Assembly: GCF_003172895.1 (NCBI RefSeq) | Contig: NZ_QGKL01000029.1 | Location: 62,001 to 126,000, forward strand | From: Leucothrix arctica | Lineage (GTDB): Bacteria > Pseudomonadota > Gammaproteobacteria > Thiotrichales > Thiotrichaceae | Length of the DNA stretch: 64,000 bases | Direction: 5' to 3' | In this document: positions 1-64,000 of the stretch, one piece after another | Layout of the letters: the number at the start of each line of letters is the position of its first letter | How positions within the stretch are numbered: position 1 is the stretch's first letter | Notes under the pieces: model-generated | Databases searched by the model: none | Seen by the model: only the letters and a program-made list of their open reading frames with translations | What the model was told of the DNA's origin: nothing | Translations under genes and position numbers: made by a program

Positions 1-1
1 T

Positions 2-625
2 CATGCTGGCGATGCGATCATCATGCAAAGTACGCTTAAACTTGCTAAAGAGCATGGCGTCACTGTGGGTGCTCACCCGGCTTATCCTGACTTACAAGGC
101 TTTGGCCGACGCTCAATGAAGTGTAGTCGTACCGAGATCATTGCTTATATTCAGTACCAAGTCAGCGCGATTGAAGGCATGGCAAAGAATGCAGGCATGA
201 TTGTCGATTACGTCAAACCACATGGCGCGCTATATAACGACATGATGGCGCAAGATGAAGTGCGTGATGCGGTGATGGAAGCAGTCTCAAGCCACCACTC
301 AAAGCCTGCGTTAGTACTACAAGCAACACCTGAACATGATCAGCACCTTGCTGAAGCAGAAAAGTACGGTTTAAAGCTATACTTTGAAGCCTTTGCTGAC
401 CGTTGTTATGACGATGACGGCAAGCTGCTATCTCGTGCCAAAGCTGGCGCAGTACACACTAAAGAAAAAATGATCGCGCAAGTGAAGCAGTTGTGTGAAC
501 AAGGGACAATTACTACCGTGAGCGGCAAGACGCTAACGCTACAAGTCGATACCTTATGTGTGCATGGCGATAATGATGCAGGTATCCAAGCTATATCAGA
601 AATCAGAGCATTGGTTGACGCATGA
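2..625 (+). CDS. pxpA: 5-oxoprolinase subunit A (LamB/YcsF family), 5' end outside window
   Basis: This is the catalytic-side subunit of the prokaryotic ATP-dependent 5-oxoprolinase PxpABC, which opens 5-oxoproline (pyroglutamate) to L-glutamate in the cytoplasm. The open frame runs to the window edge and begins with HAGDAIIM, the conserved HAGD stretch of the family, so the true start lies upstream and the ATG at 23 is internal. GAHPAYPDLQGFGRRSM and VKPHGALYN are family blocks, and CVHGDN lies near the C-terminus. The stop overlaps the pxpB start as ATGA, which suggests translational coupling. Identity is secure; only the N-terminus is missing. Confidence 0.93.
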   Translation, partial: HAGDAIIMQSTLKLAKEHGVTVGAHPAYPDLQGFGRRSMKCSRTEIIAYIQYQVSAIEGMAKNAGMIVDYVKPHGALYNDMMAQDEVRDAVMEAVSSHHSKPALVLQATPEHDQHLAEAEKYGLKLYFEAFADRCYDDDGKLLSRAKAGAVHTKEKMIAQVKQLCEQGTITTVSGKTLTLQVDTLCVHGDNDAGIQAISEIRALVDA

Positions 626-1320
626 GAATCGAGACGGCAAGTGAAAATTCTTTAATCGTCTACCTTGGTGATAGCACCTCGCCAGAAACTTCTGAGCGCG
701 TGCAACAGGCTTCTACAAAACTAGCGGCTGCACTTGGCGACAAGCTGATAGACCAAGTTGCCTCTTATGCTTCGTTACTGGTTATTTTTGATCCGTTACG
801 TTGTGACCAGCTTGAAATACGCGCCATCATCAAGCAAACACTCAGCGAACTAGGCGACACTAAAAAAGCATCTGACACGCCGTCGACTATCATTGAGCTA
901 CCTGTTTACTACAGCGAAGAGTCTGGCCCAGAGCTAAAGCTTATTAGTGAACATTCTGGTTTGAGTATTGAAGAGATAATAGCCATTCACCAAAGTATGA
1001 CCTACCGTGTTTACGCGATTGGTTTTGCCCCTGGTTTTGCCTTTTTAGGTGAAGTGGATGAGCGTATTGCGATGGCTCGTTTAACGACACCACGCTTGAA
1101 AGTACCGCGCGGTGCAGTTGGTATTGCTGACCGTCAAACCGCTGTCTACCCTGACGTTTCACCGGGCGGCTGGAACCTAATCGGTCTCTGCCCTACCCGC
1201 ATGTTTAACCCAGATGCTGACCCAACCATGCCTGTTAGCGTGGGTGACGAGGTTCGTTTTAAAGCAATCACTAAAGAGGCTTTTATTGAACTAGGTGGCG
1301 AACTAGGGGAATACAAATGA
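622..1320 (+). CDS. pxpB: 5-oxoprolinase subunit B (KipI/allophanate hydrolase subunit 1 family)
   Basis: A 232-residue cytoplasmic protein of the PxpB/KipI family, partner of PxpC in the 5-oxoprolinase complex. The C-terminal half carries the cyclophilin-like core with the family blocks YAIGFAPGFAFLG, PRLKVPRGAVGIA and SPGGWNLIG. Its ATG overlaps the pxpA stop by 4 bases, and its own stop overlaps the pxpC start the same way, so the three genes form one coupled unit. KipI of Bacillus was first described as a kinase inhibitor. The pxpA and pxpC context here favours the oxoprolinase role. Confidence 0.93.
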   Translation: MRIETASENSLIVYLGDSTSPETSERVQQASTKLAAALGDKLIDQVASYASLLVIFDPLRCDQLEIRAIIKQTLSELGDTKKASDTPSTIIELPVYYSEESGPELKLISEHSGLSIEEIIAIHQSMTYRVYAIGFAPGFAFLGEVDERIAMARLTTPRLKVPRGAVGIADRQTAVYPDVSPGGWNLIGLCPTRMFNPDADPTMPVSVGDEVRFKAITKEAFIELGGELGEYK

Positions 1321-2282
1321 GCGTAGCAACTAACAACACAAACACCAGCGGTTTCAAAGTATTGCAGCCGGGCATCCTATCGCTAATTCAAGATAGCGGT
1401 CGCTTCGGTCAACACTCGATTGGTTTAACCACAGGTGGCCCACTAGACAAGCTGTCATTTGATTGGGCAAACCGTTTATGCGGTAACACTGCCAATGCAG
1501 CTACGATAGAAACTAGCTTTGGTGGCATCAGCCTAGAAGCACAAGTTGACACGCAAATAGCCGTAACCGGTGGTGACGCACAGCTCATGATTAACAATAT
1601 CAATGTAGCTAGCTGGCGCACTCATGCCATCAAGTCTGGCGACAAGGTTGAGTTGAAGTTTAGCCAACACACGACTCGCCATTACATTGCCGTTGCTGGC
1701 GGCTTTCAAATCACGCCAATGTTTGGCAGTGCAGCAACCGTTGCGCGTGAAAAGCTCGGCGGCTTAAACGGTACGCCACTTAAGAGTGGTGACATTTTAC
1801 CGTGCAATGCCAGCCAGACCACTCAGCAGCACATGCTCGCCAAAGAGCACCAGCCAGACTATAGTGGTGATGTGGTACTTCGTGTAGTGCTAGGCTACCA
1901 AAAGGATGCCTTTAGCCCGTTACAGCAGCGTCGTTTCTTTAATAGTGACTTTACGCTAAGTGACCGTTGTGACCGTATGGGCTTTCGTTTAACCGGCCCT
2001 GAGATAAAATCAGACATCAACGGAATTTTATCCGAAGGTATCTGCTACGGCGCGATTCAAGTACCCAGCGACGGCCAACCGATCATTTTGCTAAACGACC
2101 GCCAGACGATTGGTGGCTATCCCAAAATAGGCTCGGTGTTCTCGTTAGATATACCCAAATTAACGCAACGCACACCAGAAACAACGGTGCGTTTTGAAGC
2201 TTTATCGATGGATGATGCTCAGTGCTTATTGCACCTAGCGCACTACCGCTTTCAACAGACAAAAATAACCGCTATCAGTTAA
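1317..2282 (+). CDS. pxpC: 5-oxoprolinase subunit C (KipA/biotin-dependent carboxyltransferase family)
   Basis: A 321-residue protein of the PxpC/KipA family, third subunit of the cytoplasmic 5-oxoprolinase. The N-terminal signature QPGILSLIQDSGRFGQ followed by GLTTGGPLD is diagnostic. A later block, GICYGAIQVPSDGQPI, is also typical, and the length is normal for the stand-alone protein. It overlaps pxpB by ATGA. The next gene, 61 bases downstream on the same strand, encodes a D-glutamate cyclase-like protein that would make the substrate of this complex. Confidence 0.93.
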   Translation: MSVATNNTNTSGFKVLQPGILSLIQDSGRFGQHSIGLTTGGPLDKLSFDWANRLCGNTANAATIETSFGGISLEAQVDTQIAVTGGDAQLMINNINVASWRTHAIKSGDKVELKFSQHTTRHYIAVAGGFQITPMFGSAATVAREKLGGLNGTPLKSGDILPCNASQTTQQHMLAKEHQPDYSGDVVLRVVLGYQKDAFSPLQQRRFFNSDFTLSDRCDRMGFRLTGPEIKSDINGILSEGICYGAIQVPSDGQPIILLNDRQTIGGYPKIGSVFSLDIPKLTQRTPETTVRFEALSMDDAQCLLHLAHYRFQQTKITAIS

Positions 2283-2343
2283 CACTGAGCGTATAGAAGG
2301 CCTAACGTTTGACCATTCGGCTTTCTATAAATAGGACAAAATT

Positions 2344-3204
2344 ATGGCGTCAGAAAATAATACATTACCGTTCGCAACGATCGTCCAACGAGTCGAAGAC
2401 TTGATGGTAGAGCGAGACCTGCGTGGCATGAAAAGCATCCAAAAAGTGCTTACCCCAGGTTATTACGAACGTGCAGCTAAGCTACTGCTTGACTGTAGAG
2501 GTACTGTATTAATCGGTACGGGCTTCCCTGTCGATGACACCTTTGAAACCGACGGCCCTGTCGGCGCCATCGCACTGTATAAAATCCTAGAACACCTAGG
2601 TGCTAACCCTATTATTGTGTGTGGTGACCCGCTATCTAGCAAGATTAGTCAAGATTACAACACCTACGAAATCAGCGTTGGCGACTTAAGCCAAGGCCGT
2701 GATGAAGCACTAAAAGCCCTAGATAAACTCAAACCTGAAATCGTCTTATCGATTGAGCGCCCAGGTTTATCAGCGACCGGTATTTACGCCAATATGCGCG
2801 GTGAAGATATCAGCGCTCGCTGCGCTTGTTTTGACTACTTCCTGATTGAAGCAGACTGCCCAACCATTGCTATTGGTGACGGTGGCAATGAAATCGGTAT
2901 GGGGAATGTCACAGATGCATTAGCTAGCCTGTCTATTACGCCAGCAATGACTAAGTGCGATGAGTTACTTGTTGCCGATGTATCTAACTGGGCTGCGCAC
3001 GGCTTGATTGCCTTGTTAGGTTATTGGCAGCATGAAGACTTACTGTCTTATATCAACACATTAGAGATACTAGAATATATTTCTGAGCGTGGCAGTGTAG
3101 ATGGCGTAACGCGTGAAAACACCTTAACTGAAGATAGCCTTGCCTCTGAAGCAGGTCAGGAACTCATCGACAAATTACGTGCTATTACAGGATTTACGGT
3201 TTAA
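2344..3204 (+). CDS. D-glutamate cyclase-like protein (DUF4392 family)
   Basis: A 286-residue protein resembling the DUF4392 domain, known in the mitochondrial D-glutamate cyclase that turns D-glutamate into 5-oxo-D-proline. Visible blocks are IGTGFPVDDTFETDGPVGA (about residues 57-75), SIERPGLSATGIYANMRG and AIGDGGNEIGMGN (about 178-190). The last is a glycine/acidic loop strongly conserved in the family. There is no signal peptide, so it is cytoplasmic. A purine-rich AGGACA lies just upstream of the ATG. Its place directly behind pxpABC suggests that it supplies 5-oxoproline from D-glutamate. Family assignment is firm; the reaction is inferred from the family and context. Confidence 0.82.
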   Translation: MASENNTLPFATIVQRVEDLMVERDLRGMKSIQKVLTPGYYERAAKLLLDCRGTVLIGTGFPVDDTFETDGPVGAIALYKILEHLGANPIIVCGDPLSSKISQDYNTYEISVGDLSQGRDEALKALDKLKPEIVLSIERPGLSATGIYANMRGEDISARCACFDYFLIEADCPTIAIGDGGNEIGMGNVTDALASLSITPAMTKCDELLVADVSNWAAHGLIALLGYWQHEDLLSYINTLEILEYISERGSVDGVTRENTLTEDSLASEAGQELIDKLRAITGFTV

Positions 3205-3231
3205 CTGTTTAGTGAAATATTATTGTTAGTC

Positions 3232-3258
3232 GAGCAGCTTACATTACGTAAGCTGCTC
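3232..3258. terminator. Hairpin between convergent genes
   Basis: A perfect 11-base inverted repeat (GAGCAGCTTAC and GTAAGCTGCTC) with a 5-base loop lies between the converging cyclase and yjdM genes. There is no long T run on either side, so it may be a bidirectional terminator of modest strength or an mRNA 3'-end stabiliser. Confidence 0.6.
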
Positions 3259-3274
3259 ACTGAAGCAATCGGCT

Positions 3275-3859
3275 TTACGCTGACTTCTTCACAAACTGCG
3301 TCAAGATAACAATACGCGTTCCATTCACACGTCCTTCAATGTGTTCCGCGTTGTCACTGACTAAGCCAATCCCACGCACAACCGTGCCGCGCTTAGCCAC
3401 AAAACTTGTCCCTTTCACATTCAAATCTTTGATCAACGTAACGTTATCGCCCTGCTCTAGTAGCGCACCATTACTGTCTAAGTGACGTACCACCTCGTCA
3501 TCGCTGTCACCTTCACCGGTTGCTTGTGCCCACTTTGCCGTGTCTTCTTCAAGGTACATCATGTCTAGCGCGTCTTGCGCCCAACCTTCTGTCTTACTCA
3601 AGCGTGACAACATGCGCCATGACATCACCTGCACTGCCGGTACTTGACTCCACATGCTGTCATTCAGACAACGCCAATGGTGAACATCAACCGTCTCAGG
3701 ATCACTAATCTGGCCCAAACATGTTGCGCACAACAAGACTGACTCATCGGCACTATCGAGCGTCGTTGGCGGTACAGCAAATACGGCTAATGAATCAATC
3801 GCGGTACAAAGCTCACATTTCGACTCACTACGAGCCATTAGGATCTGTTCAGTGCTCAT
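3275..3859 (-). CDS. yjdM: PhnA/YjdM family zinc-ribbon protein
   Basis: A 194-residue protein of the PhnA (YjdM) family. Residues about 15-46 hold a zinc ribbon with paired CELC and CATC motifs. The C-terminal part (about 125-192) is the PhnA domain, with DSNGALLEQGDNVTLIKDL and KGTSFVAKRGTVVRG. It is longer than E. coli YjdM because of a middle segment, which is common in marine gammaproteobacterial members. Despite the old name it is not phosphonoacetate hydrolase, and its biochemical role is unknown. It stands alone, 14 kb from the phn operon, convergent with the cyclase gene. Confidence 0.88.
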   Translation of the reverse strand: MSTEQILMARSESKCELCTAIDSLAVFAVPPTTLDSADESVLLCATCLGQISDPETVDVHHWRCLNDSMWSQVPAVQVMSWRMLSRLSKTEGWAQDALDMMYLEEDTAKWAQATGEGDSDDEVVRHLDSNGALLEQGDNVTLIKDLNVKGTSFVAKRGTVVRGIGLVSDNAEHIEGRVNGTRIVILTQFVKKSA

Positions 3860-3925
3860 GATCGGGCAATCTCAAAAATTAGGTGTGCTAATTATAGCGG
3901 ATTCTCTAATAAACCATTACGCCAA

Positions 3926-5536
3926 TTAGTTAGTTTTCACGATATTTCGACCTGCTGCTTTAGCACGGTATAACGCCACATCTGAGCGTTTCACAATAGA
4001 ACAAATATCATCCCTGTCAGACTTAAAGGCAGCAACACCAAAACTCGCGGTAATGTTGATAGTGACGTCATCGACTACTACACTGGTACTTTCAAGCGCT
4101 TGACGAATTTCCTCGGCTAAAGAGCAAGCTCCTTTTATATCTGTATCGGGCAGGATAACCGCAAACTCTTCTCCCCCCACTCGCCCCTGAATATCAGTCT
4201 CACGCACACGCCCAACAATAACTCGGGCAATGGTGCAAATAACTTCATCCCCGACTGCATGACCGTACTCATCATTAATCTTTTTGAAGTGATCAATATC
4301 AATCATAATGATAGACAGTGGTTCTTTATGCGCCTTGGTATGTTCAACGGCTTGCGCACCATACTCATAACAAGAGCGACGATTGCCCATACCACTCAAC
4401 TCATCGGTATAGGCTTGTATAATTGCGGCGTCTTGGGCCTCTTGTAAGTTCTTTTTACCTACAATTTGGACTTGAACCTCCGCCGCTAGCCGACGGTTAT
4501 TAAGGAATAAAATCCCGATAAGCCAACAAAGTAAAATAAAGCCGCCACCAATCCAAAGCAAAGAACGGTAAGTAGATTCAACATCGTTTTCTTGGTAAAT
4601 AAAACCATCTAACGAGTAGTCTTTATCAATCGTATTAATTGAAGCTAACGTTGCTGCAGTCGCTTCCCAGCGTTCAATATTGTTGTGACCAATTTGAATA
4701 AGGTTTGGCAGCATTAGCGTCTCGATAACAGTCGCTTCCGCAAGCAGCGCTTGTTTAGTTTTGTTTTGACTATAATGCTCAATAATATGGTCGACCATTG
4801 CCACTTTGTTTTTTAACGCATAACGCCAACCTTGAATAGTTGCCGACCTAAAGCGCTTGGCCCTGCCTTTATACAACTCCAGTTCACGTTCACTAGTAAT
4901 GATCACATCACCATAAAAATCAATATCATAATCAAGCGGTCTAATCGCATTAAACTCCACACCTGCTAACGCTAGCTGATACGGTTCGTTACTGGTAAAA
5001 CCATACAGTGCGTCTACCGTTTTGTTTAACAGCAGATCGATACCAACCGTATCTTCACGGTTGTCTAATTGACTTAACTCAATACCCTGACTTTGAAACA
5101 TTGCTTCAATTGAGACTAGAGGCAGCCCTGCCGACATCGTTTCAACACGCTTGCCGATCAAGTCCTTAACGACCTCCAAACCTGAGTCTTTTCGAGTCAA
5201 CAACACAACAGGAGAATATTGAATAATACTGGCTAGCACGACTATTTTTTCACCAGCAACTCTTCGTTGCACAACTGAGCCAGTCGCATTGCAGTAATTA
5301 ACTTTGGTGTGTAACAACGCTTCATTACAAACGACACCAGGGCCGCCCTCTAACAGGGTTACGTCTAGACCCTCGTTCTTATAAAAACCTTGAGATAACG
5401 CTGCGTAAAAGCCAGCAAACTGAAACTGATGAAGCCACGATAGTTGCACATTCACCTTGTCTAGCGGTTTCGCTAAGGCTGGGGAAACACACAAAAATTG
5501 GACGAATAAAATTACAATGAATGCAATCAGCTTCAT
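3926..5536 (-). CDS. Periplasmic NMT1/ThiY-like sensor fused to GGDEF diguanylate cyclase
   Basis: A 536-residue membrane protein. Residues 1-22 are a signal peptide. About 27-300 form a periplasmic binding domain of the NMT1/THI5 (ThiY-like) type, with QLSWLHQFQFAGFYAALSQG and GGPGV. A transmembrane helix follows at about 325-347. The C-terminal GGDEF domain (about 375-533) has the active-site GGEEF and an RETD motif five residues before it, which matches the inhibitory RxxD I-site. It is therefore probably an active, feedback-inhibited cyclic di-GMP synthase that senses a small ligand in the periplasm. NMT1 domains often bind pyrimidine or related precursors; the ligand here is unknown. It is monocistronic. 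Confidence 0.88.
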   Translation of the reverse strand: MKLIAFIVILFVQFLCVSPALAKPLDKVNVQLSWLHQFQFAGFYAALSQGFYKNEGLDVTLLEGGPGVVCNEALLHTKVNYCNATGSVVQRRVAGEKIVVLASIIQYSPVVLLTRKDSGLEVVKDLIGKRVETMSAGLPLVSIEAMFQSQGIELSQLDNREDTVGIDLLLNKTVDALYGFTSNEPYQLALAGVEFNAIRPLDYDIDFYGDVIITSERELELYKGRAKRFRSATIQGWRYALKNKVAMVDHIIEHYSQNKTKQALLAEATVIETLMLPNLIQIGHNNIERWEATAATLASINTIDKDYSLDGFIYQENDVESTYRSLLWIGGGFILLCWLIGILFLNNRRLAAEVQVQIVGKKNLQEAQDAAIIQAYTDELSGMGNRRSCYEYGAQAVEHTKAHKEPLSIIMIDIDHFKKINDEYGHAVGDEVICTIARVIVGRVRETDIQGRVGGEEFAVILPDTDIKGACSLAEEIRQALESTSVVVDDVTINITASFGVAAFKSDRDDICSIVKRSDVALYRAKAAGRNIVKTN

Positions 5537-5786
5537 ATCATATAACCATGATCAATTGGTACTTCACGACTTAGAATAAATTTAGGGTAGTCACTTTAGG
5601 CACTAACTTAATAGTCAGACAATATATTTGAACAAATATTAATCCAATCAGCTACTTGCCTCATTTAGCTTAACATAAGTTATCACTGATGGTCCTCAAA
5701 GAAAATAAACACGGCCTCAGGAAACTGGTGCATCCACAACAATTTTCACCGCGTATTTTGTAGGTAGACACTTGAGAGGAAAAAAA

Positions 5787-6722
5787 ATGACTCGTATAAA
5801 TAAAAGCATACTTTGCATGCTCATCTTCGGCATTTCAGCCTCATTATCTGCGGCCACTAAAAACGACTTTGACCTCACTGGCAGCCTCATTCCTATCGAT
5901 GAAATACTACAAGGCGGCCCACCTAGAGATGGTATTCCCTCCATTGATAAGCCGGTGTTTGTCAGTGCTAGCCAAGCCAAATTTATGCAACCAAAGGATC
6001 GTGTCATTGGCATCACTGTCAATGGTGAAAGTCGTGCCTACCCTATTAATATTTTGAACTGGCATGAAATCGTTAATGACACCATCCAAGGCAGGCCCGT
6101 GTCAGTGACCTACTGCCCACTTTGCGGCACAGGTATAGTTTATGAAGGGAATCAGGGCGGCCGCACACTAAAGCTTGGTGTATCAGGTCTTTTGTATAAC
6201 AGTGACGTGCTGCTATATGACCGCCAAACCGAAACACTTTGGTCACAGATTTTATCCAAAGGCATCAGTGGGCCACTTAAAGGACAGAAGCTCACCATGA
6301 TCGAGTCTTCACAAACTCGCTGGTCAAAATGGCTAAAGCAACACCCTAATACCAAAGTCCTTTCTACCCAAACGGGCTACTCCCGCGACTATCGTAGTTC
6401 GCCTTATGGCAACTATGACAACAACACTAACCTGTACTTCCCAGTCAGCCGTGAAAGCCGTCGTTACCATCCAAAAGAGCGTGTGCTAGGGATTACTATT
6501 AACGGTAAAACCAAAGCCTACCCTTTTAAAGAGCTCGCAAAACTTGGGACGACACAACTTAAAGACACCTTCCAAGGCCAAGCCTTAACCATCAACTTTG
6601 ATGTACCCAATCGTGATGGGAATATAAGAGATGCCGCAGGAAGACCTGTCGAGTTAGTCAATGGCTTCTGGTTTGCGTGGTACGCATTTCACCAACAGAC
6701 TGCTGTGTTTACCGTTAAATAA
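5787..6722 (+). CDS. DUF3179 domain-containing secreted protein
   Basis: A 311-residue protein of the DUF3179 family, function unknown. It begins with a signal peptide (about residues 1-22). It carries the family motif VTYCPLCGTGIVYEG, with a CxxC pair, after a YPINILNWHEIVND block, and a second related block (KTKAYPFKEL) in the C-terminal half. I chose the ATG at 5787 because GAGAGGA lies 6 bases upstream; an in-frame TTG at 5772 would overlap that ribosome site. It stands between the GGDEF gene (divergent) and the tct operon, and a strong terminator separates it from tctC. Confidence 0.85.
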   Translation: MTRINKSILCMLIFGISASLSAATKNDFDLTGSLIPIDEILQGGPPRDGIPSIDKPVFVSASQAKFMQPKDRVIGITVNGESRAYPINILNWHEIVNDTIQGRPVSVTYCPLCGTGIVYEGNQGGRTLKLGVSGLLYNSDVLLYDRQTETLWSQILSKGISGPLKGQKLTMIESSQTRWSKWLKQHPNTKVLSTQTGYSRDYRSSPYGNYDNNTNLYFPVSRESRRYHPKERVLGITINGKTKAYPFKELAKLGTTQLKDTFQGQALTINFDVPNRDGNIRDAAGRPVELVNGFWFAWYAFHQQTAVFTVK

Positions 6723-6789
6723 ATGGACTGACTCGCGATAGCCTCCATTCATGACAGGTTCACGTCAGCTTGCTGTGAAATGATGAGAT

Positions 6790-6826
6790 TTGCTCATTGC
6801 TTATTACAAGCAGTGAGCAACTTTTT
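6790..6826 (+). terminator. Rho-independent terminator or attenuator upstream of tctC
   Basis: A 13-base stem (TTGCTCATTGCTT with AAGCAGTGAGCAA, one G-T pair) with a 5-base loop is followed by C and five T. It ends 8 bases before the GGATGGAGGA ribosome site of tctC. It may simply terminate the DUF3179 gene, but it would then lie inside any tctC leader transcribed from further upstream. Confidence 0.8.
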
Positions 6827-6847
6827 ATAAGGATGGAGGATATCAAT

Positions 6848-7816
6848 ATGAAGGCACCTGCTTTCAAGAAAATCGCTGCTGGCGTATTACTTAGTGTTGG
6901 CCTAGTGGGCAACAGTTTCGCAGCAGAATGTATCGCCCCTGCAAGTCCAGGCGGCGGTTGGGATTTCACTTGCCGTATTATCGGTAAAATCATGTACGAA
7001 ATTGGCGCAGTTGATAAGCCAATTCAAGTCACCAATATGGCTGGTGCTGGTGGTGGTTTAGCTTATAACCACGTAGTTGCAGAGCGAAATGATGATGTAG
7101 ATGTATTTATTGCAGCCTCTTCTGCAACGGCAACTCGCCTTGCTCAAAACGCATATGCAGGTAAGACAGCTGATCAAGTACGTTTTGTAGGCGCTATCGG
7201 TGCTGATCCAGGCGTTATCGTTGTTGCAGATGACAGCCCATACAAAAACCTTAAAGATCTATTAGACGCAATCATAAAAGACCCTAAGTCAGTTACCTTT
7301 GCAGGTGGTTCAGCGGTTGGTGGGTTTGATCACCTTAAGCCTTTGATGCTACTTCAACGTGCAGGCTTCACTGACGTTACTAAAGTAAAATACATCGGTG
7401 TTAACAACGGTGGTGATGCAATCACTCAAACAATCGGTGGTTTCACTCAAGCAATGACAGGCGACATGTCTGAAGTTGTTGGCTTCCTTAAAACTGGAAA
7501 AGTACGTGCTATCGCAGTACTAACAGAAGAGCGTGTACCTGGTTTTGAAGACGTACCAACTGCTAAAGAGCAGGGCTATGATGTTGTAGCAGTTAACTGG
7601 CGTGGTATGTACGTACCTAAAGGTGTAAGCGACGAAGTCTTCAACATGTGGGCAGAGCGTCTACAGAAAGTTGCTGACAGTAAGCAGTGGGCAGAAGCAA
7701 TGACTGCAAACGGCCTAGCACCCTTCACTAAGGTCGGTGATGACTTCCAAGAGTACGTAACTAACGTAGTTAAAGAAATCAACACAATGTCTAAAGATAT
7801 TGGAGTTATTAAGTAA
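6848..7816 (+). CDS. tctC: Tripartite tricarboxylate transporter, periplasmic binding protein
   Basis: A 322-residue TctC-family extracytoplasmic receptor that delivers an organic acid to TctAB. It has a signal peptide (about residues 1-25, cleavage near NSFAA) followed by the family start IAPASPGGGWDFTCR. Other blocks are NMAGAGGGLAYN and FAGGSAVGGFDHLK. The ATG at 6848 has GGAGGA at 7 bases; the in-frame ATG at 6797 would lie inside the preceding terminator stem and is rejected. Its stop overlaps the tctB ATG by one base. The substrate (citrate, tricarballylate, another carboxylate, or something else) cannot be told from sequence. Confidence 0.93.
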   Translation: MKAPAFKKIAAGVLLSVGLVGNSFAAECIAPASPGGGWDFTCRIIGKIMYEIGAVDKPIQVTNMAGAGGGLAYNHVVAERNDDVDVFIAASSATATRLAQNAYAGKTADQVRFVGAIGADPGVIVVADDSPYKNLKDLLDAIIKDPKSVTFAGGSAVGGFDHLKPLMLLQRAGFTDVTKVKYIGVNNGGDAITQTIGGFTQAMTGDMSEVVGFLKTGKVRAIAVLTEERVPGFEDVPTAKEQGYDVVAVNWRGMYVPKGVSDEVFNMWAERLQKVADSKQWAEAMTANGLAPFTKVGDDFQEYVTNVVKEINTMSKDIGVIK

Positions 7817-8256
7817 TGATGAGTGACCGTATTTTCGGTCTGATCGTACTATTTGTGGCACTGGCGTATATCGTCGGTGCCACTCAAATTCAGACTAGCT
7901 TCCTTTCTGATCCTGTAGGCTCCAAGACATTCCCAATGATGATTGGTGCGATTGCAGGACTGTGTGGCTTAGTCATGATGATTCGTCCAGATCCAGACCC
8001 AGAGTGGCCAGCAGGCCGCACATTTTTCGCACTGCTTATCGCTGTTGCGGTGTTAGTTGCTTATGCATTTGCCCTTAAACCGTTTGGGTTTATTTTCCCG
8101 ACAGCGGTTGCAGCAGGCGTGCTTAGCTACCAACTTTCACCCCGTGCAGGTCCAGCAGCATTATCAGGAGTAGGCTTGTCCGTTGGTCTATTTATCGTAT
8201 TTAAATTTGCTTTAGGGCTGGGTCTTATCCCATTTCCTGAAGGATTCTTAGGTTAA
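7816..8256 (+). CDS. tctB: Tripartite tricarboxylate transporter, small membrane subunit
   Basis: A 146-residue inner-membrane protein with four predicted transmembrane segments, the usual size and pattern of TctB. The N-terminal DRIFGLIVLFVALAYIVGA helix followed by a DPVGSKTFPMMIG block is typical. It overlaps tctC by one base and is followed by tctA 11 bases later, so it belongs to the tctCBA operon. TctB is the poorly conserved accessory subunit needed for transport. Confidence 0.9.
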   Translation: MMSDRIFGLIVLFVALAYIVGATQIQTSFLSDPVGSKTFPMMIGAIAGLCGLVMMIRPDPDPEWPAGRTFFALLIAVAVLVAYAFALKPFGFIFPTAVAAGVLSYQLSPRAGPAALSGVGLSVGLFIVFKFALGLGLIPFPEGFLG

Positions 8257-8267
8257 GGAGGAACATC

Positions 8268-9773
8268 ATGGATATTATTGATAATTTAATTCTCGGGTTT
8301 TCCGTTGCCTTAACGCCTTTCACGCTATTTCTTGCCGTTGTTGGTTGTTTTCTAGGAACAATCATTGGTGCCTTACCAGGTCTTGGCCCGTCAAATGGTG
8401 TCGCTATTCTTATCCCTATTACGTTTAGTTTGGGACTAGATGCGACCTCGGCCTTAGTACTAATGACGTCGGTTTATTACGGTGCCATGTACGGTGGACG
8501 TATTAGCTCTATCTTGCTCAATATCCCAGGTGATGAACCCGCGCTCATGACCACCTTAGACGGCTATCCCATGGCCAAACAGGGCCGTGCAGGTGAAGCA
8601 CTCGTACTATCAGGTGTTGCGTCATTCGTTGGTGCTTTTTTAGCAACACTAGGATTAATCCTACTAGCGCCTGTATTAGCAGAAGTGGCTTACTCCTTTG
8701 GCCCTGCTGAATACTTTGCACTGTACCTACTTGCCTTCTGTACGCTGGGTGGCATGTCATCAAACAACCAAGCGAAGTCAGCATTAGCCGCTTGTTTAGG
8801 TTTGGGTATTTCCATGATTGGTGTGGACAACTCATCAGGCATGGAGCGTTTCACAGGTGGCAACTTGCACCTTATGGACGGCATCGACTTCTTAGTCGCT
8901 ATCGTTGGTTTATTCGCGATTGCAGAAGTGTTCTTCTTTATCGAAAGTCATGGTAAGTCATCTTCCATCGGTATCAAGCTTGAAAAAGTGGTCATCCCTT
9001 GGAAATCCATTATGGAAACAAAATGGGTCATGCTACGTTCTAGCCTGCTTGGATTTGTTGCCGGTGTTCTTCCCGGTGCAGGTGCTTCACTCGGTAGCTT
9101 CATGGCTTACATGTCAGAGAAAGCGATTGCTGGTGAAAAAGGTGGATTTGGTACAGGTGTGCCTAAAGGTGTTGCTGCACCAGAAGCTGGAAACAATGCT
9201 GCTGCAGGTGGTGCGTTAGTACCGATGCTGACGCTAGGTGTTCCAGGTTCAGGTACGACTGCTGTACTACTTGCGCTACTAATGACACTCAACATTACCC
9301 CAGGACCGACGCTATTTGCTGAAAGACCTGAAGTGGTTTGGGGGCTTATTGCTTCACTATTGATAGCCAACGTCGTGTTGCTGTTAATGAACGTGCCAAT
9401 GGTTAAGATCTTCGTTCGTGTACTTCAAGTACCACCATGGATCTTATTACCAGGTGTAACTATGGTGTCATTCGTGGGTATTTACTCACTGTCTGGTAGC
9501 TACTTCGACCTACTATTGATGGTTGGTTTCGGTATCCTTGGTTATGCACTACGTAAGCTAGACATCCCAACAGTACCAGTCATTTTAGGTATTTTGTTAG
9601 GAAGCAATATGGAAGACGCACTGCGTCGTGCCATGGTGATTGCAGATGGTGAGTTCACTTACCTATTCTCTTCACCGATTGCGATTGGTTTATGGATTGC
9701 TGCGATCGTAGGATTTGTTGCGCCAATGTTCCTTCGTAACATCTTGAAGAAGCCACAACGTATTACTGATTAA
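8268..9773 (+). CDS. tctA: Tripartite tricarboxylate transporter, large permease subunit
   Basis: A 501-residue polytopic membrane protein of the TctA family, the transport channel of the system. The signatures GALPGLGPSNGVAILIPITF near the N-terminus and GVPGSGTTAVLLALLM in the middle are diagnostic, and about a dozen hydrophobic segments are visible. AAGGAGG lies 7-8 bases before the ATG. The gene ends the transporter operon and is followed by a rho-independent terminator at 9797. The regulators tctD and tctE follow 83 bases downstream. Confidence 0.95.
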   Translation: MDIIDNLILGFSVALTPFTLFLAVVGCFLGTIIGALPGLGPSNGVAILIPITFSLGLDATSALVLMTSVYYGAMYGGRISSILLNIPGDEPALMTTLDGYPMAKQGRAGEALVLSGVASFVGAFLATLGLILLAPVLAEVAYSFGPAEYFALYLLAFCTLGGMSSNNQAKSALAACLGLGISMIGVDNSSGMERFTGGNLHLMDGIDFLVAIVGLFAIAEVFFFIESHGKSSSIGIKLEKVVIPWKSIMETKWVMLRSSLLGFVAGVLPGAGASLGSFMAYMSEKAIAGEKGGFGTGVPKGVAAPEAGNNAAAGGALVPMLTLGVPGSGTTAVLLALLMTLNITPGPTLFAERPEVVWGLIASLLIANVVLLLMNVPMVKIFVRVLQVPPWILLPGVTMVSFVGIYSLSGSYFDLLLMVGFGILGYALRKLDIPTVPVILGILLGSNMEDALRRAMVIADGEFTYLFSSPIAIGLWIAAIVGFVAPMFLRNILKKPQRITD

Positions 9774-9796
9774 ACGCTCCATCTCGTAAGAATTTG

Positions 9797-9823
9797 GGTG
9801 CTCGCCTTTGAGCACCTTTTTTC
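9797..9823 (+). terminator. Rho-independent terminator after tctA
   Basis: A perfect 7-base stem (GGTGCTC and GAGCACC) with a 6-base loop is followed immediately by TTTTTT. It separates tctCBA from the tctDE regulatory genes. Confidence 0.88.
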
Positions 9824-9856
9824 TTATCCCTTCATTAGCTCTGGTAGACTGAATCT

Positions 9857-10534
9857 ATGAGAATTCTACTAGTTGAAGATACTCCCGACTTAGCCGAAGC
9901 AATTATCGAACGACTTCGTGTTGATGGTCATGCTGTTGATTGGATGCCCGACGGCGAGCAAGCCAATAAACTATTAACCTACGAAAGTTATAGCCTAGTG
10001 ATACTCGACCTTGGCTTACCCAAACTCGATGGCATGAGCGTCCTCAAGCTCATTCGTTTACGCAAAGACACCACGCCCGTTTTAGTACTCACTGCCCGCT
10101 CAGGTATTAGTGACCGTGTTGATACCTTAGACCTTGGCGCTGATGATTACCTCGTCAAACCCGTTGACCTACGTGAACTGTCTGCCCGTTGCCGTGCTTT
10201 AATTCGACGTAATATGGGTGAATTTTCGAGTATTGTGGAATACGGCAACCTCAGTTTTGACCGTGCTGCAGCCAAGGTTCAAGTCAGTGATATCTTTATA
10301 GAATTACCCCGACGTGAGCTGAGCATTCTCAGTTTATTGTTAAGCCATCAAGGCCGTACCCTTAGCAAAGCCCAAATAGCCACCGAGCTTAGTTCCTTCG
10401 ATACTATCGAGGAAATGCCAAGCGATAACGCTATCGAATCTTACATCGCTCGGTTAAGAAAAAAACTGTCAACCAGCAACGTACGCATCAAAACGCTACG
10501 CGGCATAGGATACCTGCTGTATGTTGAAAAATAG
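9857..10534 (+). CDS. tctD: OmpR-family response regulator, TctD-like
   Basis: A 225-residue cytoplasmic response regulator. The receiver domain (about 1-118) has the acidic D8, phospho-acceptor D51, T79 and K101. The C-terminal winged helix (about 128-222) ends in the typical IKTLRGIGYLL. It overlaps the downstream sensor kinase by 14 bases. Its place beside tctCBA and its TctD-like sequence suggest that it activates the transporter operon in response to external carboxylate, as for TctD of Salmonella. Confidence 0.92.
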   Translation: MRILLVEDTPDLAEAIIERLRVDGHAVDWMPDGEQANKLLTYESYSLVILDLGLPKLDGMSVLKLIRLRKDTTPVLVLTARSGISDRVDTLDLGADDYLVKPVDLRELSARCRALIRRNMGEFSSIVEYGNLSFDRAAAKVQVSDIFIELPRRELSILSLLLSHQGRTLSKAQIATELSSFDTIEEMPSDNAIESYIARLRKKLSTSNVRIKTLRGIGYLLYVEK

Positions 10535-11948
10535 CGGCTCACTACGCGTACGGCTCGCCATACTATTTGGGTTGGTCCTACTTGGCGGCGGCTTATTGGT
10601 TCTGCTGACCACCAGCAACTTTGCCAAACAAGCAGCAGATGAAGCCTATGACAAACTACTCGCCAGTGCCGGCTTCACCGCTATGGAAAGTCTTAGCGTA
10701 ATAGAAGAAGAGATTAACTTTGACCTTCCCTACGCGTCACTAGACACCCTCTCGTTATCTCAAGATGACCGCGTTGTCTACCGACTCAAAAGCGAGAACA
10801 AAGGCCTGCTAACGGGCTACGACAAAATACCTGAACCAAACGGTTTTGATATGTCGGCTGACTTTAGTCAAGGTAAGCCTCACTTCTTTACAGCCAACTA
10901 CCAAGACGAGCCGTTTCGATTTATCGTACTTGAGCGACTACTTGTTGAGTCAGGTGTGCAAGAAAAAGTTTGGCTACAAATGGGACAAAGCAGCCTTGCC
11001 AGAAGCGAACTCGCTCGCGATCTCACCTTAAAATCGTTAGTTGGCATTTTGGGGCTGATTACTTTAGGACTGCTGTTTGTATGGCTAGCTGCGGGTTGGT
11101 CACTCAATCCACTGCTTAAAGTGGAACAAGAACTCCTACAACGTCAGCCGACTGAACTTAAACCGCTGATAACCGAAGTACCTAGTGAAGCGACTCACTT
11201 GGTTGAAGCCATCAACCGATTTATGGCCAGACTGCAACGCAACCAAGATCGTAATCACGCCTTCATTGCGGAAGCAGCACACCAACTACGAACACCACTC
11301 GCTAGCTTACAAGCACAAGCAGAACTAGCCGCTGACGAAACCAATCCTGACCAGTTCCGTCAGCGTGCCGAACGCATTCTTCGAAACGCTCAGGAAACAA
11401 ATAGTCGCATCAACCAATTACTCAGTTATGCCACGCTAGACCATCGAGTGGACGTACTCATACCCAAGCCAGAAGTGCTCGAAAACATCGTTGCTAAGTG
11501 CCTCGCAGACATGGCACCGATCGCTATTACTAAAGGTGTGGAGTTAAATTTTGATAATGATATTGGGCCAGTAAAAGTGACCGCTGACCCTGAAGCCATC
11601 CGCGAAATTCTACGCAACCTAGTGGATAACGCCTTAAAATACGGACAAGCAAATGCCAGCAAAGCCGAAGTACACGTTGGTTTACAATACGCAGAAGACA
11701 AAAACTGGGTAGTACTACAAGTTCGTGACTACGGCATGGGCTTACCCGAAGAGCTACTACAACAAGTTACTCGACGCTTTGGTCGTGGTGAGTTTCGCCA
11801 ACAAAGTGGTAGCGGCCTCGGCCTCGCAATTGTTGAGCAAATCATGCACGGCATGGGCGGTAAGCTGGAGTTAGAAAACGGCATCAAAGGTGGTTTGAAA
11901 GCAAGGCTCTTATTACCGCTTAGCAAACCTGAGGAGTTAACAACATGA
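10521..11948 (+). CDS. tctE: Sensor histidine kinase, TctE-like
   Basis: A 475-residue inner-membrane kinase. It has a transmembrane helix at about 10-30, a periplasmic sensor region to about 170, a second helix at about 172-195, then a HAMP-like linker. The HisKA domain has the phosphorylated H254 in EAAHQLRTPLASLQ. The ATPase domain has NLVDNALKYG (N box) and GSGLGLAIVEQ (G2 box). It overlaps tctD by 14 bases and the next gene by ATGA, so sensor, regulator and a binding protein are made together. Confidence 0.92.
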   Translation: MLKNSGSLRVRLAILFGLVLLGGGLLVLLTTSNFAKQAADEAYDKLLASAGFTAMESLSVIEEEINFDLPYASLDTLSLSQDDRVVYRLKSENKGLLTGYDKIPEPNGFDMSADFSQGKPHFFTANYQDEPFRFIVLERLLVESGVQEKVWLQMGQSSLARSELARDLTLKSLVGILGLITLGLLFVWLAAGWSLNPLLKVEQELLQRQPTELKPLITEVPSEATHLVEAINRFMARLQRNQDRNHAFIAEAAHQLRTPLASLQAQAELAADETNPDQFRQRAERILRNAQETNSRINQLLSYATLDHRVDVLIPKPEVLENIVAKCLADMAPIAITKGVELNFDNDIGPVKVTADPEAIREILRNLVDNALKYGQANASKAEVHVGLQYAEDKNWVVLQVRDYGMGLPEELLQQVTRRFGRGEFRQQSGSGLGLAIVEQIMHGMGGKLELENGIKGGLKARLLLPLSKPEELTT

Positions 11949-13012
11949 GACGTTTTTTGCGAATAACGCTATGCCCGATGCTACTGCTATTAACGATATT
12001 AAATACTCTACAAGCAGGTACTTATCCTGCAACGACGCAACCAGAGACAACCTTAAAAATCCTTTCGAGTACCGATGAACGTGTCATGAAAACACTCATC
12101 GCTGACTTTCAACAACTCTACCCTCAGGTTGCTGTTGAGTACCTTGATCGCAATACAGTCCCCCTCTTTGACTTATTTTTAGAAGAGTACCAACAAGGCA
12201 CAACCGCTGATCTCATCATTAGCTCAGCCATGGACTTACAAATCAAACTGGTTAACGACGGCTATGCCGATACCCACTCCATGCAATCACTTGAATGGCT
12301 ACCAGACTGGGCGCAATGGCGTAAACAAGCCTTTGGCTTTACCTACGAGCCTGCGGTCATCGTTTACAACAAACGCATGTTACAAGGCGAAGCTATCCCA
12401 CAGAGTCGTTTTGAGCTTATTGAAAAGTTACGCGACCAACCTGACTTTTTTTCAAAGCGCGTGGGAACCTACGACATTACACGGAGTGGCTTCGGCTACC
12501 TGATCGCCAGTCAAGATGCTCAGCAAGCCAGCACTTGGGGACGACTCACCGAAAATCTAAGCAAAGTAAAAGTAAAGCTCTACGACAGTACTAGCGCCAT
12601 GCTCAACGCCGTACAAAATAATGAGCTACTGCTTGGCTATAATGTACTAGGGTCTTATGCGTATGCCGCCAGCGAACAGTCAGATAATCTCGGTATTATC
12701 TTTCCCAGTGACTACACCCTAGTGATGTCGCGCGTTGCTTTTGTGTCAAAACGAGCAAACAACCCAGACCAAGGCCATAACTTTTTGGACTATCTACTTT
12801 CTGAACGCGGCCAACAATTACTCGCCAACAAGGCAAGACTTTACCCGATACACCCTGATATTAAAGGCAACGTGACTTACTCCGGTCTTCAACAAGCGGC
12901 GCAAAGCCGTGGCCCGTTAAAACTGATCAAACTTGGCCCTGCATTACTCACCTATCAAGACCGAATGAAGAAGCAAAACTTCTTACAAGAATGGGAAAAT
13001 GTCCTGCGTTGA
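11945..13012 (+). CDS. Periplasmic solute-binding protein coupled to TctDE
   Basis: A 355-residue exported protein with a signal peptide (about 1-24) and an ABC-type family 1 binding fold resembling iron(III)/AfuA-like proteins (TADLIISSAMD, VIVYNKRML and a SERGQQLLA block near the C-terminus). No ABC permease or ATPase gene is near. Its ATG overlaps the tctE stop (ATGA), and the gene ends the operon. This arrangement suggests that it presents ligand to TctE rather than serving a transporter. The fold call is firm; the sensing role is inferred. Confidence 0.8.
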   Translation: MRRFLRITLCPMLLLLTILNTLQAGTYPATTQPETTLKILSSTDERVMKTLIADFQQLYPQVAVEYLDRNTVPLFDLFLEEYQQGTTADLIISSAMDLQIKLVNDGYADTHSMQSLEWLPDWAQWRKQAFGFTYEPAVIVYNKRMLQGEAIPQSRFELIEKLRDQPDFFSKRVGTYDITRSGFGYLIASQDAQQASTWGRLTENLSKVKVKLYDSTSAMLNAVQNNELLLGYNVLGSYAYAASEQSDNLGIIFPSDYTLVMSRVAFVSKRANNPDQGHNFLDYLLSERGQQLLANKARLYPIHPDIKGNVTYSGLQQAAQSRGPLKLIKLGPALLTYQDRMKKQNFLQEWENVLR

Positions 13013-13101
13013 TTACGGTTTATCAATTGAAGTGAACGTAAATCGTGTTCGCGTTAACTCACCTCATATAAACTATAAAATCTATCCCTCGGTCAAACGC
13101 A

Positions 13102-15078
13102 ATGTCGCCTTTTTTTAAAATTAGCCTAATGCTGACCGCCGCTATTATTCTACTATCATGCGGCGGTGCGGATGCCCCAAGCCTGCTGATTGACAGCAAC
13201 GACAACAAGCCACAAAAACTAACTAAAGCCAACTCCTCTGACGAACTAGAAGACAAAATAAAAGCCTCGCTAATGTCTCATTATGGACACATATCTGAGT
13301 CAGAATATTACCTAGCAAGTGCGGAAGATAACCAAAGCGCTGTTATTACTTCTTCCACCAACACACAAGAAGCGTCGGTAGATGAAGCTGACCGACTGAA
13401 AACTGACGGCGAATACCTCTATTTTAGTAAGGTTACTAGCGCTGAAATAAATATAATTAAAGCTAATGAAAATGAGCCGGAACTCGTTGGCTCATTGGCA
13501 ATAGACACCGTTAATGACGGCGTAGTGTCAGGCTTATACTTACTTGAAGACCCTAAGCAGTTAATCGCGATTGCCGGTGATGGCCCGTTTAACGCATCAA
13601 TTTGGGATAACTGGTTTCAGCCAAACTTCTGGAAAGAACGCAAAACTGAACTATTCACAATAGATGTAAATGACCCAACTTCACCACAGCAAACTCACAA
13701 GCTAAGTGTCGATGGACAACTTATTAGTAGCCGCAAAATAGGTAATACACTTTATCTCGCGACTCGCCATACGCCACACATAACTGACTTAATTGACTAC
13801 CCTGCTGACGATAGTGACGTGGCGAGAAATCAACAGTTGATTGAATCATCATCACTCTCAAACCTGTTACCGCAGTACCAAATTAACAGCCAAGCGTCTC
13901 AGCCTTTGTTTGGCCCTAACGAGTGCTTTGTAATAGATGCTGCCACGTCAAACTACCAACAAAGTAGTGTGATTAGCTTACTAGCAATCGACTTGAGCAA
14001 CCTGCAGTCAAAGCCTACGGGGCAATGTTTTTCAGGTGATACCGAAACACTGTATGCCTCAAGTGAAGCGATCTATCTTGCGACGACTCAGTACAGTTAC
14101 ACTGATGACGGTGACGGTCTTGTTTACGACGGCCAACCCTACACAAACATTCATAAGTTTTCACTCGCTGAGACAACACCGAGTTACACAGGGACTGGCT
14201 CTATAGCAGGTCATCTTGGTTGGCAGCAAGACTTGAAGCCATTCCGTATGAGTGAGCATGAAGGCGTATTGCGCGTCATTAGCTACGTTGGGGAACAAGC
14301 TGATAGCGAGAGCTCACCTGCGCGCTTGTATACACTCGCTGAAAGTAGCACTGACAACACACTGGAAACACTAGCGAAACTACCTAACGCGACTCGCCCA
14401 GCGCCGCTTGGAAAAGTGGGCGAACAAATTTATGCGACTCGTTTTATCGGTAAGCGCGGCTACCTTGTTACCTTCCGTATGACCGATCCGTTATACGTAC
14501 TTGACCTGTCTGACCCTAGCGACCCGTTTATTGCGAGCGCACTAGAAATTGATGGTTACTCAGACTACCTACACCCTGTTGGTGAAAACTACTTACTAGG
14601 TATTGGTAAAAGTGCTGTGGCAGATACCACTGATGGTGATGGCCGTGGTGCGTGGTATCAGGGTGTAAAACTGTCATTGATCGACATTAGTAACCCTGCT
14701 GAACCGTTTGAAAAGCAAACCATCGACATTGGTAAGCGTGGCACTCAAACAGCTGTAACACGGACACATAACGCATTTACGTCGTTACAGAAAGGCGACA
14801 CGCTACAAGTCGCACTACCTGTTAGTTTGCATGAGTCAGTCGATGAGCGCATTGCTCATGACTTCGGCGAACCTTGGTTTAATTACCAGTGGACGCGTGA
14901 CGAACTACACCGCTTAAATATTAATACGGTAAGTGGTGAGATCACCACGTTGCCTACCGTTGTTGCTACACCGGCTAACCCTAACCCGTATTACAACTGG
15001 TCATGGCCTTATGACCGCTCTGCGATTATCGACGAGTCAGTGTACTACTTGCATGAAGACACGGTTGTTGCTTACTAA
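13102..15078 (+). CDS. Secreted lipoprotein with C-terminal beta-propeller
   Basis: A 658-residue exported protein. Residues 1-20 form a lipoprotein signal peptide ending in a lipobox ILLSC. The mature part contains TQEASVDEADRLKTDGEYLY, the hallmark of secreted proteins with a C-terminal beta-propeller domain (COG4880 type). Repeated blade-like segments follow, such as YVLDLSDPSDPF and LSLIDISNPAEPF. Family members are found on archaeal and bacterial surfaces; their function is unknown. The protein stops close behind the last blade with no extra tail. The next gene converges on it with a gap of only 23 bases. Confidence 0.82.
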   Translation: MSPFFKISLMLTAAIILLSCGGADAPSLLIDSNDNKPQKLTKANSSDELEDKIKASLMSHYGHISESEYYLASAEDNQSAVITSSTNTQEASVDEADRLKTDGEYLYFSKVTSAEINIIKANENEPELVGSLAIDTVNDGVVSGLYLLEDPKQLIAIAGDGPFNASIWDNWFQPNFWKERKTELFTIDVNDPTSPQQTHKLSVDGQLISSRKIGNTLYLATRHTPHITDLIDYPADDSDVARNQQLIESSSLSNLLPQYQINSQASQPLFGPNECFVIDAATSNYQQSSVISLLAIDLSNLQSKPTGQCFSGDTETLYASSEAIYLATTQYSYTDDGDGLVYDGQPYTNIHKFSLAETTPSYTGTGSIAGHLGWQQDLKPFRMSEHEGVLRVISYVGEQADSESSPARLYTLAESSTDNTLETLAKLPNATRPAPLGKVGEQIYATRFIGKRGYLVTFRMTDPLYVLDLSDPSDPFIASALEIDGYSDYLHPVGENYLLGIGKSAVADTTDGDGRGAWYQGVKLSLIDISNPAEPFEKQTIDIGKRGTQTAVTRTHNAFTSLQKGDTLQVALPVSLHESVDERIAHDFGEPWFNYQWTRDELHRLNINTVSGEITTLPTVVATPANPNPYYNWSWPYDRSAIIDESVYYLHEDTVVAY

Positions 15079-15101
15079 TAAGCAGCTCTGCCAGGCTTCA
15101 A

Positions 15102-16241
15102 CTACTTCTTATAAAACTGCTGCAACGGATAAAACATCTGCCCCAAATACGTCTTTGGTAGCGGTTTAGTGGTTCCGTAATCTGCTGGCCAATACTCTCT
15201 TGGTAAGTGCATTGTGTTAAACATCCAGTCAAACAAAATAGTGTGTGCTGAGTAGTTAGTATCTATCGCTGGCTTCTCTGAGCTGTGGTGCCAATGGTGG
15301 AACTGTGGCGTCACAAACACGTACTTTAGCGGGCCAAAGTTAATACCTAAATTGCAATGGATAAACACTGCTTGTAACGCTGCAAACGCGACGTAAATGT
15401 TTAGTGCTGTTTGATCTGCACCCAATAGATAGAGCGGAATCATCACCATCGCACGCTCTGAAAACACCTGTATAAAGTGACCACGAGACCCTGCTAACCA
15501 GTCTAGGTTTTCAACGGAATGATGCACTGCGTGAACAGGCCAAAGCCAACTAACCTCGTGATATAAACGATGCTCCCAATACAACACAAAGTCAGCACAC
15601 AAAACGATTAAACCAACTTGTAACAGTATCGGCATCGACTGAATGGACTCTTGCACCGAGGCGCTAATCGCCCAGTCAAAGTGACTCGCGTGGTAGTTTC
15701 CGTAAAGAATAATCGCGGAAATAGCTAAGTGATTAAAGCAAAAATAGAACAGGTCTAGTCCCCACTCATCTCGCAGAATCACTTGGTTTTTGTACTTAGG
15801 AAATAGCTTCTCTGCCGTGACAAAGATAAACGCAGACCCTAGAAAGGCTAGGATCAACCAGTCGACACCTAAAGAAAGATGCATGGGCTCAACGTCGCTG
15901 ACAGGTACTTTGTAACCGCCCAATAAAAAAGCCACCACCGTCAGCCCAATACCGATAGAGCCGAGCGAGCGAAACTTCTTTAGTACGAACGTGATACCGC
16001 CAAAAAATAGCGAGAAATACATGCCGTACTTCAGCACGTTTTGAAGCGTCTCAGCGTCGTAGACTTGTCTTAGCTCAGTCGTTGTTAGATAGGATGGAAA
16101 GAGGTACGCCAGCACACCGAGCAAGCTGAGCGCGCCGAGAAGTACTGAGCAGTAGCCGCTGATTTTACCTTCGCCTAGGCGAAACTGCTTGCTGCTGTCT
16201 AGCTCAACATCACGATCTTTGTATCTGTGGAACTTACTCAT
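15102..16241 (-). CDS. Sterol desaturase/fatty acid hydroxylase family membrane protein
   Basis: A 379-residue polytopic membrane di-iron hydroxylase. The three histidine boxes are present: HRLYH, HAVHH and HHWHH, the last followed by SSEKPAIDTNYSAH. The N-terminal half has several extra transmembrane segments. I chose the ATG at 16241, with GAGAGG 10 bases upstream; an in-frame GTG at 16262 has no ribosome site. Family members hydroxylate or desaturate sterols, carotenoids, fatty acids or ether lipids. The substrate here is unknown and no biosynthetic neighbours indicate one. Confidence 0.88.
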   Translation of the reverse strand: MSKFHRYKDRDVELDSSKQFRLGEGKISGYCSVLLGALSLLGVLAYLFPSYLTTTELRQVYDAETLQNVLKYGMYFSLFFGGITFVLKKFRSLGSIGIGLTVVAFLLGGYKVPVSDVEPMHLSLGVDWLILAFLGSAFIFVTAEKLFPKYKNQVILRDEWGLDLFYFCFNHLAISAIILYGNYHASHFDWAISASVQESIQSMPILLQVGLIVLCADFVLYWEHRLYHEVSWLWPVHAVHHSVENLDWLAGSRGHFIQVFSERAMVMIPLYLLGADQTALNIYVAFAALQAVFIHCNLGINFGPLKYVFVTPQFHHWHHSSEKPAIDTNYSAHTILFDWMFNTMHLPREYWPADYGTTKPLPKTYLGQMFYPLQQFYKK

Positions 16242-16342
16242 TTCGACCCAGCCTCTCACCACTAAACTTAGACGAATGATTCTACACAGAATAGTTAACC
16301 GCTGAATAAACGTAGGTACTAACGGTTTTAGCTTAACGAAAA

Positions 16343-16410
16343 GTGGCGCGATAGGTTTTATAGTTGCGCGATAAATGTTTTAATTGCGTATAAATACTTA
16401 TTGCGCAACT
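16343..16410. promoter_or_regulatory. Repeated GTTGCGC-type operator candidates in front of fic
   Basis: Four related copies lie in 68 bases: GTGGCGCGATA (16343), GTTGCGCGATAAA (16363), ATTGCGTATAAA (16383) and, inverted, TTATTGCGCAACT (16398). The second and fourth form an inverted repeat matching at 12 of 13 positions. The cluster ends 4 bases before the fic start and covers where its promoter must lie, so it is a likely repressor-binding region. The Fic protein has an N-terminal winged helix that could bind it. Confidence 0.6.
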
Positions 16411-16414
16411 TATT

Positions 16415-17815
16415 ATGAACCACGCAACTATGGCGACTAAAGACAGCAATACCATCATTACTTGCCTTCAAAGCAGCGATGAAAGCCTCTCCGCGCAACA
16501 AATACTTGCGCAACTCGGTAATGGCCTACCCCTGCGCACTTTACAATACCAACTCAAAAAACTCGTGCAGCAACAAAGCATCGTACAGACAGGTAAAGGA
16601 CGCGCGACTAAATACAGCTTACCTAGTCACTCATACCCAAGCATCGAACCTAGACAAGCCGACTTGGTCAATGAGTCAGACGAACCTTTCACTGTGTCTG
16701 CCGAAGCTAAACAAAGCCAAAGTTACCTGCGCCAAGCAATTAACAAACGCAAAGTGGTGGGTTACGACTACGACTTTTTAAACAGCTACCGCCCTAACGT
16801 CAGCAACTACTTAACTGACAGCGAACGCAAACACCTCAAAGACATCGGTAGTCAAAAGATAGCGCCACAGCCCGCAGGCACTTATGCCAAGCACATCATG
16901 AACCGCTTGCTCATCGACCTGTCTTGGAACTCCAGTCGACTCGAAGGTAACACCTACTCGTTGCTCGACTCGCGACGACTTATCGACTTTGGACAGATCG
17001 CTACCGGCCACAAACCGCTTGAAGCGCAAATGATCTTAAACCACAAAGACGCCATCGAGTTTTTGGTCAACTCCGCTGAAGACATAAGCTTCAATCGCTA
17101 CACCCTACTCAACCTTCACGCGCTACTGGCAAACAACCTACTCGCAGACACCAAAGCCGCGGGTAGACTTCGTCACATTCCTGTTGGCATAGAGCAGTCC
17201 GCCTTCTTACCGCTGGAAGTGCCGCAGCTTATCAATAGCTACTTTGACCAACTACTCGCAACCGCTGCTGCGATTAAAGATCCATTTGAGCAGTCTCTAT
17301 TTGCCATGGTGCAACTGCCTTACTTACAAGCCTTTGACGACGTGAATAAGCGCGTGTCACGACTGGCTGCGAATATCCCTCTGATCAAACACAACTACGC
17401 ACCACTGTCTTTTGTTGAAGTGCCTGAGAAACTATATGTGGAAGCGACGTTGGCGGTGTATGAGTTAAACGATACGCGTTTGCTAAAAGAAGTGTTTATC
17501 TGGGCGTATGAACGCTCGGCTGAACGCTATGCAGCCGTGAGACAGTCGCTTGGAGAGCCTGACCCACTGCGTTTGCGCTATCGTGAGGCTTTAAAAACGG
17601 TGGTCAGTGAAGTGCTGAATGGAGCAATGAATCGTCAAGATGCGTTTGCGGTTGTTAAGGCTTGGAGTGAGTCACAGATAGATCCGAGCGAGGCTGGGGA
17701 GTTTCAGGCGATGGTGGAGAAAGAGCTGTTAAGTTTGCACGAGGGGAATTTTGCGCGTTATGCGGTTAGGCCTTCGGCGTTTGAGATTTGGGTGAAGGTT
17801 TGGAACAATGCTTAA
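16415..17815 (+). CDS. Fic family protein with winged helix and altered active-site motif
   Basis: A 466-residue cytoplasmic protein. Residues about 10-70 form a winged helix-turn-helix. A Fic N-terminal region (about 115-200) contains SSRLEGN at 173-179, matching the auto-inhibitory [S/T]xxxE[G/N] helix with E177. The Fic core motif, normally HPFxDGNGRxxR, reads QAFDDVNKRVSR at 305-316: the catalytic histidine is Gln305, and both glycines are changed (Val310, Lys312). AMP-transfer by the usual mechanism is therefore doubtful. There is no clear ribosome site before the ATG at 16415; ATG at 16430 is an alternative. Related proteins with this QxFxDVNKR pattern are common and poorly characterised. 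Confidence 0.85.
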   Translation: MNHATMATKDSNTIITCLQSSDESLSAQQILAQLGNGLPLRTLQYQLKKLVQQQSIVQTGKGRATKYSLPSHSYPSIEPRQADLVNESDEPFTVSAEAKQSQSYLRQAINKRKVVGYDYDFLNSYRPNVSNYLTDSERKHLKDIGSQKIAPQPAGTYAKHIMNRLLIDLSWNSSRLEGNTYSLLDSRRLIDFGQIATGHKPLEAQMILNHKDAIEFLVNSAEDISFNRYTLLNLHALLANNLLADTKAAGRLRHIPVGIEQSAFLPLEVPQLINSYFDQLLATAAAIKDPFEQSLFAMVQLPYLQAFDDVNKRVSRLAANIPLIKHNYAPLSFVEVPEKLYVEATLAVYELNDTRLLKEVFIWAYERSAERYAAVRQSLGEPDPLRLRYREALKTVVSEVLNGAMNRQDAFAVVKAWSESQIDPSEAGEFQAMVEKELLSLHEGNFARYAVRPSAFEIWVKVWNNA

Positions 17816-18051
17816 ATCTAGAGAAAGCCCAAGTGTTATATCGAGACGCTATACCTATTTATCGCTAGTTTCTCTAACCAGTAGTCTGGCCTCTTTGATC
17901 GATAAGCAATGGCAAAACCTCGATCAAACCATCACTCTCCCTATAATAAACGAGAAAAGGGAAAGAGGCACAACACATCGACGCATACCAATATGAGGGG
18001 GAATAAACTGAAGTATCAAATGAAGTCGGAACTAATACGACTAAGGTCAAC

Positions 18052-18606
18052 CTAAACCACTGTAGCCTCTAAGACTAGCGAGTCCAACAACGCAGCATAG
18101 TCTTCGATCGTCTTTTCCGTCTCAAAACCTGTTACTTTCGCGGCATCATCATATCGGCGTAATTTAGCAGCATCTGCATACCAGCGGTTACACTCAAAAC
18201 GCTCCTGCTCCGCAATGTTCATAAAACCACCTTGTAACTCCATACTGTATTTTGACGCAGGTGATAATAACTTGAGATAACTAATATCAACCGAGCATAA
18301 GTAACGTTTAGCACGTACATGCAATCGCACTGGCTCAACAACCGACTTAGGAAAATAATGCTTTAACCAATCAGCTGCTAAACACTCATGCAACTCATCA
18401 ATCTCTTCTTCGCTTGCGGTACCTGCAAATTTAAGATGTCCGATATCATGCAATAAACAGGCCGCCACCAAACTTGGCGCAGCATTATTTTTCTGAGCTA
18501 AAGCCGCTGTTTGTAACGCATGCGAGGTTTGCGAAACCGCTTCCCCATAACTGTTATCGCCCTTATCGTTAAATAGACGAATAATCTCTTTGCTTATAGC
18601 TGTCAT
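18052..18606 (-). CDS. PhnZ-like HD-domain oxygenase/hydrolase of phosphonate operons
   Basis: A 184-residue HD-domain protein of the type found in phosphonate degradation operons (TIGR03276, related to PhnZ). The metal-binding HD motif is LLHDIGHL (about residues 52-59), preceded by SYGEAVSQTSHA, the conserved N-terminal block with a histidine ligand. PhnZ is a di-iron oxygenase that cleaves 2-amino-1-hydroxyethylphosphonate made by PhnY. No phnY is in the window, so the substrate here is open. It is the last gene of the phn operon. GTG at 18609 and ATG at 18606 are both possible starts behind GAGGGAG; I use the ATG. Confidence 0.82.
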   Translation of the reverse strand: MTAISKEIIRLFNDKGDNSYGEAVSQTSHALQTAALAQKNNAAPSLVAACLLHDIGHLKFAGTASEEEIDELHECLAADWLKHYFPKSVVEPVRLHVRAKRYLCSVDISYLKLLSPASKYSMELQGGFMNIAEQERFECNRWYADAAKLRRYDDAAKVTGFETEKTIEDYAALLDSLVLEATVV

Positions 18607-19157
18607 CACTTCTCCCTCAAGAAGTCAAAAAACTGTTTAGTTGCTATAGCCACTGACTCACTGTTATCCAAAATTTGGGTATTTTCAGGGAATACATCAA
18701 CCAACGATGCTGAGCGACTAAAGCGAGCTTCTAGCTCCTCAAGAGACTCACGCCCCCTCTTAATCAAACGCTCTTTCAGTAAATGACTCGGCACTTCTAT
18801 ATTTATAGTGATTAACTCGGGAAACAACTCAAGCGCCCTTGGCAAGTACTCACGAGAGCCATTCACAACGACGTTCATGCCGGAGTTAATCCAAGTATTG
18901 AGCTCGGTACCAATGCCGTAATGTAATCTGTTAGCGTGCCAATGCATCACAAAGCAATTCGCTTTGCGTCGCTGAACAAACTCTTCTTCGGTTAAAGAAA
19001 TGTGATTCTCATTTTGGTCACTGGCAGCACGCGTAATATAACGGTGTGCCACAATCAAGCGATCTTCTCGCTGAGCTTCCTCACGTATTGCCCGTAGAAT
19101 GCTGTCCTTACCACTCCCAGACGCGCCCACGATAAAGAATACTTGCCCTTTTTTCAC
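18606..19157 (-). CDS. phnN: Ribose 1,5-bisphosphate phosphokinase
   Basis: A 183-residue guanylate-kinase-like P-loop enzyme that phosphorylates ribose 1,5-bisphosphate to PRPP, the last step of the C-P lyase pathway. The Walker A motif is GASGSGKDS near residue 11. HRYITRAAS and VNGSREYLPRA are typical PhnN blocks. It starts with GTG directly after the stop codon of the DUF1045 gene, with no gap, which suggests translational coupling. Its stop overlaps the start of the HD-domain gene. Confidence 0.93.
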   Translation of the reverse strand: MKKGQVFFIVGASGSGKDSILRAIREEAQREDRLIVAHRYITRAASDQNENHISLTEEEFVQRRKANCFVMHWHANRLHYGIGTELNTWINSGMNVVVNGSREYLPRALELFPELITINIEVPSHLLKERLIKRGRESLEELEARFSRSASLVDVFPENTQILDNSESVAIATKQFFDFLREK

Positions 19158-19796
19158 TTATGAATCCCCAAAGTACACACGCTCTAGATTAACGAATTGC
19201 GAGTCACGATCAGACTGGCCAAACATACAAATATTGCTACAACGAGTGATTTTATTAGCGGCTGAAAAACGATCGGTTAACAACTCAAATAACTCAGCGC
19301 GTTTGACGTCATTCTCTATATCGTTGGTGAGCGTCAAATGAAACTTGAACAGTTCCATCACGTAGGGATAGCCCCACTTTTTACGAAGCGCTACTTCCTG
19401 AAGCGTCAAACTACTATTTGGTCTTTTTTGGTAGTCCTCTTCAGTTAAAGGTGCTCTGAAATTATCAAACTCACGCACACAATTAGCTGCTAGCGTATCT
19501 AACTCGACACAAGGCTGATCTGGAACTAAAGCAATAAACTTTCCAATAGTAAGCACTTTCAAGGGCGGTATCTCAAAACTCTTTTGGTCCACAGCAAAGT
19601 CTCGAAGTGCATCAACTAGTTCAGCATGCGTTTTATTATTTAGCGAGAATGGTGCTTTAAGTGTGCCGTGAAAACAGTATGAAGCAGCTCTTGCGGTAAA
19701 CTTCCAATAATCTGAGTCACTGAACCAATCAGAGCTAAGCTGTGCCAGCTCAGAACTCTCATCAGGCGCATAATAAATTGCGTATCGTGTACTCAT
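19158..19796 (-). CDS. DUF1045 phosphonate-operon protein, 2H phosphoesterase-like
   Basis: A 212-residue protein of the DUF1045 family (TIGR03223), found in phn operons. It has two HxT[L] motifs of the 2H phosphoesterase fold: FHGTLKAPF and FHLTLTND. It starts at the ATG at 19796, with GGAGG 7 bases upstream; a longer frame to 19892 would run into phnM and is rejected. The C-P lyase pathway needs opening of 5-phosphoribosyl 1,2-cyclic phosphate, normally done by PhnP. No phnP is present in this operon, so this 2H-type protein is a good candidate for that step. That role is inference. Confidence 0.85.
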   Translation of the reverse strand: MSTRYAIYYAPDESSELAQLSSDWFSDSDYWKFTARAASYCFHGTLKAPFSLNNKTHAELVDALRDFAVDQKSFEIPPLKVLTIGKFIALVPDQPCVELDTLAANCVREFDNFRAPLTEEDYQKRPNSSLTLQEVALRKKWGYPYVMELFKFHLTLTNDIENDVKRAELFELLTDRFSAANKITRCSNICMFGQSDRDSQFVNLERVYFGDS

Positions 19797-19809
19797 ATTG
19801 AAACCTCCA

Positions 19810-20955
19810 TTAATAGACTTGTAGTCCCGCCACCCAAGTGCCTTTGACCAGCGGTATATCTTCAAACAGCCCGACTCTAACAAGGTCAGCACGCTTGCCT
19901 GAGACTATTTCACCGCGGTCAGACAAACCAATGGCCTTAGCTGGTCCAGCAGTCACCATACTAATCGCTTGTGGCAAACTAATATTGTCTATCACTTGGG
20001 ATAAGGTAAATGCAGCAAGTAATAAACTACTTGGCACATAGTCTGACGACAAAATATCAACCAGTCCCAAGTTAGCTAGCTCACGCGCAGATACATTGCC
20101 TGAATGAGATAAACCACGAACAACATTCGGAGCACCCATCATCACCTTCAGGCCTTTCTCATATGACACACGAGCCGCTTCTTCTGTCGTTGGAAACTCC
20201 GCAACCATCATGCCTAAAGCCGCTGACTCATTCGCATGAGTAATGGTCGCATCATCGTGACTGGCTAAGGCAATTCCTCGATCACGACAGTCTGCTGAAA
20301 CAATTTGACGGTGCTTATCACTATACTGCTCTGCATTCGCTAGCTGACGTTCAATAAATGCATCCATTTCAGCATCAGACAAGCTATATTTGCCTTGATA
20401 ATACTCGTAATATTTATCAATTTTGACAAACTGACGTTGCCCCGGTGAGTGGTCCATCAACGATACTAGTCGCAACGCTGGTGACTCTCGGAACTGCTCC
20501 CAAAGCGTCAACAACTCTGGGTAGACTACCTCACAACGTAGATGTAATAGGTGTTCAGCTCTCAACAAACCCTGCTCACGTGCGGTATCAATCGCAGATG
20601 TCATTGACGACAACAAACCAACCCGTTGCGCGCCATCATTCACTTCACCCAGCGCAATTGCATCCAATACCGTGGTGATACCAGCCGCAACAACCTGTGC
20701 ATCATGGCCTAATACCGCAGGAATAGGTGGCCACTTCACGCCCGGACGAGGTTTCATGTGGCGCTCTAAGTTGTCCGTATGTAACTCAACCAAACCAGGA
20801 ATCAAATAATCACCCTGACAGTCAATTGCACCGTTTGCATCAATCATCACTTCACTGACGTCAACGATTTTTCCCGACTCAACGACGACAGTACCGTGAA
20901 TTACTTCATTTCTAAGCACAATCTGTGCGTTAGTAAACACCTGTTGATTAATCAC
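19810..20955 (-). CDS. phnM: Alpha-D-ribose 1-methylphosphonate 5-triphosphate diphosphatase
   Basis: A 381-residue amidohydrolase-fold enzyme. It removes pyrophosphate from ribose 1-phosphonate 5-triphosphate, making the substrate of C-P lyase. The metal-binding motif is GLVELHTDNLERHMKPRPGV (about residues 55-74). ASHDDAT and LSSDYVPSSLL supply later conserved His and Asp residues. It starts with GTG and overlaps the phnL stop by 8 bases. Sequence and position match E. coli PhnM closely. Confidence 0.95.
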   Translation of the reverse strand: MINQQVFTNAQIVLRNEVIHGTVVVESGKIVDVSEVMIDANGAIDCQGDYLIPGLVELHTDNLERHMKPRPGVKWPPIPAVLGHDAQVVAAGITTVLDAIALGEVNDGAQRVGLLSSMTSAIDTAREQGLLRAEHLLHLRCEVVYPELLTLWEQFRESPALRLVSLMDHSPGQRQFVKIDKYYEYYQGKYSLSDAEMDAFIERQLANAEQYSDKHRQIVSADCRDRGIALASHDDATITHANESAALGMMVAEFPTTEEAARVSYEKGLKVMMGAPNVVRGLSHSGNVSARELANLGLVDILSSDYVPSSLLLAAFTLSQVIDNISLPQAISMVTAGPAKAIGLSDRGEIVSGKRADLVRVGLFEDIPLVKGTWVAGLQVY

Positions 20956-21646
20956 TCGTATCGTCTCCCACCGTTAAATCATAGTAGTCATCAGCAACCG
21001 CTTCACGAACTACTGAGTCATGAAAAATGCCTAAGATAGCAACACCCTGTGCTCGTTTCTCATTAATCATCTCAATCACGACATCCCTGTTTGCCTCATC
21101 CAACGAAGCCGTTGGCTCATCTAAAAGCAATAAAGGGTGATCTGAAATAAAGCCATGAGCGATATTCACACGTTGCTGCTCACCACCCGAGAACGTCGCG
21201 GGTGCTAACATCCACAAACGCTCAGGAATATTCAATCGGGTTAAAATAGAGCGGGCTTTTTCAAACGCTTCTTCTTCACCAATACCACACTCCAACAATG
21301 GATTCGCGACGATTTGCAATGTTGTTACACGCGGCACAACACGCAAAAACTGACTGACATAGCCCATGGTATTTTTACGAATATTTAAGATAGTGCGTGG
21401 ACTAGCGTCACATAACTCAACCCGTTCGCCTTTATGGTGGACATAAATCTCACCACTGGCAGCGATGTAATTACCGTAGATGGTTCTAAGTAAACTACTT
21501 TTTCCCGCCCCCGATGGGCCTCGAAGCACCAAGCAGCTACCTGCTTCTAAGGAAAAGTTCACGCCCCATAGCGCAATAATTTTGGCATCACTTTGGTGAT
21601 GTAATGTGAAGCTCTTTGTAAGATCTTTAACGGTCAATATGGTCAT
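20948..21646 (-). CDS. phnL: C-P lyase ABC-type ATP-binding protein PhnL
   Basis: A 232-residue ABC-type ATPase of the C-P lyase machinery, not a transporter part. Walker A is GPSGAGKSS, the signature is FSGGEQQRV, and Walker B is PLLLLDEPTA. With PhnG, PhnH and PhnI it takes part in transfer of the phosphonate to ribose of ATP. The start overlaps the phnK stop as ATGA, and the stop overlaps the phnM GTG. Confidence 0.94.
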   Translation of the reverse strand: MTILTVKDLTKSFTLHHQSDAKIIALWGVNFSLEAGSCLVLRGPSGAGKSSLLRTIYGNYIAASGEIYVHHKGERVELCDASPRTILNIRKNTMGYVSQFLRVVPRVTTLQIVANPLLECGIGEEEAFEKARSILTRLNIPERLWMLAPATFSGGEQQRVNIAHGFISDHPLLLLDEPTASLDEANRDVVIEMINEKRAQGVAILGIFHDSVVREAVADDYYDLTVGDDTSD

Positions 21647-22419
21647 GGCTGAAGTACCGATGAAACTAATAACTGGGTGTACGGATGCTGCGGATCATCT
21701 AATACCTGATCCGTAAGCCCCGTTTCGACCACACGGCCTCGTTGCATCACCATCAAGCGATGCGCCAGCAACCGTGCTACTGCAAGATCATGTGTGACAA
21801 TTATTACAGAGAGGTTATATTGACTCACTAGTTTTTTTAATAAGTCCAATAAACGCGCCTGTACCGACACATCTAAGCCACCCGTTGGCTCATCCATAAA
21901 AATCAGTTTTGGGTGTGTCACTAAATTTCTAGCAATTTGCAACCGTTGCTGCATCCCACCTGAAAAGGTTGTTGGCATATCATCAATACGATCAATATCG
22001 ATCTCGACATTTTCCAACCACGTTTCCGCTTGCTGACGAATGCTGCCGTAGTTGCGCTCACCATTTTCCATTAAACGCTCACCGATATTCGCACCTGCAC
22101 TGACGTTTAACCGCAGACCATCCCTTGGACTTTGATGAACTACACCCCACTCACTGCGAGTGAGTTGTCGACGTTGCGACTCTGGTAGCTCATACAGGTC
22201 TAACAAACCTTTAATATCTGAGAAATACTCAACGCGCCCTGCATCAGGTGTTAGCTGAGTTGATAAGGCTTTTAGTAATGACGTTTTACCTGAACCAGAC
22301 TCACCCACTACACCCAGCACTTCACCGGGAAACAACTCAAAGTTTATCTGCTCACACGCGACATAATCGCCATAATGAACGGCCAAATCTTCGACCTTTA
22401 ATAAGGCTTGTTCGATCAT
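21643..22419 (-). CDS. phnK: C-P lyase ABC-type ATP-binding protein PhnK
   Basis: A 258-residue ABC-type ATPase that docks on the PhnGHIJ core. Walker A is GESGSGKTS, the signature is FSGGMQQRL, and Walker B is LIFMDEPTGG. The ATG at 22419 overlaps the phnJ stop by ATGA and has GGAGG 6 bases upstream; the longer frame to 22455 would extend into phnJ and is rejected. The protein resembles the dipeptide-transporter ATPases, as E. coli PhnK does. Confidence 0.94.
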   Translation of the reverse strand: MIEQALLKVEDLAVHYGDYVACEQINFELFPGEVLGVVGESGSGKTSLLKALSTQLTPDAGRVEYFSDIKGLLDLYELPESQRRQLTRSEWGVVHQSPRDGLRLNVSAGANIGERLMENGERNYGSIRQQAETWLENVEIDIDRIDDMPTTFSGGMQQRLQIARNLVTHPKLIFMDEPTGGLDVSVQARLLDLLKKLVSQYNLSVIIVTHDLAVARLLAHRLMVMQRGRVVETGLTDQVLDDPQHPYTQLLVSSVLQP

Positions 22420-23264
22420 CGCTGGCCTCCCTGCTCGGCTTGGCGTGTTTGGCAATAATCACTATCCGCGCAAGCAAATAGGCGCTCACCATGATCATCT
22501 ACCACGATTTCATCAAGGAAGGTATTATCTGCACCGCACAGCGCGCAGCTATTTTCCCAGCGTTGAACTTCAAACGGATGATCTTCAAAGTCTAAGCTCT
22601 TCACTTTGGTATAAGGCGGCACTGCATAAATACGCTTCTCACGCCCCGCACCAAATACCTGCAAGGCATGCATATTGTCCATTTTTGGATTATCAAACTT
22701 TGGAATCGGTGACGGTCGCATTACATAACGATCATTCACCATCACGGGATAATCGTAGGTATGAAGAATTGCTCCATAATGCGCGATATCCTCATACAAT
22801 TTCGTATGCATAATGCCGTACTCACTCAGCGCATGCATCTTTCTCGCTTCCGTTTCTCGCGGCTCTAAAAAGCTCAGCGGGTCAGGAATCGGCACTTGGT
22901 AGATTAATATTTGGCCTTTCTGCAATGGTGTTTCCGGAATGCGGTGACGCGTTTGAATCAAGGTCGCCTCAGTTGTTTTTTCCGTGGTTGCAACACCTGT
23001 CGTACGACGGAAGAACTTACGAATACTCACTGCATTGGTAGTGTCGTCCGAGCCTTGATCGATGACTTTCAAGGTATCATCTAGACCAATCAAACTAGCC
23101 GTTAATTGAATACCACCCGTTCCCCAACCATAAGGCATAGGCATTTCACGCGAACCGAAAGGCACTTGATAACCAGGAATTGCCACCGCTTTTAACAGGC
23201 TACGACGAATCATGCGCTTAGTCTGCTCATCGAGGTAAGCAAAGTTGTAATCTGGATCGCTCAT
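22416..23264 (-). CDS. phnJ: Carbon-phosphorus lyase radical-SAM subunit
   Basis: A 282-residue radical SAM enzyme that breaks the C-P bond of ribose 1-methylphosphonate 5-phosphate. Cys240, Cys243 and Cys265 match the unusual cluster ligands of E. coli PhnJ, and Cys271 and Gly31 match its Cys272 thiyl and Gly32 glycyl radical sites. All are offset by one residue, so the active site is intact. The start overlaps the phnI stop as ATGA, and the stop overlaps the phnK start. Confidence 0.96.
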   Translation of the reverse strand: MSDPDYNFAYLDEQTKRMIRRSLLKAVAIPGYQVPFGSREMPMPYGWGTGGIQLTASLIGLDDTLKVIDQGSDDTTNAVSIRKFFRRTTGVATTEKTTEATLIQTRHRIPETPLQKGQILIYQVPIPDPLSFLEPRETEARKMHALSEYGIMHTKLYEDIAHYGAILHTYDYPVMVNDRYVMRPSPIPKFDNPKMDNMHALQVFGAGREKRIYAVPPYTKVKSLDFEDHPFEVQRWENSCALCGADNTFLDEIVVDDHGERLFACADSDYCQTRQAEQGGQR

Positions 23265-24385
23265 TCCGTAGTCTCTTTATTATCAGCAGAATCATTAGCT
23301 CGTAACTTACGAATCAGTTCCAACTCTGATTGAAAATCAACATAGTGCGGTAGCTTCAAGTGCTGTACAAAGCCCGATGCTTCAACGTTATCGCTATGCA
23401 TCAACACAAATTCAGGATCTTGCGCAGCCGATTTTACTGGCTCACCCAGCTCTTCAGCACGCAACGCACGATCAACTAAAGCCATCGCCATCGCCTTACG
23501 CTCGCTATAGCCAAAGGTCAAACCATAACCCCGAGTAAACTGCGGTGGCTTATCCTTGCTACCTTTGAATTGATTGACCATTTCGCACTCAGTCACTTCA
23601 ATCTCACCAATACAAATACTGAAACCCAGCTCTGGCGGTGTAATTTCAACCTCAACATCACCCAAACGAATCTCACCCGCAAAAGGATGGGTATGACCAT
23701 AACCGCGCTGTGTGGCATAACCTAATGCCAGCAAAAAACCTTCATCACCACGCGCTAGATTTTGTAAACGCACATCACGATCAGCAGGTAACTTAATGGC
23801 TTCACGTGTGATGTCATCCACTGGAATATCATCAATAGGCTGTTCTTTTTCAATCAAGCCTTCTTGATTCAGAAGATCCATGACACGGGGAATGACTGCT
23901 TCAGATGTTTCGCTATCCATCTGTTCATTCAATATTTCCAGCTCAGCCGATAAGCCTTTATCGCTGGTATCTTGCTCAGCCACCATCAACTTAAAGTCGA
24001 GTAAGCGATGCGTGTAATCGTAGGTTGGCCCTAAAATCTGCCCACCTGGTAAGTCTTTAAATGTCGCGGAAATACGGCGTTTAATATGCATATTCGCCGT
24101 GTCAATCGGTTCTGTCGTCGCCAAGCGTGGTAGCGTTGTTCGGTAAGCCCGCAATAAGAAAATGGCTTCAACCAAATCTCCCTGCGCCTGCTTAATCGCT
24201 AGTGCCGCCAAGCTAGGGTCATAACAAGAACCCTCTGTCATCACTCGTGAAACCGATAATGATAGCTGCTGCTCTATCTGCTCAACTGTTAACTCAGCCA
24301 GCGACTGCTCACCACGACGACGCTCTGCCAGTAAGGCATGTGCTTCATCAATGGCCTTTTCTCCGCCTTTAACTGCTACGTACAC
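23261..24385 (-). CDS. phnI: C-P lyase core subunit PhnI
   Basis: A 374-residue subunit of the PhnGHIJ core. It provides the nucleosidase activity that joins phosphonate to ribose with loss of adenine. The opening MYVAVKGGEKAIDEAHALL and the block GGQILGPTYDYTHRLLDFKL closely match E. coli PhnI. It uses a GTG start placed directly after the phnH stop, with no gap. Its stop overlaps phnJ. Confidence 0.95.
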   Translation of the reverse strand: MYVAVKGGEKAIDEAHALLAERRRGEQSLAELTVEQIEQQLSLSVSRVMTEGSCYDPSLAALAIKQAQGDLVEAIFLLRAYRTTLPRLATTEPIDTANMHIKRRISATFKDLPGGQILGPTYDYTHRLLDFKLMVAEQDTSDKGLSAELEILNEQMDSETSEAVIPRVMDLLNQEGLIEKEQPIDDIPVDDITREAIKLPADRDVRLQNLARGDEGFLLALGYATQRGYGHTHPFAGEIRLGDVEVEITPPELGFSICIGEIEVTECEMVNQFKGSKDKPPQFTRGYGLTFGYSERKAMAMALVDRALRAEELGEPVKSAAQDPEFVLMHSDNVEASGFVQHLKLPHYVDFQSELELIRKLRANDSADNKETTE

Positions 24386-24955
24386 TTAGTAAACCTCTAT
24401 CTGTGTGGTACGCGGAAGCGCAATCACATCATTTCCATCAACAAGAATCATATCGATACCACAAGGCGCTAATACTGATAAGGCCTGACGTTGATCCAAT
24501 AATGGCTCAGGCAAGCCCAGCGCTAGCTCGACATCATTCTCTATCCCTGGCCCCGTTAAACGACTCAGCTTGCCTTGAAAGCTCGTTTCAATAATAAGCG
24601 TGCAATTACCATGCGGCTGCTCTTCGGTACCCACTGAAAACAATGTTAGATCAGGAATAGCACCAATATCTGTAACTACTGCAAAGGACGCGTCCTGCGT
24701 GTTTCTAGTAACTACAGCACCTACATGAAAATCTAGATAGTCTAATAACGCGCGTTGTCTTACATCATCGTCCAACCAAAGCGATGTGCTTTGATCAACT
24801 AACGTCAGCAGTATTGACAATGTTGCGTTAGCAATTGGCAGCTCTACATCAATGCTGGGCAGTGTGACCTTAGTTCCCGGCTCAGACATGGCTTTTAAAA
24901 TATGCCGGAAACACTGCTGTGAATCATGAACCGAATCTTGAAATGCGGCTTGCAT
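24386..24955 (-). CDS. phnH: C-P lyase subunit PhnH
   Basis: A 189-residue core subunit of C-P lyase. It begins MQAAFQDSVHDSQQCFRHIL, matching PhnH N-termini, followed by AMSEPGT. The ATG at 24955 lies one base after the phnG stop; the longer open frame to 25069 runs back over phnG and has no support. The block SPCGIDMILVDG-like segment near the C-terminus (here APCGIDMILVDG) is typical. Confidence 0.93.
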   Translation of the reverse strand: MQAAFQDSVHDSQQCFRHILKAMSEPGTKVTLPSIDVELPIANATLSILLTLVDQSTSLWLDDDVRQRALLDYLDFHVGAVVTRNTQDASFAVVTDIGAIPDLTLFSVGTEEQPHGNCTLIIETSFQGKLSRLTGPGIENDVELALGLPEPLLDQRQALSVLAPCGIDMILVDGNDVIALPRTTQIEVY

Positions 24956-24956
24956 G

Positions 24957-25412
24957 TTAGTCACTCTCTCCTCGAACCATCGTGAAAAATTCCACGCGGG
25001 TTTTGTCAGTTTCTTGGGATTGTTGTTTCTTATTACTGTGTAGGCGTTCAGCAATCGGTTGAATAACACTTTCTAACAACTTCGACTGTAGCGATGGTTG
25101 TTGCAGCAAAGCATCAAACACTGCTGCCAATTCCGCATGGCGTTTATTGCGACCAATAAGATAGCCGTGCCCTGCGGTGTCACCCAGTAAAATACTAGCG
25201 CGAGTCATAGTTGTTTCACCTAAGTTAAAACGTTGACCAGTTCCGCCAGCACGCGCTCTGACCATCGCCAAGCCTGACTCCGCAGGCCGCAACCAACGAT
25301 AGTCTGGTGATTCTGCTAATGCCTCGAAAGCCGTTTCTAACTCCTCAGGTAATGCCTGAGACAACATGCTTATCCAGTGCTTTCGAGCTGCTTCGTTTTG
25401 AGATAGATCCAT
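24957..25412 (-). CDS. phnG: C-P lyase subunit PhnG
   Basis: A 151-residue core subunit of the PhnGHIJ complex. The conserved block VRARAGGTGQRFNLGETTMT, followed by GHGYLIGRN, identifies the family. It begins one base after the phnE stop, so the transport and lyase parts of the operon are read together. Length is normal for PhnG. Confidence 0.93.
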   Translation of the reverse strand: MDLSQNEAARKHWISMLSQALPEELETAFEALAESPDYRWLRPAESGLAMVRARAGGTGQRFNLGETTMTRASILLGDTAGHGYLIGRNKRHAELAAVFDALLQQPSLQSKLLESVIQPIAERLHSNKKQQSQETDKTRVEFFTMVRGESD

Positions 25413-25413
25413 C

Positions 25414-26217
25414 TTAAATCGCCCACTTACGTAGCTGTTGTGACAATAAATCCAATAACGTCACTGTCGCAATAATCACGATCATCACCGCAGCTGTTTC
25501 TGGGAATTGGAAGCCACGAATGCTCTCCCACAAAATCACGCCGATACCACCTGCTCCGACCATGCCGACCACAGACGCTGAACGTACATTCGACTCAAAG
25601 CGGTATAGTGAGTAAGAAATCCATAACGGTAACACTTGAGGAATCACACCGTAGATAATCTCTTGCACAGGGCTTGCGCCCGTCGCTCGTATTCCCTCAA
25701 CGGGTGATGGCTCGATTGCCTCAACTGCTTCTGAGAACAGCTTGGCAAGCACGCCAGTGGTATGAACAAATAAAGCCAGCACACCTGCGAATGGACCTAG
25801 CCCAACAGCGACCACAAATAGCATGGCAAATACCATCTCATTGATCGCACGCGCGGCATCCATAACTCGGCGCACTGGCTGATAAACCCACCAAGGCACC
25901 ATGTTTTCTGAACACAAAATCCCTAATGGGATCGAGACCACGATCGCGAGTGCCGTACCCCAGACTGCAATCTGTAGGGTAATGATCATCTCTTTGATAT
26001 AAAAATCGAGGTCTTTAAAATTAGGAGGGAAAAACTCACTGGCAAACTGCGCCATATTATCCGCATCTGTCCAGATAGCACTTGGACGCATTTCCGCGCC
26101 TTCCCACGAGAGCGCGAGCAGCGCGATAACAACGCCCCAAGCAATAAGATGGAACAACGAACGCTTGGCGCTTCGCTTAGGTAGTTCTGGCAGTGCGGTG
26201 TGTGTAATGGCAACCAT
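25414..26217 (-). CDS. phnE: Phosphonate ABC transporter permease
   Basis: A 267-residue inner-membrane permease of the PhnE family with about six transmembrane segments. The binding-protein-dependent transport motif appears as [20 protein letters not shown] (coupling loop). There is a single permease gene, so it would act as a homodimer with PhnC ATPases and PhnD. AGGA lies 7 bases before the ATG. A hairpin separates it from phnD. Confidence 0.93.
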
Positions 26218-26228
26218 GAGTTTTTCCT

Positions 26229-26266
26229 AAATAAGAAAGCGGGTCTCAGCACGCGCTGATCCCGCT
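26229..26266 (-). terminator. Intra-operon hairpin between phnD and phnE
   Basis: Read on the minus strand, AGCGGG (26266-26261) pairs with CCCGCT (26243-26238), enclosing a further imperfect CAGC/GCTG stem. TTTCTTATTT follows. It resembles the partial terminators or mRNA-protecting hairpins often found after binding-protein genes, and would let phnCD be expressed more than the downstream genes. Confidence 0.6.
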
Positions 26267-26284
26267 AAGTTATTATTATGATTA

Positions 26285-27295
26285 TTAAGACGATTTTTTC
26301 GAGATCGCTGCCATTTTCTGGTTCAGCGAATCTAGCTGTGCATCGATTTCTTTAAGCTTTGCTGCTTTTTCTTCAGCAGAGATCTTCTCGTCCTTAGCCA
26401 CCTTATTGCGATCTTTGAACAAAGACAGCTGACGGATAGGCAGTAACTGGTCGTTTGATGAGTCGCGGAAAGGTGCCCAATCTAGTGCCGCAAGCTTTTC
26501 CTTTTCAGCAACAACATCATCACCTTTAACACCGTAGTTCATGATGAAGCTTTTGACCTTAGACTTGGTCTCGTCATCTAGCTTTACGCGCCATACGATA
26601 GGATCAGAAGGGATTAAAGGAGACTTCCAAAGGACTTTAAGGTTCTTTAGTTTCTCAGGATGTGTCTTCTCAAGACGAGACCAGTTCTCAGTATTGTTAG
26701 TCGCGAAATCAATCTGCTTGCTAGCAACCGCTAGCAAGTTAGTCTGGTGGTTTGAGTTAAGCACGCGCTTGAAGATACGCTTAGGATCAACGTTGTTCTT
26801 CGTCCAAACGTAGTAACTAGGCACTAAGAAACCAGATGTTGAATTTGGATCACCGTTACCGAAAGATAAATCTTTAGCATTAGCCAGAATATCTTCAACA
26901 GAGTTTAGCTTGCTGTCTTTATGAGCGACTAGCAGACTCCAGTAACCAGGGTTGCCCGTCACGTCTACTGTCTGCGCGAATATTTCACCACCAGAACGGT
27001 CAACCGCAACCATTGCCGACTTGTTACCAAACCAAGCAATATCAACTTTGTCATAGCGCATCGCTTCGATAACGCCCGCATAGTCTGGTGCGAAGAAAGG
27101 CTTCACTTCAAAGCCTGTTTTCTTCTCCATATCCTCTAGGAATGGCAGCCATACTTTTTTAAGGTTTTGCGATGACTCAGTTGAAATAATACCAAAGTTC
27201 AATGTCTTTTTAACGTGGCTATCAGCTGCTGCAGTACCTGCGAACAGCATTGTTGCTGCTAGGCCGATTACGCCTAAAAATTTTCTACGTAACAT
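26285..27295 (-). CDS. phnD: Phosphonate ABC transporter, periplasmic binding protein
   Basis: A 336-residue periplasmic protein that binds phosphonates for PhnCE. The N-terminus MLRRKFLGVIGLAATMLFAG is a signal peptide with a Tat-like RRKFLG motif, cleaved near TAAADS. Family blocks include FAPDYAGVIEAMRYDKVDIA and FGNGDPNSTSGFLVPSYY. The ATG at 27295 has GGAG 8 bases upstream; the frame extends to 27328 without support. It follows phnC by 54 bases. Confidence 0.93.
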   Translation of the reverse strand: MLRRKFLGVIGLAATMLFAGTAAADSHVKKTLNFGIISTESSQNLKKVWLPFLEDMEKKTGFEVKPFFAPDYAGVIEAMRYDKVDIAWFGNKSAMVAVDRSGGEIFAQTVDVTGNPGYWSLLVAHKDSKLNSVEDILANAKDLSFGNGDPNSTSGFLVPSYYVWTKNNVDPKRIFKRVLNSNHQTNLLAVASKQIDFATNNTENWSRLEKTHPEKLKNLKVLWKSPLIPSDPIVWRVKLDDETKSKVKSFIMNYGVKGDDVVAEKEKLAALDWAPFRDSSNDQLLPIRQLSLFKDRNKVAKDEKISAEEKAAKLKEIDAQLDSLNQKMAAISKKSS

Positions 27296-27349
27296 GTATC
27301 TAACTCCAAAATTAAAAATATCGAGCAAAAATAAACGCTGCCACCCCTA

Positions 27350-28198
27350 TTAAGCGTTTGCTGCTAAGGGTTGAACAGTATTGTCAGTTGAAACCGATGT
27401 GGAACGATCATTACTTGGAAATGCATACATCTCAGAAGCAGATGTCGCACCGTATAATTTATCTAATTTTTCGGGGGTAAGCTCTGAGCTCGGGCCGTCA
27501 TACACAACCACACCATCTTTGAGTGCTACCGTGCGTTTGCAATAGCGAATGGCATAATCGACTTGGTGCAATGACACTAATACCGTCATACCTTCCTTGT
27601 TTAAATCAGCCAGTGCATCCATCACCTTGCGTGCAGACTCAGGGTCTAATGACGCAATTGGCTCATCGGCTAAAACAATAGAAGGCTTCTGCACTAGGGC
27701 ACGCGCAATCGCAACACGTTGTTGCTGACCACCGGATAGTGTTGATGCGCGTTGAGTCGCGGTATGCTCCATGCCTACACGCTGCAACGCTTGCATCGCT
27801 AAGTGCTTATCAGCGGTATAAAACAATCCTAGCAAGCCACGCCACTTTGGAATTCGACCTAACGACCCCATTAAAGTGTTGAGCAACACAGAGAGACGAT
27901 TAACGAGGTTGAACTGCTGGAAAATGAAGCCCACTTGAGCGCGTTGTTGGCGAACATCTTTAGCGAGCTGACCAGAGGCTTGTAGTGTCTTGCCGAGTAC
28001 GTCGACTTTCGCACTACTAGCCTTATCTGTCTTTAGAAGACCTGCAATAACACGCAGTAAGGTTGACTTACCTGAGCCTGATGCTCCAATAAGTGCGACC
28101 ATTTCACCCTTGTTAACGGTTAGGCTAACGTCAGATAACGCGGCTTTATCAGATCGAAAATGTTTGCTAACTTGAGTAACGTTTATTGCGACAGTCAT
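27350..28198 (-). CDS. phnC: Phosphonate ABC transporter ATP-binding protein
   Basis: A 282-residue ATPase of the phosphonate importer and first gene of the phn operon. Walker A is GASGSGKST, the signature is LSGGQQQRV, and Walker B is [11 protein letters not shown]. The C-terminus carries a short serine/threonine-rich tail beyond the usual PhnC end. GGGG lies just upstream of the ATG. The operon promoter should lie in the 393-base gap to srkA, where a weak Pho-box-like site is seen. Confidence 0.94.
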
Positions 28199-28240
28199 AT
28201 CTACTACCCCATTTGAGTGAGCGCAGATTAGCGTTGCTAT

Positions 28241-28258
28241 GTGATGCTTTTATTACAA
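28241..28258 (-). promoter_or_regulatory. Weak Pho-box-like site upstream of phnC
   Basis: On the plus strand the 18 bases GTGATGCTTTTATTACAA resemble the reverse complement of the PhoB consensus: two 7-base units around a 4-base T/A spacer, with 4 and 5 of 7 positions matching. A further ATGACGA half-site lies at 28274. The site sits about 43 bases before phnC. The rest of the 28199-28591 gap is AT-rich and must hold the divergent phnC and srkA promoters; I see no gene in it. Confidence 0.35.
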
Positions 28259-28591
28259 TAATATTTTGTTTTTATGACGATGAATTAGAAACTATATTGA
28301 GATGATTGAGGCCTCATATGTTGAGCGTATTAATTTTAATCACTACGCTATTCTTGTCGACCCGTGAGCTTTAGCTAAATTAACTCTCTATAATGAACTT
28401 TTCGCACAATTCAAGATATCAAAAAAAGACACAAACTAGCGAATACTCAATCAACAATTAACTTAATTTCAGGTTTTAGTCTTTAATGCTTTTCTTCTTA
28501 TCAACAGCAAAGCTTAAAAGCCGAATTACAAGCCTTCACACCAAGAACAAGATAAACTCCACCAAACAACTAACACCACAAAGGCAAGACC

Positions 28592-29605
28592 ATGAATGTG
28601 CTAGAACCAGAAAAAGAAAACAAAGCCGTCAACGCCTTTCAAAACCTATCACCTGACGAGATTTTAGATGCGGTAGAAAGCCAAGGTATGATGCCTGATG
28701 GCGGCTTACTCGCACTCAACAGCTACGAAAACCGCGTGTACCAAGTCGGTATAGAAGACCAGCAACCGATCATTGCTAAGTTTTACCGCCCTAGCCGCTG
28801 GGACAACGCTGCAATACAAGAAGAACATGACTTTACCCGCGCTTTGGCTGCTGACGAGTTACCCGTCGTTGCGCCCATTTATAACGATAAAGACGAAAGT
28901 ATTCACCAGCATGAGGAGTTTCGTTTTTCCTTATATGAGCGTAAAGGTGGCCGTACACCTGAGCTAGACAACCCTGACCAGCTCGAAGTGATTGGCCGTT
29001 TTCTAGCGCGTATTCACTTACACGGCGAGCAAACTGACTTCGTTCACCGTCCAGAAATCGACATCAATACTTACGGTGTTGAGCCTTCGCAGTTTTTGCT
29101 CAACGAAAACAGACTTCCCCCTAGTATCGAAGCGGCTTATGCGAGTTTGATCGACGATTTACTCGGCAAGATTCGCCATCACTTTAACGCGGCTGGATCA
29201 GTCCAGTCCTTGCGTATTCACGGTGACTGTCACCCTGGGAATATTCTCTACCGAGACGATATACCGCACATTGTTGATTTTGACGACGCGCGAATGGGGC
29301 CTGCGATTCAGGATATTTGGATGTATTTATCGGGCGACCGCTTTTACAGACAAGAACGTTTGATGGATATTTTGATTGGTTACACTCAGTTTCGTGAGTT
29401 CAATGCGCGTGAGTTGCACTTGATTGAAGCGCTGCGAACGTTGCGGATGATCAACTATGCAGGATGGTTGGCGAAACGTGCTGATGACCCAGCATTCCAA
29501 CTGGCATTCCCGTGGTTTTATACACCGCGTTATTGGGATGATCATATCTTGGCGCTTAAAGAGCAGTCTTCCGCATTGGACGAACAACCACTCATTTGGG
29601 ACTAA
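28592..29605 (+). CDS. srkA: Stress response kinase SrkA (YihE/RdoA) homologue
   Basis: A 337-residue cytoplasmic kinase of the YihE/RdoA family, with an aminoglycoside-phosphotransferase-like fold. Catalytic features are HGDCHPGNILY (catalytic loop with D and N) and HIVDFDDARMGP (metal-binding Asp). The N-terminal FYRPSRW motif is shared with E. coli SrkA. In E. coli it counters stress-induced programmed death and protects against oxidants. The gene is divergent from phnC and convergent with the DUF98 gene, with 17 bases between the ends. Confidence 0.92.
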   Translation: MNVLEPEKENKAVNAFQNLSPDEILDAVESQGMMPDGGLLALNSYENRVYQVGIEDQQPIIAKFYRPSRWDNAAIQEEHDFTRALAADELPVVAPIYNDKDESIHQHEEFRFSLYERKGGRTPELDNPDQLEVIGRFLARIHLHGEQTDFVHRPEIDINTYGVEPSQFLLNENRLPPSIEAAYASLIDDLLGKIRHHFNAAGSVQSLRIHGDCHPGNILYRDDIPHIVDFDDARMGPAIQDIWMYLSGDRFYRQERLMDILIGYTQFREFNARELHLIEALRTLRMINYAGWLAKRADDPAFQLAFPWFYTPRYWDDHILALKEQSSALDEQPLIWD

Positions 29606-29622
29606 ATACGGCTATTTGACGG

Positions 29623-30219
29623 TTATACCTGAAAAGAAGCTTCTGGGAATTTCTCAGTAATTAACATGATCGGCTGACCGCCCGCATAGATTCTGTAAGT
29701 ACGCGAGATCAGCGGCGCGTCTTCTGGAAGGTCATAATACTGAGCAATTTCACCCATCGGTTCGCGCTTGCAGGACAGTATTTCGCGGAAAGACTCGGTG
29801 CGAGATTCAAGTATCAACAGACCAATCGGTTTGCGCGTTGTCAGTAAGGCGTCGCGCATTGCTGGGCTTAGGCGCTCAGGGACTAGCACCGACTCTGCGT
29901 AAATATAGTTCTTATGACTACACTTACCTCTCAGCAAAATCTTTCGAGCAATGACCTCTGTGCCTTCATCAATATCTAGGTAAGGTATCGCTTTATTTGC
30001 AGGAATCACTTCTTCGTAAAGCTTCACAACCTTCATCGATTCAGACATTTGCGCTTCAAGTATGTCAGTCACCGTACCGTCGGTGGTGAGCAAAATACGC
30101 TGAAACGGTGACATCGCTTTTGGATCTAAACTGCTTTGACGCATAGAGTCTTGTAAATCAATGCGTAACATTCCGATACTGTGTTGCTGGTCGTTGCTGT
30201 TCACGGTTTGTTTAGTCAC
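29623..30219 (-). CDS. Chorismate lyase-like protein (DUF98 family)
   Basis: A protein of up to 198 residues related to the DUF98/chorismate pyruvate-lyase family, whose fold resembles the UTRA domain of GntR regulators. Blocks include SPFQRILLTTDGTVTDILEA near the N-terminus and YAESVLVPERLSPAMRDAL further on. There is no DNA-binding domain. The start is uncertain: GTG at 30219 without a ribosome site, or ATG at 30171 after GGA. It lies 53 bases after modC on the same strand and may be the last gene of that operon. Whether it cleaves chorismate is not shown; no ubiquinone or phenolic genes are nearby. Confidence 0.72.
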   Translation of the reverse strand: MTKQTVNSNDQQHSIGMLRIDLQDSMRQSSLDPKAMSPFQRILLTTDGTVTDILEAQMSESMKVVKLYEEVIPANKAIPYLDIDEGTEVIARKILLRGKCSHKNYIYAESVLVPERLSPAMRDALLTTRKPIGLLILESRTESFREILSCKREPMGEIAQYYDLPEDAPLISRTYRIYAGGQPIMLITEKFPEASFQV

Positions 30220-30272
30220 TTGATGCGGCTCTTTATTTAGTCCAAAACAGGAGTATATCGGTGACGCGCCAG

Positions 30273-30965
30273 TTAGTAACCCTCATCCTCAAGTAAGTGA
30301 TGTTGGGTCGTTTTTATGTCGCCACTGGCAATGACTTTGCCCTCATCCATAATCACCAAGTAGTCTGCTAAACGACGTACCTCGGCAGGTGAATGACTGA
30401 CGTATAACACGGGGATGTCTAGCTCACGGTGAAGCCGCTCCAAGAACGGTAATATTTCACGCTTGCGGCGAATATCGAGTGAGGCTAAAGGTTCGTCCAT
30501 GAGTAATAGTTCAGGGCAAACGGCTAGTGCCCTAGCAATAGCAACACGTTGCTTTTCACCTCCTGAGAGGCTGTCTGGCATTCGGTTTAACAAACCTTCT
30601 ATACCTAGTAATTCAACGGCTTGGTCGAGTGCCTTTTGTGCTTGTGGTTTGCCACAACGAGTCGCACCAAAGTTGAGATTCTTTATCACGGACAAGTGTT
30701 CAAACAAGCTCGCTTCTTGAAAGACGTAACCAATCGGACGTTTGTGTGTTGGTAAGTAAATCTGCTTTTCGCTGTCTTCCCAGACTTCGCCATTTACCTG
30801 CAAGTAAGCACTATTGGGTGACTCTAAACCTGCGATACAGCGTAGTAAGCTGCTTTTACCGCAACCTGAGTGGCCGTAGATGGCTGTTACGCCTGTTGCG
30901 GGTAGTTGCTCATTTACATTTAGCTCGAAGTCAGAGCGTCGTAATTTGTAAGCTAATTTGATCAT
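30273..30965 (-). CDS. modC: Molybdate ABC transporter ATP-binding protein, short form
   Basis: A 230-residue ATPase of the ModC type. Walker A is GHSGCGKSS, the signature is [10 protein letters not shown], and Walker B is [26 protein letters not shown] is typical of ModC. It lacks the C-terminal TOBE/MOP molybdate-binding domain of full-length ModC (about 350 residues) and ends shortly after the ATPase fold, so it probably has no trans-inhibition. It follows modB with a one-base gap. Tungstate is an alternative substrate. Confidence 0.88.
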
Positions 30966-30966
30966 G

Positions 30967-31650
30967 CTAGACCCGAATCCGCGCTGGCGTCTTTATCACT
31001 GTATACATCAGCAGTAACACCAAAAACGAAAACGCCAACAGTATCGCTGCCAAGCTATGTGCTTGAGCGTAGTCCAAAGCCTCCACATGGTTATAAAGCT
31101 GCACCGACACTAGTCGCGTTTTATCAGGAATATTCCCACCGATCATAAGCACCACCCCAAACTCACCCACGGTATGCGCAAAACCTAATATGCCGCCCGT
31201 TAGAAAGCCTGACTTGGCCATTGGCACAACCACCGAAAAGAAGCTATCCAAACGACTAGCACGCAAGGTGGCTGCCACTTCCAACGGTCGTCGCCCGATA
31301 GACTCAAAGGCGTTTTGCAACGGCTGCACCACAAACGGTAAGGAGTAAATACACGATGCCACGACTAACCCTGCAAAGGTAAACGGCAATGTGCCAAAAC
31401 CTAAGGCTGTCGTCACTTTACCGACAGGCCCTTCTGGCCCCATAAGCACCAATAAGTAGAAGCCTAAAACAATCGGTGGTAGTACCAATGGCACGGCAAT
31501 CAATGCGCTACAAAACGGCTTCCATTTGGAGCGTGTAGTCGCCAACCACCAAGCCAATGGCGTGCTGATAAATAACAGAATAAGTGTGGTGAGGCTGGCA
31601 ACTTTAAAGGTTAACCAAAGTGCGCCGTAGTCAGCTGAAGTGAGAGTCAC
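30967..31650 (-). CDS. modB: Molybdate ABC transporter permease
   Basis: A 227-residue inner-membrane permease with about five to six transmembrane segments. The block [18 protein letters not shown] and the coupling loop [18 protein letters not shown] are typical of ModB, as is [20 protein letters not shown]. It starts with GTG 2 bases after the modA stop and ends one base before modC. Confidence 0.92.
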
Positions 31651-31652
31651 GG

Positions 31653-32468
31653 TCAGTCATACCCGAAAGAACGTATCAGTTTTTTCTCACTATCGCTATT
31701 GAGAAACTCGGTCAATGCACTAGCTGCTGGGTTATCTGAGGCGGTTTTTAGTATCACGGCATACTGCTCAATGGCGGGGTAACAGTCGGTAGGTATCAAC
31801 CAATGACTGCCCTGCTCACTTTCATCTAAATCTTTAATTTGTGACAGCGCCACGAAACCCAATGCTGCATTGCCTGTTTGAACAAACTGAAAGGTTTGAG
31901 CTATGTTTTCACCCATCACGACTTTGTCTTTTAGCGAATCAGTCAGCTCTAGTCGTGCTAATACCGACTTAGCCGCTGCGCCATAAGGTGCCAGTTTTGG
32001 GTTAGCCATCGCAAAGTAGTCAAAGTCACCCTGCTCTAGCACACCACGCAACGCTTCGGTGCTTTCCGTACTTTCCACAGCATCAGACTTCGCTGACCAC
32101 AAAACCAAGCGCCCTTTTGCATAGATAAACTCACTGCCTTTAACAGCTAAGCCTTTATCTATAATTCGGGTAACTTTGTCTTTATCCGCAGAAAGGAATA
32201 CATCAAACGGTGCGCCGTGAGTGATTTGTGCGAGGAGTTTGCCAGACGATCCAAACGCCAACTTAGCTTGGTGTCCAGTCTCAGCTTCAAAACGCTCAGC
32301 GATCACCTTCATCGGTTTTATGAAGTTAGACGCAACCGCCACCAATACCTCATCGGCAAATAGTGGCGGGGCACTCAGGCACAATAGTGCAAGCAACGCA
32401 TTGTGCGCTAGCTTAGCTTTAGCGTAGCTCTGACAGTAACTGACGCATTTTTTTAAACGATTGATCAT
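31653..32468 (-). CDS. modA: Molybdate ABC transporter, periplasmic binding protein
   Basis: A 271-residue periplasmic protein of the ModA family. A hydrophobic signal segment (about 20-37, cleavage near LFADEV) is followed by the family blocks VAVASNF, FGSSGKLLAQI and GAPFDVFLSADKD. The only in-frame ATG places the first 50 bases inside the 3' end of tgpA, giving an unusually long N-region before the hydrophobic core. That overlap ties mod expression to the moxR-tgpA transcript. Confidence 0.9.
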   Translation of the reverse strand: MINRLKKCVSYCQSYAKAKLAHNALLALLCLSAPPLFADEVLVAVASNFIKPMKVIAERFEAETGHQAKLAFGSSGKLLAQITHGAPFDVFLSADKDKVTRIIDKGLAVKGSEFIYAKGRLVLWSAKSDAVESTESTEALRGVLEQGDFDYFAMANPKLAPYGAAAKSVLARLELTDSLKDKVVMGENIAQTFQFVQTGNAALGFVALSQIKDLDESEQGSHWLIPTDCYPAIEQYAVILKTASDNPAASALTEFLNSDSEKKLIRSFGYD

Positions 32469-34455
32469 GTGCTTGGTCGGCGTTATCCACGTAACAAATT
32501 TGCTGGTAGATCAGCGAGAAGCTTCGAATAGTATCGGACTTTTCGGGCCACTGCGAGCTAGCAATTACCGCAAATTCGGACGGTGTTTGTTGTTGTTCAC
32601 GAATAATACCGTGCTTCGCTAAACGCTTGCAAAACTTACGGTAAAGTTGATGTTCGTACGACTCGTAGCGCTGTCGTTTAAGCAGCCCTAGCATCACAAA
32701 CCAGAATAGGAAAATGCCAATAAACAACGCACCAACCAGTGCAGCCAACGGTATAGAAGACATTTTATTGAGAATAGTCTGCAATAAATTTGCCTGTGAT
32801 TCACTATCGTAACCTAACACCCAGCGCCTCCAGCCATATTGAATCGAGTCCATTTTTTTGCGAATGCCATCTAGCCATTCAAACTTTTGAGCAGAGAAAA
32901 ACTGTCCTTCCAAGAACGAACCTTCGTGTGATAACGCCTCTTCTAAACCGCTTTCAACACGGCTTGGTGAAACCATTCCGGTTGGGTCATAACGCTTCCA
33001 ACCCTGTCCTTTTATCCAAACTTCAGCCCATGCATGCGCATCGTATTGGCGAACAGCGAGGTACTGCCCTGCTTCATTCCACTCACCACCTAAGTAACCC
33101 ACCACCATACGTGCAGGAATACCCGCAGCTCGCATTAAGTACACGAAACTTCCTGCATAATGCACGCAAAAACCGCGTTGTGACTCGAACAGGAACTTAT
33201 CAATCGTATTGCTATTACCCAGTAATGGCGGCTTTAACGTGTAGTAGTATTCTTTCTCTGTGAAGCGCGTCATGACTTTGTTCACATAGTCTTCGTCGCT
33301 CGCAGACTCAGCGCGCCATTGCTTAGCGGCTTCACGTGTTTTGTTGTCACCCCTTGACGGCAGCGCTAACGCTAAACGTCTGGTTTGCTCACCCAGATTT
33401 AGATCTCGCTTAGCATTGGGATAGGTTTTGGCATTGAGTAAAAACGGCGTCACTACATCATTTTTTGCCATGATTCGGTAGTCACCAAGCTGCTTCACTT
33501 GCTTATCCAACGTGAGTGATGGCGTCAGTGTAAATAACCACGGCTGACCCGTTTTCTCATAAATCACGTCGTATTCTAGCGGCTCACCCTGCTGCGTAAT
33601 ATTCGTCTCGCTCCACGGCATATGCTGGTCGTAGTACATGCCTAACTCAAAGCTGTCGTAAGCATTATCAAGCTGTTGCCAGCTTTTACCGTCAAAGTTA
33701 TTGAGTACCAAACCACGCCAATATAATTCATGCTGCGCGGGTCGCTGACCTTTAAAGCTCACTCGAAACGCTAACTCATCAGACTTTGCTAAGTTAGCAA
33801 TATCGCCCGGTGTAATCGTGTCAGTCACACCCGTTTTCGCTTGGCTTTCAAAGCTCGGGATCACCCATAACGGGGAGAAACGCGGCATAAAGACAAACAC
33901 TAAAATCATCAATGGCAGACACTGAAACAGCATCATGGTCGATAAGCCGAGGTTTGAACGGGTTGCGTTTTGGCTGAGTTGTTGCGCAGAAGACTGCTGG
34001 TTAGCAATCAATGCAGCCGTCAAAATTATCAACGCAACGACACCGTAAGCACCCGCTAATATCGACTGACTAAACAAGAAACCAACGGCCACAAGGAAGT
34101 AGCCGATAAACACCACAACTAGCGCATCGCGTTGCCGTATGACTTCCAATGACTTAAAAGCGAAGCCGAGTAATAACAGCGAGACCATGGCATCTAGCGA
34201 TAACAAGCGCATACCACTTACCCAGATGCCCGCGACACCTAAGGCTAAGATAAATAAATTCAGTAATAATTTGGGTTGTGCCGCATTACCTTTGATGACG
34301 CGTATACGCCAGTAAGTGGCCACTAACATCACCGGAATCAACCAGATCGGTAAGAAAAATGCGAACGGCAGCATCACCACTAATTGCGCGGCTAGCAGCC
34401 AGATCATGCCTCGATAGGTGATCTGTTGTGAGATTTTGTAATGCTTATCAATCAT
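32419..34455 (-). CDS. tgpA: TgpA-type transmembrane transglutaminase-like protein
   Basis: A 678-residue inner-membrane protein. Residues 1-200 hold several transmembrane helices (DUF3488 region). The transglutaminase-like core carries the catalytic triad Cys430 (GFCVHYA), His474 (YDAHAW) and Asp490 (RYDPTG). A further helix lies at about 570-595, before a cytoplasmic DUF4129 tail. Pseudomonas TgpA is a periplasmic transglutaminase reported as essential there. The ATG overlaps the DUF58 stop by 8 bases. The gene is in the usual moxR-DUF58-tgpA order. Confidence 0.92.
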   Translation of the reverse strand: MIDKHYKISQQITYRGMIWLLAAQLVVMLPFAFFLPIWLIPVMLVATYWRIRVIKGNAAQPKLLLNLFILALGVAGIWVSGMRLLSLDAMVSLLLLGFAFKSLEVIRQRDALVVVFIGYFLVAVGFLFSQSILAGAYGVVALIILTAALIANQQSSAQQLSQNATRSNLGLSTMMLFQCLPLMILVFVFMPRFSPLWVIPSFESQAKTGVTDTITPGDIANLAKSDELAFRVSFKGQRPAQHELYWRGLVLNNFDGKSWQQLDNAYDSFELGMYYDQHMPWSETNITQQGEPLEYDVIYEKTGQPWLFTLTPSLTLDKQVKQLGDYRIMAKNDVVTPFLLNAKTYPNAKRDLNLGEQTRRLALALPSRGDNKTREAAKQWRAESASDEDYVNKVMTRFTEKEYYYTLKPPLLGNSNTIDKFLFESQRGFCVHYAGSFVYLMRAAGIPARMVVGYLGGEWNEAGQYLAVRQYDAHAWAEVWIKGQGWKRYDPTGMVSPSRVESGLEEALSHEGSFLEGQFFSAQKFEWLDGIRKKMDSIQYGWRRWVLGYDSESQANLLQTILNKMSSIPLAALVGALFIGIFLFWFVMLGLLKRQRYESYEHQLYRKFCKRLAKHGIIREQQQTPSEFAVIASSQWPEKSDTIRSFSLIYQQICYVDNADQAHDQSFKKMRQLLSELR

Positions 34456-35428
34456 TGCTCACCTCCTGCGACGGCAAACCGTATAGCGCAAGCGCAGTTA
34501 GGCACAACACTTTATGCGTTTCACCACTGCCCGGCTGTAGAACAGCACCAGGAATTCGTAGGCCAAATTGTCGTTGTTGTTCGTGAAATGACAATACCAT
34601 CGACGACAGATGCGACAGTCGTAACTCAACACCGTTGATGTTTAAACTGTCCCAATCCAACCACAATTCCTGCCCTTCGTAATCAACAAAGGACTTGGTG
34701 TAGAGGTCACCTGTTTTTGCGTATTGTCCCCAATGAATATGCTTTGGTGAGTCACCTGCTTGGTACTCACGAACACCTGCAAAGTCATTGGAACCATTCA
34801 GTATTTCTACGCCATTCTCAGCTTCATCTTCAACATTACGGTTATCCGCTTGATTCGTTTGCTCAATCGGTTCTGGATAAACAATGCCTTCGACGTCCAT
34901 GGTGATATACGACCATGCAGTCGCAAGTCCTGTGGGATAACGAGTAAATACGTCAATGCGCGGTGGCGAAAAACGGCCTCGCTCCTTAGTACTGTGAGAG
35001 AGTTTGATGCGTGTAGATTGCTGATCTAGCAAGTTTACTTCGACTAAATCTTCATTGCGCCACCCAAAGAAAATAGCACTTTTGCGTTGTTTTAATGGAC
35101 GAGAAACTTCGAGTTCCAACACCATTTTTTCCCCTGCGAAACAAGGCTCAGCGGCAACGGCTTTGACGGTTAAGCCTGCAAGGTTGCGGTAGCAGTAAAA
35201 TATATTGATAACTAACAAACCAATCAACCAAAAACACACCACGTAAACAAGTGAATTTTGGAAGTTGATACCGAGCAAAAACAGCAAAATAATCATCACG
35301 ATCAACGCAAGGCTTACCCTACTCGGTAGGATAAAAATCTTGCGCTGCGTGAGGGTTACTTCTGCTGCTTTTGGTAAGCGTTTATTAACCCATTGGTCAA
35401 AATTAAACACCCACTCCCCCGACCACAT
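34448..35428 (-). CDS. DUF58 domain-containing membrane-associated protein
   Basis: A 326-residue protein with two hydrophobic segments (about 35-80) and a C-terminal DUF58 domain. The signature reads FAGVREYQAGDSPKHIHWGQ, followed by AKTGDLYTKSF. DUF58 proteins are von Willebrand-like and are regularly partnered with MoxR ATPases. It overlaps moxR by 26 bases and tgpA by 8 bases. Function is unknown, but it is thought to be a client or adaptor of the MoxR chaperone. Confidence 0.9.
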   Translation of the reverse strand: MWSGEWVFNFDQWVNKRLPKAAEVTLTQRKIFILPSRVSLALIVMIILLFLLGINFQNSLVYVVCFWLIGLLVINIFYCYRNLAGLTVKAVAAEPCFAGEKMVLELEVSRPLKQRKSAIFFGWRNEDLVEVNLLDQQSTRIKLSHSTKERGRFSPPRIDVFTRYPTGLATAWSYITMDVEGIVYPEPIEQTNQADNRNVEDEAENGVEILNGSNDFAGVREYQAGDSPKHIHWGQYAKTGDLYTKSFVDYEGQELWLDWDSLNINGVELRLSHLSSMVLSFHEQQRQFGLRIPGAVLQPGSGETHKVLCLTALALYGLPSQEVSND

Positions 35429-36338
35429 CTACTGAGTTCAAAATGTGTCGAGCAAGCTGGTCGCCCTGAGTTTCACGACGGCCAACTAAACGATGACCAA
35501 CCACTGCGACAAATACTGCCTGTACGTCTTCGGGTAATACGTGATCACGCCCTTGAATAAACGCCCAAGCCTGTGCGCTACGCACTAAAGCCAACGCGCC
35601 ACGAGGCGACAGACCCAACAAACACAAATCACGCTGACGTGTTTGAGCAACCAGTCGCTGGATGTAATCTAATAAGGTTTCTGACACTTTAATCTTAGGC
35701 ACAAGCGCTTGAATCGCGAGTAGATCTTCTTTGCTAATACACGACTGCATAGCAGCCAAAGAACCACGACCATGCTTGCCAAGTAATAACTGACGCTCCG
35801 CCGCTTGGTCTGGATAGCCCATCGACACACGTAATAAAAATCTATCTAACTGCGACTCAGGTAACGGAAATGTACCTGACTGGCTTTGAGGATTTTGAGT
35901 AGCTATAACGAAAAATGGCGCTGGCAAAGTATGTGTTTCACCTTCCACACTCACTTGTCGTTCTTCCATGGCTTCTAGCAAGGCACTTTGCGCACGAGGT
36001 GTCGCACGGTTGAGCTCGTCTGCTAAAAATATTTCACTAAAAATTGGCCCTGCGCGGAACTGAAACTGACTTTCTTTGGCATCAAAAACGGTTGCACCAA
36101 TGACGTCTGCGGGTAGCAAGTCACTGGTAAACTGAACACGTTTATAGTCCAACCCCATCACATTGGCCAAACCATGTGCTAGCGTGGTTTTACCCATACC
36201 GGGTAAATCTTCAAGCAATAGGTGGCCACCGGCTAAAAGTGCGGTTAGTGAGAGTCTAACTTGATTCGATTTGCCCAAAATAACGTGGTTAAGTTGGGCA
36301 GTCGCTTTTTGAATTGACGCTTGAAATTGTTGGCTCAC
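35403..36338 (-). CDS. MoxR-family AAA+ ATPase
   Basis: A 311-residue cytoplasmic AAA+ ATPase. Walker A is LEDLPGMGKTTLAHGLA, Walker B is IFLADELNRATP, and sensor 1 is FVIATQNPQSQSG. An arginine-rich lid follows with LGLSPRGALALVRSAQAWA. MoxR proteins act as chaperones, often for metal cofactor insertion or envelope functions. It is the first gene of a seven-gene minus-strand run that continues through DUF58, tgpA, modA, modB, modC and probably the DUF98 gene. Confidence 0.93.
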   Translation of the reverse strand: MSQQFQASIQKATAQLNHVILGKSNQVRLSLTALLAGGHLLLEDLPGMGKTTLAHGLANVMGLDYKRVQFTSDLLPADVIGATVFDAKESQFQFRAGPIFSEIFLADELNRATPRAQSALLEAMEERQVSVEGETHTLPAPFFVIATQNPQSQSGTFPLPESQLDRFLLRVSMGYPDQAAERQLLLGKHGRGSLAAMQSCISKEDLLAIQALVPKIKVSETLLDYIQRLVAQTRQRDLCLLGLSPRGALALVRSAQAWAFIQGRDHVLPEDVQAVFVAVVGHRLVGRRETQGDQLARHILNSVDVVGGVGV

Positions 36339-37014
36339 AGTGTGTTCTCAGGGGTTGTGTTATTTTTATATAGTCACAACTCTAGAACACACTTTAAGCA
36401 ATTTCAATTCGACCTGCGGAGCGGTCTATTTCGGCACTTGTCGCTCCCTCGCAAAAGAGAGGACATCCTTGTCCGTTACTCCCTGACCATCCGTTGCGTC
36501 AGTGGTGAAGAGAATAGCCAGTCCTGAACTTATAGCTCGCGCCAAAGTTATTAAAGGTTGGTAACGGCAGATAAAGCGTAAGGTATTCATATCTACCCCC
36601 AATAGATGAAAGGAAGTAGTCCGACACACTAGGAATTTTTAGTATGACCCTGAAAATCTAACATATGAATAACAGGGACTTAAGAGAGTATGCATTGTGT
36701 AGATAGTTACCGAGCTCTATTCATACATAATATGAGTGAAGATGAGCAAGACTCTATGGTATTTGCAACGGCTAATAGTTTATAAGGTTAAAATTAGCTC
36801 ATTGACTAGAAAACTTGCCAACTAAAAATTCTTCACACGGTTACCTCGAAACATTTATATGAACTTGGTATTCCCCTGTACAGTTCTGCTAGACTACTAA
36901 CATTCGTCATATGTAACAGTATTACTAAATTTTTTTTTGACTATGTTACGCAGATCTTAAATCGTAGCTAATATTTGTAAAAAAAATTCATTGACTCCAC
37001 CTGAGTAATTTAAA
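36339..37014. other. 676-base gap upstream of the AT-rich cassette
   Basis: I find no convincing gene. The left part (to about 36600) has host-like composition, and a 67-codon minus frame at 36426-36629 has no recognisable features. From about 36640 the sequence turns strongly AT-rich and continues so into the next two genes, which suggests that the left boundary of an acquired segment lies here. A TTGACT at 36938 after a T run could be a -35 box for the cassette, but no good -10 pairs with it. Confidence 0.5.
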
Positions 37015-38145
37015 ATGATCATTCAAGAAATATACTACTTCGATGCACGAAGAAAAATTGAAATAAAGGAAATGAAATTTGACAAGTTTAATGCATTAGT
37101 TGGTGTATCAGGTGCTGGAAAAACGACAATAATTAGAGCTATTGATGCAATTTTAAATATTGTTTCTGGGAATTCCGAGCCTGCAGATAATTGGAAGATT
37201 TCCTTTCTGGATGATGATAATAATGAAATAGTTTGGGAAGGTATTTATTCAAAAAATATTGAATTTGACGACAAAGGTGATGATATTTCTGAACTTACTG
37301 CAGAGTCATTGTTTAAAAACGGTGAAGAAATAATTAATCGGCGCAAGAGTAGTACAATTTACAATGGAGAAAAACTACCGGTTATTGATAAATACAAAAG
37401 CTTAATGTATGTACTTAGAGATGACCCTTTAATAGCTCCTATCTATAAATCGCTTAAGTCAATAATAATAATCTTGAATAATTCTACTGGACATTCTCAT
37501 ACTGGTGCAACAGCAATATTTAATCCAAAGTCAATTGAAAACACCAAAAAAAGAATAAATAGCAATAAAGAAGACATCCTGAAAATATTAAATGAAGAAA
37601 AAGCGAACTGTAGAAAAAGAATTTTTTACATTCATAAATACAGATCAGATATGTTTGATGAATTTCTTTTTACTTACACAAACATTTTCCCTGATGTAGT
37701 AAATATAATTCCTGAAATAAAAAGATCAAGATCAAATAAAAGCCCTAGAGATACTTCAGCTCTATACATTAAACTTAAAATGAAGTCTGGAGCAATAGTC
37801 GAACAGAGCGAGATATCTTCGGGTATGTTTAAAACTATGATGATTTTATCAGAGCTTATGTTTGGAAATAAAAAATCCCCAATAATTATTGATGAAATTG
37901 AAAACAGTTTAGGTATTAACTGTTTATCTGAGATTGCTGCAGAGCTGAAATCCTCTGAAAATCAGATAATAATCACGACTCATCATCCGCAAGTTATCGA
38001 AGGTACAGACCCTAAGTTTTATAGAATAATTAAACGCGACGGGGGGGTTATTACTTCAGATCCTGCTGAGGAAATAAAAGGCTCATCAAGTCACCATGAT
38101 AGATTTATTCAGCTAATAAATAGCTCCCAATACAAAGGTTTTTGA
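37015..38145 (+). CDS. Small SMC/OLD-like AAA ATPase, putative defence component
   Basis: A 376-residue cytoplasmic ATPase of the AAA15/AAA21 (OLD/RecF-like) kind. Walker A is GVSGAGKTT at 30-38, the ABC-like signature is EISSGMFKT (about 266-273), Walker B is IIIDEIEN at 290-297, and a switch histidine occurs in TTHHPQVIEG (about 321-330). The middle (about 60-260) is lysine/isoleucine-rich and unrecognised. It has no TOPRIM domain of its own; the next gene supplies one. Base composition is far more AT-rich than on either side, a sign of transfer. No good ribosome site precedes the ATG. The family is clear; the defence role is inferred from the pairing. Confidence 0.78.
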   Translation: MIIQEIYYFDARRKIEIKEMKFDKFNALVGVSGAGKTTIIRAIDAILNIVSGNSEPADNWKISFLDDDNNEIVWEGIYSKNIEFDDKGDDISELTAESLFKNGEEIINRRKSSTIYNGEKLPVIDKYKSLMYVLRDDPLIAPIYKSLKSIIIILNNSTGHSHTGATAIFNPKSIENTKKRINSNKEDILKILNEEKANCRKRIFYIHKYRSDMFDEFLFTYTNIFPDVVNIIPEIKRSRSNKSPRDTSALYIKLKMKSGAIVEQSEISSGMFKTMMILSELMFGNKKSPIIIDEIENSLGINCLSEIAAELKSSENQIIITTHHPQVIEGTDPKFYRIIKRDGGVITSDPAEEIKGSSSHHDRFIQLINSSQYKGF

Positions 38146-38147
38146 TT

Positions 38148-38849
38148 GTGAAATCATACTTTTTATTTGAAGGCTCAAGCTCAGAACCTCAAGTATATCC
38201 ATACTGGCTTTCGGTTCTTTTACCCAATATTGATCAATACACCTCTGATACATATGAAAATTTCAAGAATTGTGACTCAGGATTTTTCTTCATTTCAGGA
38301 GAGGGATATCCACAAGTTTTACAACGAATTGAAAACTCAGTTAAAGATATTCAAGATATTGGCGACATTGATTATTTTTTTGTAGTAATTGATTGTGATG
38401 AATCAAATACTACTACTAGGGAGAATGAAATATTATCAACGATAAGTGATTATTTATTACCAGATAGGACACGTGTTATTCCAATAGTCCAAAATAGATG
38501 TTTTGAATCTATGCTTCTGGGTAATCAAAGGATAATACCTAGGCAAAGCACCCAACCTCCTCTTTCTCATTATATTAATTACTACGATACCAGCTCACAC
38601 GACCCTGAGTTAATGGGAAATTTTAATGATAGTTTCACTCATGCTCAATTTCATGCAGTCTATTTAAAAAAAGCAACAGTTGCTAAAAGAATTAGATACG
38701 CAAAGAATAATTGTGTAGGTGTCATGAATGAGCCCTACCTAAACTCTTTGATTTTAAGGTTTAAAGAACATGGTCATATAGACTCATTTGGTAGGTTTAT
38801 TTCTGCAGTAAACTCTATGAGAGAAAAGTTAGACTTACCTCACATCTAA
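38148..38849 (+). CDS. TOPRIM/RloB-like putative nuclease partner of the ATPase
   Basis: A 233-residue protein that I do not recognise by name. Three spaced blocks match the TOPRIM-like/RloB pattern: LFEGSSSEP (E8, E13), then VVIDCDESN (D82, D84), then NRCFESMLLGN (E120). These would be the metal-binding glutamate and DxD residues of a nuclease. The GTG at 38148 lies 2 bases after the ATPase stop with AAGG at 9 bases; TTG at 38142 is possible. It shares the AT-rich composition of its partner. Split ATPase plus TOPRIM pairs occur in anti-phage systems such as PARIS and AbiL-like modules; assignment to any of them is not established. Confidence 0.65.
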   Translation: MKSYFLFEGSSSEPQVYPYWLSVLLPNIDQYTSDTYENFKNCDSGFFFISGEGYPQVLQRIENSVKDIQDIGDIDYFFVVIDCDESNTTTRENEILSTISDYLLPDRTRVIPIVQNRCFESMLLGNQRIIPRQSTQPPLSHYINYYDTSSHDPELMGNFNDSFTHAQFHAVYLKKATVAKRIRYAKNNCVGVMNEPYLNSLILRFKEHGHIDSFGRFISAVNSMREKLDLPHI

Positions 38850-38941
38850 CTTTTTCTTCGTACCCCAAATACTAGCAATCACCGCTAAAAATAGGCACAC
38901 TGCATCCGCCCATTTTCCTATTCTCTGGCGGATTCTTTACC

Positions 38942-39526
38942 ATGGCTAAACTCTACTTTTACTACTCCACAATGAATGCTGGAAAGTCCACCACCCTCCT
39001 TCAGTCGAGTTTTAACTACCGTGAGCGCGGCATGGACACGCTGTTACTGACCGCCGCATTTGATGATCGTTTTGGTAAAGGCAAAGTCACCTCTCGCATC
39101 GGTTTATCGCAAGAAGCGGAGTTATTTCATGCTGAAGATAACTTGTTTGAAGTGGTTACCGACTACCATTTCACCACGCCTATTAATTGTGTATTGGTTG
39201 ATGAGGCGCAGTTTTTGACTCAAGAGCAGGTTTGGCAGTTGAGTGACGTCTGTGACTCGTTGAATATTCCGGTGCTGTGTTACGGCATTCGTACTGACTT
39301 TCAGGGGCAGTTATTTACGGGTAGCCAGTGGTTACTTGCGTGGGCAGATGTGCTGGAAGAGTTGAAGACGATTTGTCACTGTGGCAGCAAGGCCAATATG
39401 GTGGTGCGTGTCGATGAACATGGTGAAGCCGTGAAAGATGGTACTCAGGTTGAGATTGGCGGGAATGATCGCTATGTATCGCTGTGTCGCAGGCACTTTA
39501 AAGACGCTTATTTAAAAACCGCTTAA
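38942..39526 (+). CDS. tdk: Thymidine kinase (type II)
   Basis: A 194-residue cytosolic enzyme that phosphorylates thymidine to dTMP for salvage. The P-loop is [13 protein letters not shown] near the N-terminus, the acidic block is [10 protein letters not shown], and the lasso-zinc region carries CHCG and a C-terminal [18 protein letters not shown] is the typical end. Base composition returns to the host type at this gene, marking the right edge of the AT-rich cassette. Confidence 0.95.
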
Positions 39527-39598
39527 CAAACTGAGTAGGGATTATTTATGCTCATGATGACCTCTCTACACTAGAACCACCACGCGGTAGAATCAGCT

Positions 39599-40018
39599 AT
39601 GGATTTAAAATACCAACAGCTCCAGAAAATACAACAAGGCAACCTTCTCCTGCGTCGCCTTAGAAAGTACGCTGCACTCTATGGCGTCGGTTTTTTCTTG
39701 TGGGTTGGTCATCTCTGGCAGCTACTGTTAGAACACTTAAAATACATCGATGCGACAACCAATCACTGGCTATGGCGCTGGACTATTGGCTTATTTCAAG
39801 GCCAGCCTCCTCCTAAAATTTACCCTATTGTTTACGCTATCGACATCATGGGATTAATCGTGTTTTTGGCTGCGACAACCTATGCCATTTATTGGATATA
39901 CGCGGACTGTTACTGTCAGTCTATCGAAACACAGACGAAGGTTTCATTTAAAAAACACTTAGCGATAGCGGTAGTGGTGAATATCGTTACCTACAGCGTG
40001 TTGCGTTTGGTTGCCTGA
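39599..40018 (+). CDS. Hypothetical inner-membrane protein
   Basis: A 139-residue protein that I do not recognise. It has three hydrophobic segments at about residues 27-45, 80-100 and 122-138. A basic N-terminal region (LLLRRLRKY) before the first helix suggests a cytoplasmic N-terminus. It stands alone between tdk and the DUF3080 lipoprotein on the same strand, 72 bases after tdk, without a clear ribosome site. Confidence 0.55.
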   Translation: MDLKYQQLQKIQQGNLLLRRLRKYAALYGVGFFLWVGHLWQLLLEHLKYIDATTNHWLWRWTIGLFQGQPPPKIYPIVYAIDIMGLIVFLAATTYAIYWIYADCYCQSIETQTKVSFKKHLAIAVVVNIVTYSVLRLVA

Positions 40019-40135
40019 ACACTGATATAGTTAATGCTTACCGCCTCAGTACTACATTTATCATCTATATTTTCTAAACACTGCCAAAATACCCGCCTTC
40101 TCGACTTAAAAACTGAATGCGACTATATTTTACCA

Positions 40136-41266
40136 ATGAATTTACGAATCGTATTCAATGGTAAACGTTTGACTAAGCGTGCAAAACTGACACGCGCCTT
40201 AGCAACACTGAGCCTTCTAACGTTACTGGCCGCCTGCCGGGCATCCGCGCCTCAAGCGATGCTGGAAGATTATGCCGCTCGCATGAGTACCGTATTGGAT
40301 ACTGAGATTAACTTATCACTGACTCAAGCTGCACTCACACTCCCTGCTTTCCCCGCTAAACGCGAGCGCTTGTTACAAACGACAGAGTTACGTGAGAACT
40401 TGTGGGATGTGTTGGATTTTCGGCAGTGCGACATGTTGCAGCTGATTTCAGAGCGCAACAGCTCACTGGGTAAAGTCATGCAGCCCAGCCAAAAGATGCG
40501 TTATGAATTACGCTTTATAAAGACGTTACAAAACTGTCGCGAGACGCTGAAAGCGATAGAAAATCCCGATGATACACAGCTTGCCTTTCAGTCTCGACTT
40601 GAGGAGATTTACCAGACCAAACGTGACAATTTATCGCTTGAAGTTTGGAACGGTATTTATGGGTCAAATGAAATTGACCAGCACTTTAAAGTCGGCAAAC
40701 CACCGCTACCATTGACCGCAGATAATAATGGTCATGTGCAGCAGGCCTTCGAGCAACTGGCTGAACTAGCGACTCTCAGCAAGTTTGACGCCATTACCCT
40801 ACCCGTCTGGTTAGATAAGGTTGAAGCGCCTTATGAAGTGATGCATCGCAGTGAATTTGGTTCACACTTGCTGAGCAGTTTGAGCATGATGACCCAAACG
40901 CTGGACCGTACCGCAGCAGCAATTGAGGAGCGACTTAAACGTAAACCGTTCTGTTTTCCAGACCATCAGCCACCTCACGCAAAGACGTTAAATAATGTAT
41001 TTCATAAGTATTACGCAGGCAAGGTTCAGCCTTATATGGCAGTGATTCAACGTCAGGGAAAACCTTGGTTTGTGCTGCATGATAATCTGATGAGCCAGTT
41101 GCCAGCACCCTCTGCTATGCAAAACTATCAACAGCAAGTAGTGGGTGTAAGCGTTAAAAATAGTCTTTGGGGACAATGGGTGCAAGCGCGAAAACGGCAT
41201 ACAAACGCTTGGCAGAAGATTTTAGGGCAATGCAATATGATGCCGGGTGCTTCTGATCGTCGCTAG
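40136..41266 (+). CDS. DUF3080-like lipoprotein
   Basis: A 376-residue exported lipoprotein. A basic N-region is followed by a hydrophobic core and the lipobox LLAAC, then LEDYAARMSTVLD, the start of the DUF3080 domain as I remember it. The rest is helical and charged, with a SLWGQWVQARKRHT block near the end. The frame is open from 40034, but the ATG at 40136 gives a normal lipoprotein signal and is preferred; no start has a strong ribosome site. Function is unknown. Confidence 0.68.
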   Translation: MNLRIVFNGKRLTKRAKLTRALATLSLLTLLAACRASAPQAMLEDYAARMSTVLDTEINLSLTQAALTLPAFPAKRERLLQTTELRENLWDVLDFRQCDMLQLISERNSSLGKVMQPSQKMRYELRFIKTLQNCRETLKAIENPDDTQLAFQSRLEEIYQTKRDNLSLEVWNGIYGSNEIDQHFKVGKPPLPLTADNNGHVQQAFEQLAELATLSKFDAITLPVWLDKVEAPYEVMHRSEFGSHLLSSLSMMTQTLDRTAAAIEERLKRKPFCFPDHQPPHAKTLNNVFHKYYAGKVQPYMAVIQRQGKPWFVLHDNLMSQLPAPSAMQNYQQQVVGVSVKNSLWGQWVQARKRHTNAWQKILGQCNMMPGASDRR

Positions 41267-41340
41267 TTGCTCATCAAAATTGCCTAATTTTCTAATAAAT
41301 GGCAAAGTAACGGCTTAATAAACGTTGAGCATAAAAAGTC

Positions 41341-42318
41341 ATGATAATTAATAAAAAACTAGTGACCCTAACCCTATCAAGCGTTATTTGTGCGTCACTT
41401 GCTGGTTGTGGTGGTAGCAGCAGTGATACATCCGGGAGTAGTTTTAACGGTGGTGGCGTTGAAGAAATTATTGGTATCGCAATCACTCAAAGCAATGCTG
41501 ATGAGATCATCGCGGATGGTATTGCAAACCCTATAAAACTCACATCAGATCTATTATATTTCGGAAATGAGTTAGATATTGACTCACTTGAAATAGCCTC
41601 TTCAACTGATAACTCCGCAACTTATAACTGTACGTCTGGAGGCACTGTAACCATTACTGAAGTAGGGACAACGACAACAACTTCGTCTTCGCTTGTCTTG
41701 GATTATGATAACTGCGTACAGGACGATGTGCACTTCCATGGTGAATCCGCCGTACAAACAACGATGACGTCAGGCACTCTGGCTGATTTTGGTTCGAAGG
41801 CCGATGATTGGCATGGGACAAAAACCTCGTCACTGACAGAGCTCGAAAGAACGACATCGACTTCTAACGGAACAACTAACGTAATCAATGGTGATATCGT
41901 TATTGAGTCATCCTACATCGCAGATACTCAGGTTTTTCAAGATCACTTGACCAGCGAAAACTTGTCTTATGATGTAACGGCTTCAGATGCGAGAGAGTCT
42001 AGTTACGACTTTAAAAACTTAAGTTTCGTATCTACTGAAGATGAAATTAATGGCACTGCAGTATTATCAATCAACTTCATCGCTGATCATGCTTCTGACG
42101 ACTTTAACATTGGCGAAATGCAAATGGCTACTGAGCCTGCACTGACACTAGAGTCGAGCGTGTTACAAAGTGGAGAGGTTGTATTCACAACAGGCGTATC
42201 TTCACTTTTACTTGAAGCAGTTGGTAACGACAACATCGATGTAGCACTAGATCTTGACGGTAACAGTACTTATGACGTGACGCTGTCGAGCACTACATGG
42301 TCTTCATTTTTTGATTAA
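41341..42318 (+). CDS. Hypothetical serine/threonine-rich lipoprotein
   Basis: A 325-residue lipoprotein that I do not recognise. The signal peptide ends in the lipobox SLAGC, followed by a glycine/serine linker (GGSSSDTSGSS). The mature part is rich in Ser, Thr and Asp with alternating beta-strand-like stretches and a single further Cys pair (YNCTSGG and YDNCVQD). This suggests a beta-rich, outward-facing domain. A strong terminator follows at 42352. No operon partner is evident. Confidence 0.65.
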   Translation: MIINKKLVTLTLSSVICASLAGCGGSSSDTSGSSFNGGGVEEIIGIAITQSNADEIIADGIANPIKLTSDLLYFGNELDIDSLEIASSTDNSATYNCTSGGTVTITEVGTTTTTSSSLVLDYDNCVQDDVHFHGESAVQTTMTSGTLADFGSKADDWHGTKTSSLTELERTTSTSNGTTNVINGDIVIESSYIADTQVFQDHLTSENLSYDVTASDARESSYDFKNLSFVSTEDEINGTAVLSINFIADHASDDFNIGEMQMATEPALTLESSVLQSGEVVFTTGVSSLLLEAVGNDNIDVALDLDGNSTYDVTLSSTTWSSFFD

Positions 42319-42351
42319 GACTTAACTGCCTTGAGTTAGTACATAGGGCAT

Positions 42352-42382
42352 AAAAAAGGGGCTGTATTTACAGCCCCTTTTT
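42352..42382. terminator. Bidirectional rho-independent terminator
   Basis: A 7-base GC-rich stem (GGGGCTG and CAGCCCC, 6-base loop) is flanked by six A and five T. It would terminate both the lipoprotein gene on the left and the convergent aldo/keto reductase on the right. Confidence 0.92.
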
Positions 42383-42443
42383 CGTACCAAATAAACGAGT
42401 CCACTCTAACAAACAAGCATCCCGTTATTTCATTCTAAACAAC

Positions 42444-43496
42444 TTAAAACGGCACAGGGTATTTACGGTGAATCGCGGCAATATCAGCCTTCAACTCATC
42501 GCTTAACTCAAGATCAAATGCATCAATATCTTCTTTCAACTGCGCCATAGTCGTTGCACCAATAATCGTCGATGTCACACCATCAACCTGATCACACCAA
42601 GCCAATGCTAGCTGAGCCGTTGTTATGCCATTTTTTTCAGCAAGCGCTTTGTACTCTTTCACCGCGTCATTCGTGACGTCATTATCACGGAACAACCAGT
42701 TACGCTGCTCCATCGTCCAACGACTACCTTCAGGGCGAGAGCCATCAATGTATTTGCCGCTCAATGCACCTGCCGCCAATGCCGACCAAGGCAAGTAAGC
42801 AACGTCAGCGTGAACACAATTCTCAATCAGGTACGGCCAATCCTTTGTGTGAAGCAGGCTAAACTCGTTTTGAATAGAGGTGACTCGTGTCAAATTGTGC
42901 TCTTCGCTCAAACGAATATATTCGTTAATGCCCCACGGTGAATCATCTGATAAACCAAAGTGACGGATCTTTCCTGCTTTCACGCTAGCATCCAGCGCCT
43001 GCAAAATCTCCAACATCTGTGCTGAATGAGCAGCAGTATCGACACTGGTAAAGTTAACCATGTTTGGGTGATGCTTCGAGAAATGTGGCGACTCACGGTT
43101 TGGCCAATGCAGCTGGTAAAGGTCAATATAATTGGTTTGTAAACGCGCCAAAGAATCATCGATAGCCTTGATAATTGCTTCGCCCGTAATCTCGCCACCA
43201 TCACGAATCCACGGTAAACCCACACCTGCAATTTTAGTTGCAAGGATCACTTCACCACGTCGACTTGGGTTAGCGCCCAACCAATTACCAATGATGGTTT
43301 CTGTTTTTCCGTAAGTCTCTGGGCTAGGTGGAACCGCGTACATTTCAGCCGTATCCATGAAATTTACACCACGAGATAACGCGTATTCGATTTGCTCATT
43401 TGCGTCTTCTTGGGTGTTTTGTACACCCCATGTCATGGTACCTAAACACACGCGAGAAACAGATAGGCCACTCGAGCCTAATTTGCTGTATTTCAT
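42444..43496 (-). CDS. NADP(H)-dependent aldo/keto reductase, Tas-like
   Basis: A 350-residue soluble aldo/keto reductase close to E. coli Tas. The N-terminal LGTMTWG, the catalytic block FMDTAEMYAVPPSPETYGKT (Asp and Tyr of the tetrad) and LYQLHWPNRESPHF are shared with that group. The C-terminal part has STIIGATTMAQLKED, the cofactor-binding region. AGGA lies 7 bases before the ATG. It stands alone; the substrate is unknown. Confidence 0.9.
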   Translation of the reverse strand: MKYSKLGSSGLSVSRVCLGTMTWGVQNTQEDANEQIEYALSRGVNFMDTAEMYAVPPSPETYGKTETIIGNWLGANPSRRGEVILATKIAGVGLPWIRDGGEITGEAIIKAIDDSLARLQTNYIDLYQLHWPNRESPHFSKHHPNMVNFTSVDTAAHSAQMLEILQALDASVKAGKIRHFGLSDDSPWGINEYIRLSEEHNLTRVTSIQNEFSLLHTKDWPYLIENCVHADVAYLPWSALAAGALSGKYIDGSRPEGSRWTMEQRNWLFRDNDVTNDAVKEYKALAEKNGITTAQLALAWCDQVDGVTSTIIGATTMAQLKEDIDAFDLELSDELKADIAAIHRKYPVPF

Positions 43497-43638
43497 TGGG
43501 TCGTCCTATCCTTGTTCAGAAAAATTCAGAGTAGCACTAGGCTAACTCCAATGTAAGAAAAGCTATCAGTCGTAACTGACATTCAAGCCACTAGGCACAA
43601 CGCTTTAAATGACGCTTAGATTGCTTGTTTTATGTATT

Positions 43639-45201
43639 CTACTCAAAATATTCAACGGTCTGTAATACCCTCACCTTTAAATTATTGGTTTTCATCAGCT
43701 CTGGGTTCAGTAAAAATCGCACCAAAATAAGGTAAGTATCAAGGTCAAAGTCGACGTTTTCATCGGGTGAACTCTCCGCATCTTTACTCAAGTCACACGT
43801 TTGGGCCTCTGCAAAAGTAAAGCCCAATTCATACAACTCTTCTTGGCTACTCACCGCACGAATATAACGCCATTCATTCAATAAATGCCATGCTGAGTTG
43901 TCTTCACCTTCACCGCGCTCTTCCAATAAAACAGCGCTAGGCCATGGCCAGACACGGTAACGCAGTTCTTTCAACGCAATACCCACCCGCTCATTATAAG
44001 CGTCTGATGCTTCTTTTTGACAGCAAGGGCCGAAGCAACGTTTTAACTGATAACCAAAACACGCGGTGCGCATGGCAGGCTTTTCACTTGTTTGTAGTGC
44101 GCAAAGCTTCTGACAAAGGAAATAGTATTGCGCCAGCTTTTCCAGTCGCTCGGTTGCCTGGTTACGCGTTCGAAACAGCCCAAACTGGCCTGATAATTGT
44201 GCATTACCCGATGTGTCTTTCACGGTCACAATGCGTATACAGTCGTAGCCCAACTCATCACGCACCTTTTGGAATTGATAGAGCTGTGTGACTTTCTTTA
44301 AGCGTCGATTGAAGTAAGGGTTTAACGCCTTAATTTCACGACTTTCCAATAGCTGAGCACCCAAGTCACTAGGGGTCGTTTTAAAATCAATGTGCGCTAT
44401 TTTGCCGCTCATTTGTAAGTCTTTAGGGTTGCTATGATCGGAGTTGAAGTGACTCATCACTCGGTCACGAAGCGTCACCGACTTACCCACGTAAAGGATA
44501 TTGCCTTGAGTATCATAAAAATAATACACGCCGGGGGTACGCGGCAGTTTATCTATTTCAGCCGCATCTAAGTGCATGGGTAACGCAGGACGTTTGAGTA
44601 ACCCGATGCAAACAGCATCGATTTCTTGGTCGTCGTAAAGCTGACTCGCTTTCAAAAACAGCTTCCAAATCACCTCTGCATCGTCCATCGCGCGATGACG
44701 ACTCTCGACGTTAAACTCAAATCGCTTGATAATTTCACTGAGACTGTGTCGCTTAAACTGTGGGAACAGCTTGCGACTCACCTTGACCGAACACAGGGGT
44801 TTAGTGCTGTATTTAATACCTACGCGATTAAACTCGTTCTTCAAAAAGCCATAATCAAACCGTGCGTTGTGGGCAACTAACACGCGGCCTTTCAGCTTCT
44901 CATGCAACTCATCTGCGATGGCTGAAAACAGCGGTGCATCCTTTATATTTTTAGGGTTAATGCCCGTTAGGGTCTGGATAAATTGTGGTAATGGCACCTC
45001 AGGGTCAACGAGTGTATTCCATCGTTCTACAATTTTGCCCTGCTCTACGATCAACAGGCCCACTTCAATAATACGGTGAAAGGTAACTTTACCACCGGTT
45101 GTTTCAAGATCTAACAACACCATCTGCTCGGGAAAACCGTCAGATACTGTTGTGCGTGGTGGTTGATCTTTAGGTTGAAGTAAGTCGAGTTGTTCAGTCA
45201 T
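43639..45201 (-). CDS. DEDDh exonuclease fused to GIY-YIG endonuclease (UvrC/Cho-like)
   Basis: A 520-residue fusion. The N-terminal DnaQ-type 3'-5' exonuclease has DLETTG (D31, E33), HNARFDYGF and HRAMDDAEV, giving the full DEDDh set. A GIY-YIG nuclease follows in the middle, with TPGVYYFYDTQGNILYVGKS. Next comes a UvrC/Cho-like cysteine segment, CFGYQLKRCFGPCCQKE. The C-terminal 100 residues are acidic and unrecognised. Such proteins are known as Cho-like repair nucleases fused to an epsilon-like domain. It probably acts in nucleotide excision repair, incising and trimming DNA. It is monocistronic. Confidence 0.88.
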   Translation of the reverse strand: MTEQLDLLQPKDQPPRTTVSDGFPEQMVLLDLETTGGKVTFHRIIEVGLLIVEQGKIVERWNTLVDPEVPLPQFIQTLTGINPKNIKDAPLFSAIADELHEKLKGRVLVAHNARFDYGFLKNEFNRVGIKYSTKPLCSVKVSRKLFPQFKRHSLSEIIKRFEFNVESRHRAMDDAEVIWKLFLKASQLYDDQEIDAVCIGLLKRPALPMHLDAAEIDKLPRTPGVYYFYDTQGNILYVGKSVTLRDRVMSHFNSDHSNPKDLQMSGKIAHIDFKTTPSDLGAQLLESREIKALNPYFNRRLKKVTQLYQFQKVRDELGYDCIRIVTVKDTSGNAQLSGQFGLFRTRNQATERLEKLAQYYFLCQKLCALQTSEKPAMRTACFGYQLKRCFGPCCQKEASDAYNERVGIALKELRYRVWPWPSAVLLEERGEGEDNSAWHLLNEWRYIRAVSSQEELYELGFTFAEAQTCDLSKDAESSPDENVDFDLDTYLILVRFLLNPELMKTNNLKVRVLQTVEYFE

Positions 45202-45436
45202 GAATAAGCGTTGCCCTTTGGCTCAAGTATTATTTATTGTGGACTATTTTTTATATGATTTATAGAAACCTGTTTAAACCTACGCTGTTAATGAGTTGAT
45301 TGAAAATCTAACAAGATGGCAATATCTGAAATGTACAATTTTCATATATAATGGTTGATACAAATTGGTAAACGTAGTGTCTCATTAGTCACTGCGATCA
45401 TGATTTAATAATTAAAAGTAAACTTAGGATAAATAC

Positions 45437-46123
45437 ATGAAATTAGTTCCATTAGCTTCTGCACTAGCAATATCAGCCGTATTTTCAACGGCTATGGCAG
45501 CTCCTCTTGAGTCGCTTGACCAACGTCTAAGCTACATCATGGGTTCAAATGTTGCGGCGCAGTTTAAGCGTGATGACATCAAATTTGACAACGAAGCGTT
45601 TCAACTAGCGATTGAAGAAGTGATGAATGATAAAAAACAGTCACTGTCAGATGCTGATAAGCAAAAAACGATTGCTGAGATTCGTAAAGTAAGTACTGAA
45701 AAGCAGGCTAAAAAAGCGGCTGAACAGTCAGCTAAAAACGTGAAAGCGGGCAAGGCTTACCTTGAAGAAAATGCTAAGAAAGACGGTGTTGTTGTCACTA
45801 AAAGTGGCCTTCAGTACAAGCAGATCACTGAAGGAAAAGGCAACAAGCCAAAGTCGACGGATAAAGTAAAAGTACACTACAAAGGTACGCTTATTGACGG
45901 GACTGAGTTTGATAGCTCTTACAAGCGTGGCCAGCCAGCGACATTCCCTGTGACGGGTGTTATTAAAGGTTGGATCGAAGCACTTCAGCTAATGAATGAA
46001 GGTGATAAGTTCCAGTTGGCTATTCCTTCTGAGCTTGCTTATGGCAAGCGTGGTAGTGGTGCGAAAATTGGGCCTGATACGACATTGTTGTTTGATGTTG
46101 AGTTGATTGAGATTGTTAAGTAA
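45437..46123 (+). CDS. FKBP-type peptidyl-prolyl isomerase, exported (FkpA/Mip type)
   Basis: A 228-residue exported isomerase. It has a signal peptide (1-21, AMA-AP), an alpha-helical dimerisation domain (about 25-115) with many Lys and Glu residues, and an FKBP domain (about 120-228). The FKBP domain has [33 protein letters not shown] and the closing [10 protein letters not shown]. It assists folding in the periplasm. AGGATAAATAC precedes the ATG. The 235-base AT-rich gap upstream holds a TATATAAT that may be the -10 box. Confidence 0.92.
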
Positions 46124-46144
46124 GCGATAAGACATATAGATTTT

Positions 46145-46175
46145 AGAGCCAGCTACTTTAGTTGTAGTTGGCTCT
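46145..46175 (+). terminator. Hairpin after the FKBP gene
   Basis: A 12-base stem (AGAGCCAGCTAC with GTAGTTGGCTCT, one G-T pair) and 7-base loop starts 21 bases after the stop. The T run after it is poor, so it may act as an mRNA 3'-end structure or a weak terminator. Confidence 0.65.
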
Positions 46176-46343
46176 AATCGCTCCTCAGCTAAGACTACAA
46201 CACGCCAATAAGCACCTTTCAAAACAAACCATTTATCTCTATCACCTTGACTAAGCGTATAGTTTTTGTATATATGTTAGCTATGCAAAGCAATGACGTT
46301 TTGTATAATCAGCGGCCTTACGAGCCACTGGCGGAGTTATCAA

Positions 46344-47282
46344 GTGTATGGATTAAAACAGAAAAATGGCGTATTGCTATTACTCAGTAGTCTCCTTATT
46401 GCTTCGGCACCTTCCGTAAGCGCTGCCAGCGCGCCAAGCTTCGAACAACGTCTCACCACATTTCTTACCAAACTCAGTCAGCCTATTCTTGCCTCATCTA
46501 CCCACAAACAAGCGTCTATCCCTAGCGCCAACATCCAATATCAAGGTTGTCAGAACTACCCGTATCACAATACTGGTAGTGCACAGACCAGCCATAAAGT
46601 ACTGACCAACGACATAAAACAAGGCTTAGAAAAAGGCCTCTCTTGTTTAGCGGGTAAAAGTCCAGCGGGCCAACTACACCCTTACCACGAGTACCAAGCA
46701 CTAAAGCTCATGAAAGTGCTAGAGAGTGATAAAACTAAAACGGTACGCTGTGTTGAAGACGAGATTTTTGCCTACGCTATCGCGAATACACCTGTAAACC
46801 CTCACCGAAAACCACACCCGCAAGACAAACTCACCGCTGGTTTGCCCTACCCCGGTATTCTTGTGGATACCTTTCGTTTGAGCGGCGCTATTTCTAATAA
46901 ACATGACGAGGCGACTTATCGCGACTTTTACAACTTGGATGATGAACAGATAAATGTCATTAATACGGGAAAGCCGTTGAAACTTGCAGGAATGCATCGT
47001 TATAAAAAGCGCGATGGTTTGATGTTTCATGAAATGATTCATTGGCTGGGGCATGAACATTCGAGCATTTACCCTGATACGACTCACCTTTATGAAACTT
47101 GCTGTTTTGGCGGCAGTGACTTCATTTCGGACGAGACTAAGAATAAAAACTTTCAGCAGCAGGCCTGTAATATTTTGAAAGACGATGAGTTGTGGGGGAA
47201 GTCAGAGTACCAGCAAATGAGACTTTGGAAGTACAAAGAATATGATCAGCTTAAGCGCGCTATGCGTGGGTATAGCGATTAA
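46344..47282 (+). CDS. Putative secreted zinc metalloprotease with metzincin-type motif
   Basis: A 312-residue exported protein that I do not recognise by family. The motif HEMIHWLGHEH (DNA 47028-47060) fits HExxHxxGxxH, the three-histidine zinc site of metzincins. In GTG-start numbering the ligands are H229, H233 and H239, with catalytic E230. A Met is often found later in metzincins; here only a QQMRLW segment near the C-terminus offers one. I chose the GTG at 46344 with GGAG 7 bases upstream; it yields a normal signal peptide ending near SVSA-AS. Several cysteines suggest disulfides. Protease activity is inferred from the motif. Confidence 0.7.
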   Translation: MYGLKQKNGVLLLLSSLLIASAPSVSAASAPSFEQRLTTFLTKLSQPILASSTHKQASIPSANIQYQGCQNYPYHNTGSAQTSHKVLTNDIKQGLEKGLSCLAGKSPAGQLHPYHEYQALKLMKVLESDKTKTVRCVEDEIFAYAIANTPVNPHRKPHPQDKLTAGLPYPGILVDTFRLSGAISNKHDEATYRDFYNLDDEQINVINTGKPLKLAGMHRYKKRDGLMFHEMIHWLGHEHSSIYPDTTHLYETCCFGGSDFISDETKNKNFQQQACNILKDDELWGKSEYQQMRLWKYKEYDQLKRAMRGYSD

Positions 47283-47483
47283 TCCACCCATGTCATACTT
47301 TGGGAAGCCGAGACACTATTACAAACAGCAACTGATGGCACTAAAATAACCACTCAGCATTGTGCCTATCCGATAGACTCAGAAGAACTATTTGATATGC
47401 TATCCAAAGCTGGCTTTAAAACAATTGAAGCCTCTCCTATCGAAGAAGCCTTATACGTCGATGCCTACTTAGCATTTAAGTAG
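47283..47483 (+). pseudogene. 3' remnant of a methyltransferase-like gene
   Basis: A 66-codon open stretch follows directly after the previous stop, in the same frame, without a start codon. The translation reads like the C-terminal end of a class I SAM-dependent methyltransferase: a strand (STHVILWEAE), a helix-turn segment SEELFDMLSKAGFKTIEA, and a final strand YVDAYLAFK. The AGF motif before the last strands is typical. It is a gene fragment left by deletion or recombination. The family call rests on pattern only. Confidence 0.55.
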
Positions 47484-47509
47484 GAGTCATTATCAGGAGC
47501 ACCTCTACC

Positions 47510-48304
47510 ATGAACAAGTTTAAGTATGGCGCATCGTCAACACTCGTTGGACTTGAGAAAAACAAAGCACACCAGTTTGCACTGAGTCACAGCATGATGC
47601 TGCACTCAAAAAATGCTTTGTATTCATTCATCCCCAAAAACGCCTGCTCAACACTTCGCCTCAGCGTAGCAATCTACAATGGTTTTGTTGAAGACACTGA
47701 TCATAGACACTGGATTCACGCTAATAATCACACCTTTAACGCAACACTCGGCGAGGCTATAAAGACAGACTACACCTTTGTTATTTTACGCTGTCCGTTC
47801 CGACGTTTAGCGTCTGTATTTTTAGACAAATTTGTTGCCAAAGAGCCTGATGCTTGGCAGTACCGCAGCCTTTTAGATTACAAGGTAAAGCTGGATGACT
47901 TAACCTTTCGTGAGTTTGTATTTTCTCTTCAAGACGCTGATATTATAGAAGAAAATATTCATTGGCGAGAGCAAAGTGCATTTTTGATTTATCAGCAATA
48001 CTCAGATTACTTCTCACTTGAGCAGCTACCCAAAGCGATTAAAACACTAAAACAAACAATCAACTTTGATGTAGTAGATGCACGCTCTCTAACGAGTCAC
48101 GGAACGGGGCATTATGATTCACTGAATGATCAGTCCTATGCAGATATTGCTGCTTTTGATATAGCCCTGATGAAACGTAGTGGGCAATGCCCTTCTCATG
48201 AGTCGCTATATGACAAAGAGTTGATAGAAGTTGTGAAAGAACTTTATGAGAAAGACCTAGAGTTGTACGTAGAGAAATTTGGAAAGAGTGATTTATTGTT
48301 TTAA
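47510..48304 (+). CDS. Sulfotransferase family 2-like protein
   Basis: A 264-residue protein with the PAPS-binding pattern of carbohydrate sulfotransferases. The 5'-phosphosulfate loop is SFIPKNACSTLRLSVA (about residues 39-54), and the 3'-phosphate strand is FVILRCPFRRLASVFLDKF (about 90-108). There is no signal peptide, so it would act in the cytoplasm, perhaps on a surface glycan precursor. AGGAG lies 10 bases before the ATG. Neighbours are gene debris on both sides, which suggests an insertion-prone spot. The acceptor is unknown. Confidence 0.8.
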   Translation: MNKFKYGASSTLVGLEKNKAHQFALSHSMMLHSKNALYSFIPKNACSTLRLSVAIYNGFVEDTDHRHWIHANNHTFNATLGEAIKTDYTFVILRCPFRRLASVFLDKFVAKEPDAWQYRSLLDYKVKLDDLTFREFVFSLQDADIIEENIHWREQSAFLIYQQYSDYFSLEQLPKAIKTLKQTINFDVVDARSLTSHGTGHYDSLNDQSYADIAAFDIALMKRSGQCPSHESLYDKELIEVVKELYEKDLELYVEKFGKSDLLF

Positions 48305-48320
48305 GGGATATGAAGGTTCG

Positions 48321-48569
48321 TCATTCAGTAGTAACACTCGCTCGTTGATTTAGGCGCTCCCAAAACTCATTACCTACAGCAACAGAAGGGCCAGAACTTA
48401 AGCCTTCAGCAACGCATGCTCAAGCTTTTCCTCAACAGCTCTCTGCTTATCAGCGCGGATCAATGCACTAATATAATCACTTGGGTTGTTGTAGTCAGAG
48501 TGACTCGCCTGCTCTTTTACAAATTTTTTAAGCTACCGGACAATGAAATATTTATAGTCGCCTTGGCAT
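48321..48569 (-). pseudogene. Decayed ParD-like antitoxin with two frameshifts
   Basis: The minus strand encodes a ParD/CC2985-type antitoxin in three frame segments. The ATG at 48569 is followed by a one-base loss; in the shifted frame the peptide reads KATINISLSGSLKKFVKEQ, then SDYISALIRADKQRAVEEK to HALLKA. There a TAA at 48400-48398 interrupts, and a second one-base shift restores SSGPSVAVGNEFWERLNQ to a TGA at 48321. The order and spacing match complete antitoxins of about 85 residues. No ParE-like toxin follows; the sulfotransferase ends 16 bases away. The remainder of the gap, 48570-48762, shows nothing I can name. Confidence 0.75.
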
Positions 48570-48762
48570 AACTCCCTGTTTAATAAGGCCAGACTAGCAT
48601 TGGGGAAAAGTTTGTCAATTTATGAAAAACACAGTTTATAAAAACTGACGCTGTTACACCTACTTAAAAGTAAACCTTAAAATCTTGCATAGTGAATAAC
48701 CGTCCACTAATCTCTTGCTTGATAAAGCCACATAATTCACAAAGTTTGAGTACTTATCACCA

Positions 48763-50835
48763 ATGGATTCGATTTTTATTAGTTATAGCCACCAAGATGA
48801 AAAATGGAAAGACCGTATCCAGAGCCACCTAACTGTGCTTGAAAAAAACGACAAGCTCACTATTTGGGATGATAGACAAATCGCACTCGGTGGTGACTGG
48901 CTAAACAATATTGAACAGTCGCTCGAAAAAGCTACGATTGCACTGTTGTTGGTAAGTCGCCACTTCTTAAACTCTGACTTTATCCGCAACAAAGAAATCC
49001 CTGAGTTATTACAACGTAGCGAGCAAGATGGCTTAAAAGTAATACCTGTAATGCTGACACCCTGTAGCTGGCAACAAGTTACTTGGCTATCAAAAATTCA
49101 GGGATACCCAAAAGACAATAAGCCGCTATCAGGTTTGACGGAACACCAGATTGATGAAGCACTGGCAGCACTCGGTAATCGTCTAGTCGAGACTCAACCA
49201 TCAACTCCCTCAAGCACAGCAGCAGCAGTGTATACACCAATCACGCCATCACATAACGTTTCTAGTACCTCTAATATAAATGCGAATGACAACGCTCAAC
49301 CCATTGTTGCTAACGACAGTGCCAACATCACCGTCAACAATAACCAAGGGATTTCCCTAGAAGAGTATGAAGCAGGGTTACTACGACAAGAAAAACGCTT
49401 GCGTGAAGAGTTTCGTAACAACACGGGAAGCCCGACAGAACTAAAACGTCTAAAAGCTCAATTAGATGCGGTCTCTGACAACCTCCTCAACCTACAAAGT
49501 AGCTATGAGGAATCTCAGAAACTCCTTCAAGAAGCTGATCAAGCACTGGAAATACTCAAAAACGAACTACCTGTCGCGCAAGTAAAAAAAGCACAAGCTC
49601 TATTGGCAAAGAATGATACAGGAGCAGCCAAAGAAGCATTTAATGATATCGTCGAAAAAGGCAGCCCCTCAATGGCATTGGCAGCCTATGAAAGCGGTAG
49701 ACTGGAAGAAAATGACATCAACTACGATAATGCAATGAAGCAATATAGCATCGCGGTTACGCTTGAGGATAGCAATCCAGACTATCTTTCAGCTGCGGGA
49801 ACGATGGCACGCACACTAGGTGACTACTCCACATCACGAAAATGGCTTGAGATTCTACTGAAATTACGAGAGCAAGCTGGCGGTAAAACAATAGATATTG
49901 CATATGCTCAACATGATTTAGCTTGGGTTTATGAAGATATGGGCGAATATAAAAAAGCAGAGACTTTATATAAGCGCTCAATCTTTATAAAAGAGAGCTC
50001 GATGGGAAAGAATCACCCGGAAGTGGCTACTACTTTGAATAACCTAGCTGGGTTATATCAGACACAAGGCGAGTACCTAAAAGCAGAACCAACCTTTCAA
50101 CGCGCACTTGATATCACAGAAAAGTCGATTGGAAAAGAAAACACAGACTTCGCAAGAACTTTAAATAACCTTGCTTTGCTTCACAAAGATCAAGGTTATT
50201 ATGAGAAAGCGCAACCACTCTTTCAACACAGCCTCAAAGTCTTTGAAAAGTCATTTGGTAAGGAACACCCAGATATCGCAGTAGCTTTAAGTAATCTCGC
50301 TCAGTTATATTGTGAGCAAGATAAGTATGAAAAAGCAGAGTCCCTCTTTAAGCGCTCTCTAAAGATAAGTGAGAAGTATTTCAACAAAGATCATCTGGAG
50401 ATAACAAAAACCCTAAATGGTCTTGCTGGCTTATATCATAATCAAGGCAAGTACATTAAGGCAGAGTCACTATTTCAACGCTCCCTTAAAATCTATGAGA
50501 GCTCTCTTGGTAAAGAGCACCACTATGTCACAGTCACTCTAAACAATCTTGCTTGGCTGTATCAAAACCAAGGCAAATATGAAAAATCGGAACAGCTCTT
50601 TCAACGCTGCCTTCAGACCAAGGAAAAGTCTCTAGGAAAAGAACACCCTTCTCTCGCTGTGACTTTAAACAACTTAGCCTTACTTTATGATAAACAGGGC
50701 AAGCTGGAGCTATCACTTGTCTACATTAAACGTGCAATCACTATTTTGGGGAAAAAGCTTCCTGTCACACACCCTCATTTGATGCACAGCAATCAAACCC
50801 TTAAGTTTCTCCAAGCCAAACTAGCCATCAAATAA
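48763..50835 (+). CDS. TIR-domain protein with kinesin-light-chain-type TPR repeats
   Basis: A 690-residue soluble protein. Residues 1-143 form a TIR domain starting MDSIFISYSHQDEKW, with SRHFLNSDFIRNKEIPELL at 65-83; E78 sits where NAD-cleaving TIR domains have their catalytic glutamate. A Ser/Thr/Asn-rich linker follows (145-195), then a coiled coil (about 200-275) and a helical region with irregular TPRs (about 275-395). Six regular 42-residue TPRs run from 396 to 647, with a degenerate seventh to the end. Bacterial TIR-TPR proteins may act as NAD-depleting defence or signalling proteins; that role here is inferred. It is monocistronic, with a strong terminator behind it. Confidence 0.85.
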   Translation: MDSIFISYSHQDEKWKDRIQSHLTVLEKNDKLTIWDDRQIALGGDWLNNIEQSLEKATIALLLVSRHFLNSDFIRNKEIPELLQRSEQDGLKVIPVMLTPCSWQQVTWLSKIQGYPKDNKPLSGLTEHQIDEALAALGNRLVETQPSTPSSTAAAVYTPITPSHNVSSTSNINANDNAQPIVANDSANITVNNNQGISLEEYEAGLLRQEKRLREEFRNNTGSPTELKRLKAQLDAVSDNLLNLQSSYEESQKLLQEADQALEILKNELPVAQVKKAQALLAKNDTGAAKEAFNDIVEKGSPSMALAAYESGRLEENDINYDNAMKQYSIAVTLEDSNPDYLSAAGTMARTLGDYSTSRKWLEILLKLREQAGGKTIDIAYAQHDLAWVYEDMGEYKKAETLYKRSIFIKESSMGKNHPEVATTLNNLAGLYQTQGEYLKAEPTFQRALDITEKSIGKENTDFARTLNNLALLHKDQGYYEKAQPLFQHSLKVFEKSFGKEHPDIAVALSNLAQLYCEQDKYEKAESLFKRSLKISEKYFNKDHLEITKTLNGLAGLYHNQGKYIKAESLFQRSLKIYESSLGKEHHYVTVTLNNLAWLYQNQGKYEKSEQLFQRCLQTKEKSLGKEHPSLAVTLNNLALLYDKQGKLELSLVYIKRAITILGKKLPVTHPHLMHSNQTLKFLQAKLAIK
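49948..50703 (+). repeat. Six 126-base tandem coding repeats (TPR)
   Basis: Each 42-codon unit encodes a variant of YxKAExLFxRSL followed by a GKEHPxxAxTLNNLAxLY block. The units are in exact register with no insertions between residues 396 and 647. The DNA copies have diverged, so the array is old rather than freshly amplified. Confidence 0.85.
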
Positions 50836-50836
50836 A

Positions 50837-50859
50837 GGGGGCTGCAAAAAGCAGCCCCC
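50837..50859. terminator. Bidirectional terminator between the TIR-TPR gene and phoX
   Basis: A perfect 9-base stem (GGGGGCTGC and GCAGCCCCC) with a 5-base A loop starts one base after the TIR-TPR stop codon. On the minus strand it is followed by TTTATTT, serving phoX; on the plus strand the T run is short. Confidence 0.88.
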
Positions 50860-50888
50860 TCTTCAACACCTAATTAGCACTAAGCTAA

Positions 50889-52802
50889 TCAAGCACCAAT
50901 CAAACCACCATCATCTTTAGTAATCGCAATCACCGAAGAGCGTGGCACTGAGTCACCACCACCAGGGAAATGCGACGGCTTAGCCTTCTCACCCGGATGC
51001 TGAATACCAACAAACATCGTCTTACCATCTTCAGACCAAGTTGCACCAGTCACTTCACAAGCAATCGGGCCTACCATGAAGCGGCGAATCTCACCTGTAG
51101 CTGGGTCAGCACACAACATCTGGTTGTTACCTTGACCTGCAAAGTTTTCCTTACTGCTGTAGTTACCATCAGTCTGGATCCATAGACGACCTGCTTTGTC
51201 GAAGATGATGCCGTCTGGCGAGTTGAACATATTGTCAGGCGTTACGTTTGCAGAACCTTTACGAATGTCCTGATGTACAGCTGGATTACCCGCTAGTACA
51301 AACAAATCCCAGTCAAACGTGTCAGCGGCATGGTCTTCATCAGCCGGAGTCCAACGAACAATTTGGCCGTATAAGTTACCCTTGCGTGGGTTTGGACCAG
51401 CAACTGGCGTTTCATCACCACCCGCATTAGGTTTGATCGCACGGTTTTTATTGTTAGTTAGCGCGCAATACGCCTCAACCTTTGTTGGATTAGCCGCAAC
51501 CCACTCAGGGCGATCCATAGTCGTTGCACCGACTACACTACCCGCCATGCGCGCAAAGATTAGAACCTCTGCTTGAGACGCAAAGCCAGCTTCTTTTGTA
51601 AGACCGTTTTTGCCGTGAGTTAGCTCAATCCACTCGCCTTTACCCGCAAGCTTATCGTCAGCTTCGCCAAACTTAGCAACGTATAACGTACCTTCGTTGA
51701 GTAGCTTGTCATTGTTAACCTTATCGCCTTCAACGTACTTGTCGTTAGACACGTAACGATACAAAAACTCACCACGCTCATCATCACCCAAATAGACCAC
51801 AACGTGGCCGTCTTTAGCGATTACTAGCTCAGCATTCTCATGCTTGAAACGACCTAGCGCAGTACGTTTTTTAGGGGTAGATGTTGGGTCCATTGGGTCA
51901 AGCTCAACAATGTAACCTGCACGGTTTGGCTCGTTCGGGTTCTTGCTGATGTCAAAACGCTCATCATACTTAAACCAGTTGTAACCCCAGTCTTTGTTAC
52001 CAACGCCGTAACGTTTTTTATGATCACCACCGTCAAACGCTTCATCCGTTGACGCGAAGTAACCGTTGAAGTTCTCTTCACACGCTAGGTATGTGCCCCA
52101 AGGTGTACGGCCGTTTCCGCAGTTATTCCAAGTACCCAGTGACTGAGTACCTGTCTCGTCAGCAGCCGTTTTTAGTAAGTCATTTCCAGCCGCTGGACCA
52201 GTGATTTCCATTGGCGAGTCAGCAGTAATACGACGGTTTAATTTAGCATCAACCTGAAGTGTCCATTTGCCATCAATAAGCTTTGCTTCAAATACGCTAA
52301 GACCGTGACCGGCTTTACCTTTACGTACGTCATCCGCAGTGTTAATACCTGTCGGTGAGATAATGTCGCGGTTTACATACTCGTTATTGACAACGAATAC
52401 ACCATGAGTCTCAGATGTTTGGAACAACGACATACCATCATTGTTATCACCGAACGCTAGTTCCTGACTTGCGCCCGTGCCGCGTGTTTTTTGGTCAAAA
52501 GGAACACCTTTTGAAAACAGTGGATCACCCCATGACGCCAACACATTCCAGCTATAACCTTCTGGTAATGTGATCGTGTCAGACGTAGACATTGGAATGT
52601 TATCGAAGCCCATCATTTTGCTCATCGCTTTTGCTTGAGCCGTCTGTGGAAAGCCAGACGCTGCAACAAATGCAGTCACACCAAATGCAGCCCCTAGGCC
52701 GAGGAAACCACGACGAGAAATAGCACGGTCGATTAGCTCATTAAACTGAGACTTGTCTTCACGTGGGTAGTTCTGATCATCAAAATCGTTAAAATCACTC
52801 AT
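50889..52802 (-). CDS. phoX: PhoX-family alkaline phosphatase (DUF839)
   Basis: A 637-residue exported phosphatase of the PhoX type, a calcium- and iron-dependent enzyme that releases phosphate from organic monoesters in the periplasm. The N-terminus has a Tat signal with ISRRGFLGLGAAFG (about 29-42). Family blocks include FVVNNEYVNRD, TWNNCGNGRTPWGTYLACEE and the late FNSPDGIIFDKAGRLWIQTD. GGAG lies 7 bases before the ATG. cpdB lies just upstream on the same strand, and the phn operon is in the same window, so regulation by phosphate is likely. Confidence 0.93.
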   Translation of the reverse strand: MSDFNDFDDQNYPREDKSQFNELIDRAISRRGFLGLGAAFGVTAFVAASGFPQTAQAKAMSKMMGFDNIPMSTSDTITLPEGYSWNVLASWGDPLFSKGVPFDQKTRGTGASQELAFGDNNDGMSLFQTSETHGVFVVNNEYVNRDIISPTGINTADDVRKGKAGHGLSVFEAKLIDGKWTLQVDAKLNRRITADSPMEITGPAAGNDLLKTAADETGTQSLGTWNNCGNGRTPWGTYLACEENFNGYFASTDEAFDGGDHKKRYGVGNKDWGYNWFKYDERFDISKNPNEPNRAGYIVELDPMDPTSTPKKRTALGRFKHENAELVIAKDGHVVVYLGDDERGEFLYRYVSNDKYVEGDKVNNDKLLNEGTLYVAKFGEADDKLAGKGEWIELTHGKNGLTKEAGFASQAEVLIFARMAGSVVGATTMDRPEWVAANPTKVEAYCALTNNKNRAIKPNAGGDETPVAGPNPRKGNLYGQIVRWTPADEDHAADTFDWDLFVLAGNPAVHQDIRKGSANVTPDNMFNSPDGIIFDKAGRLWIQTDGNYSSKENFAGQGNNQMLCADPATGEIRRFMVGPIACEVTGATWSEDGKTMFVGIQHPGEKAKPSHFPGGGDSVPRSSVIAITKDDGGLIGA

Positions 52803-52847
52803 TGCCTTGCTCCAGATTATTTATGAGACAAAGACTAACGGTGAATT

Positions 52848-52896
52848 GTGACAGCAAAGTTACATGACACAAAAATCATGACGACTTTCGTGTCAT
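52848..52896. promoter_or_regulatory. Cluster of TGTCA half-sites and an inverted repeat upstream of phoX
   Basis: In 49 bases there are GTGACAG (52848), ATGACAC (52864) and ATGACGA (52878), all reading as PhoB-like TGTCA/CGTCA half-sites on the minus strand, and a GTGTCAT (52890) on the plus strand. Spacings of 16 and 14 bases do not fit the 11-base PhoB period. ACATGACAC (52862) and GTGTCATGT (52890) also form a 9-base inverted repeat, which could instead be a hairpin ending the cpdB message. Confidence 0.4.
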
Positions 52897-52910
52897 GTTT
52901 AACCAGTACC

Positions 52911-54878
52911 TTATTTAGACAAGTCCAACTTGTAGACCGCAAAACCATCCGCATCTAATTCATCAGTCGCGACAAGCTGCGGCAAAGTATCAGCAAACGC
53001 ACTCGCTTCTGGAAGGGGTGACGATCGAAGCGTAACAACGACAGAATCATTGATCGCCTTGAAGCGCCAGTTATTATCAGCTGATGGATCAAAACCGTCC
53101 GCGTTCGCTGCCGCTTGCTCTGTAATGTAATCAGCAACTACCTGACGGTTCTCATTCGGTGCTTTTATAGCGGTTGTCTCTGCCCCAACATTTGGGAAGT
53201 TACCGCCACCTGAAGCACGATAGTTGTTAGACACAACCAAGAACTCTTGCGCGTCATCAATCGCTTTTCCTTCGTACTGCAACTCAACGATACGGCTTGC
53301 AGTCTCGTTAGCAACCGAGCCATCTTTAATATACTTAGCCGGTTGCGTTACGTCGATTTTATAAGTCACTCCATCAATCACGTCGAAGTTGTAACTTGGA
53401 AACTCGGTATTAATCAATGGTTGGACGTCAGTACTTGTCGCATCAATTTGGTTAAACTGGCCTGCTGACATCTCTAGCCATTCACGTACTTGTGCGCCTG
53501 TAAGCTTCAAGATTTGTAGTGTGTTTGGGTAGATGTATAAGTCAGCAACGTTACGATAGGCAATATCACCCGCAGCAACATTAGTGAAGTCAGCCGAGCC
53601 TTGGCGACCGGCACGGAAAGGTGCCGCCGCAGATAATACGGGCAGTCCGTCATACTCTGTACCAGCAATCAATTTCTTGCCGTACCAAATCTGAGCATCA
53701 CTCACGATCTGAATAGATGGGTCGTCCTGCGCTAGCGCAAAGAAACTATTAACAGGTGCAGCTATTTTCGCAAACGGCTCGCTTACCCACTTATCCGTCG
53801 CGGCATGTTCTTCAGCAACCGTTGCTTCCAACGCCTTGTCAGATGTTGTTTCTGCGACTGATCGTAACTCACTGCTAAAGCCTTTAACTGCCCATTTACC
53901 GTCCTCTTGAGCCAGCTCAAGGTCAATCAAACCTATGTGGTTAGCCCAAAAGCCCGGCATCACGGCAGGGATACCATTAATGCTGCCTTTTACATTATCA
54001 ATGCCTTGCGCTTCAAAGCCGTTATAAGCCTTGCCGCCAGGGAATATGTTGTGTGCGTGACCAAACATAATAGCGTCAATGCCCGCTACTTTAGATAAGT
54101 GATACGTTGCGTTCTCTTGCATTGCTTTCGCATCAGAGATGTCTAATCCGGAGTGAGGAATCGCAACCACAATGTCTGCGCCCTGCTTCTTCATGATCGG
54201 CACCCAAAGCTTGGCCATTTCGACCATGTCTTTAGTGATGACTTTGCCTTCAAGGTTCTCTTTGTCCCAGTTCATGATCTGTGGTGGCACAAAACCAATA
54301 AAGCCAACTTTTAAGCGATGCTCTTTACCACTCTCATCTTTTAACAGCTGATCAGTAATCAGGTAAGGTCGATACGCAGGCTTATCATTCGCGGGGTTGT
54401 CATCACCATCATCAATAAACACGTTAGCACTGATATAAGGAAAATTAGCGCCTGCTACTGACTTATGCAGGAAATCTAATCCAAAGTTAAACTCATGATT
54501 ACCAATATTACCCACCACATAGTCCAACGTATTCATCGCTTTAAATGCAGGGTGAACTCGACCGTTTTCGATACCTTGACGCGCCATGTAGTCACCCATC
54601 GGGCTACCTTGCAGCAAGTCACCATTATCCACGAGTAAGCTGTTGGTTGCTTCTGCACGCGCTTGTTTGATCAGTGTCGCAGCTTTTGACAAGCCTATTT
54701 TCTCTGACACTTTCCCTGTGAAGTAGTTGTAATTCAACAGATTCATGTGGATATCAGTAGTCTCCATCAAACGCAGCTTTAGCGTAGGAGAGTCAGTCCC
54801 TTCCGCTAAGGCAATATCTGTAGAAAACAGTAGAGCGGCTGCGATGGCAGCACTTAGTGGTTTAATCATTCTATTCAC
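52911..54878 (-). CDS. cpdB: 2',3'-cyclic-nucleotide 2'-phosphodiesterase/3'-nucleotidase
   Basis: An exported bifunctional enzyme of about 655 residues. It has a signal peptide (about 1-25, DIALA-EG) and an N-terminal metallophosphatase domain with METTDIHMNLLNYNY, VDNGDLLQGSP, GNHEFNFG and FGHAHNIFPG. A C-terminal 5'-nucleotidase domain has VVSNNYRASGGGNFPN. It degrades 2',3'-cyclic and 3'-nucleotides in the periplasm, releasing nucleoside and phosphate. The GTG at 54878 has AGGA at 8 bases; GTG at 54884 and ATG at 54869 are alternatives. phoX follows 108 bases downstream. Confidence 0.93.
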   Translation of the reverse strand: MNRMIKPLSAAIAAALLFSTDIALAEGTDSPTLKLRLMETTDIHMNLLNYNYFTGKVSEKIGLSKAATLIKQARAEATNSLLVDNGDLLQGSPMGDYMARQGIENGRVHPAFKAMNTLDYVVGNIGNHEFNFGLDFLHKSVAGANFPYISANVFIDDGDDNPANDKPAYRPYLITDQLLKDESGKEHRLKVGFIGFVPPQIMNWDKENLEGKVITKDMVEMAKLWVPIMKKQGADIVVAIPHSGLDISDAKAMQENATYHLSKVAGIDAIMFGHAHNIFPGGKAYNGFEAQGIDNVKGSINGIPAVMPGFWANHIGLIDLELAQEDGKWAVKGFSSELRSVAETTSDKALEATVAEEHAATDKWVSEPFAKIAAPVNSFFALAQDDPSIQIVSDAQIWYGKKLIAGTEYDGLPVLSAAAPFRAGRQGSADFTNVAAGDIAYRNVADLYIYPNTLQILKLTGAQVREWLEMSAGQFNQIDATSTDVQPLINTEFPSYNFDVIDGVTYKIDVTQPAKYIKDGSVANETASRIVELQYEGKAIDDAQEFLVVSNNYRASGGGNFPNVGAETTAIKAPNENRQVVADYITEQAAANADGFDPSADNNWRFKAINDSVVVTLRSSPLPEASAFADTLPQLVATDELDADGFAVYKLDLSK

Positions 54879-54937
54879 GTTCACAGTCCTATTTATTGGT
54901 TATTGTTCAAGTGTAAGTTGCCTAAATGACAAAGCCA

Positions 54938-55807
54938 TTAACGCAAACTAGGCAATCGAGACAAAAAGCCTGCTATGTCTTTGAAACTGTCTGCACGACC
55001 GCGAAGTGGCTGTGCGATAGCGCCCAAAATAATGACATGACCTATATTAGGGTACATCTGTATTTCGACATAATTATCTTTAGCCCCTAGCGCTTCAGCA
55101 AATGTTTGCGTGTGATATGGCAATACTCGAGTGTCAGCCCCACCATGCAATAACAACGTCGGCGCTAAACCTGGGCGGATATAGTCAATTGGCTGCGATC
55201 GCCCTTGAGCATTGGCAAATACATCCTTCACCTCAGGGTTTTCCAAGGTTAAGTCATAGGGTCCAGACAGTGCAATTAACCCCGCAACGCGACTCTTCAC
55301 ACGCTCTTTGTTTAAGTAACGACGGTCTGTAAATAACAACGCCGCACTGTGCGCCCCTGCCGAATGCCCCATCAAGATGAACTCATTCATCGGTCGACCA
55401 ATCAATTGTGGTGACTTTATCTCAGCTGCTTTGATTGCTTTCGCAACGTCGTCAATAAACACAGGGAAGCTCACTGCGGGGAACAGTTGGTAGTCAGGAA
55501 TAATAACGGGGTGGCCTAACTGCGTCAGTGCATGACCAATAAATTTGTAGTCCGATTTTGCGCCAGTACGCCACGCACCACCGTAGATAAAGACGATAGG
55601 CGTTTTACCTAGATCTACGTTTGGACGGTAGATGTCCATGTTTTGACGCGAAGATTTGCCGTAGTTAAGCGACTGCACCGTATAGTGATTTTCCGAAAGA
55701 CTCCCGTTGATTAGATCAGCAGGGTTAAAAGAGCATGCAGATAGAAACAGCAAACTGCTTCCAAGCACTAATAAAAGACGAGTAATACATAACGTTCTTT
55801 TTCGCAT
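54938..55807 (-). CDS. Alpha/beta hydrolase lipoprotein (esterase-like)
   Basis: A 289-residue lipoprotein with signal peptide and lipobox FLSAC. The alpha/beta hydrolase fold shows an oxyanion-hole motif YGGAWRTG, the nucleophile elbow GHSAGAHSA (Ser), the acid loop LLHGGADTRVLP (Asp), and the catalytic His in NIGHVIILG. It resembles arylformamidase/BD-FAE-type esterases. I chose the ATG at 55807 with GGGA 6 bases upstream; the frame extends to 55849. Its substrate is unknown. It precedes cpdB on the same strand but with a separate upstream region. Confidence 0.82.
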   Translation of the reverse strand: MRKRTLCITRLLLVLGSSLLFLSACSFNPADLINGSLSENHYTVQSLNYGKSSRQNMDIYRPNVDLGKTPIVFIYGGAWRTGAKSDYKFIGHALTQLGHPVIIPDYQLFPAVSFPVFIDDVAKAIKAAEIKSPQLIGRPMNEFILMGHSAGAHSAALLFTDRRYLNKERVKSRVAGLIALSGPYDLTLENPEVKDVFANAQGRSQPIDYIRPGLAPTLLLHGGADTRVLPYHTQTFAEALGAKDNYVEIQMYPNIGHVIILGAIAQPLRGRADSFKDIAGFLSRLPSLR

Positions 55808-55961
55808 ATTAAATCCCAACATCCACAGTAGTTTAAGTAAAGATAGCACTCATCAAAGAAAAGATAATAAACATACCTTATATATTTTAAATACACCGTT
55901 TGGTTTATCAAAGATTAGTCGTTAGTATCGAAAGATACCCATCAACAAGTGGCACGGTGCA

Positions 55962-56882
55962 ATGAAAACTAACTACCTAGATCGCCTATCTCCCTATCTG
56001 TTACTCGTGCTTACCACACTTTTTTGGGCTGGAAACTTTAACCTTGCGCGTGGAATATCGGGAGATGTTCCCCCGATGGGGCTGTCTTTTTGGCGTTGGG
56101 TCATTGCCTTTATCATCTTCATTCCTTTTGCTTACCGCCCCATGAAAAAAAGCTGGGAGTTGATGAAGCAGCACTTTGGTCTGGTGTTTTTCCTGTCGCT
56201 ACTGGGCGTAACTCTGTTTAACAGTCTGGTCTATATCGGGCTACAAAGTACGACGGCCATCAACGGCGTACTCATGCAGTCGGTGTGCCCCATAATAATA
56301 ATTTTGTTATCCACGCTGATCTTCGGTGACCGGTCAACACTCATGCAATGGGTAGGTGTTTTGATATCCCTGACAGGTGTAGGTGCTATCTTAGTGAAGG
56401 CCGATATCACTGCGCTTGCAGGGCTTCATTTTAACCAAGGCGACCTATGGATTTTACTGGCTGTTTCCTGCTGGGCACTTTATACCGCACTGCTACGAAA
56501 GCTTCCTGCCGCCCTTAAAGGTGTTCCGATACTAGGCTATACCATGGTGATTGGGATCATGCTGATTGCCCCTTTTTACGTGTTCGAGTCACTCACTTTT
56601 AAAACGATGCCTGTCACACTCACCTCGGTTAGCAGTATTGCTTACGTATCCATTTTCGCCTCGTTACTCGCATTCCTATTTTGGAACAATGCCGCGAGTC
56701 GCCTAGGTGCAAACAGAACTGGGCAATTCATTCACCTAATTCCTGCGTTTGGTCTGACTATTTCGACGCTGGTACTAGGCGAGCAGCTACAGAATTATCA
56801 CTACATCGGCATGACCTTAGTTGCGTCAGGTTTAATCTTGGCTAACCTAAAGACTAAGCAAAAAGTACTTAAGACGGCATGA
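55962..56882 (+). CDS. EamA/DMT-family transporter
   Basis: A 306-residue inner-membrane protein with ten hydrophobic segments in two EamA halves. The first half opens with TLFWAGNFNLARG and SFWRWVIAFI, typical of the drug/metabolite transporter superfamily. The second half has ILLAVSCWALYTALLRKL and SLLAFLFWNNA. It probably exports a small metabolite, not identifiable from sequence. The stop overlaps the next gene by ATGA. Confidence 0.9.
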   Translation: MKTNYLDRLSPYLLLVLTTLFWAGNFNLARGISGDVPPMGLSFWRWVIAFIIFIPFAYRPMKKSWELMKQHFGLVFFLSLLGVTLFNSLVYIGLQSTTAINGVLMQSVCPIIIILLSTLIFGDRSTLMQWVGVLISLTGVGAILVKADITALAGLHFNQGDLWILLAVSCWALYTALLRKLPAALKGVPILGYTMVIGIMLIAPFYVFESLTFKTMPVTLTSVSSIAYVSIFASLLAFLFWNNAASRLGANRTGQFIHLIPAFGLTISTLVLGEQLQNYHYIGMTLVASGLILANLKTKQKVLKTA

Positions 56883-57400
56883 AGACAATCAAGTATCTGT
56901 CGTGGGTGGTCATGCTCACCGCGGTCTCCGTCATACTATCGTTTTTGTTCAATGTATTTGATGTGCCGCGCCCCAATTGTAACTTGGAAGGGAAAGTCGT
57001 AAAACTTGCCGATGGCGACAGCATTATCGTGCTAGATCGCGATAACGTGCAACACAAAATACGCCTAGCAGGGATTGATACGCCAGAGCGTAAGCAGCCT
57101 TATGGCAACATGGCTAAGCAGTTTTTATCTGACAAAATAGCAAACGAAGTCGTCTGTGTAGGATGGTATAAAAAAGACCGCTATCAGCGTTTAGTTGGGG
57201 TGATTTTATTTAATGATGAAGACGTCAACTTGTCCATCGTTAAAGCAGGCTTAGCTTGGCACTACAAAGCCTACCAAAAAGAACAAAGTGAGTCGGACCG
57301 TGAAAAGTATGCGGACGCTGAAACCTACGCAAAGAAGAAGCGTCTTGGGCTTTGGAAAGACAGACGTGCCATTGCGCCATGGGAGTGGCGTCGTCGGTAA
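56879..57400 (+). CDS. Thermonuclease (SNase)-family protein
   Basis: A 173-residue protein with an N-terminal signal or anchor helix (about 8-24) and a staphylococcal-nuclease-like domain. Conserved parts are LADGDSIIV, RLAGIDTPERKQPYG (active-site Arg, Asp, Glu), YQRLVGVIL and GLAWHYKAY, ending RLGLWKD. It would be an exported or membrane-anchored calcium-dependent nuclease. The ATG overlaps the EamA stop, so the two genes are co-transcribed although functionally unrelated. Confidence 0.9.
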   Translation: MKTIKYLSWVVMLTAVSVILSFLFNVFDVPRPNCNLEGKVVKLADGDSIIVLDRDNVQHKIRLAGIDTPERKQPYGNMAKQFLSDKIANEVVCVGWYKKDRYQRLVGVILFNDEDVNLSIVKAGLAWHYKAYQKEQSESDREKYADAETYAKKKRLGLWKDRRAIAPWEWRRR

Positions 57401-57556
57401 CCGCTAAACAGTGAAGACGAAATTACCATCTACACACAGGCTATCTATCTTTAGTTTAATAAGCTGAGTCAGGTTTAATCTAAGCTTTATAATCCCCCCC
57501 TATATTTACCCTAGCTAACAGTAGGACTTTTCATAAACATATGGTAAAAACGCTTC

Positions 57557-59389
57557 ATGCTGACTAAATATTTCTCGACATTGCTCGACCCAAAAGGGCC
57601 CGATGACATTAGCCAACCGCCTAGTACGGTCTTTGCTTTTCTTCGTTATTACCTCATGCCAATTAAGGGCGTCATTTTTGCCACGTTACTGTTTTCTGGT
57701 ATTGCGACAGGGACAGAGCTGATGCTTTATTTGTACCTTGGTAACCTTGTTGATTGGATGACAGTGGGTAATCCTGCGACCTTTTTCCAAGAACATAGCA
57801 CTGAGTTAATTTGGATGTTGGTGGTCATTGCCGTCATCAGACCCATTTCCTTACTGATTGCTCGAGCGCTCATTAGTTTTGCACTCGTCGTCAATTTGGG
57901 TAGTCGTATCCGATGGCACAATCATCGTTATGTCGTCAGACAAAGTCTGTCATTTTTCCAAAATGATTTCGCAGGACGCATTTCACAAAAAGTTATGCAA
58001 ACGGGTAACGCCGCACGTGAAGCGGTACTTAATGTCATTGATGGAGTTTGGTTACTCGTCGTCTACTTAGTGGGTATTGCTTGGCTGTTTACCGACGTGG
58101 ACTGGCGACTGCTAGTACCAGTGGTGTTATGGATTGTGGGCTATACCTTAGTCATCGTATTTATGGTGCCTTCAGTACGAGGCCGCTCGGCTCAAGTGTC
58201 AGAAGCCAACTCTCAATTTTTAGGGCAGATGGTTGACGGGTATACCAATATTCAGTCGATTAAGTTGTTCGCCACTGACCAGCAAGAAGATCACCACGCC
58301 GGTGGCTACCTCATTAAACTAGCCAATGCATTTCATAGTTTGATGAGCGCTATTGTCAATATGACCGTGGTGTTGACAGTATTGAACACCTTCCTCATCA
58401 CGAGTACCGCAGCTATTTCCATCTACCTTTGGCAAACAGACGCGGTGAGTGTCGGTACGATTGCGATTGCTAATGCATTGATTATGCGTGTCAACCAGAT
58501 GTCAGGCTGGATACTAAGAACCATCAATGCCTTGTTTGAGCAAATTGGGACGATACAAAACGGTATTGAAACCATCTCTAAACCCCATGAGATCGTTGAT
58601 GTGGCGGGTGCTAAGCCGCTCAAACTTTCACAAGGTGCCATCACTTTTGATAACATGAGCTTTAAGTACAACGAAGATAATCAAGTGATTGAGCAGTTCC
58701 AGCTGAGTATTAAAGCGGGCGAAAAAATTGGAATCGTTGGACGCTCGGGTGCAGGTAAGTCAACCTTAGTTAACTTGCTGTTGCGCTTTTATGATGTTAA
58801 CTCTGGCCGTATTTTAATCGATGGCCAAGATATTTCGAAGTGCACTCAACAAAGCCTACGTGCTGAGATTGCGATGGTGACACAAGACACGTCGCTACTG
58901 CATCGCTCTGTGAGAGATAATATTAGCTATGGCAAGCCGGATGCGACGGAGGCACAAATCATACAAGCCGCTAAGCTTGCTGAAGTTGATCAATTCTTAC
59001 CGCAGCTAGTTGACCCACAGGGTAACCGTGGGTATGACTCACTTGTTGGTGAGCGTGGTGTAAAACTATCCGGCGGACAACGTCAGCGTATTGCGATTGC
59101 GCGAGTGATTTTAAAAGACGCGCCTATTTTGGTGTTGGATGAAGCAACCTCAGCACTAGACTCAGAAGTTGAGCAAGCGATTCAAAGTCAGCTAACGCGC
59201 TTGATGGAGAAAAAGACGGTTATTGCTATTGCTCATCGTTTATCGACTATCGCAGCCATGGATCGTTTGGTGGTGATGGATGCAGGTAAGATTTTGGAGA
59301 TAGGGAGCCACCAAGAGTTACTCGATCAAGGTGGTCTCTATGCACAGCTGTGGGCTAGACAATCGGGTGGATTCTTAGCTAAAGGCTAA
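57557..59389 (+). CDS. ABC exporter, fused membrane and ATPase domains
   Basis: A 610-residue half-transporter. Six transmembrane helices occupy about 35-320. The ATPase domain (about 355-600) has Walker A GRSGAGKST, Q-loop MVTQDTSLL, signature LSGGQRQRIAIAR, Walker B ILVLDEATSALD and the H-loop AHRLSTIAAM. The topology is that of MsbA/multidrug exporters acting as homodimers. Substrate is unknown. A 156-base gap separates it from the nuclease gene, and a hairpin follows. Confidence 0.92.
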   Translation: MLTKYFSTLLDPKGPDDISQPPSTVFAFLRYYLMPIKGVIFATLLFSGIATGTELMLYLYLGNLVDWMTVGNPATFFQEHSTELIWMLVVIAVIRPISLLIARALISFALVVNLGSRIRWHNHRYVVRQSLSFFQNDFAGRISQKVMQTGNAAREAVLNVIDGVWLLVVYLVGIAWLFTDVDWRLLVPVVLWIVGYTLVIVFMVPSVRGRSAQVSEANSQFLGQMVDGYTNIQSIKLFATDQQEDHHAGGYLIKLANAFHSLMSAIVNMTVVLTVLNTFLITSTAAISIYLWQTDAVSVGTIAIANALIMRVNQMSGWILRTINALFEQIGTIQNGIETISKPHEIVDVAGAKPLKLSQGAITFDNMSFKYNEDNQVIEQFQLSIKAGEKIGIVGRSGAGKSTLVNLLLRFYDVNSGRILIDGQDISKCTQQSLRAEIAMVTQDTSLLHRSVRDNISYGKPDATEAQIIQAAKLAEVDQFLPQLVDPQGNRGYDSLVGERGVKLSGGQRQRIAIARVILKDAPILVLDEATSALDSEVEQAIQSQLTRLMEKKTVIAIAHRLSTIAAMDRLVVMDAGKILEIGSHQELLDQGGLYAQLWARQSGGFLAKG

Positions 59390-59398
59390 AGATAAAAG

Positions 59399-59423
59399 AG
59401 CCGCTATAACATATATAGCGGCT
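59399..59423. terminator. Hairpin between convergent genes
   Basis: A perfect 10-base stem (AGCCGCTATA and TATAGCGGCT) with a 5-base loop sits between the ABC exporter and the GFA gene. There is no T run on the plus strand; on the minus strand CTTTTATCTTT follows, so it fits better as the terminator of the GFA gene. Confidence 0.75.
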
Positions 59424-59428
59424 GTGAA

Positions 59429-59842
59429 TTATTTACTCGGAAACTCGTCATGGCATGCTGCCTTGACACCATCATCAAACCATCCTGCCCGGTTTTTCCA
59501 AAAGATATTTGCCTTAGGTCGAATACCTGGGTCTTCATCCAACGTTCCGGCAGGAATAATGACAGCAGTACCCGCACCATTTAAATAAGGAACAACTGAG
59601 CCACAGTTAGAACAAAAACATTTACCAAAAGCAGGAGGGTTTGGAAGGTCATAGCGTTTAATATTAGCCTCACCTGAAATTATTTTTAAGTTCTCTGGTG
59701 CCGTAAAAATATTGGCAACATGTGCGCTACCGCTGGCTTTTTGGCAGCGCGTGCAATGACACAACATAAAGCCTTTAAACTTACCGGATACTTCGTAGCT
59801 CACTTCGCCACACAGACAACTCCCTTTGATTGCTTCAGACAT
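59429..59842 (-). CDS. GFA family (glutathione-dependent formaldehyde-activating-like) protein
   Basis: A 137-residue soluble protein of the GFA/CENP-V family. Zinc-binding cysteines are visible in GSCLCGEVSYEV, CHCTRCQKASG and CFCSNCGS. The length is normal. The family name derives from an enzyme said to speed glutathione-formaldehyde adduct formation, but most members, including this one, have no assigned reaction. GGAG lies 6 bases before the ATG. Confidence 0.9.
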   Translation of the reverse strand: MSEAIKGSCLCGEVSYEVSGKFKGFMLCHCTRCQKASGSAHVANIFTAPENLKIISGEANIKRYDLPNPPAFGKCFCSNCGSVVPYLNGAGTAVIIPAGTLDEDPGIRPKANIFWKNRAGWFDDGVKAACHDEFPSK

Positions 59843-59996
59843 TACTCTCTCCTTATATTTTCGATATTTATGACGCTGGTATTACTGTCGCTAAGATACC
59901 TCATTAACAACGAATAAAGCGTGTGAAATTCTATATATGATTATTTTTTTCCGAGCAGCACTCTTTGCGTTAGAATAACTGTAATTAAAATAAACG

Positions 59997-61088
59997 ATGG
60001 CCTTGCCCATGATCTCTCTGCTCATTATTTTCTTCTTTATCGCTCTATTATTTTCATTCCTTTGCTCGTTATGGGAAGCGGTTTTACTCAGTATCACGCC
60101 GTCATACGCGCAGATCAAACTTAAAGAAGGCTCGGCTGTTGGCCGCAAGTTACAAGAATTTAAAGAGAATATCGACCAGCCACTTGCTGCGATTCTCACA
60201 CTCAATACGATTGCACATACTGTTGGTGCGTTAGGTGTAGGTGCTCAAGCAGCACAAATTTGGGCAGACTCAAACCCGATTATTACTGGGTTTGTTGTGC
60301 CAGCGTTTATGACGTTTGCGATTTTGGTTTTCTCTGAGCTGATCCCTAAAACGTTGGGTGCTAACTACTGGAAAGAGCTGTCTAACTTTACCGTCAAGTC
60401 ACTGACACTTCTTATCAAAGCACTTTATCCGCTAGTTTGGTTCAGCCAGTTGCTAACTAAGATGCTTAAGAAAGAAAAAGTAGATGCGGTGTTTACTCGT
60501 TCTGACTTCTTAGCCATGACGGAGTTAGGTACGAAAGAAGGTGTCTTTGAGTCATCAGAGTCACATCTGATCAACAACCTCCTACAGTTCAATACAGTAC
60601 AAGCAAGTGACGTTATGACGCCTCGCACGGTGGTTATAAAGGCAGATGCTGGTCAAACGATTGCAGACTTCTACAAGCTGCACCCTAACCTACGTTTCTC
60701 CCGTATTCCTGTTTATGAGACGGGGCACACTGATCATATTCAAGGCTTCATTTTACAAAATGAAGTACTGCAAAAAATGCTAGATAACGAAGGTCATTTG
60801 CTGATATCAGAGATTCAACGCCCTATTCCCTTGATTCCTGAAAACTATCCTATCCCTGATTTGTTTAATGACTTTTTAGAGAAGAATGACCACATCGCAG
60901 TCGTTGTTGATGAGTTTGGTGGCATGGATGGCATTGTTTCAATGGAAGATGTGATTGAAACAATGTTAGGTCGTGAAATCGTTGATGAGATGGATAACAC
61001 CTCAGACATGCGTGAACTTGCGCGAAAGCGCTGGAAGACACGTGCAGCTAAGTATGGCTTGATTGAAAGCGAAGAAAAATCGCCTTAA
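59997..61088 (+). CDS. CNNM/CorC-type membrane protein with CBS domains
   Basis: A 363-residue membrane protein. A DUF21 (CNNM) domain with four hydrophobic segments covers about 1-170, including ELIPKTLGANYW. A CBS pair follows (about 195-325) with SDVMTPRTVVI, FSRIPVYE and VVVDEFGGMDGIVSMEDV. The C-terminal CorC_HlyC domain of longer relatives is absent. Members are linked to magnesium or other cation export. ATG at 60009 is an alternative start; neither has a good ribosome site. Confidence 0.9.
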   Translation: MALPMISLLIIFFFIALLFSFLCSLWEAVLLSITPSYAQIKLKEGSAVGRKLQEFKENIDQPLAAILTLNTIAHTVGALGVGAQAAQIWADSNPIITGFVVPAFMTFAILVFSELIPKTLGANYWKELSNFTVKSLTLLIKALYPLVWFSQLLTKMLKKEKVDAVFTRSDFLAMTELGTKEGVFESSESHLINNLLQFNTVQASDVMTPRTVVIKADAGQTIADFYKLHPNLRFSRIPVYETGHTDHIQGFILQNEVLQKMLDNEGHLLISEIQRPIPLIPENYPIPDLFNDFLEKNDHIAVVVDEFGGMDGIVSMEDVIETMLGREIVDEMDNTSDMRELARKRWKTRAAKYGLIESEEKSP

Positions 61089-61259
61089 TTAGTCAGACTG
61101 AGTCATACGCCTAGCTTGAATAATCACTTATTCAGGTTTGGCGTCACTCGTTTGTGAATGAGTTTAGTAGCTTACCCATACTGAAACGAACGTAATATTG
61201 ATAAAACGAAACAAAGCGAACATACTCTTATGTAAATATTTATTACGCGTGGCCACCTC

Positions 61260-62879
61260 ATGAACTTAAGAACAAGCAATATCGAACGCCTAAAAAAAGA
61301 AGATCACGTCTTTGATGTACTGGTTTTAGGTGGTGGCATAAACGGCGCCGTTTCTGCAGCTTCACTCTCGGCAAAAGGTGCAAAGGTTGCATTAATAGAC
61401 CGTGGTGACTTTGCTGGACTCACAAGTTCCAACTCATCAAACCTTGCATGGGGCGGTATCAAATACCTTGAGTCTCACGAGTATTTACTGGTTAACAAGT
61501 TATGTAAAAGCCGTAACCATCTCATGCGCAGCTACCCTTCCACCGTCAAAGAAATTCGGTTCTTAACAACGATTGCTAAAGGGTTTCGTTTCCCTACAAA
61601 GTTCGTTTACTTAGGCACTATTTTTTACTGGATGATTGGCCGTTTCTTTACTCAACGCCCTGACTACATGAGCGTTAAAGAAATAGAGAAACGCGAGCCT
61701 GCGATCAACACATCAAATGCTGAAGGTGGCTTCGAGTATTCTGATGCTTACCTTTATGACAATGATGCTCGATTTGTCTTTAACTTCATTCGTTCTAGCA
61801 TGAACTACGGCTGCGTTGCTGCTAACTACGTTGAGTCACAAAATGCGGTACGTGAAAATGGCATTTGGAAAGTCTCAGCACGCGATAATATGACAGGCGA
61901 AACATTCACAATCCGTTCAAAAGTATTGATCAATGCCTGTGGCCCTTATGTTGATACGCATAACAAGATCACTGAGCAAAAAACTGAACATCAACACCTG
62001 TTCTCGAAAGGTATTCACCTGATCATTGACCGTGTGACGGAGCAGAAGAAGATCCTCGCATTCTTTGCCAGTGACGGTCGTTTGTTCTTTGTTATTCCAA
62101 TGGGTAACAAAACATCGATTGGTACAACCGACACTCAAGTGCAAAGCCCTGATGTCAGCGTGACTGAAGAAGACCGTGAGTTCGTTCTCGAAAACATAAA
62201 CTCGCTACTCGACTTTGATACACCAGTGACTAAGAAAGACATCATCGCGGAACGTTGTGGTGTGCGTCCTTTAGCTCAAAAAGGCGGTGACGGCATTGCG
62301 AACTGGGTGCAGTTATCACGTAAGCATGCAGTTGATCAGAACAAGGCAGACCAACACATCAGCATCTTCGGTGGTAAAACAACGGACTGCATAAATGTAG
62401 GTAATGAAATCGCTGACTTGGTCAAAGATATGGGAATCGAGTTACCGCATGAAAAATTCAAATGGTATGGCGAAGATAGTGATGCCGTTCGCGACGAGTT
62501 TTATCATCAAGCTAAACTAATGGAGCTTGACGCATACACGGTTGAAGGATCATCTGAGCCATTAACACAGCGCTTGTGGCGTCGTTATGGTGGTCGTTCT
62601 TTAGAGCTTCTGGAAGACATTCGTCGTGATTCCAGCAAGGCACAACGCTTGATGAAAAATGCAGAATATTTACGCTGTGAGATTGAGTACACCGCACAGC
62701 ATGAAATGATAACTAAGCTAGAAGACTTTATGCGTCGCCGCTCTAAGATTTCTCAAGTGGTTCGTCATGAAGATATTATCGACGCACCCGGCCTGAAAGA
62801 GGCCTGCAAAATATTCTTTGGGGATGATGCAGAGGCGAAGTTACAAGAGTATGTCGATGCGGTTGAGAGTAGCCGTTAA
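61260..62879 (+). CDS. glpD: FAD-dependent glycerol-3-phosphate dehydrogenase-like protein
   Basis: A 539-residue FAD enzyme of the GlpD family. The dinucleotide-binding motif is VLVLGGGINGAVSAASLSAKG (about 21-41) followed by a second-strand VALIDRGDF. SSNSSNLAWGGIKYLE is the family block. FFVIPMGNKTSIGTTDT and EYTAQHEMITKLEDFMRRRS (C-terminal domain) are also typical. It oxidises glycerol 3-phosphate to dihydroxyacetone phosphate, feeding quinones at the membrane. No glpK or glpF is adjacent, so a related substrate cannot be excluded. The gene symbol is by family resemblance. Confidence 0.85.
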   Translation: MNLRTSNIERLKKEDHVFDVLVLGGGINGAVSAASLSAKGAKVALIDRGDFAGLTSSNSSNLAWGGIKYLESHEYLLVNKLCKSRNHLMRSYPSTVKEIRFLTTIAKGFRFPTKFVYLGTIFYWMIGRFFTQRPDYMSVKEIEKREPAINTSNAEGGFEYSDAYLYDNDARFVFNFIRSSMNYGCVAANYVESQNAVRENGIWKVSARDNMTGETFTIRSKVLINACGPYVDTHNKITEQKTEHQHLFSKGIHLIIDRVTEQKKILAFFASDGRLFFVIPMGNKTSIGTTDTQVQSPDVSVTEEDREFVLENINSLLDFDTPVTKKDIIAERCGVRPLAQKGGDGIANWVQLSRKHAVDQNKADQHISIFGGKTTDCINVGNEIADLVKDMGIELPHEKFKWYGEDSDAVRDEFYHQAKLMELDAYTVEGSSEPLTQRLWRRYGGRSLELLEDIRRDSSKAQRLMKNAEYLRCEIEYTAQHEMITKLEDFMRRRSKISQVVRHEDIIDAPGLKEACKIFFGDDAEAKLQEYVDAVESSR

Positions 62880-62895
62880 AGCAGACTGAGCTTTA

Positions 62896-63969
62896 TTATT
62901 CAGGCTTGATGCTTGCCCTTAGATCCAACACTTTCCCAACCGTTCTATTCCAGTTAGCCGTACACTCAGGGCCACAGCGCTTCACCCATCTTGGTAAAAT
63001 CACATCTCGTGCAACCTTGTCTCTTATCGCCAAATCAGCAGCCAACGGCTCTACCAAGGTCATATTCCCAATCTCACCTAAACTACATGGCCCCGTTGAT
63101 AAACAGGCCAAGGCTACTTCATCTTCGGTTGCGGTTTCTCGCCACATTTCATCAGTCAGCTTGTTCATTTCGTTTTGTAAGGTGGTTTGTAGCGGCTTAT
63201 CTAGCAGATTCCACTTGTCCATATTCATCGCGCCAAAGGCTAAACCCCAACCCACACGCAACTTAAAACCATAAGGTGCTATTTCATATAACTGGGTGGT
63301 ATAGGCTGACATAGTGCCAGTGATCGCACAGTCTATTGAGCCATTCAACAAGGCATCAGGCACTTCTTTATAAGGTGCATTGACAGGAGTCGCGCCAACA
63401 CCTTCAACAAAATCACTTAGGGTTTCCAAGTAAACACGGATGCGCTTACCCTTTAAATCGTGGATACCACTCACCAAACTTTTGCACCAAATCATTTGGC
63501 TAGGGAATGGGTAAAGTGTCATCAACTGAGCATTGTATTTTTCTTTAAACGCTTGTGACAATGTAGGGAAGTAAGACTCGGACACTTGCCTCTGCACATC
63601 AATATCTTGAGTCAGAGATGAGAGATCAGCGCCTTCGAAAATAGCGCTTTCAGGAGAGACATAACCAGGCAGGCCAAATGCAAAATCAAAAACGCCCTGC
63701 TTTACTAGACGCATAATCTCTATGCCTTGCAAATCCAATTCGGTCTGCGGCGTTATTTCACTAACAATTTGCTTATCGGTAACTTGAGCCACACGTTCAT
63801 TCCAGAACGGTCCCTCATGTTTTTGGTAATTTGTGAAGTAGCCCCATGTGCCAACCGCTTTAATAATGACGGATTCAGCAGCGAATGCCGAAGAGAGCTG
63901 GCAAAAAAACAGGCAAAAACTAAGTAATACCATGCGGACATGCTTATTGGAAATCACAGAAAAAACCAT
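62896..63969 (-). CDS. TRAP transporter periplasmic binding protein (DctP family)
   Basis: A 357-residue exported protein. A signal peptide (about 1-30, AFA-AES) is followed by a DctP-type binding fold, with DLKGKRIRVYLETLSDFVEG and GATPVNAPYKEVPDALLNGS, the conserved substrate-organising region. Several cysteines near the C-terminus (CLSTGPC, CGPEC) are unusual and may form disulfides. GGAG lies 6 bases before the ATG. No TRAP membrane subunits lie in the window; they may be beyond the right edge, or the protein may be an orphan receptor. Confidence 0.88.
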   Translation of the reverse strand: MVFSVISNKHVRMVLLSFCLFFCQLSSAFAAESVIIKAVGTWGYFTNYQKHEGPFWNERVAQVTDKQIVSEITPQTELDLQGIEIMRLVKQGVFDFAFGLPGYVSPESAIFEGADLSSLTQDIDVQRQVSESYFPTLSQAFKEKYNAQLMTLYPFPSQMIWCKSLVSGIHDLKGKRIRVYLETLSDFVEGVGATPVNAPYKEVPDALLNGSIDCAITGTMSAYTTQLYEIAPYGFKLRVGWGLAFGAMNMDKWNLLDKPLQTTLQNEMNKLTDEMWRETATEDEVALACLSTGPCSLGEIGNMTLVEPLAADLAIRDKVARDVILPRWVKRCGPECTANWNRTVGKVLDLRASIKPE

Positions 63970-64000
63970 AGGATACTCCGAGGAAACTAAGCCCAGAGTA

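What the first reader, a model, noticed from the sequence alone, without database searches (positions are those of the whole stretch)
36640..38849. AT-rich two-gene ATPase plus TOPRIM-like cassette: candidate undescribed anti-phage system
Two genes separated by 2 bases stand alone in a block far richer in A+T than tdk or moxR on either side (one 60-base line counted by hand is about 28% G+C, against about 53% for a line in tdk). The first is a compact OLD/SMC-like ATPase without a nuclease domain. The second has the E...ExxxE, DxD and CFE-x-LL blocks of TOPRIM/RloB-like nucleases. ATPase plus TOPRIM pairs are a known defence design (PARIS, AbiL, split OLD types), but the sizes and sequences here do not clearly match one I know.
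Basis: partly seen in the sequence, partly recalled or inferred. Interest (0 to 1): 0.8.

Follow-up and report, generated by a model that had tools for sequence, protein, structure and literature searches.

The report
Distinct ATPase-TOPRIM candidate phage-defence pair
Two adjacent, foreign-looking genes encode an ATP-powered sensor-like protein and a predicted nucleic-acid-cutting partner; the same pair recurs, always together, across many bacterial phyla and in a known anti-virus hotspot of phage genomes, so it is probably a phage-defence system of a known general design but of a distinct family that I did not find described.

Summary
Two genes, 37015-38145 (376 aa) and 38148-38849 (233 aa, GTG start), lie 2 bases apart in a 31.8% G+C block, against 45.3±1.8% elsewhere in the window. 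The first has every ABC/OLD-type ATPase motif and folds like Rad50, PtuA and AriA. The second carries the EGxxTE, DxD/E and CxExW blocks of RloB/DUF4276 TOPRIM proteins; profile comparison links it to both, with clean controls, but no fold search matched it significantly.

It is one member of a distinct family. I found about 90 loci in many bacterial phyla and an archaeon. The ATPase sits directly upstream wherever the contig allows, the two proteins co-diverge (r=0.86), and the pair is lower in G+C than its flanks in 61 of 61 loci. The ATPases form a clade apart from those of RloAB/AbiL and DUF4276 (HEC-01) pairs. E. coli P2-like prophages carry it between gpA and gpQ, the published defence hotspot. 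A congener carries HEC-01 immediately before tdk, the same spot.

Best reading: an AbiL/PARIS-style abortive defence. A new variant of a known kind; function untested.

The parts
37015..38145 (+). Gene A: ABC/OLD-type ATPase, 376 aa. Walker A G30-VSGAGKT37, W74, E97, signature S268-SGM271, Walker B IIIDE294, family D-loop block DEIENSLGINC, H-loop HH323-324, R341
   Evidence: AAA_21 5.1e-15; AlphaFold2 pLDDT 89.2; Foldseek to Rad50, retron PtuA, Septu PtuA, AriA at E 1e-14 to 1e-11; G30, S32, G35, K36, E97, S268, G270, M271, D293, E294, E296, G300, Q317, T321, H323, H324, R341 invariant in 70 homologues
38148..38849 (+). Gene B: predicted TOPRIM nuclease of the RloB/DUF4276 kind, 233 aa, GTG start. 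E8-G9, E13; D82-x-D84; I113-x-Q115...C118-F-E120...G125-N126; P153-E154; Y184-x-K186; R204
   Evidence: hhalign of 75 homologues: DUF4276 96.5%, E 9e-10, nearly full length; RloB 95.9%, E 6e-9; reversed and column-shuffled controls null; AlphaFold2 pLDDT 96.7 with beta-alpha order of a TOPRIM core
36340..37014 (.). A+T-rich intergenic stretch (37.8% G+C) between the divergent moxR and gene A; presumably holds the operon promoter; no Rfam family and no promoter-like or repeat signal above expectation
38850..38941 (.). Gap of 92 bases between gene B and tdk. In congener G004 an unrelated ATPase-TOPRIM pair (HEC-01) ends 33 bases before tdk

Best explanation
The two genes are one mobile two-gene anti-phage module. 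Gene A is an ABC/OLD-type ATPase that assembles with and restrains gene B, and probably senses the infection. Gene B is a metal-dependent TOPRIM nuclease of the RloB/DUF4276 kind which, when released or switched on by A, cuts a nucleic acid of the host cell (a tRNA, as in PARIS, is my first guess; DNA is the alternative), so that the infected cell stops growing and the phage is not amplified. Shown by sequence: gene order and coupling, intact ATPase and TOPRIM-type residues, broad patchy distribution, foreign base composition, presence in the P2 defence hotspot. Inferred: physical complex, sensing by A, nuclease activity of B, target, abortive outcome.
For: Obligate pair: of the relatives found, gene A lies directly upstream on the same strand in all but two, both at contig ends; intergenic distance -4 to +18 except one miscount on a plasmid with a duplicated pair, most often the 4-base ATGA overlap. 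Distance matrices of A and B correlate at r=0.86, 0 of 2000 permutations as high. Catalytic-type residues invariant in both. Patchy: own genome only in its genus, 2 of 369 Gammaproteobacteria, yet also in Cyanobacteriota, Bacteroidota, Planctomycetota, Spirochaetota, Acidobacteriota, Thermodesulfobacteriota, Nitrospirota, Bacillota and a Thermoplasmatota archaeon and on plasmids beside integrases, transposases or a restriction-modification system. Lower G+C than flanks in 61 of 61 loci, mean -8.9 points. In P2-like prophages it lies between gpA and portal gpQ, the hotspot where old, tin and other verified defence systems reside (PMC9122126). At tdk a congener has HEC-01, another ATPase-TOPRIM pair. 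A folds like the ATPases of PARIS, Septu and retrons. In PARIS, AriA restrains AriB, which cleaves tRNA when released (PMC12409363).
Against: No experiment on this family. Model B had no Foldseek match below 1e-3 in PDB or BFVD, so TOPRIM rests on profiles, motifs and topology. Immediate neighbours of the chromosomal copies are mostly ordinary genes, with only a few defence genes, so the defence-island argument is weak outside the P2 hotspot. The complex could not be modelled here. ABC-TOPRIM pairs can also serve repair (RecF with RecR, own knowledge).
Confidence: 0.6

Rival explanations
1. The pair is simply AbiL (RloA/RloB) or HEC-01 in diverged form, and so already described.
For: B profiles link to RloB and DUF4276; 72 of 75 B proteins hit PADLOC AbiLii weakly, 43 hit an HEC-01B model weakly, all 70 A proteins hit AbiLi and HEC-01A models. 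Same gene order, same four motif blocks including the C-terminal YxK.
Against: The window proteins score 65 bits (A, AbiLi) and 22 bits (B, AbiLii), with little of the B profile covered, while true members score far higher: HEC-01 in G004 369 and 216 bits, RloB of this genome 98 bits to AbiLii. The A proteins form a clade supported 100/99, separate from 11 RloA and 13 DUF4276-linked ATPases; signatures DExENSLGxNC (68 of 70) and QNxCxETWxxG (74 of 75) occur in none of those RloA, RloB or DUF4276-set proteins.
Confidence: 0.2
2. A toxin-antitoxin or plasmid-stabilising module: B is a toxin and A its neutraliser, serving maintenance of the mobile element rather than phage defence.
For: Tight coupling, plasmid and prophage carriage; F. 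nucleatum AbiLii is toxic in E. coli (PMC3985639).
Against: AbiLi of F. nucleatum did not neutralise AbiLii; deleting ariA or ariB of PARIS was non-toxic. Locus L070 has an internal deletion in A with B intact, which an addiction toxin should not tolerate.
Confidence: 0.15
3. A housekeeping DNA-repair or nucleoprotein pair like RecF with RecR, or a cell-cycle role like archaeal OLD-family Cran1.
For: A's best fold matches include Rad50 and SMC heads; a non-defensive OLD-family role is reported in archaea (PMC12796447, abstract).
Against: Extreme patchiness, foreign composition everywhere, prophage and plasmid carriage; invariant acidic residues suggest catalysis.
Confidence: 0.07

Closest known systems
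AbiL (AbiLi/AbiLii) and RloA/RloB pairs
   Same: ABC/AAA_21 ATPase followed directly by a TOPRIM protein with EGxKTE, DxD, CFExWLL and YxK blocks
   Different: Separate ATPase clade, different signature blocks, alignment to RloB only over residues 3-149, no full-length AbiL score
HEC-01 (ATPase plus DUF4276)
   Same: Two-gene layout; B aligns to DUF4276 over nearly its whole length; an HEC-01 pair occupies the same tdk-proximal position in a congener
   Different: Window B below Pfam DUF4276 cut-off (14.7 against 30.2 bits), no HEC-01B hit for window B; ATPases in a different clade
PARIS (AriA/AriB)
   Same: ABC ATPase plus separate TOPRIM gene; A's fold resembles AriA
   Different: B shows no similarity to DUF4435/AriB: null profile comparison with the one DUF4435 protein tried, no Pfam DUF4435 hit
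Gabija GajA and OLD nucleases
   Same: ATPase with TOPRIM logic
   Different: Two separate proteins, no helicase partner; B only marginally touches the OLD-like TOPRIM model in 2 of 75 members

Membership tests
TOPRIM superfamily (RloB/DUF4276 kind) | E after strand 1 and DxD after strand 3 of a beta-alpha core | tested here: met
   E8, D82 invariant, position 84 D/E in 75 of 75; strand and helix order in the model fits
TOPRIM superfamily (RloB/DUF4276 kind) | Significant structural match to a TOPRIM structure | tested here: not met
   No match below 1e-3 in PDB or BFVD; an RloB-like viral protein at rank 14, E 0.11, TM 0.42
TOPRIM superfamily (RloB/DUF4276 kind) | Profile similarity to members | tested here: met
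   96.5% to DUF4276 and 95.9% to RloB alignments, controls at most 0.4%
AbiL | ATPase AbiLi followed by TOPRIM AbiLii | tested here: met
   layout
AbiL | Full-length scores to AbiLi and AbiLii (or RloB) models | tested here: not met
   AbiLii 22 bits, RloB 13.0 against cut-off 31.5; AbiLi 64.7 bits over about half of the profile
AbiL | ATPase nested among RloA-type ATPases | tested here: not met
   separate clade 100/99; only gammaproteobacterial RloA sampled
HEC-01 | DUF4276 protein above cut-off and HEC-01 model scores | tested here: not met
   14.7 against 30.2 bits; no HEC-01B hit; positive control in G004 216 bits
PARIS | DUF4435 (AriB) partner | tested here: not met
Anti-phage defence systems in general | Measured protection against phage | not testable with these tools
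   no experiment possible
Anti-phage defence systems in general | Carriage in a verified defence hotspot | tested here: met
   between gpA and gpQ of P2-like prophages (PMC9122126)

The most novel reading that the evidence does not exclude
A separate, so far unnamed anti-phage system, found across bacteria and at least one archaeon and carried by P2-like prophages, whose TOPRIM effector belongs to neither the AbiLii/RloB, DUF4276 nor AriB families and may have its own trigger and its own nucleic-acid target.
Probability: 0.4. Interest if true: 0.65.

Novelty: new variant of a known kind. Interest (0 to 1): 0.5.

Why it matters
Split ATPase-TOPRIM modules are widespread, but what the RloB/DUF4276-type TOPRIM effectors cut is unknown to me; PARIS AriB is the worked example, with tRNA. 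This family is sharply defined by two signatures and has an E. coli prophage copy, so its trigger and target can be tested directly in laboratory E. coli. It also adds a system that PADLOC-DB 2023 models would miss, and suggests that the flank of tdk may be a site where such modules are exchanged.

Tried and rejected
Single-protein scan of genome contigs found nothing; the alignment-based scan did. Solved-structure sequence searches gave no relative of B, RloB or DUF4276. Fold search of B in PDB and BFVD was not significant. A clean empty site could not be shown: moxR and tdk are not adjacent in congeners G003 and G004, and tdk was not found in the others examined. Repeats at the block borders: none convincing. 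RNA families: none. Promoter-like and terminator-like sites were no more frequent than in shuffles. The 'phage' record MT839527 is an unverified metagenomic scaffold whose other ORFs do not look viral, so not used as phage evidence. My first extraction of RloB/DUF4276 proteins ignored strand and was redone. Neighbour families give only weak defence enrichment.

Full report
WHAT IS THERE. Two + strand ORFs, 37015-38145 and 38148-38849, are separated by two bases and lie between a divergent moxR (35403-36338, AAA_3 2.7e-61) and tdk (38942-39526, TK 6.7e-54). The pair is 31.8% G+C; equal-size stretches elsewhere in the window average 45.3% (sd 1.8, minimum 40.4%).

GENE A. Pfam AAA_21 at 5.1e-15. 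AlphaFold2 with 70 family members gives pLDDT 89.2, and Foldseek matches Rad50, retron and Septu PtuA, AriA and SMC heads at E 1e-14 to 1e-11. Walker A, the S-S-G-M signature, Walker B and the H-loop are intact and invariant or nearly so across the family. The stretch following the Walker B aspartate-glutamate reads DEFENSLGxNC in nearly all members (68 of 70 fit the pattern), in none of 11 RloA and none of 13 DUF4276-linked ATPases.

GENE B. No database family passes its cut-off for the window protein (Pfam DUF4276 14.7 bits and RloB 13.0 bits; NCBIfam none). PADLOC AbiLii is hit at 4e-5 over a small part of the profile. Across 75 homologues, however, 65 touch DUF4276 (best 5e-7) and 59 touch RloB (best 2.8e-6). 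Profile-profile comparison with alignments I built from RloB and DUF4276 proteins gives 95.9% (E 5.8e-9, residues 3-150) and 96.5% (E 9.2e-10, residues 1-224); reversed, column-shuffled and ATPase controls give at most 0.4%. The aligned blocks are EGxxTE, DxD, CxExW and a later YxK, the last seen in the RloB alignment too. AlphaFold2 pLDDT is 96.7 and the order beta-alpha-beta-alpha-beta-alpha-beta with the acidic residues after strands 1 and 3 is that of a TOPRIM core (topology from general knowledge). Against this, Foldseek found no match below 1e-3 in PDB or BFVD; an RloB-like viral protein was rank 14 with E 0.11 and TM 0.42. I therefore call B a predicted TOPRIM nuclease of the RloB/DUF4276 kind, supported by sequence, not by fold search.

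A FAMILY OF OBLIGATE PAIRS. Seven plasmids, 80 genome contigs, four viral contigs and another gammaproteobacterial genome carry relatives. In the scanned loci A lies directly upstream of B, except two cases where B is at a contig end; the distance is most often a 4-base overlap and within -4 to +18, apart from one miscount on a plasmid with a duplicated pair. A and B distances correlate at r=0.86 (0 of 2000 permutations). Hosts span Cyanobacteriota, Bacteroidota, Pseudomonadota, Planctomycetota, Spirochaetota, Acidobacteriota, Thermodesulfobacteriota, Nitrospirota, Bacillota and a Thermoplasmatota archaeon (many are MAG assignments). The pair is lower in G+C than its flanks in 61 of 61 loci (mean -8.9 points). 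It is rare: 2 of 369 Gammaproteobacteria, one (a contig-edge fragment) besides the own genome among 57 relatives. The closest relative is in Catenovulum agarivorans (45-46% identity).

A SEPARATE CLADE. In a tree of 94 ATPases the 70 family members are one clade (100/99) apart from 11 RloA and 13 DUF4276-linked ATPases. Every RloB and DUF4276 gene I extracted also followed an ATPase-like ORF, so the kind is shared while the family is distinct. The comparison sets are gammaproteobacterial only, and some long branches make deep placement unsure.

DEFENCE EVIDENCE. Four IMG/VR contigs and E. coli strain 23CRST009 carry the pair in P2-like prophages between the replication gene gpA and the portal gene gpQ (ORFs read for two of the contigs and the strain). 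Rousset et al. 2022 (PMC9122126) define exactly this interval as a defence hotspot, holding old and tin in P2 and further systems with verified activity. On plasmids the pair lies next to integrases, transposases or a restriction-modification system. At the chromosomal site of the window, congener G004 carries a different ATPase-TOPRIM pair immediately before tdk, which is a clear HEC-01 (369 and 216 bits). Two cases only, so a tdk hotspot is a suggestion. General neighbours of chromosomal copies are mostly ordinary.

MECHANISM. By analogy to PARIS, where AriA holds AriB inactive until a phage trigger binds and free AriB then cuts tRNA (PMC12409363), and to AbiL, whose TOPRIM protein AbiLii is described as the toxic effector of abortive infection (PMC10440598; F. 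nucleatum AbiLii toxic in E. coli, PMC3985639), I propose that A is the ATP-dependent sensor and keeper and B the effector nuclease. Likelihoods, my judgement: defence function 0.75; B a nuclease 0.8; A restrains B 0.6; tRNA as target 0.35.

NOVELTY. The general design is known. This particular family has no full-length model in the libraries searched and no paper found under the terms tried, but the library lacks preprints and supplements. I rate it a new variant of a known kind.

Noticed in passing
window 48763-50835 +: A 690-aa protein with an N-terminal TIR domain (TIR_2 3.3e-15; PADLOC ThsB 1.3e-28) followed by many tetratricopeptide repeats: another possible defence or signalling gene 10 kb from the pair.
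   Followed up: partly
L018:2468-4194 (G004, same genus, immediately upstream of tdk): A clear HEC-01 ATPase plus DUF4276 pair sits in the same tdk-proximal position as the window's unrelated ATPase-TOPRIM pair, hinting at an exchange site.
   Followed up: partly
L123 (G000:C38:138026-141586): The window's own genome holds a separate RloA/RloB (AbiL-like) pair on another contig; another AAA_21 ATPase lies about 28 kb away.
   Followed up: no
L016 (Proteus terrae 10-kb plasmid NZ_CP152081): The plasmid carries the pair twice, one copy with gene A split into two reading frames.
   Followed up: no
L070:6549-7687: A decayed copy: gene A has lost its middle (profile positions 129-359) while B is intact, so B without functional A may be tolerated.
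   Followed up: no
L015 (Methylovorus plasmid pMsip02): The pair follows an integrase on a small plasmid that also encodes a zonular-occludens-toxin-domain protein, as filamentous phages do.
   Followed up: no
L030 (MT839527.1): A record named 'Bacteriophage sp.' holds the pair, but its other ORFs look like those of a bacterial chromosome; probably not a phage.
   Followed up: partly

Follow-up and report, generated by a model that had tools for sequence, protein, structure and literature searches.

A single open reading frame in the window, by which we mean the whole 64,000-nucleotide stretch of Leucothrix arctica DNA under analysis, encodes a protein of 690 amino acids in which a TIR domain is followed by a linker, coiled-coil-like helices, degenerate tetratricopeptide repeats (TPRs) and, finally, seven 42-residue TPRs of the kinesin light chain (KLC) type. 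As far as comparison of related sequences can tell, the gene is a chimera joining two modules that have been shuffled independently of each other, the TIR and the coiled-coil/TPR arm, and the fusion apparently arose through the exchange of parts among unrelated proteins. The product would seem to be an alarm protein acting on its own, familiar in general kind but unusual in build, and on balance we favor its operation as a cytoplasmic, NTPase-free, single-protein sensor-NADase, in which the binding of a cue by the TPRs would cluster the TIRs, NAD would be cleaved and growth would stop. The first-pass annotation of this DNA had proposed a single-protein TIR-TPR effector, a reading that is partly supported by the present analysis, and to which we add that both halves are modules of swapped origin.

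The reading frame begins with ATG and occupies exactly 48763..50835 on the + strand, as do all of its parts described below. The TIR domain (aa 1-142; 48763..49188) is matched by Pfam TIR_2 (PF13676) over aa 4-112 with an E value of 3.3e-15, and the C-terminal half by TPR_10 (6.4e-71), TPR_12 (2.9e-70) and a nephrocystin-3-type TPR; since each of these matches exceeds its Pfam cut-off, the architecture stands well past chance. An Asn-rich linker motif (aa 177-198; 49291..49356), which alignment reveals to be partly common to relatives of the arm, precedes the coiled-coil-like helices (aa 199-268; 49357..49566), the degenerate TPR-like helices (aa 269-377; 49567..49893), recognized from a TPR_16 match at aa 275-334 and low-confidence model helices, and the seven regular repeats (aa 378-671; 49894..50775). 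A TIR domain joined to a coiled coil and regular KLC TPRs had been described beforehand, and Pfam and the repeats uphold both ends of that description, whereas the coiled coil between them is plausible rather than proved: AlphaFold2 places helices at 199-219 and 224-268 in a low-confidence full-length model built without an alignment, and the heptad score of the 199-268 region was equalled by 6 of 500 shuffles. In that model the TIR fell below pLDDT 50 and the regular TPRs lay mostly at 70-94, and only the TPR part is relied upon. Pfam detected no NTPase, protease or nuclease domain in the 690-residue protein, nor was there any NB-ARC, NACHT or AAA match at E 0.01 that would indicate a central P-loop NTPase. 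A membrane segment is likewise absent between TIR and arm, the highest 15-residue Kyte-Doolittle mean within aa 120-200 being 0.39.

All of 15 related TIRs keep F5, S7, Y8, H10, D12, W35, D37, I40, G43, L63, S65, F68, S71 and E78. The last of these (codon 48994..48996), the presumed catalytic glutamate, sits in an SxxxxxE motif on the helix after the neighbor region of strand D, which is the glutamate's place in NAD-cleaving TIRs, as the first-pass annotation had it, and it is kept in 69 of the 76 distinct TIR sequences of a wider set. Among the seven exceptions, four (L077, L078, L079 and L083) carry a Glu one residue earlier, an offset that we read as an apparent alignment shift, while L026 is gapped nearby and L016 and L021 have Asp or Ile. 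In a profile alignment E78 falls on position 78 of the AbTir chain (7uwg_A), which would be AbTir residue 208 assuming a three-residue tag, the offset being taken from 7uxu, whose 134 observed residues are numbered 134-267; Glu208 is given as the catalytic residue of AbTir in the available text of PMC10022894. A structure prediction compared with known TIR NADases, the check that had been suggested for this protein, agrees with them: the TIR as modeled by AlphaFold2 from 15 sequences (mean pLDDT 88) matched the complex of AbTir with 3AD (Z 16.3, 2.0 A, 129 residues), SPARTA TIR-APAZ (Z 14.1-16.5) and SARM1 (Z 13.1-14.7). Foldseek assigned the model to the same structure group with modest TM-scores, TLR and plant TIRs ranking equally high. 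A match of predicted fold does not by itself prove NADase catalysis, and some TIRs of NADase-like fold are scaffolds. The closest PADLOC family is Thoeris ThsB (PDLC00420, 1.3e-28, aa 1-141), which is also the best PADLOC match for the TIRs of relatives with other C-termini. From its sequence and its modeled fold, the domain is a probable NAD-cutting immune domain.

The arm, for its part, consists of tandem 42-residue TPR_10/TPR_12 repeats of KLC-like sequence, with a mean pairwise identity of 46% in protein and 56% in DNA. Among solved structures its nearest relatives are the kinesin light chains (best E 7.6e-85), KLC1 being the closest; KLC1 and KLC2 have 42-residue TPRs that are 33-45% identical to those of the arm and form a cargo-peptide groove, but they are eukaryotic motor adaptors and bear no TIR. 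The groove of KLC TPRs binds cargo peptides, and these TPRs serve as adaptors. Asn at repeat position 8, which we take to be the KLC backbone-binding ladder, is present in five of the seven repeats. At the groove positions, which we assume from consensus-TPR work, variation between repeats is high: that of five helix-A sites was equalled by 84 of 20000 random site sets and that of a six-site groove set by 295 of 20000, the random sets not being matched for surface exposure. This variation fits a ligand-binding groove and supports one without proving it, and together with the likeness to the KLC groove it agrees with the earlier view of the arm as a sensor of a ligand or protein; that the arm is suited to binding peptides or proteins is supported at the level of sequence. 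A family of TPR proteins from the FxSxx-COOH system (NF040586) matched the TPR part only, below its curated NCBI cut-off (141.4 versus 300 bits).

Both modules occur in other company. Related TIRs, at 49-54% identity, are found on NB-ARC-TPR proteins, on FGE-sulfatase domains or alone: an NB-ARC-like NTPase with a TPR C-terminus follows the TIR at L035 (by Pfam) and at L036, L037 and L033 (by sequence similarity), an FGE-sulfatase C-terminus at L039 and L032 (Pfam) and L041 (by sequence), and only a charged helix at L038. Of the 63 genomes of the family, the arm (aa 177-376) turned up in 3, including that of the window, and the two other copies, 44% and 42% identical, begin with a signal-peptide-like stretch and lack a TIR. 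In the class sample it was matched in 7 of 369 genomes, the window's own again included, with the TIR-arm fusion in that genome only; these seven include a generic TPR lipoprotein (L058) and two loci with N-termini unreadable in frame (L054 and L055). N-terminally, L053 has a membrane-segment-like stretch and L059 a signal-peptide-like one; L056 is also membrane-segment-like at its N-terminus, only the end of the arm being matched, and L057 has no targeting part and ends in a PDZ-like region (PDZ_2, below its cut-off). No TIR was found at any of the nine arm loci searched. As the relatives of the arm carry targeting signals and no TIR, the TIR of the window gene stands in the place of a targeting signal.

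A direct TIR-TPR arrangement without a P-loop pattern was seen in 2 of 76 TIR open reading frames (window copies excluded, many of the frames being cut 500 residues past the TIR), a rough count since the crude pattern overlooked the NB-ARC of L003/L035. In both cases (L014 and L015) a hydrophobic, membrane-segment-like stretch lies between the two parts, by eye; L015, from the same genus, is a TIR-TM-TPR protein with ordinary TPRs by Pfam, and L014 is another, within the family. A housekeeping gene, the possibility that the first-pass annotation had set against its own reading, is rejected given the scarcity of the arm in family and class and the confinement of the fusion to its own genome. 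We also rejected a plasmid gene, with no arm match among 72,556 plasmid records, and a phage gene, the sole phage matches being three records of Wolbachia phages, by the TPR alone. Viral contigs yielded no relative of the arm and none of the single TIR sequence, and distant TIRs at 13 loci only with a TIR alignment as query. The literature search returned no paper describing a bacterial TIR-coiled coil-KLC-TPR protein; among the matches listed, the TIR-TPR literature was that of molluscs.

We envisage the N-terminal TIR as an NAD-cleaving enzyme that would be inactive while TIRs are apart, and the KLC-type TPR solenoid as a sensor whose concave groove would take up a peptide or a protein as its cue, the two being coupled by the linker and the coiled coil, which may hold or gather subunits. 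Cue binding would cluster the TIRs into composite active sites, and the resulting consumption of NAD would bring about growth arrest or cell death, conceivably as a defense against phage. A widely shuffled TIR module would, by this account, have been put on an arm that relatives bear behind a signal peptide or membrane segment. The mechanism is drawn by analogy with SpbK of Bacillus subtilis, a TIR antiphage protein in which, according to the available text of PMC12847820, a phage portal protein clusters the TIRs and triggers NAD cleavage; one may also compare it to a TIR-NLR that lacks its NTPase switch. Like SpbK, the window protein combines a sensor part with a TIR NADase, here a predicted one; unlike it, the TIR is not C-terminal and the sensor is a TPR arm, of a kind that the same available text does not describe (PMC12847820). 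In favor of the sensor-NADase reading are a TIR_2 domain accompanied by no NTPase, protease or nuclease, the conservation of E78 and its alignment with the AbTir catalytic Glu, the proximity of the model to AbTir, SPARTA and SARM1, ThsB as nearest PADLOC family, the KLC-like cargo-peptide groove with repeat variation peaking at groove positions, the patchy occurrence, the same TIR type on NB-ARC-TPR and FGE sensors, and the lack of a SIR2_2 partner; it is weakened in that fold similarity does not establish catalysis and that the gene lies in no defense island. Furthermore, the closest relatives that have the full arm are exported and TIR-less, so that the first role of the arm need not have been an immune one. 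More tentatively, we suggest that the protein may be a minimal, NTPase-free immune receptor and its own effector, the groove directly reading a short peptide motif and switching on the NADase, with an arm derived from exported or membrane coiled-coil/TPR proteins whose targeting signal was replaced by the TIR.

The TIR could instead turn NAD into cyclic or conjugated ADP-ribose that is read by a separate effector encoded elsewhere, the TPR arm still being the sensor. We regard this Thoeris-like scheme as unlikely. ThsB is the best match both of this TIR and of relatives with other C-termini, which speaks for it, but Pfam found no ThsA effector among the flanking genes, and no SIR2_2 domain was detected in the genome (controls matched in 2 of 14), the effector search having covered SIR2_2 and STALD, the latter without a match and with controls that matched nowhere either. 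The TIR of the window gene groups by sequence with that of Thoeris, but the gene differs in its fusion to a TPR arm and its want of an adjoining ThsA. It similarly resembles TIR-NB-ARC-TPR and TIR-STAND proteins in having a TIR at one end and TPRs at the other, and same-group TIRs occur on such proteins (L035-L037, L033), but it has no NTPase and its TPRs are long, regular and KLC-type. It is therefore outside the STAND/NLR group, having no NTPase, and outside Thoeris as a system, having no ThsA beside it.

Still less probable is a non-catalytic scaffold, in which the TIR would only contact other TIR proteins of the cell and the arm would recruit a client. The genome has eight TIR_2 reading frames, KLC TPRs are adaptors, and the fold is also matched by TLR- and MyD88-type TIRs, which signal through assembly; against this, the glutamate and the residues around it stay conserved however the architectures are shuffled, and a pure scaffold need not retain them. 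We give least weight to a role in recognizing kin or non-self, or in the regulated death of cells, in a multicellular bacterium instead of phage defense, acting by the same sensor-NADase mechanism, for which one may cite a Thiothrix eikelboomii genome in the GTDB family (L032/L040), the signal peptides of the arm's nearest relatives and the available text of PMC10907252, where such a role is proposed as an alternative for the conflict proteins that multicellular bacteria carry.

Returning to the sensor-NADase that we favor, its gene (GC 0.416, slightly under most neighbors) lies among ordinary metabolic genes, which by Pfam encode an FKBP isomerase, an unassigned protein and a sulfotransferase-like protein, then PhoX and a 5'-nucleotidase; no defense island was found in these flanks. 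The earlier description of the gene as alone is on weaker ground: a same-strand sulfotransferase-like gene lies about 460 bases upstream and phoX is convergent downstream. The toxin-antitoxin debris said to adjoin it found no support in Pfam: a frame-shifted, stop-ridden remnant at about 48340-48560 (-), just upstream, presumably resembles a ParD-type antitoxin by eye, but Pfam matched neither of its two pieces, even at E 1. In the empty-site comparison, the PhoX of same-genus G003 is 89% identical and no further DNA is shared on a 13.6 kb stretch, and hence no clean insertion site can be demonstrated; G006 likewise gave PhoX matches only. Some of the eight TIR_2 matches have CHAT, STAND, WD40, NACHT or FGE partners on sequence reading, a seemingly rich TIR repertoire for a single genome. 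By eye, these include proteins of 1447 aa with CHAT, NTPase and TPR parts (L110 1676-6016, -), of 1144 aa with NTPase and WD40 (L110 10114-13545, -) and of 934 aa with NACHT-like and FGE-like parts (L113 2485-5286, -).

Both TIR and TPR parts have a place in bacterial immunity, as a rule with a STAND NTPase between them. Should the window protein sense a cue and kill in the absence of such an NTPase, it would be a simple system tying ligand binding in a well-understood peptide groove to TIR clustering. The gene and its relatives also present, inside a single family of bacteria, one TIR group on several kinds of sensor, and a sensor arm that has switched from an exported to a cytoplasmic setting. 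That work on a TIR-plus-TPR protein exists is shown by PDB 9m0n/9umd, an 824 aa 'Tetratricopeptide repeat protein' whose N-terminal part is a TIR; the comparison was made by TIR and name alone, the match to the window protein is confined to the TIR, and no paper on this entry was found in our literature search.

Three further loci merit mention. On the Acaryochloris plasmid pMB06, typed as conjugative, NB-ARC, TIR and TPR are separate neighboring genes (L051 58-6856, +), a cluster like a split version of a single receptor. An exported relative of the arm (L049 881-2560, -) has near-identical repeats, with means of 72% in amino acids and 78% in DNA, one register-shifted row included, which suggests a recent repeat expansion. 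Lastly, a low-GC pair of genes elsewhere in the window (37015-38849, +; GC 0.31 and 0.33 versus about 0.45 around) encodes an AAA_21 ATPase with best PADLOC matches to PDC-M25A, AbiLi and AriA, followed by a 235 aa protein with a weak AbiLii match, and looks like an acquired AbiL-like defense pair.
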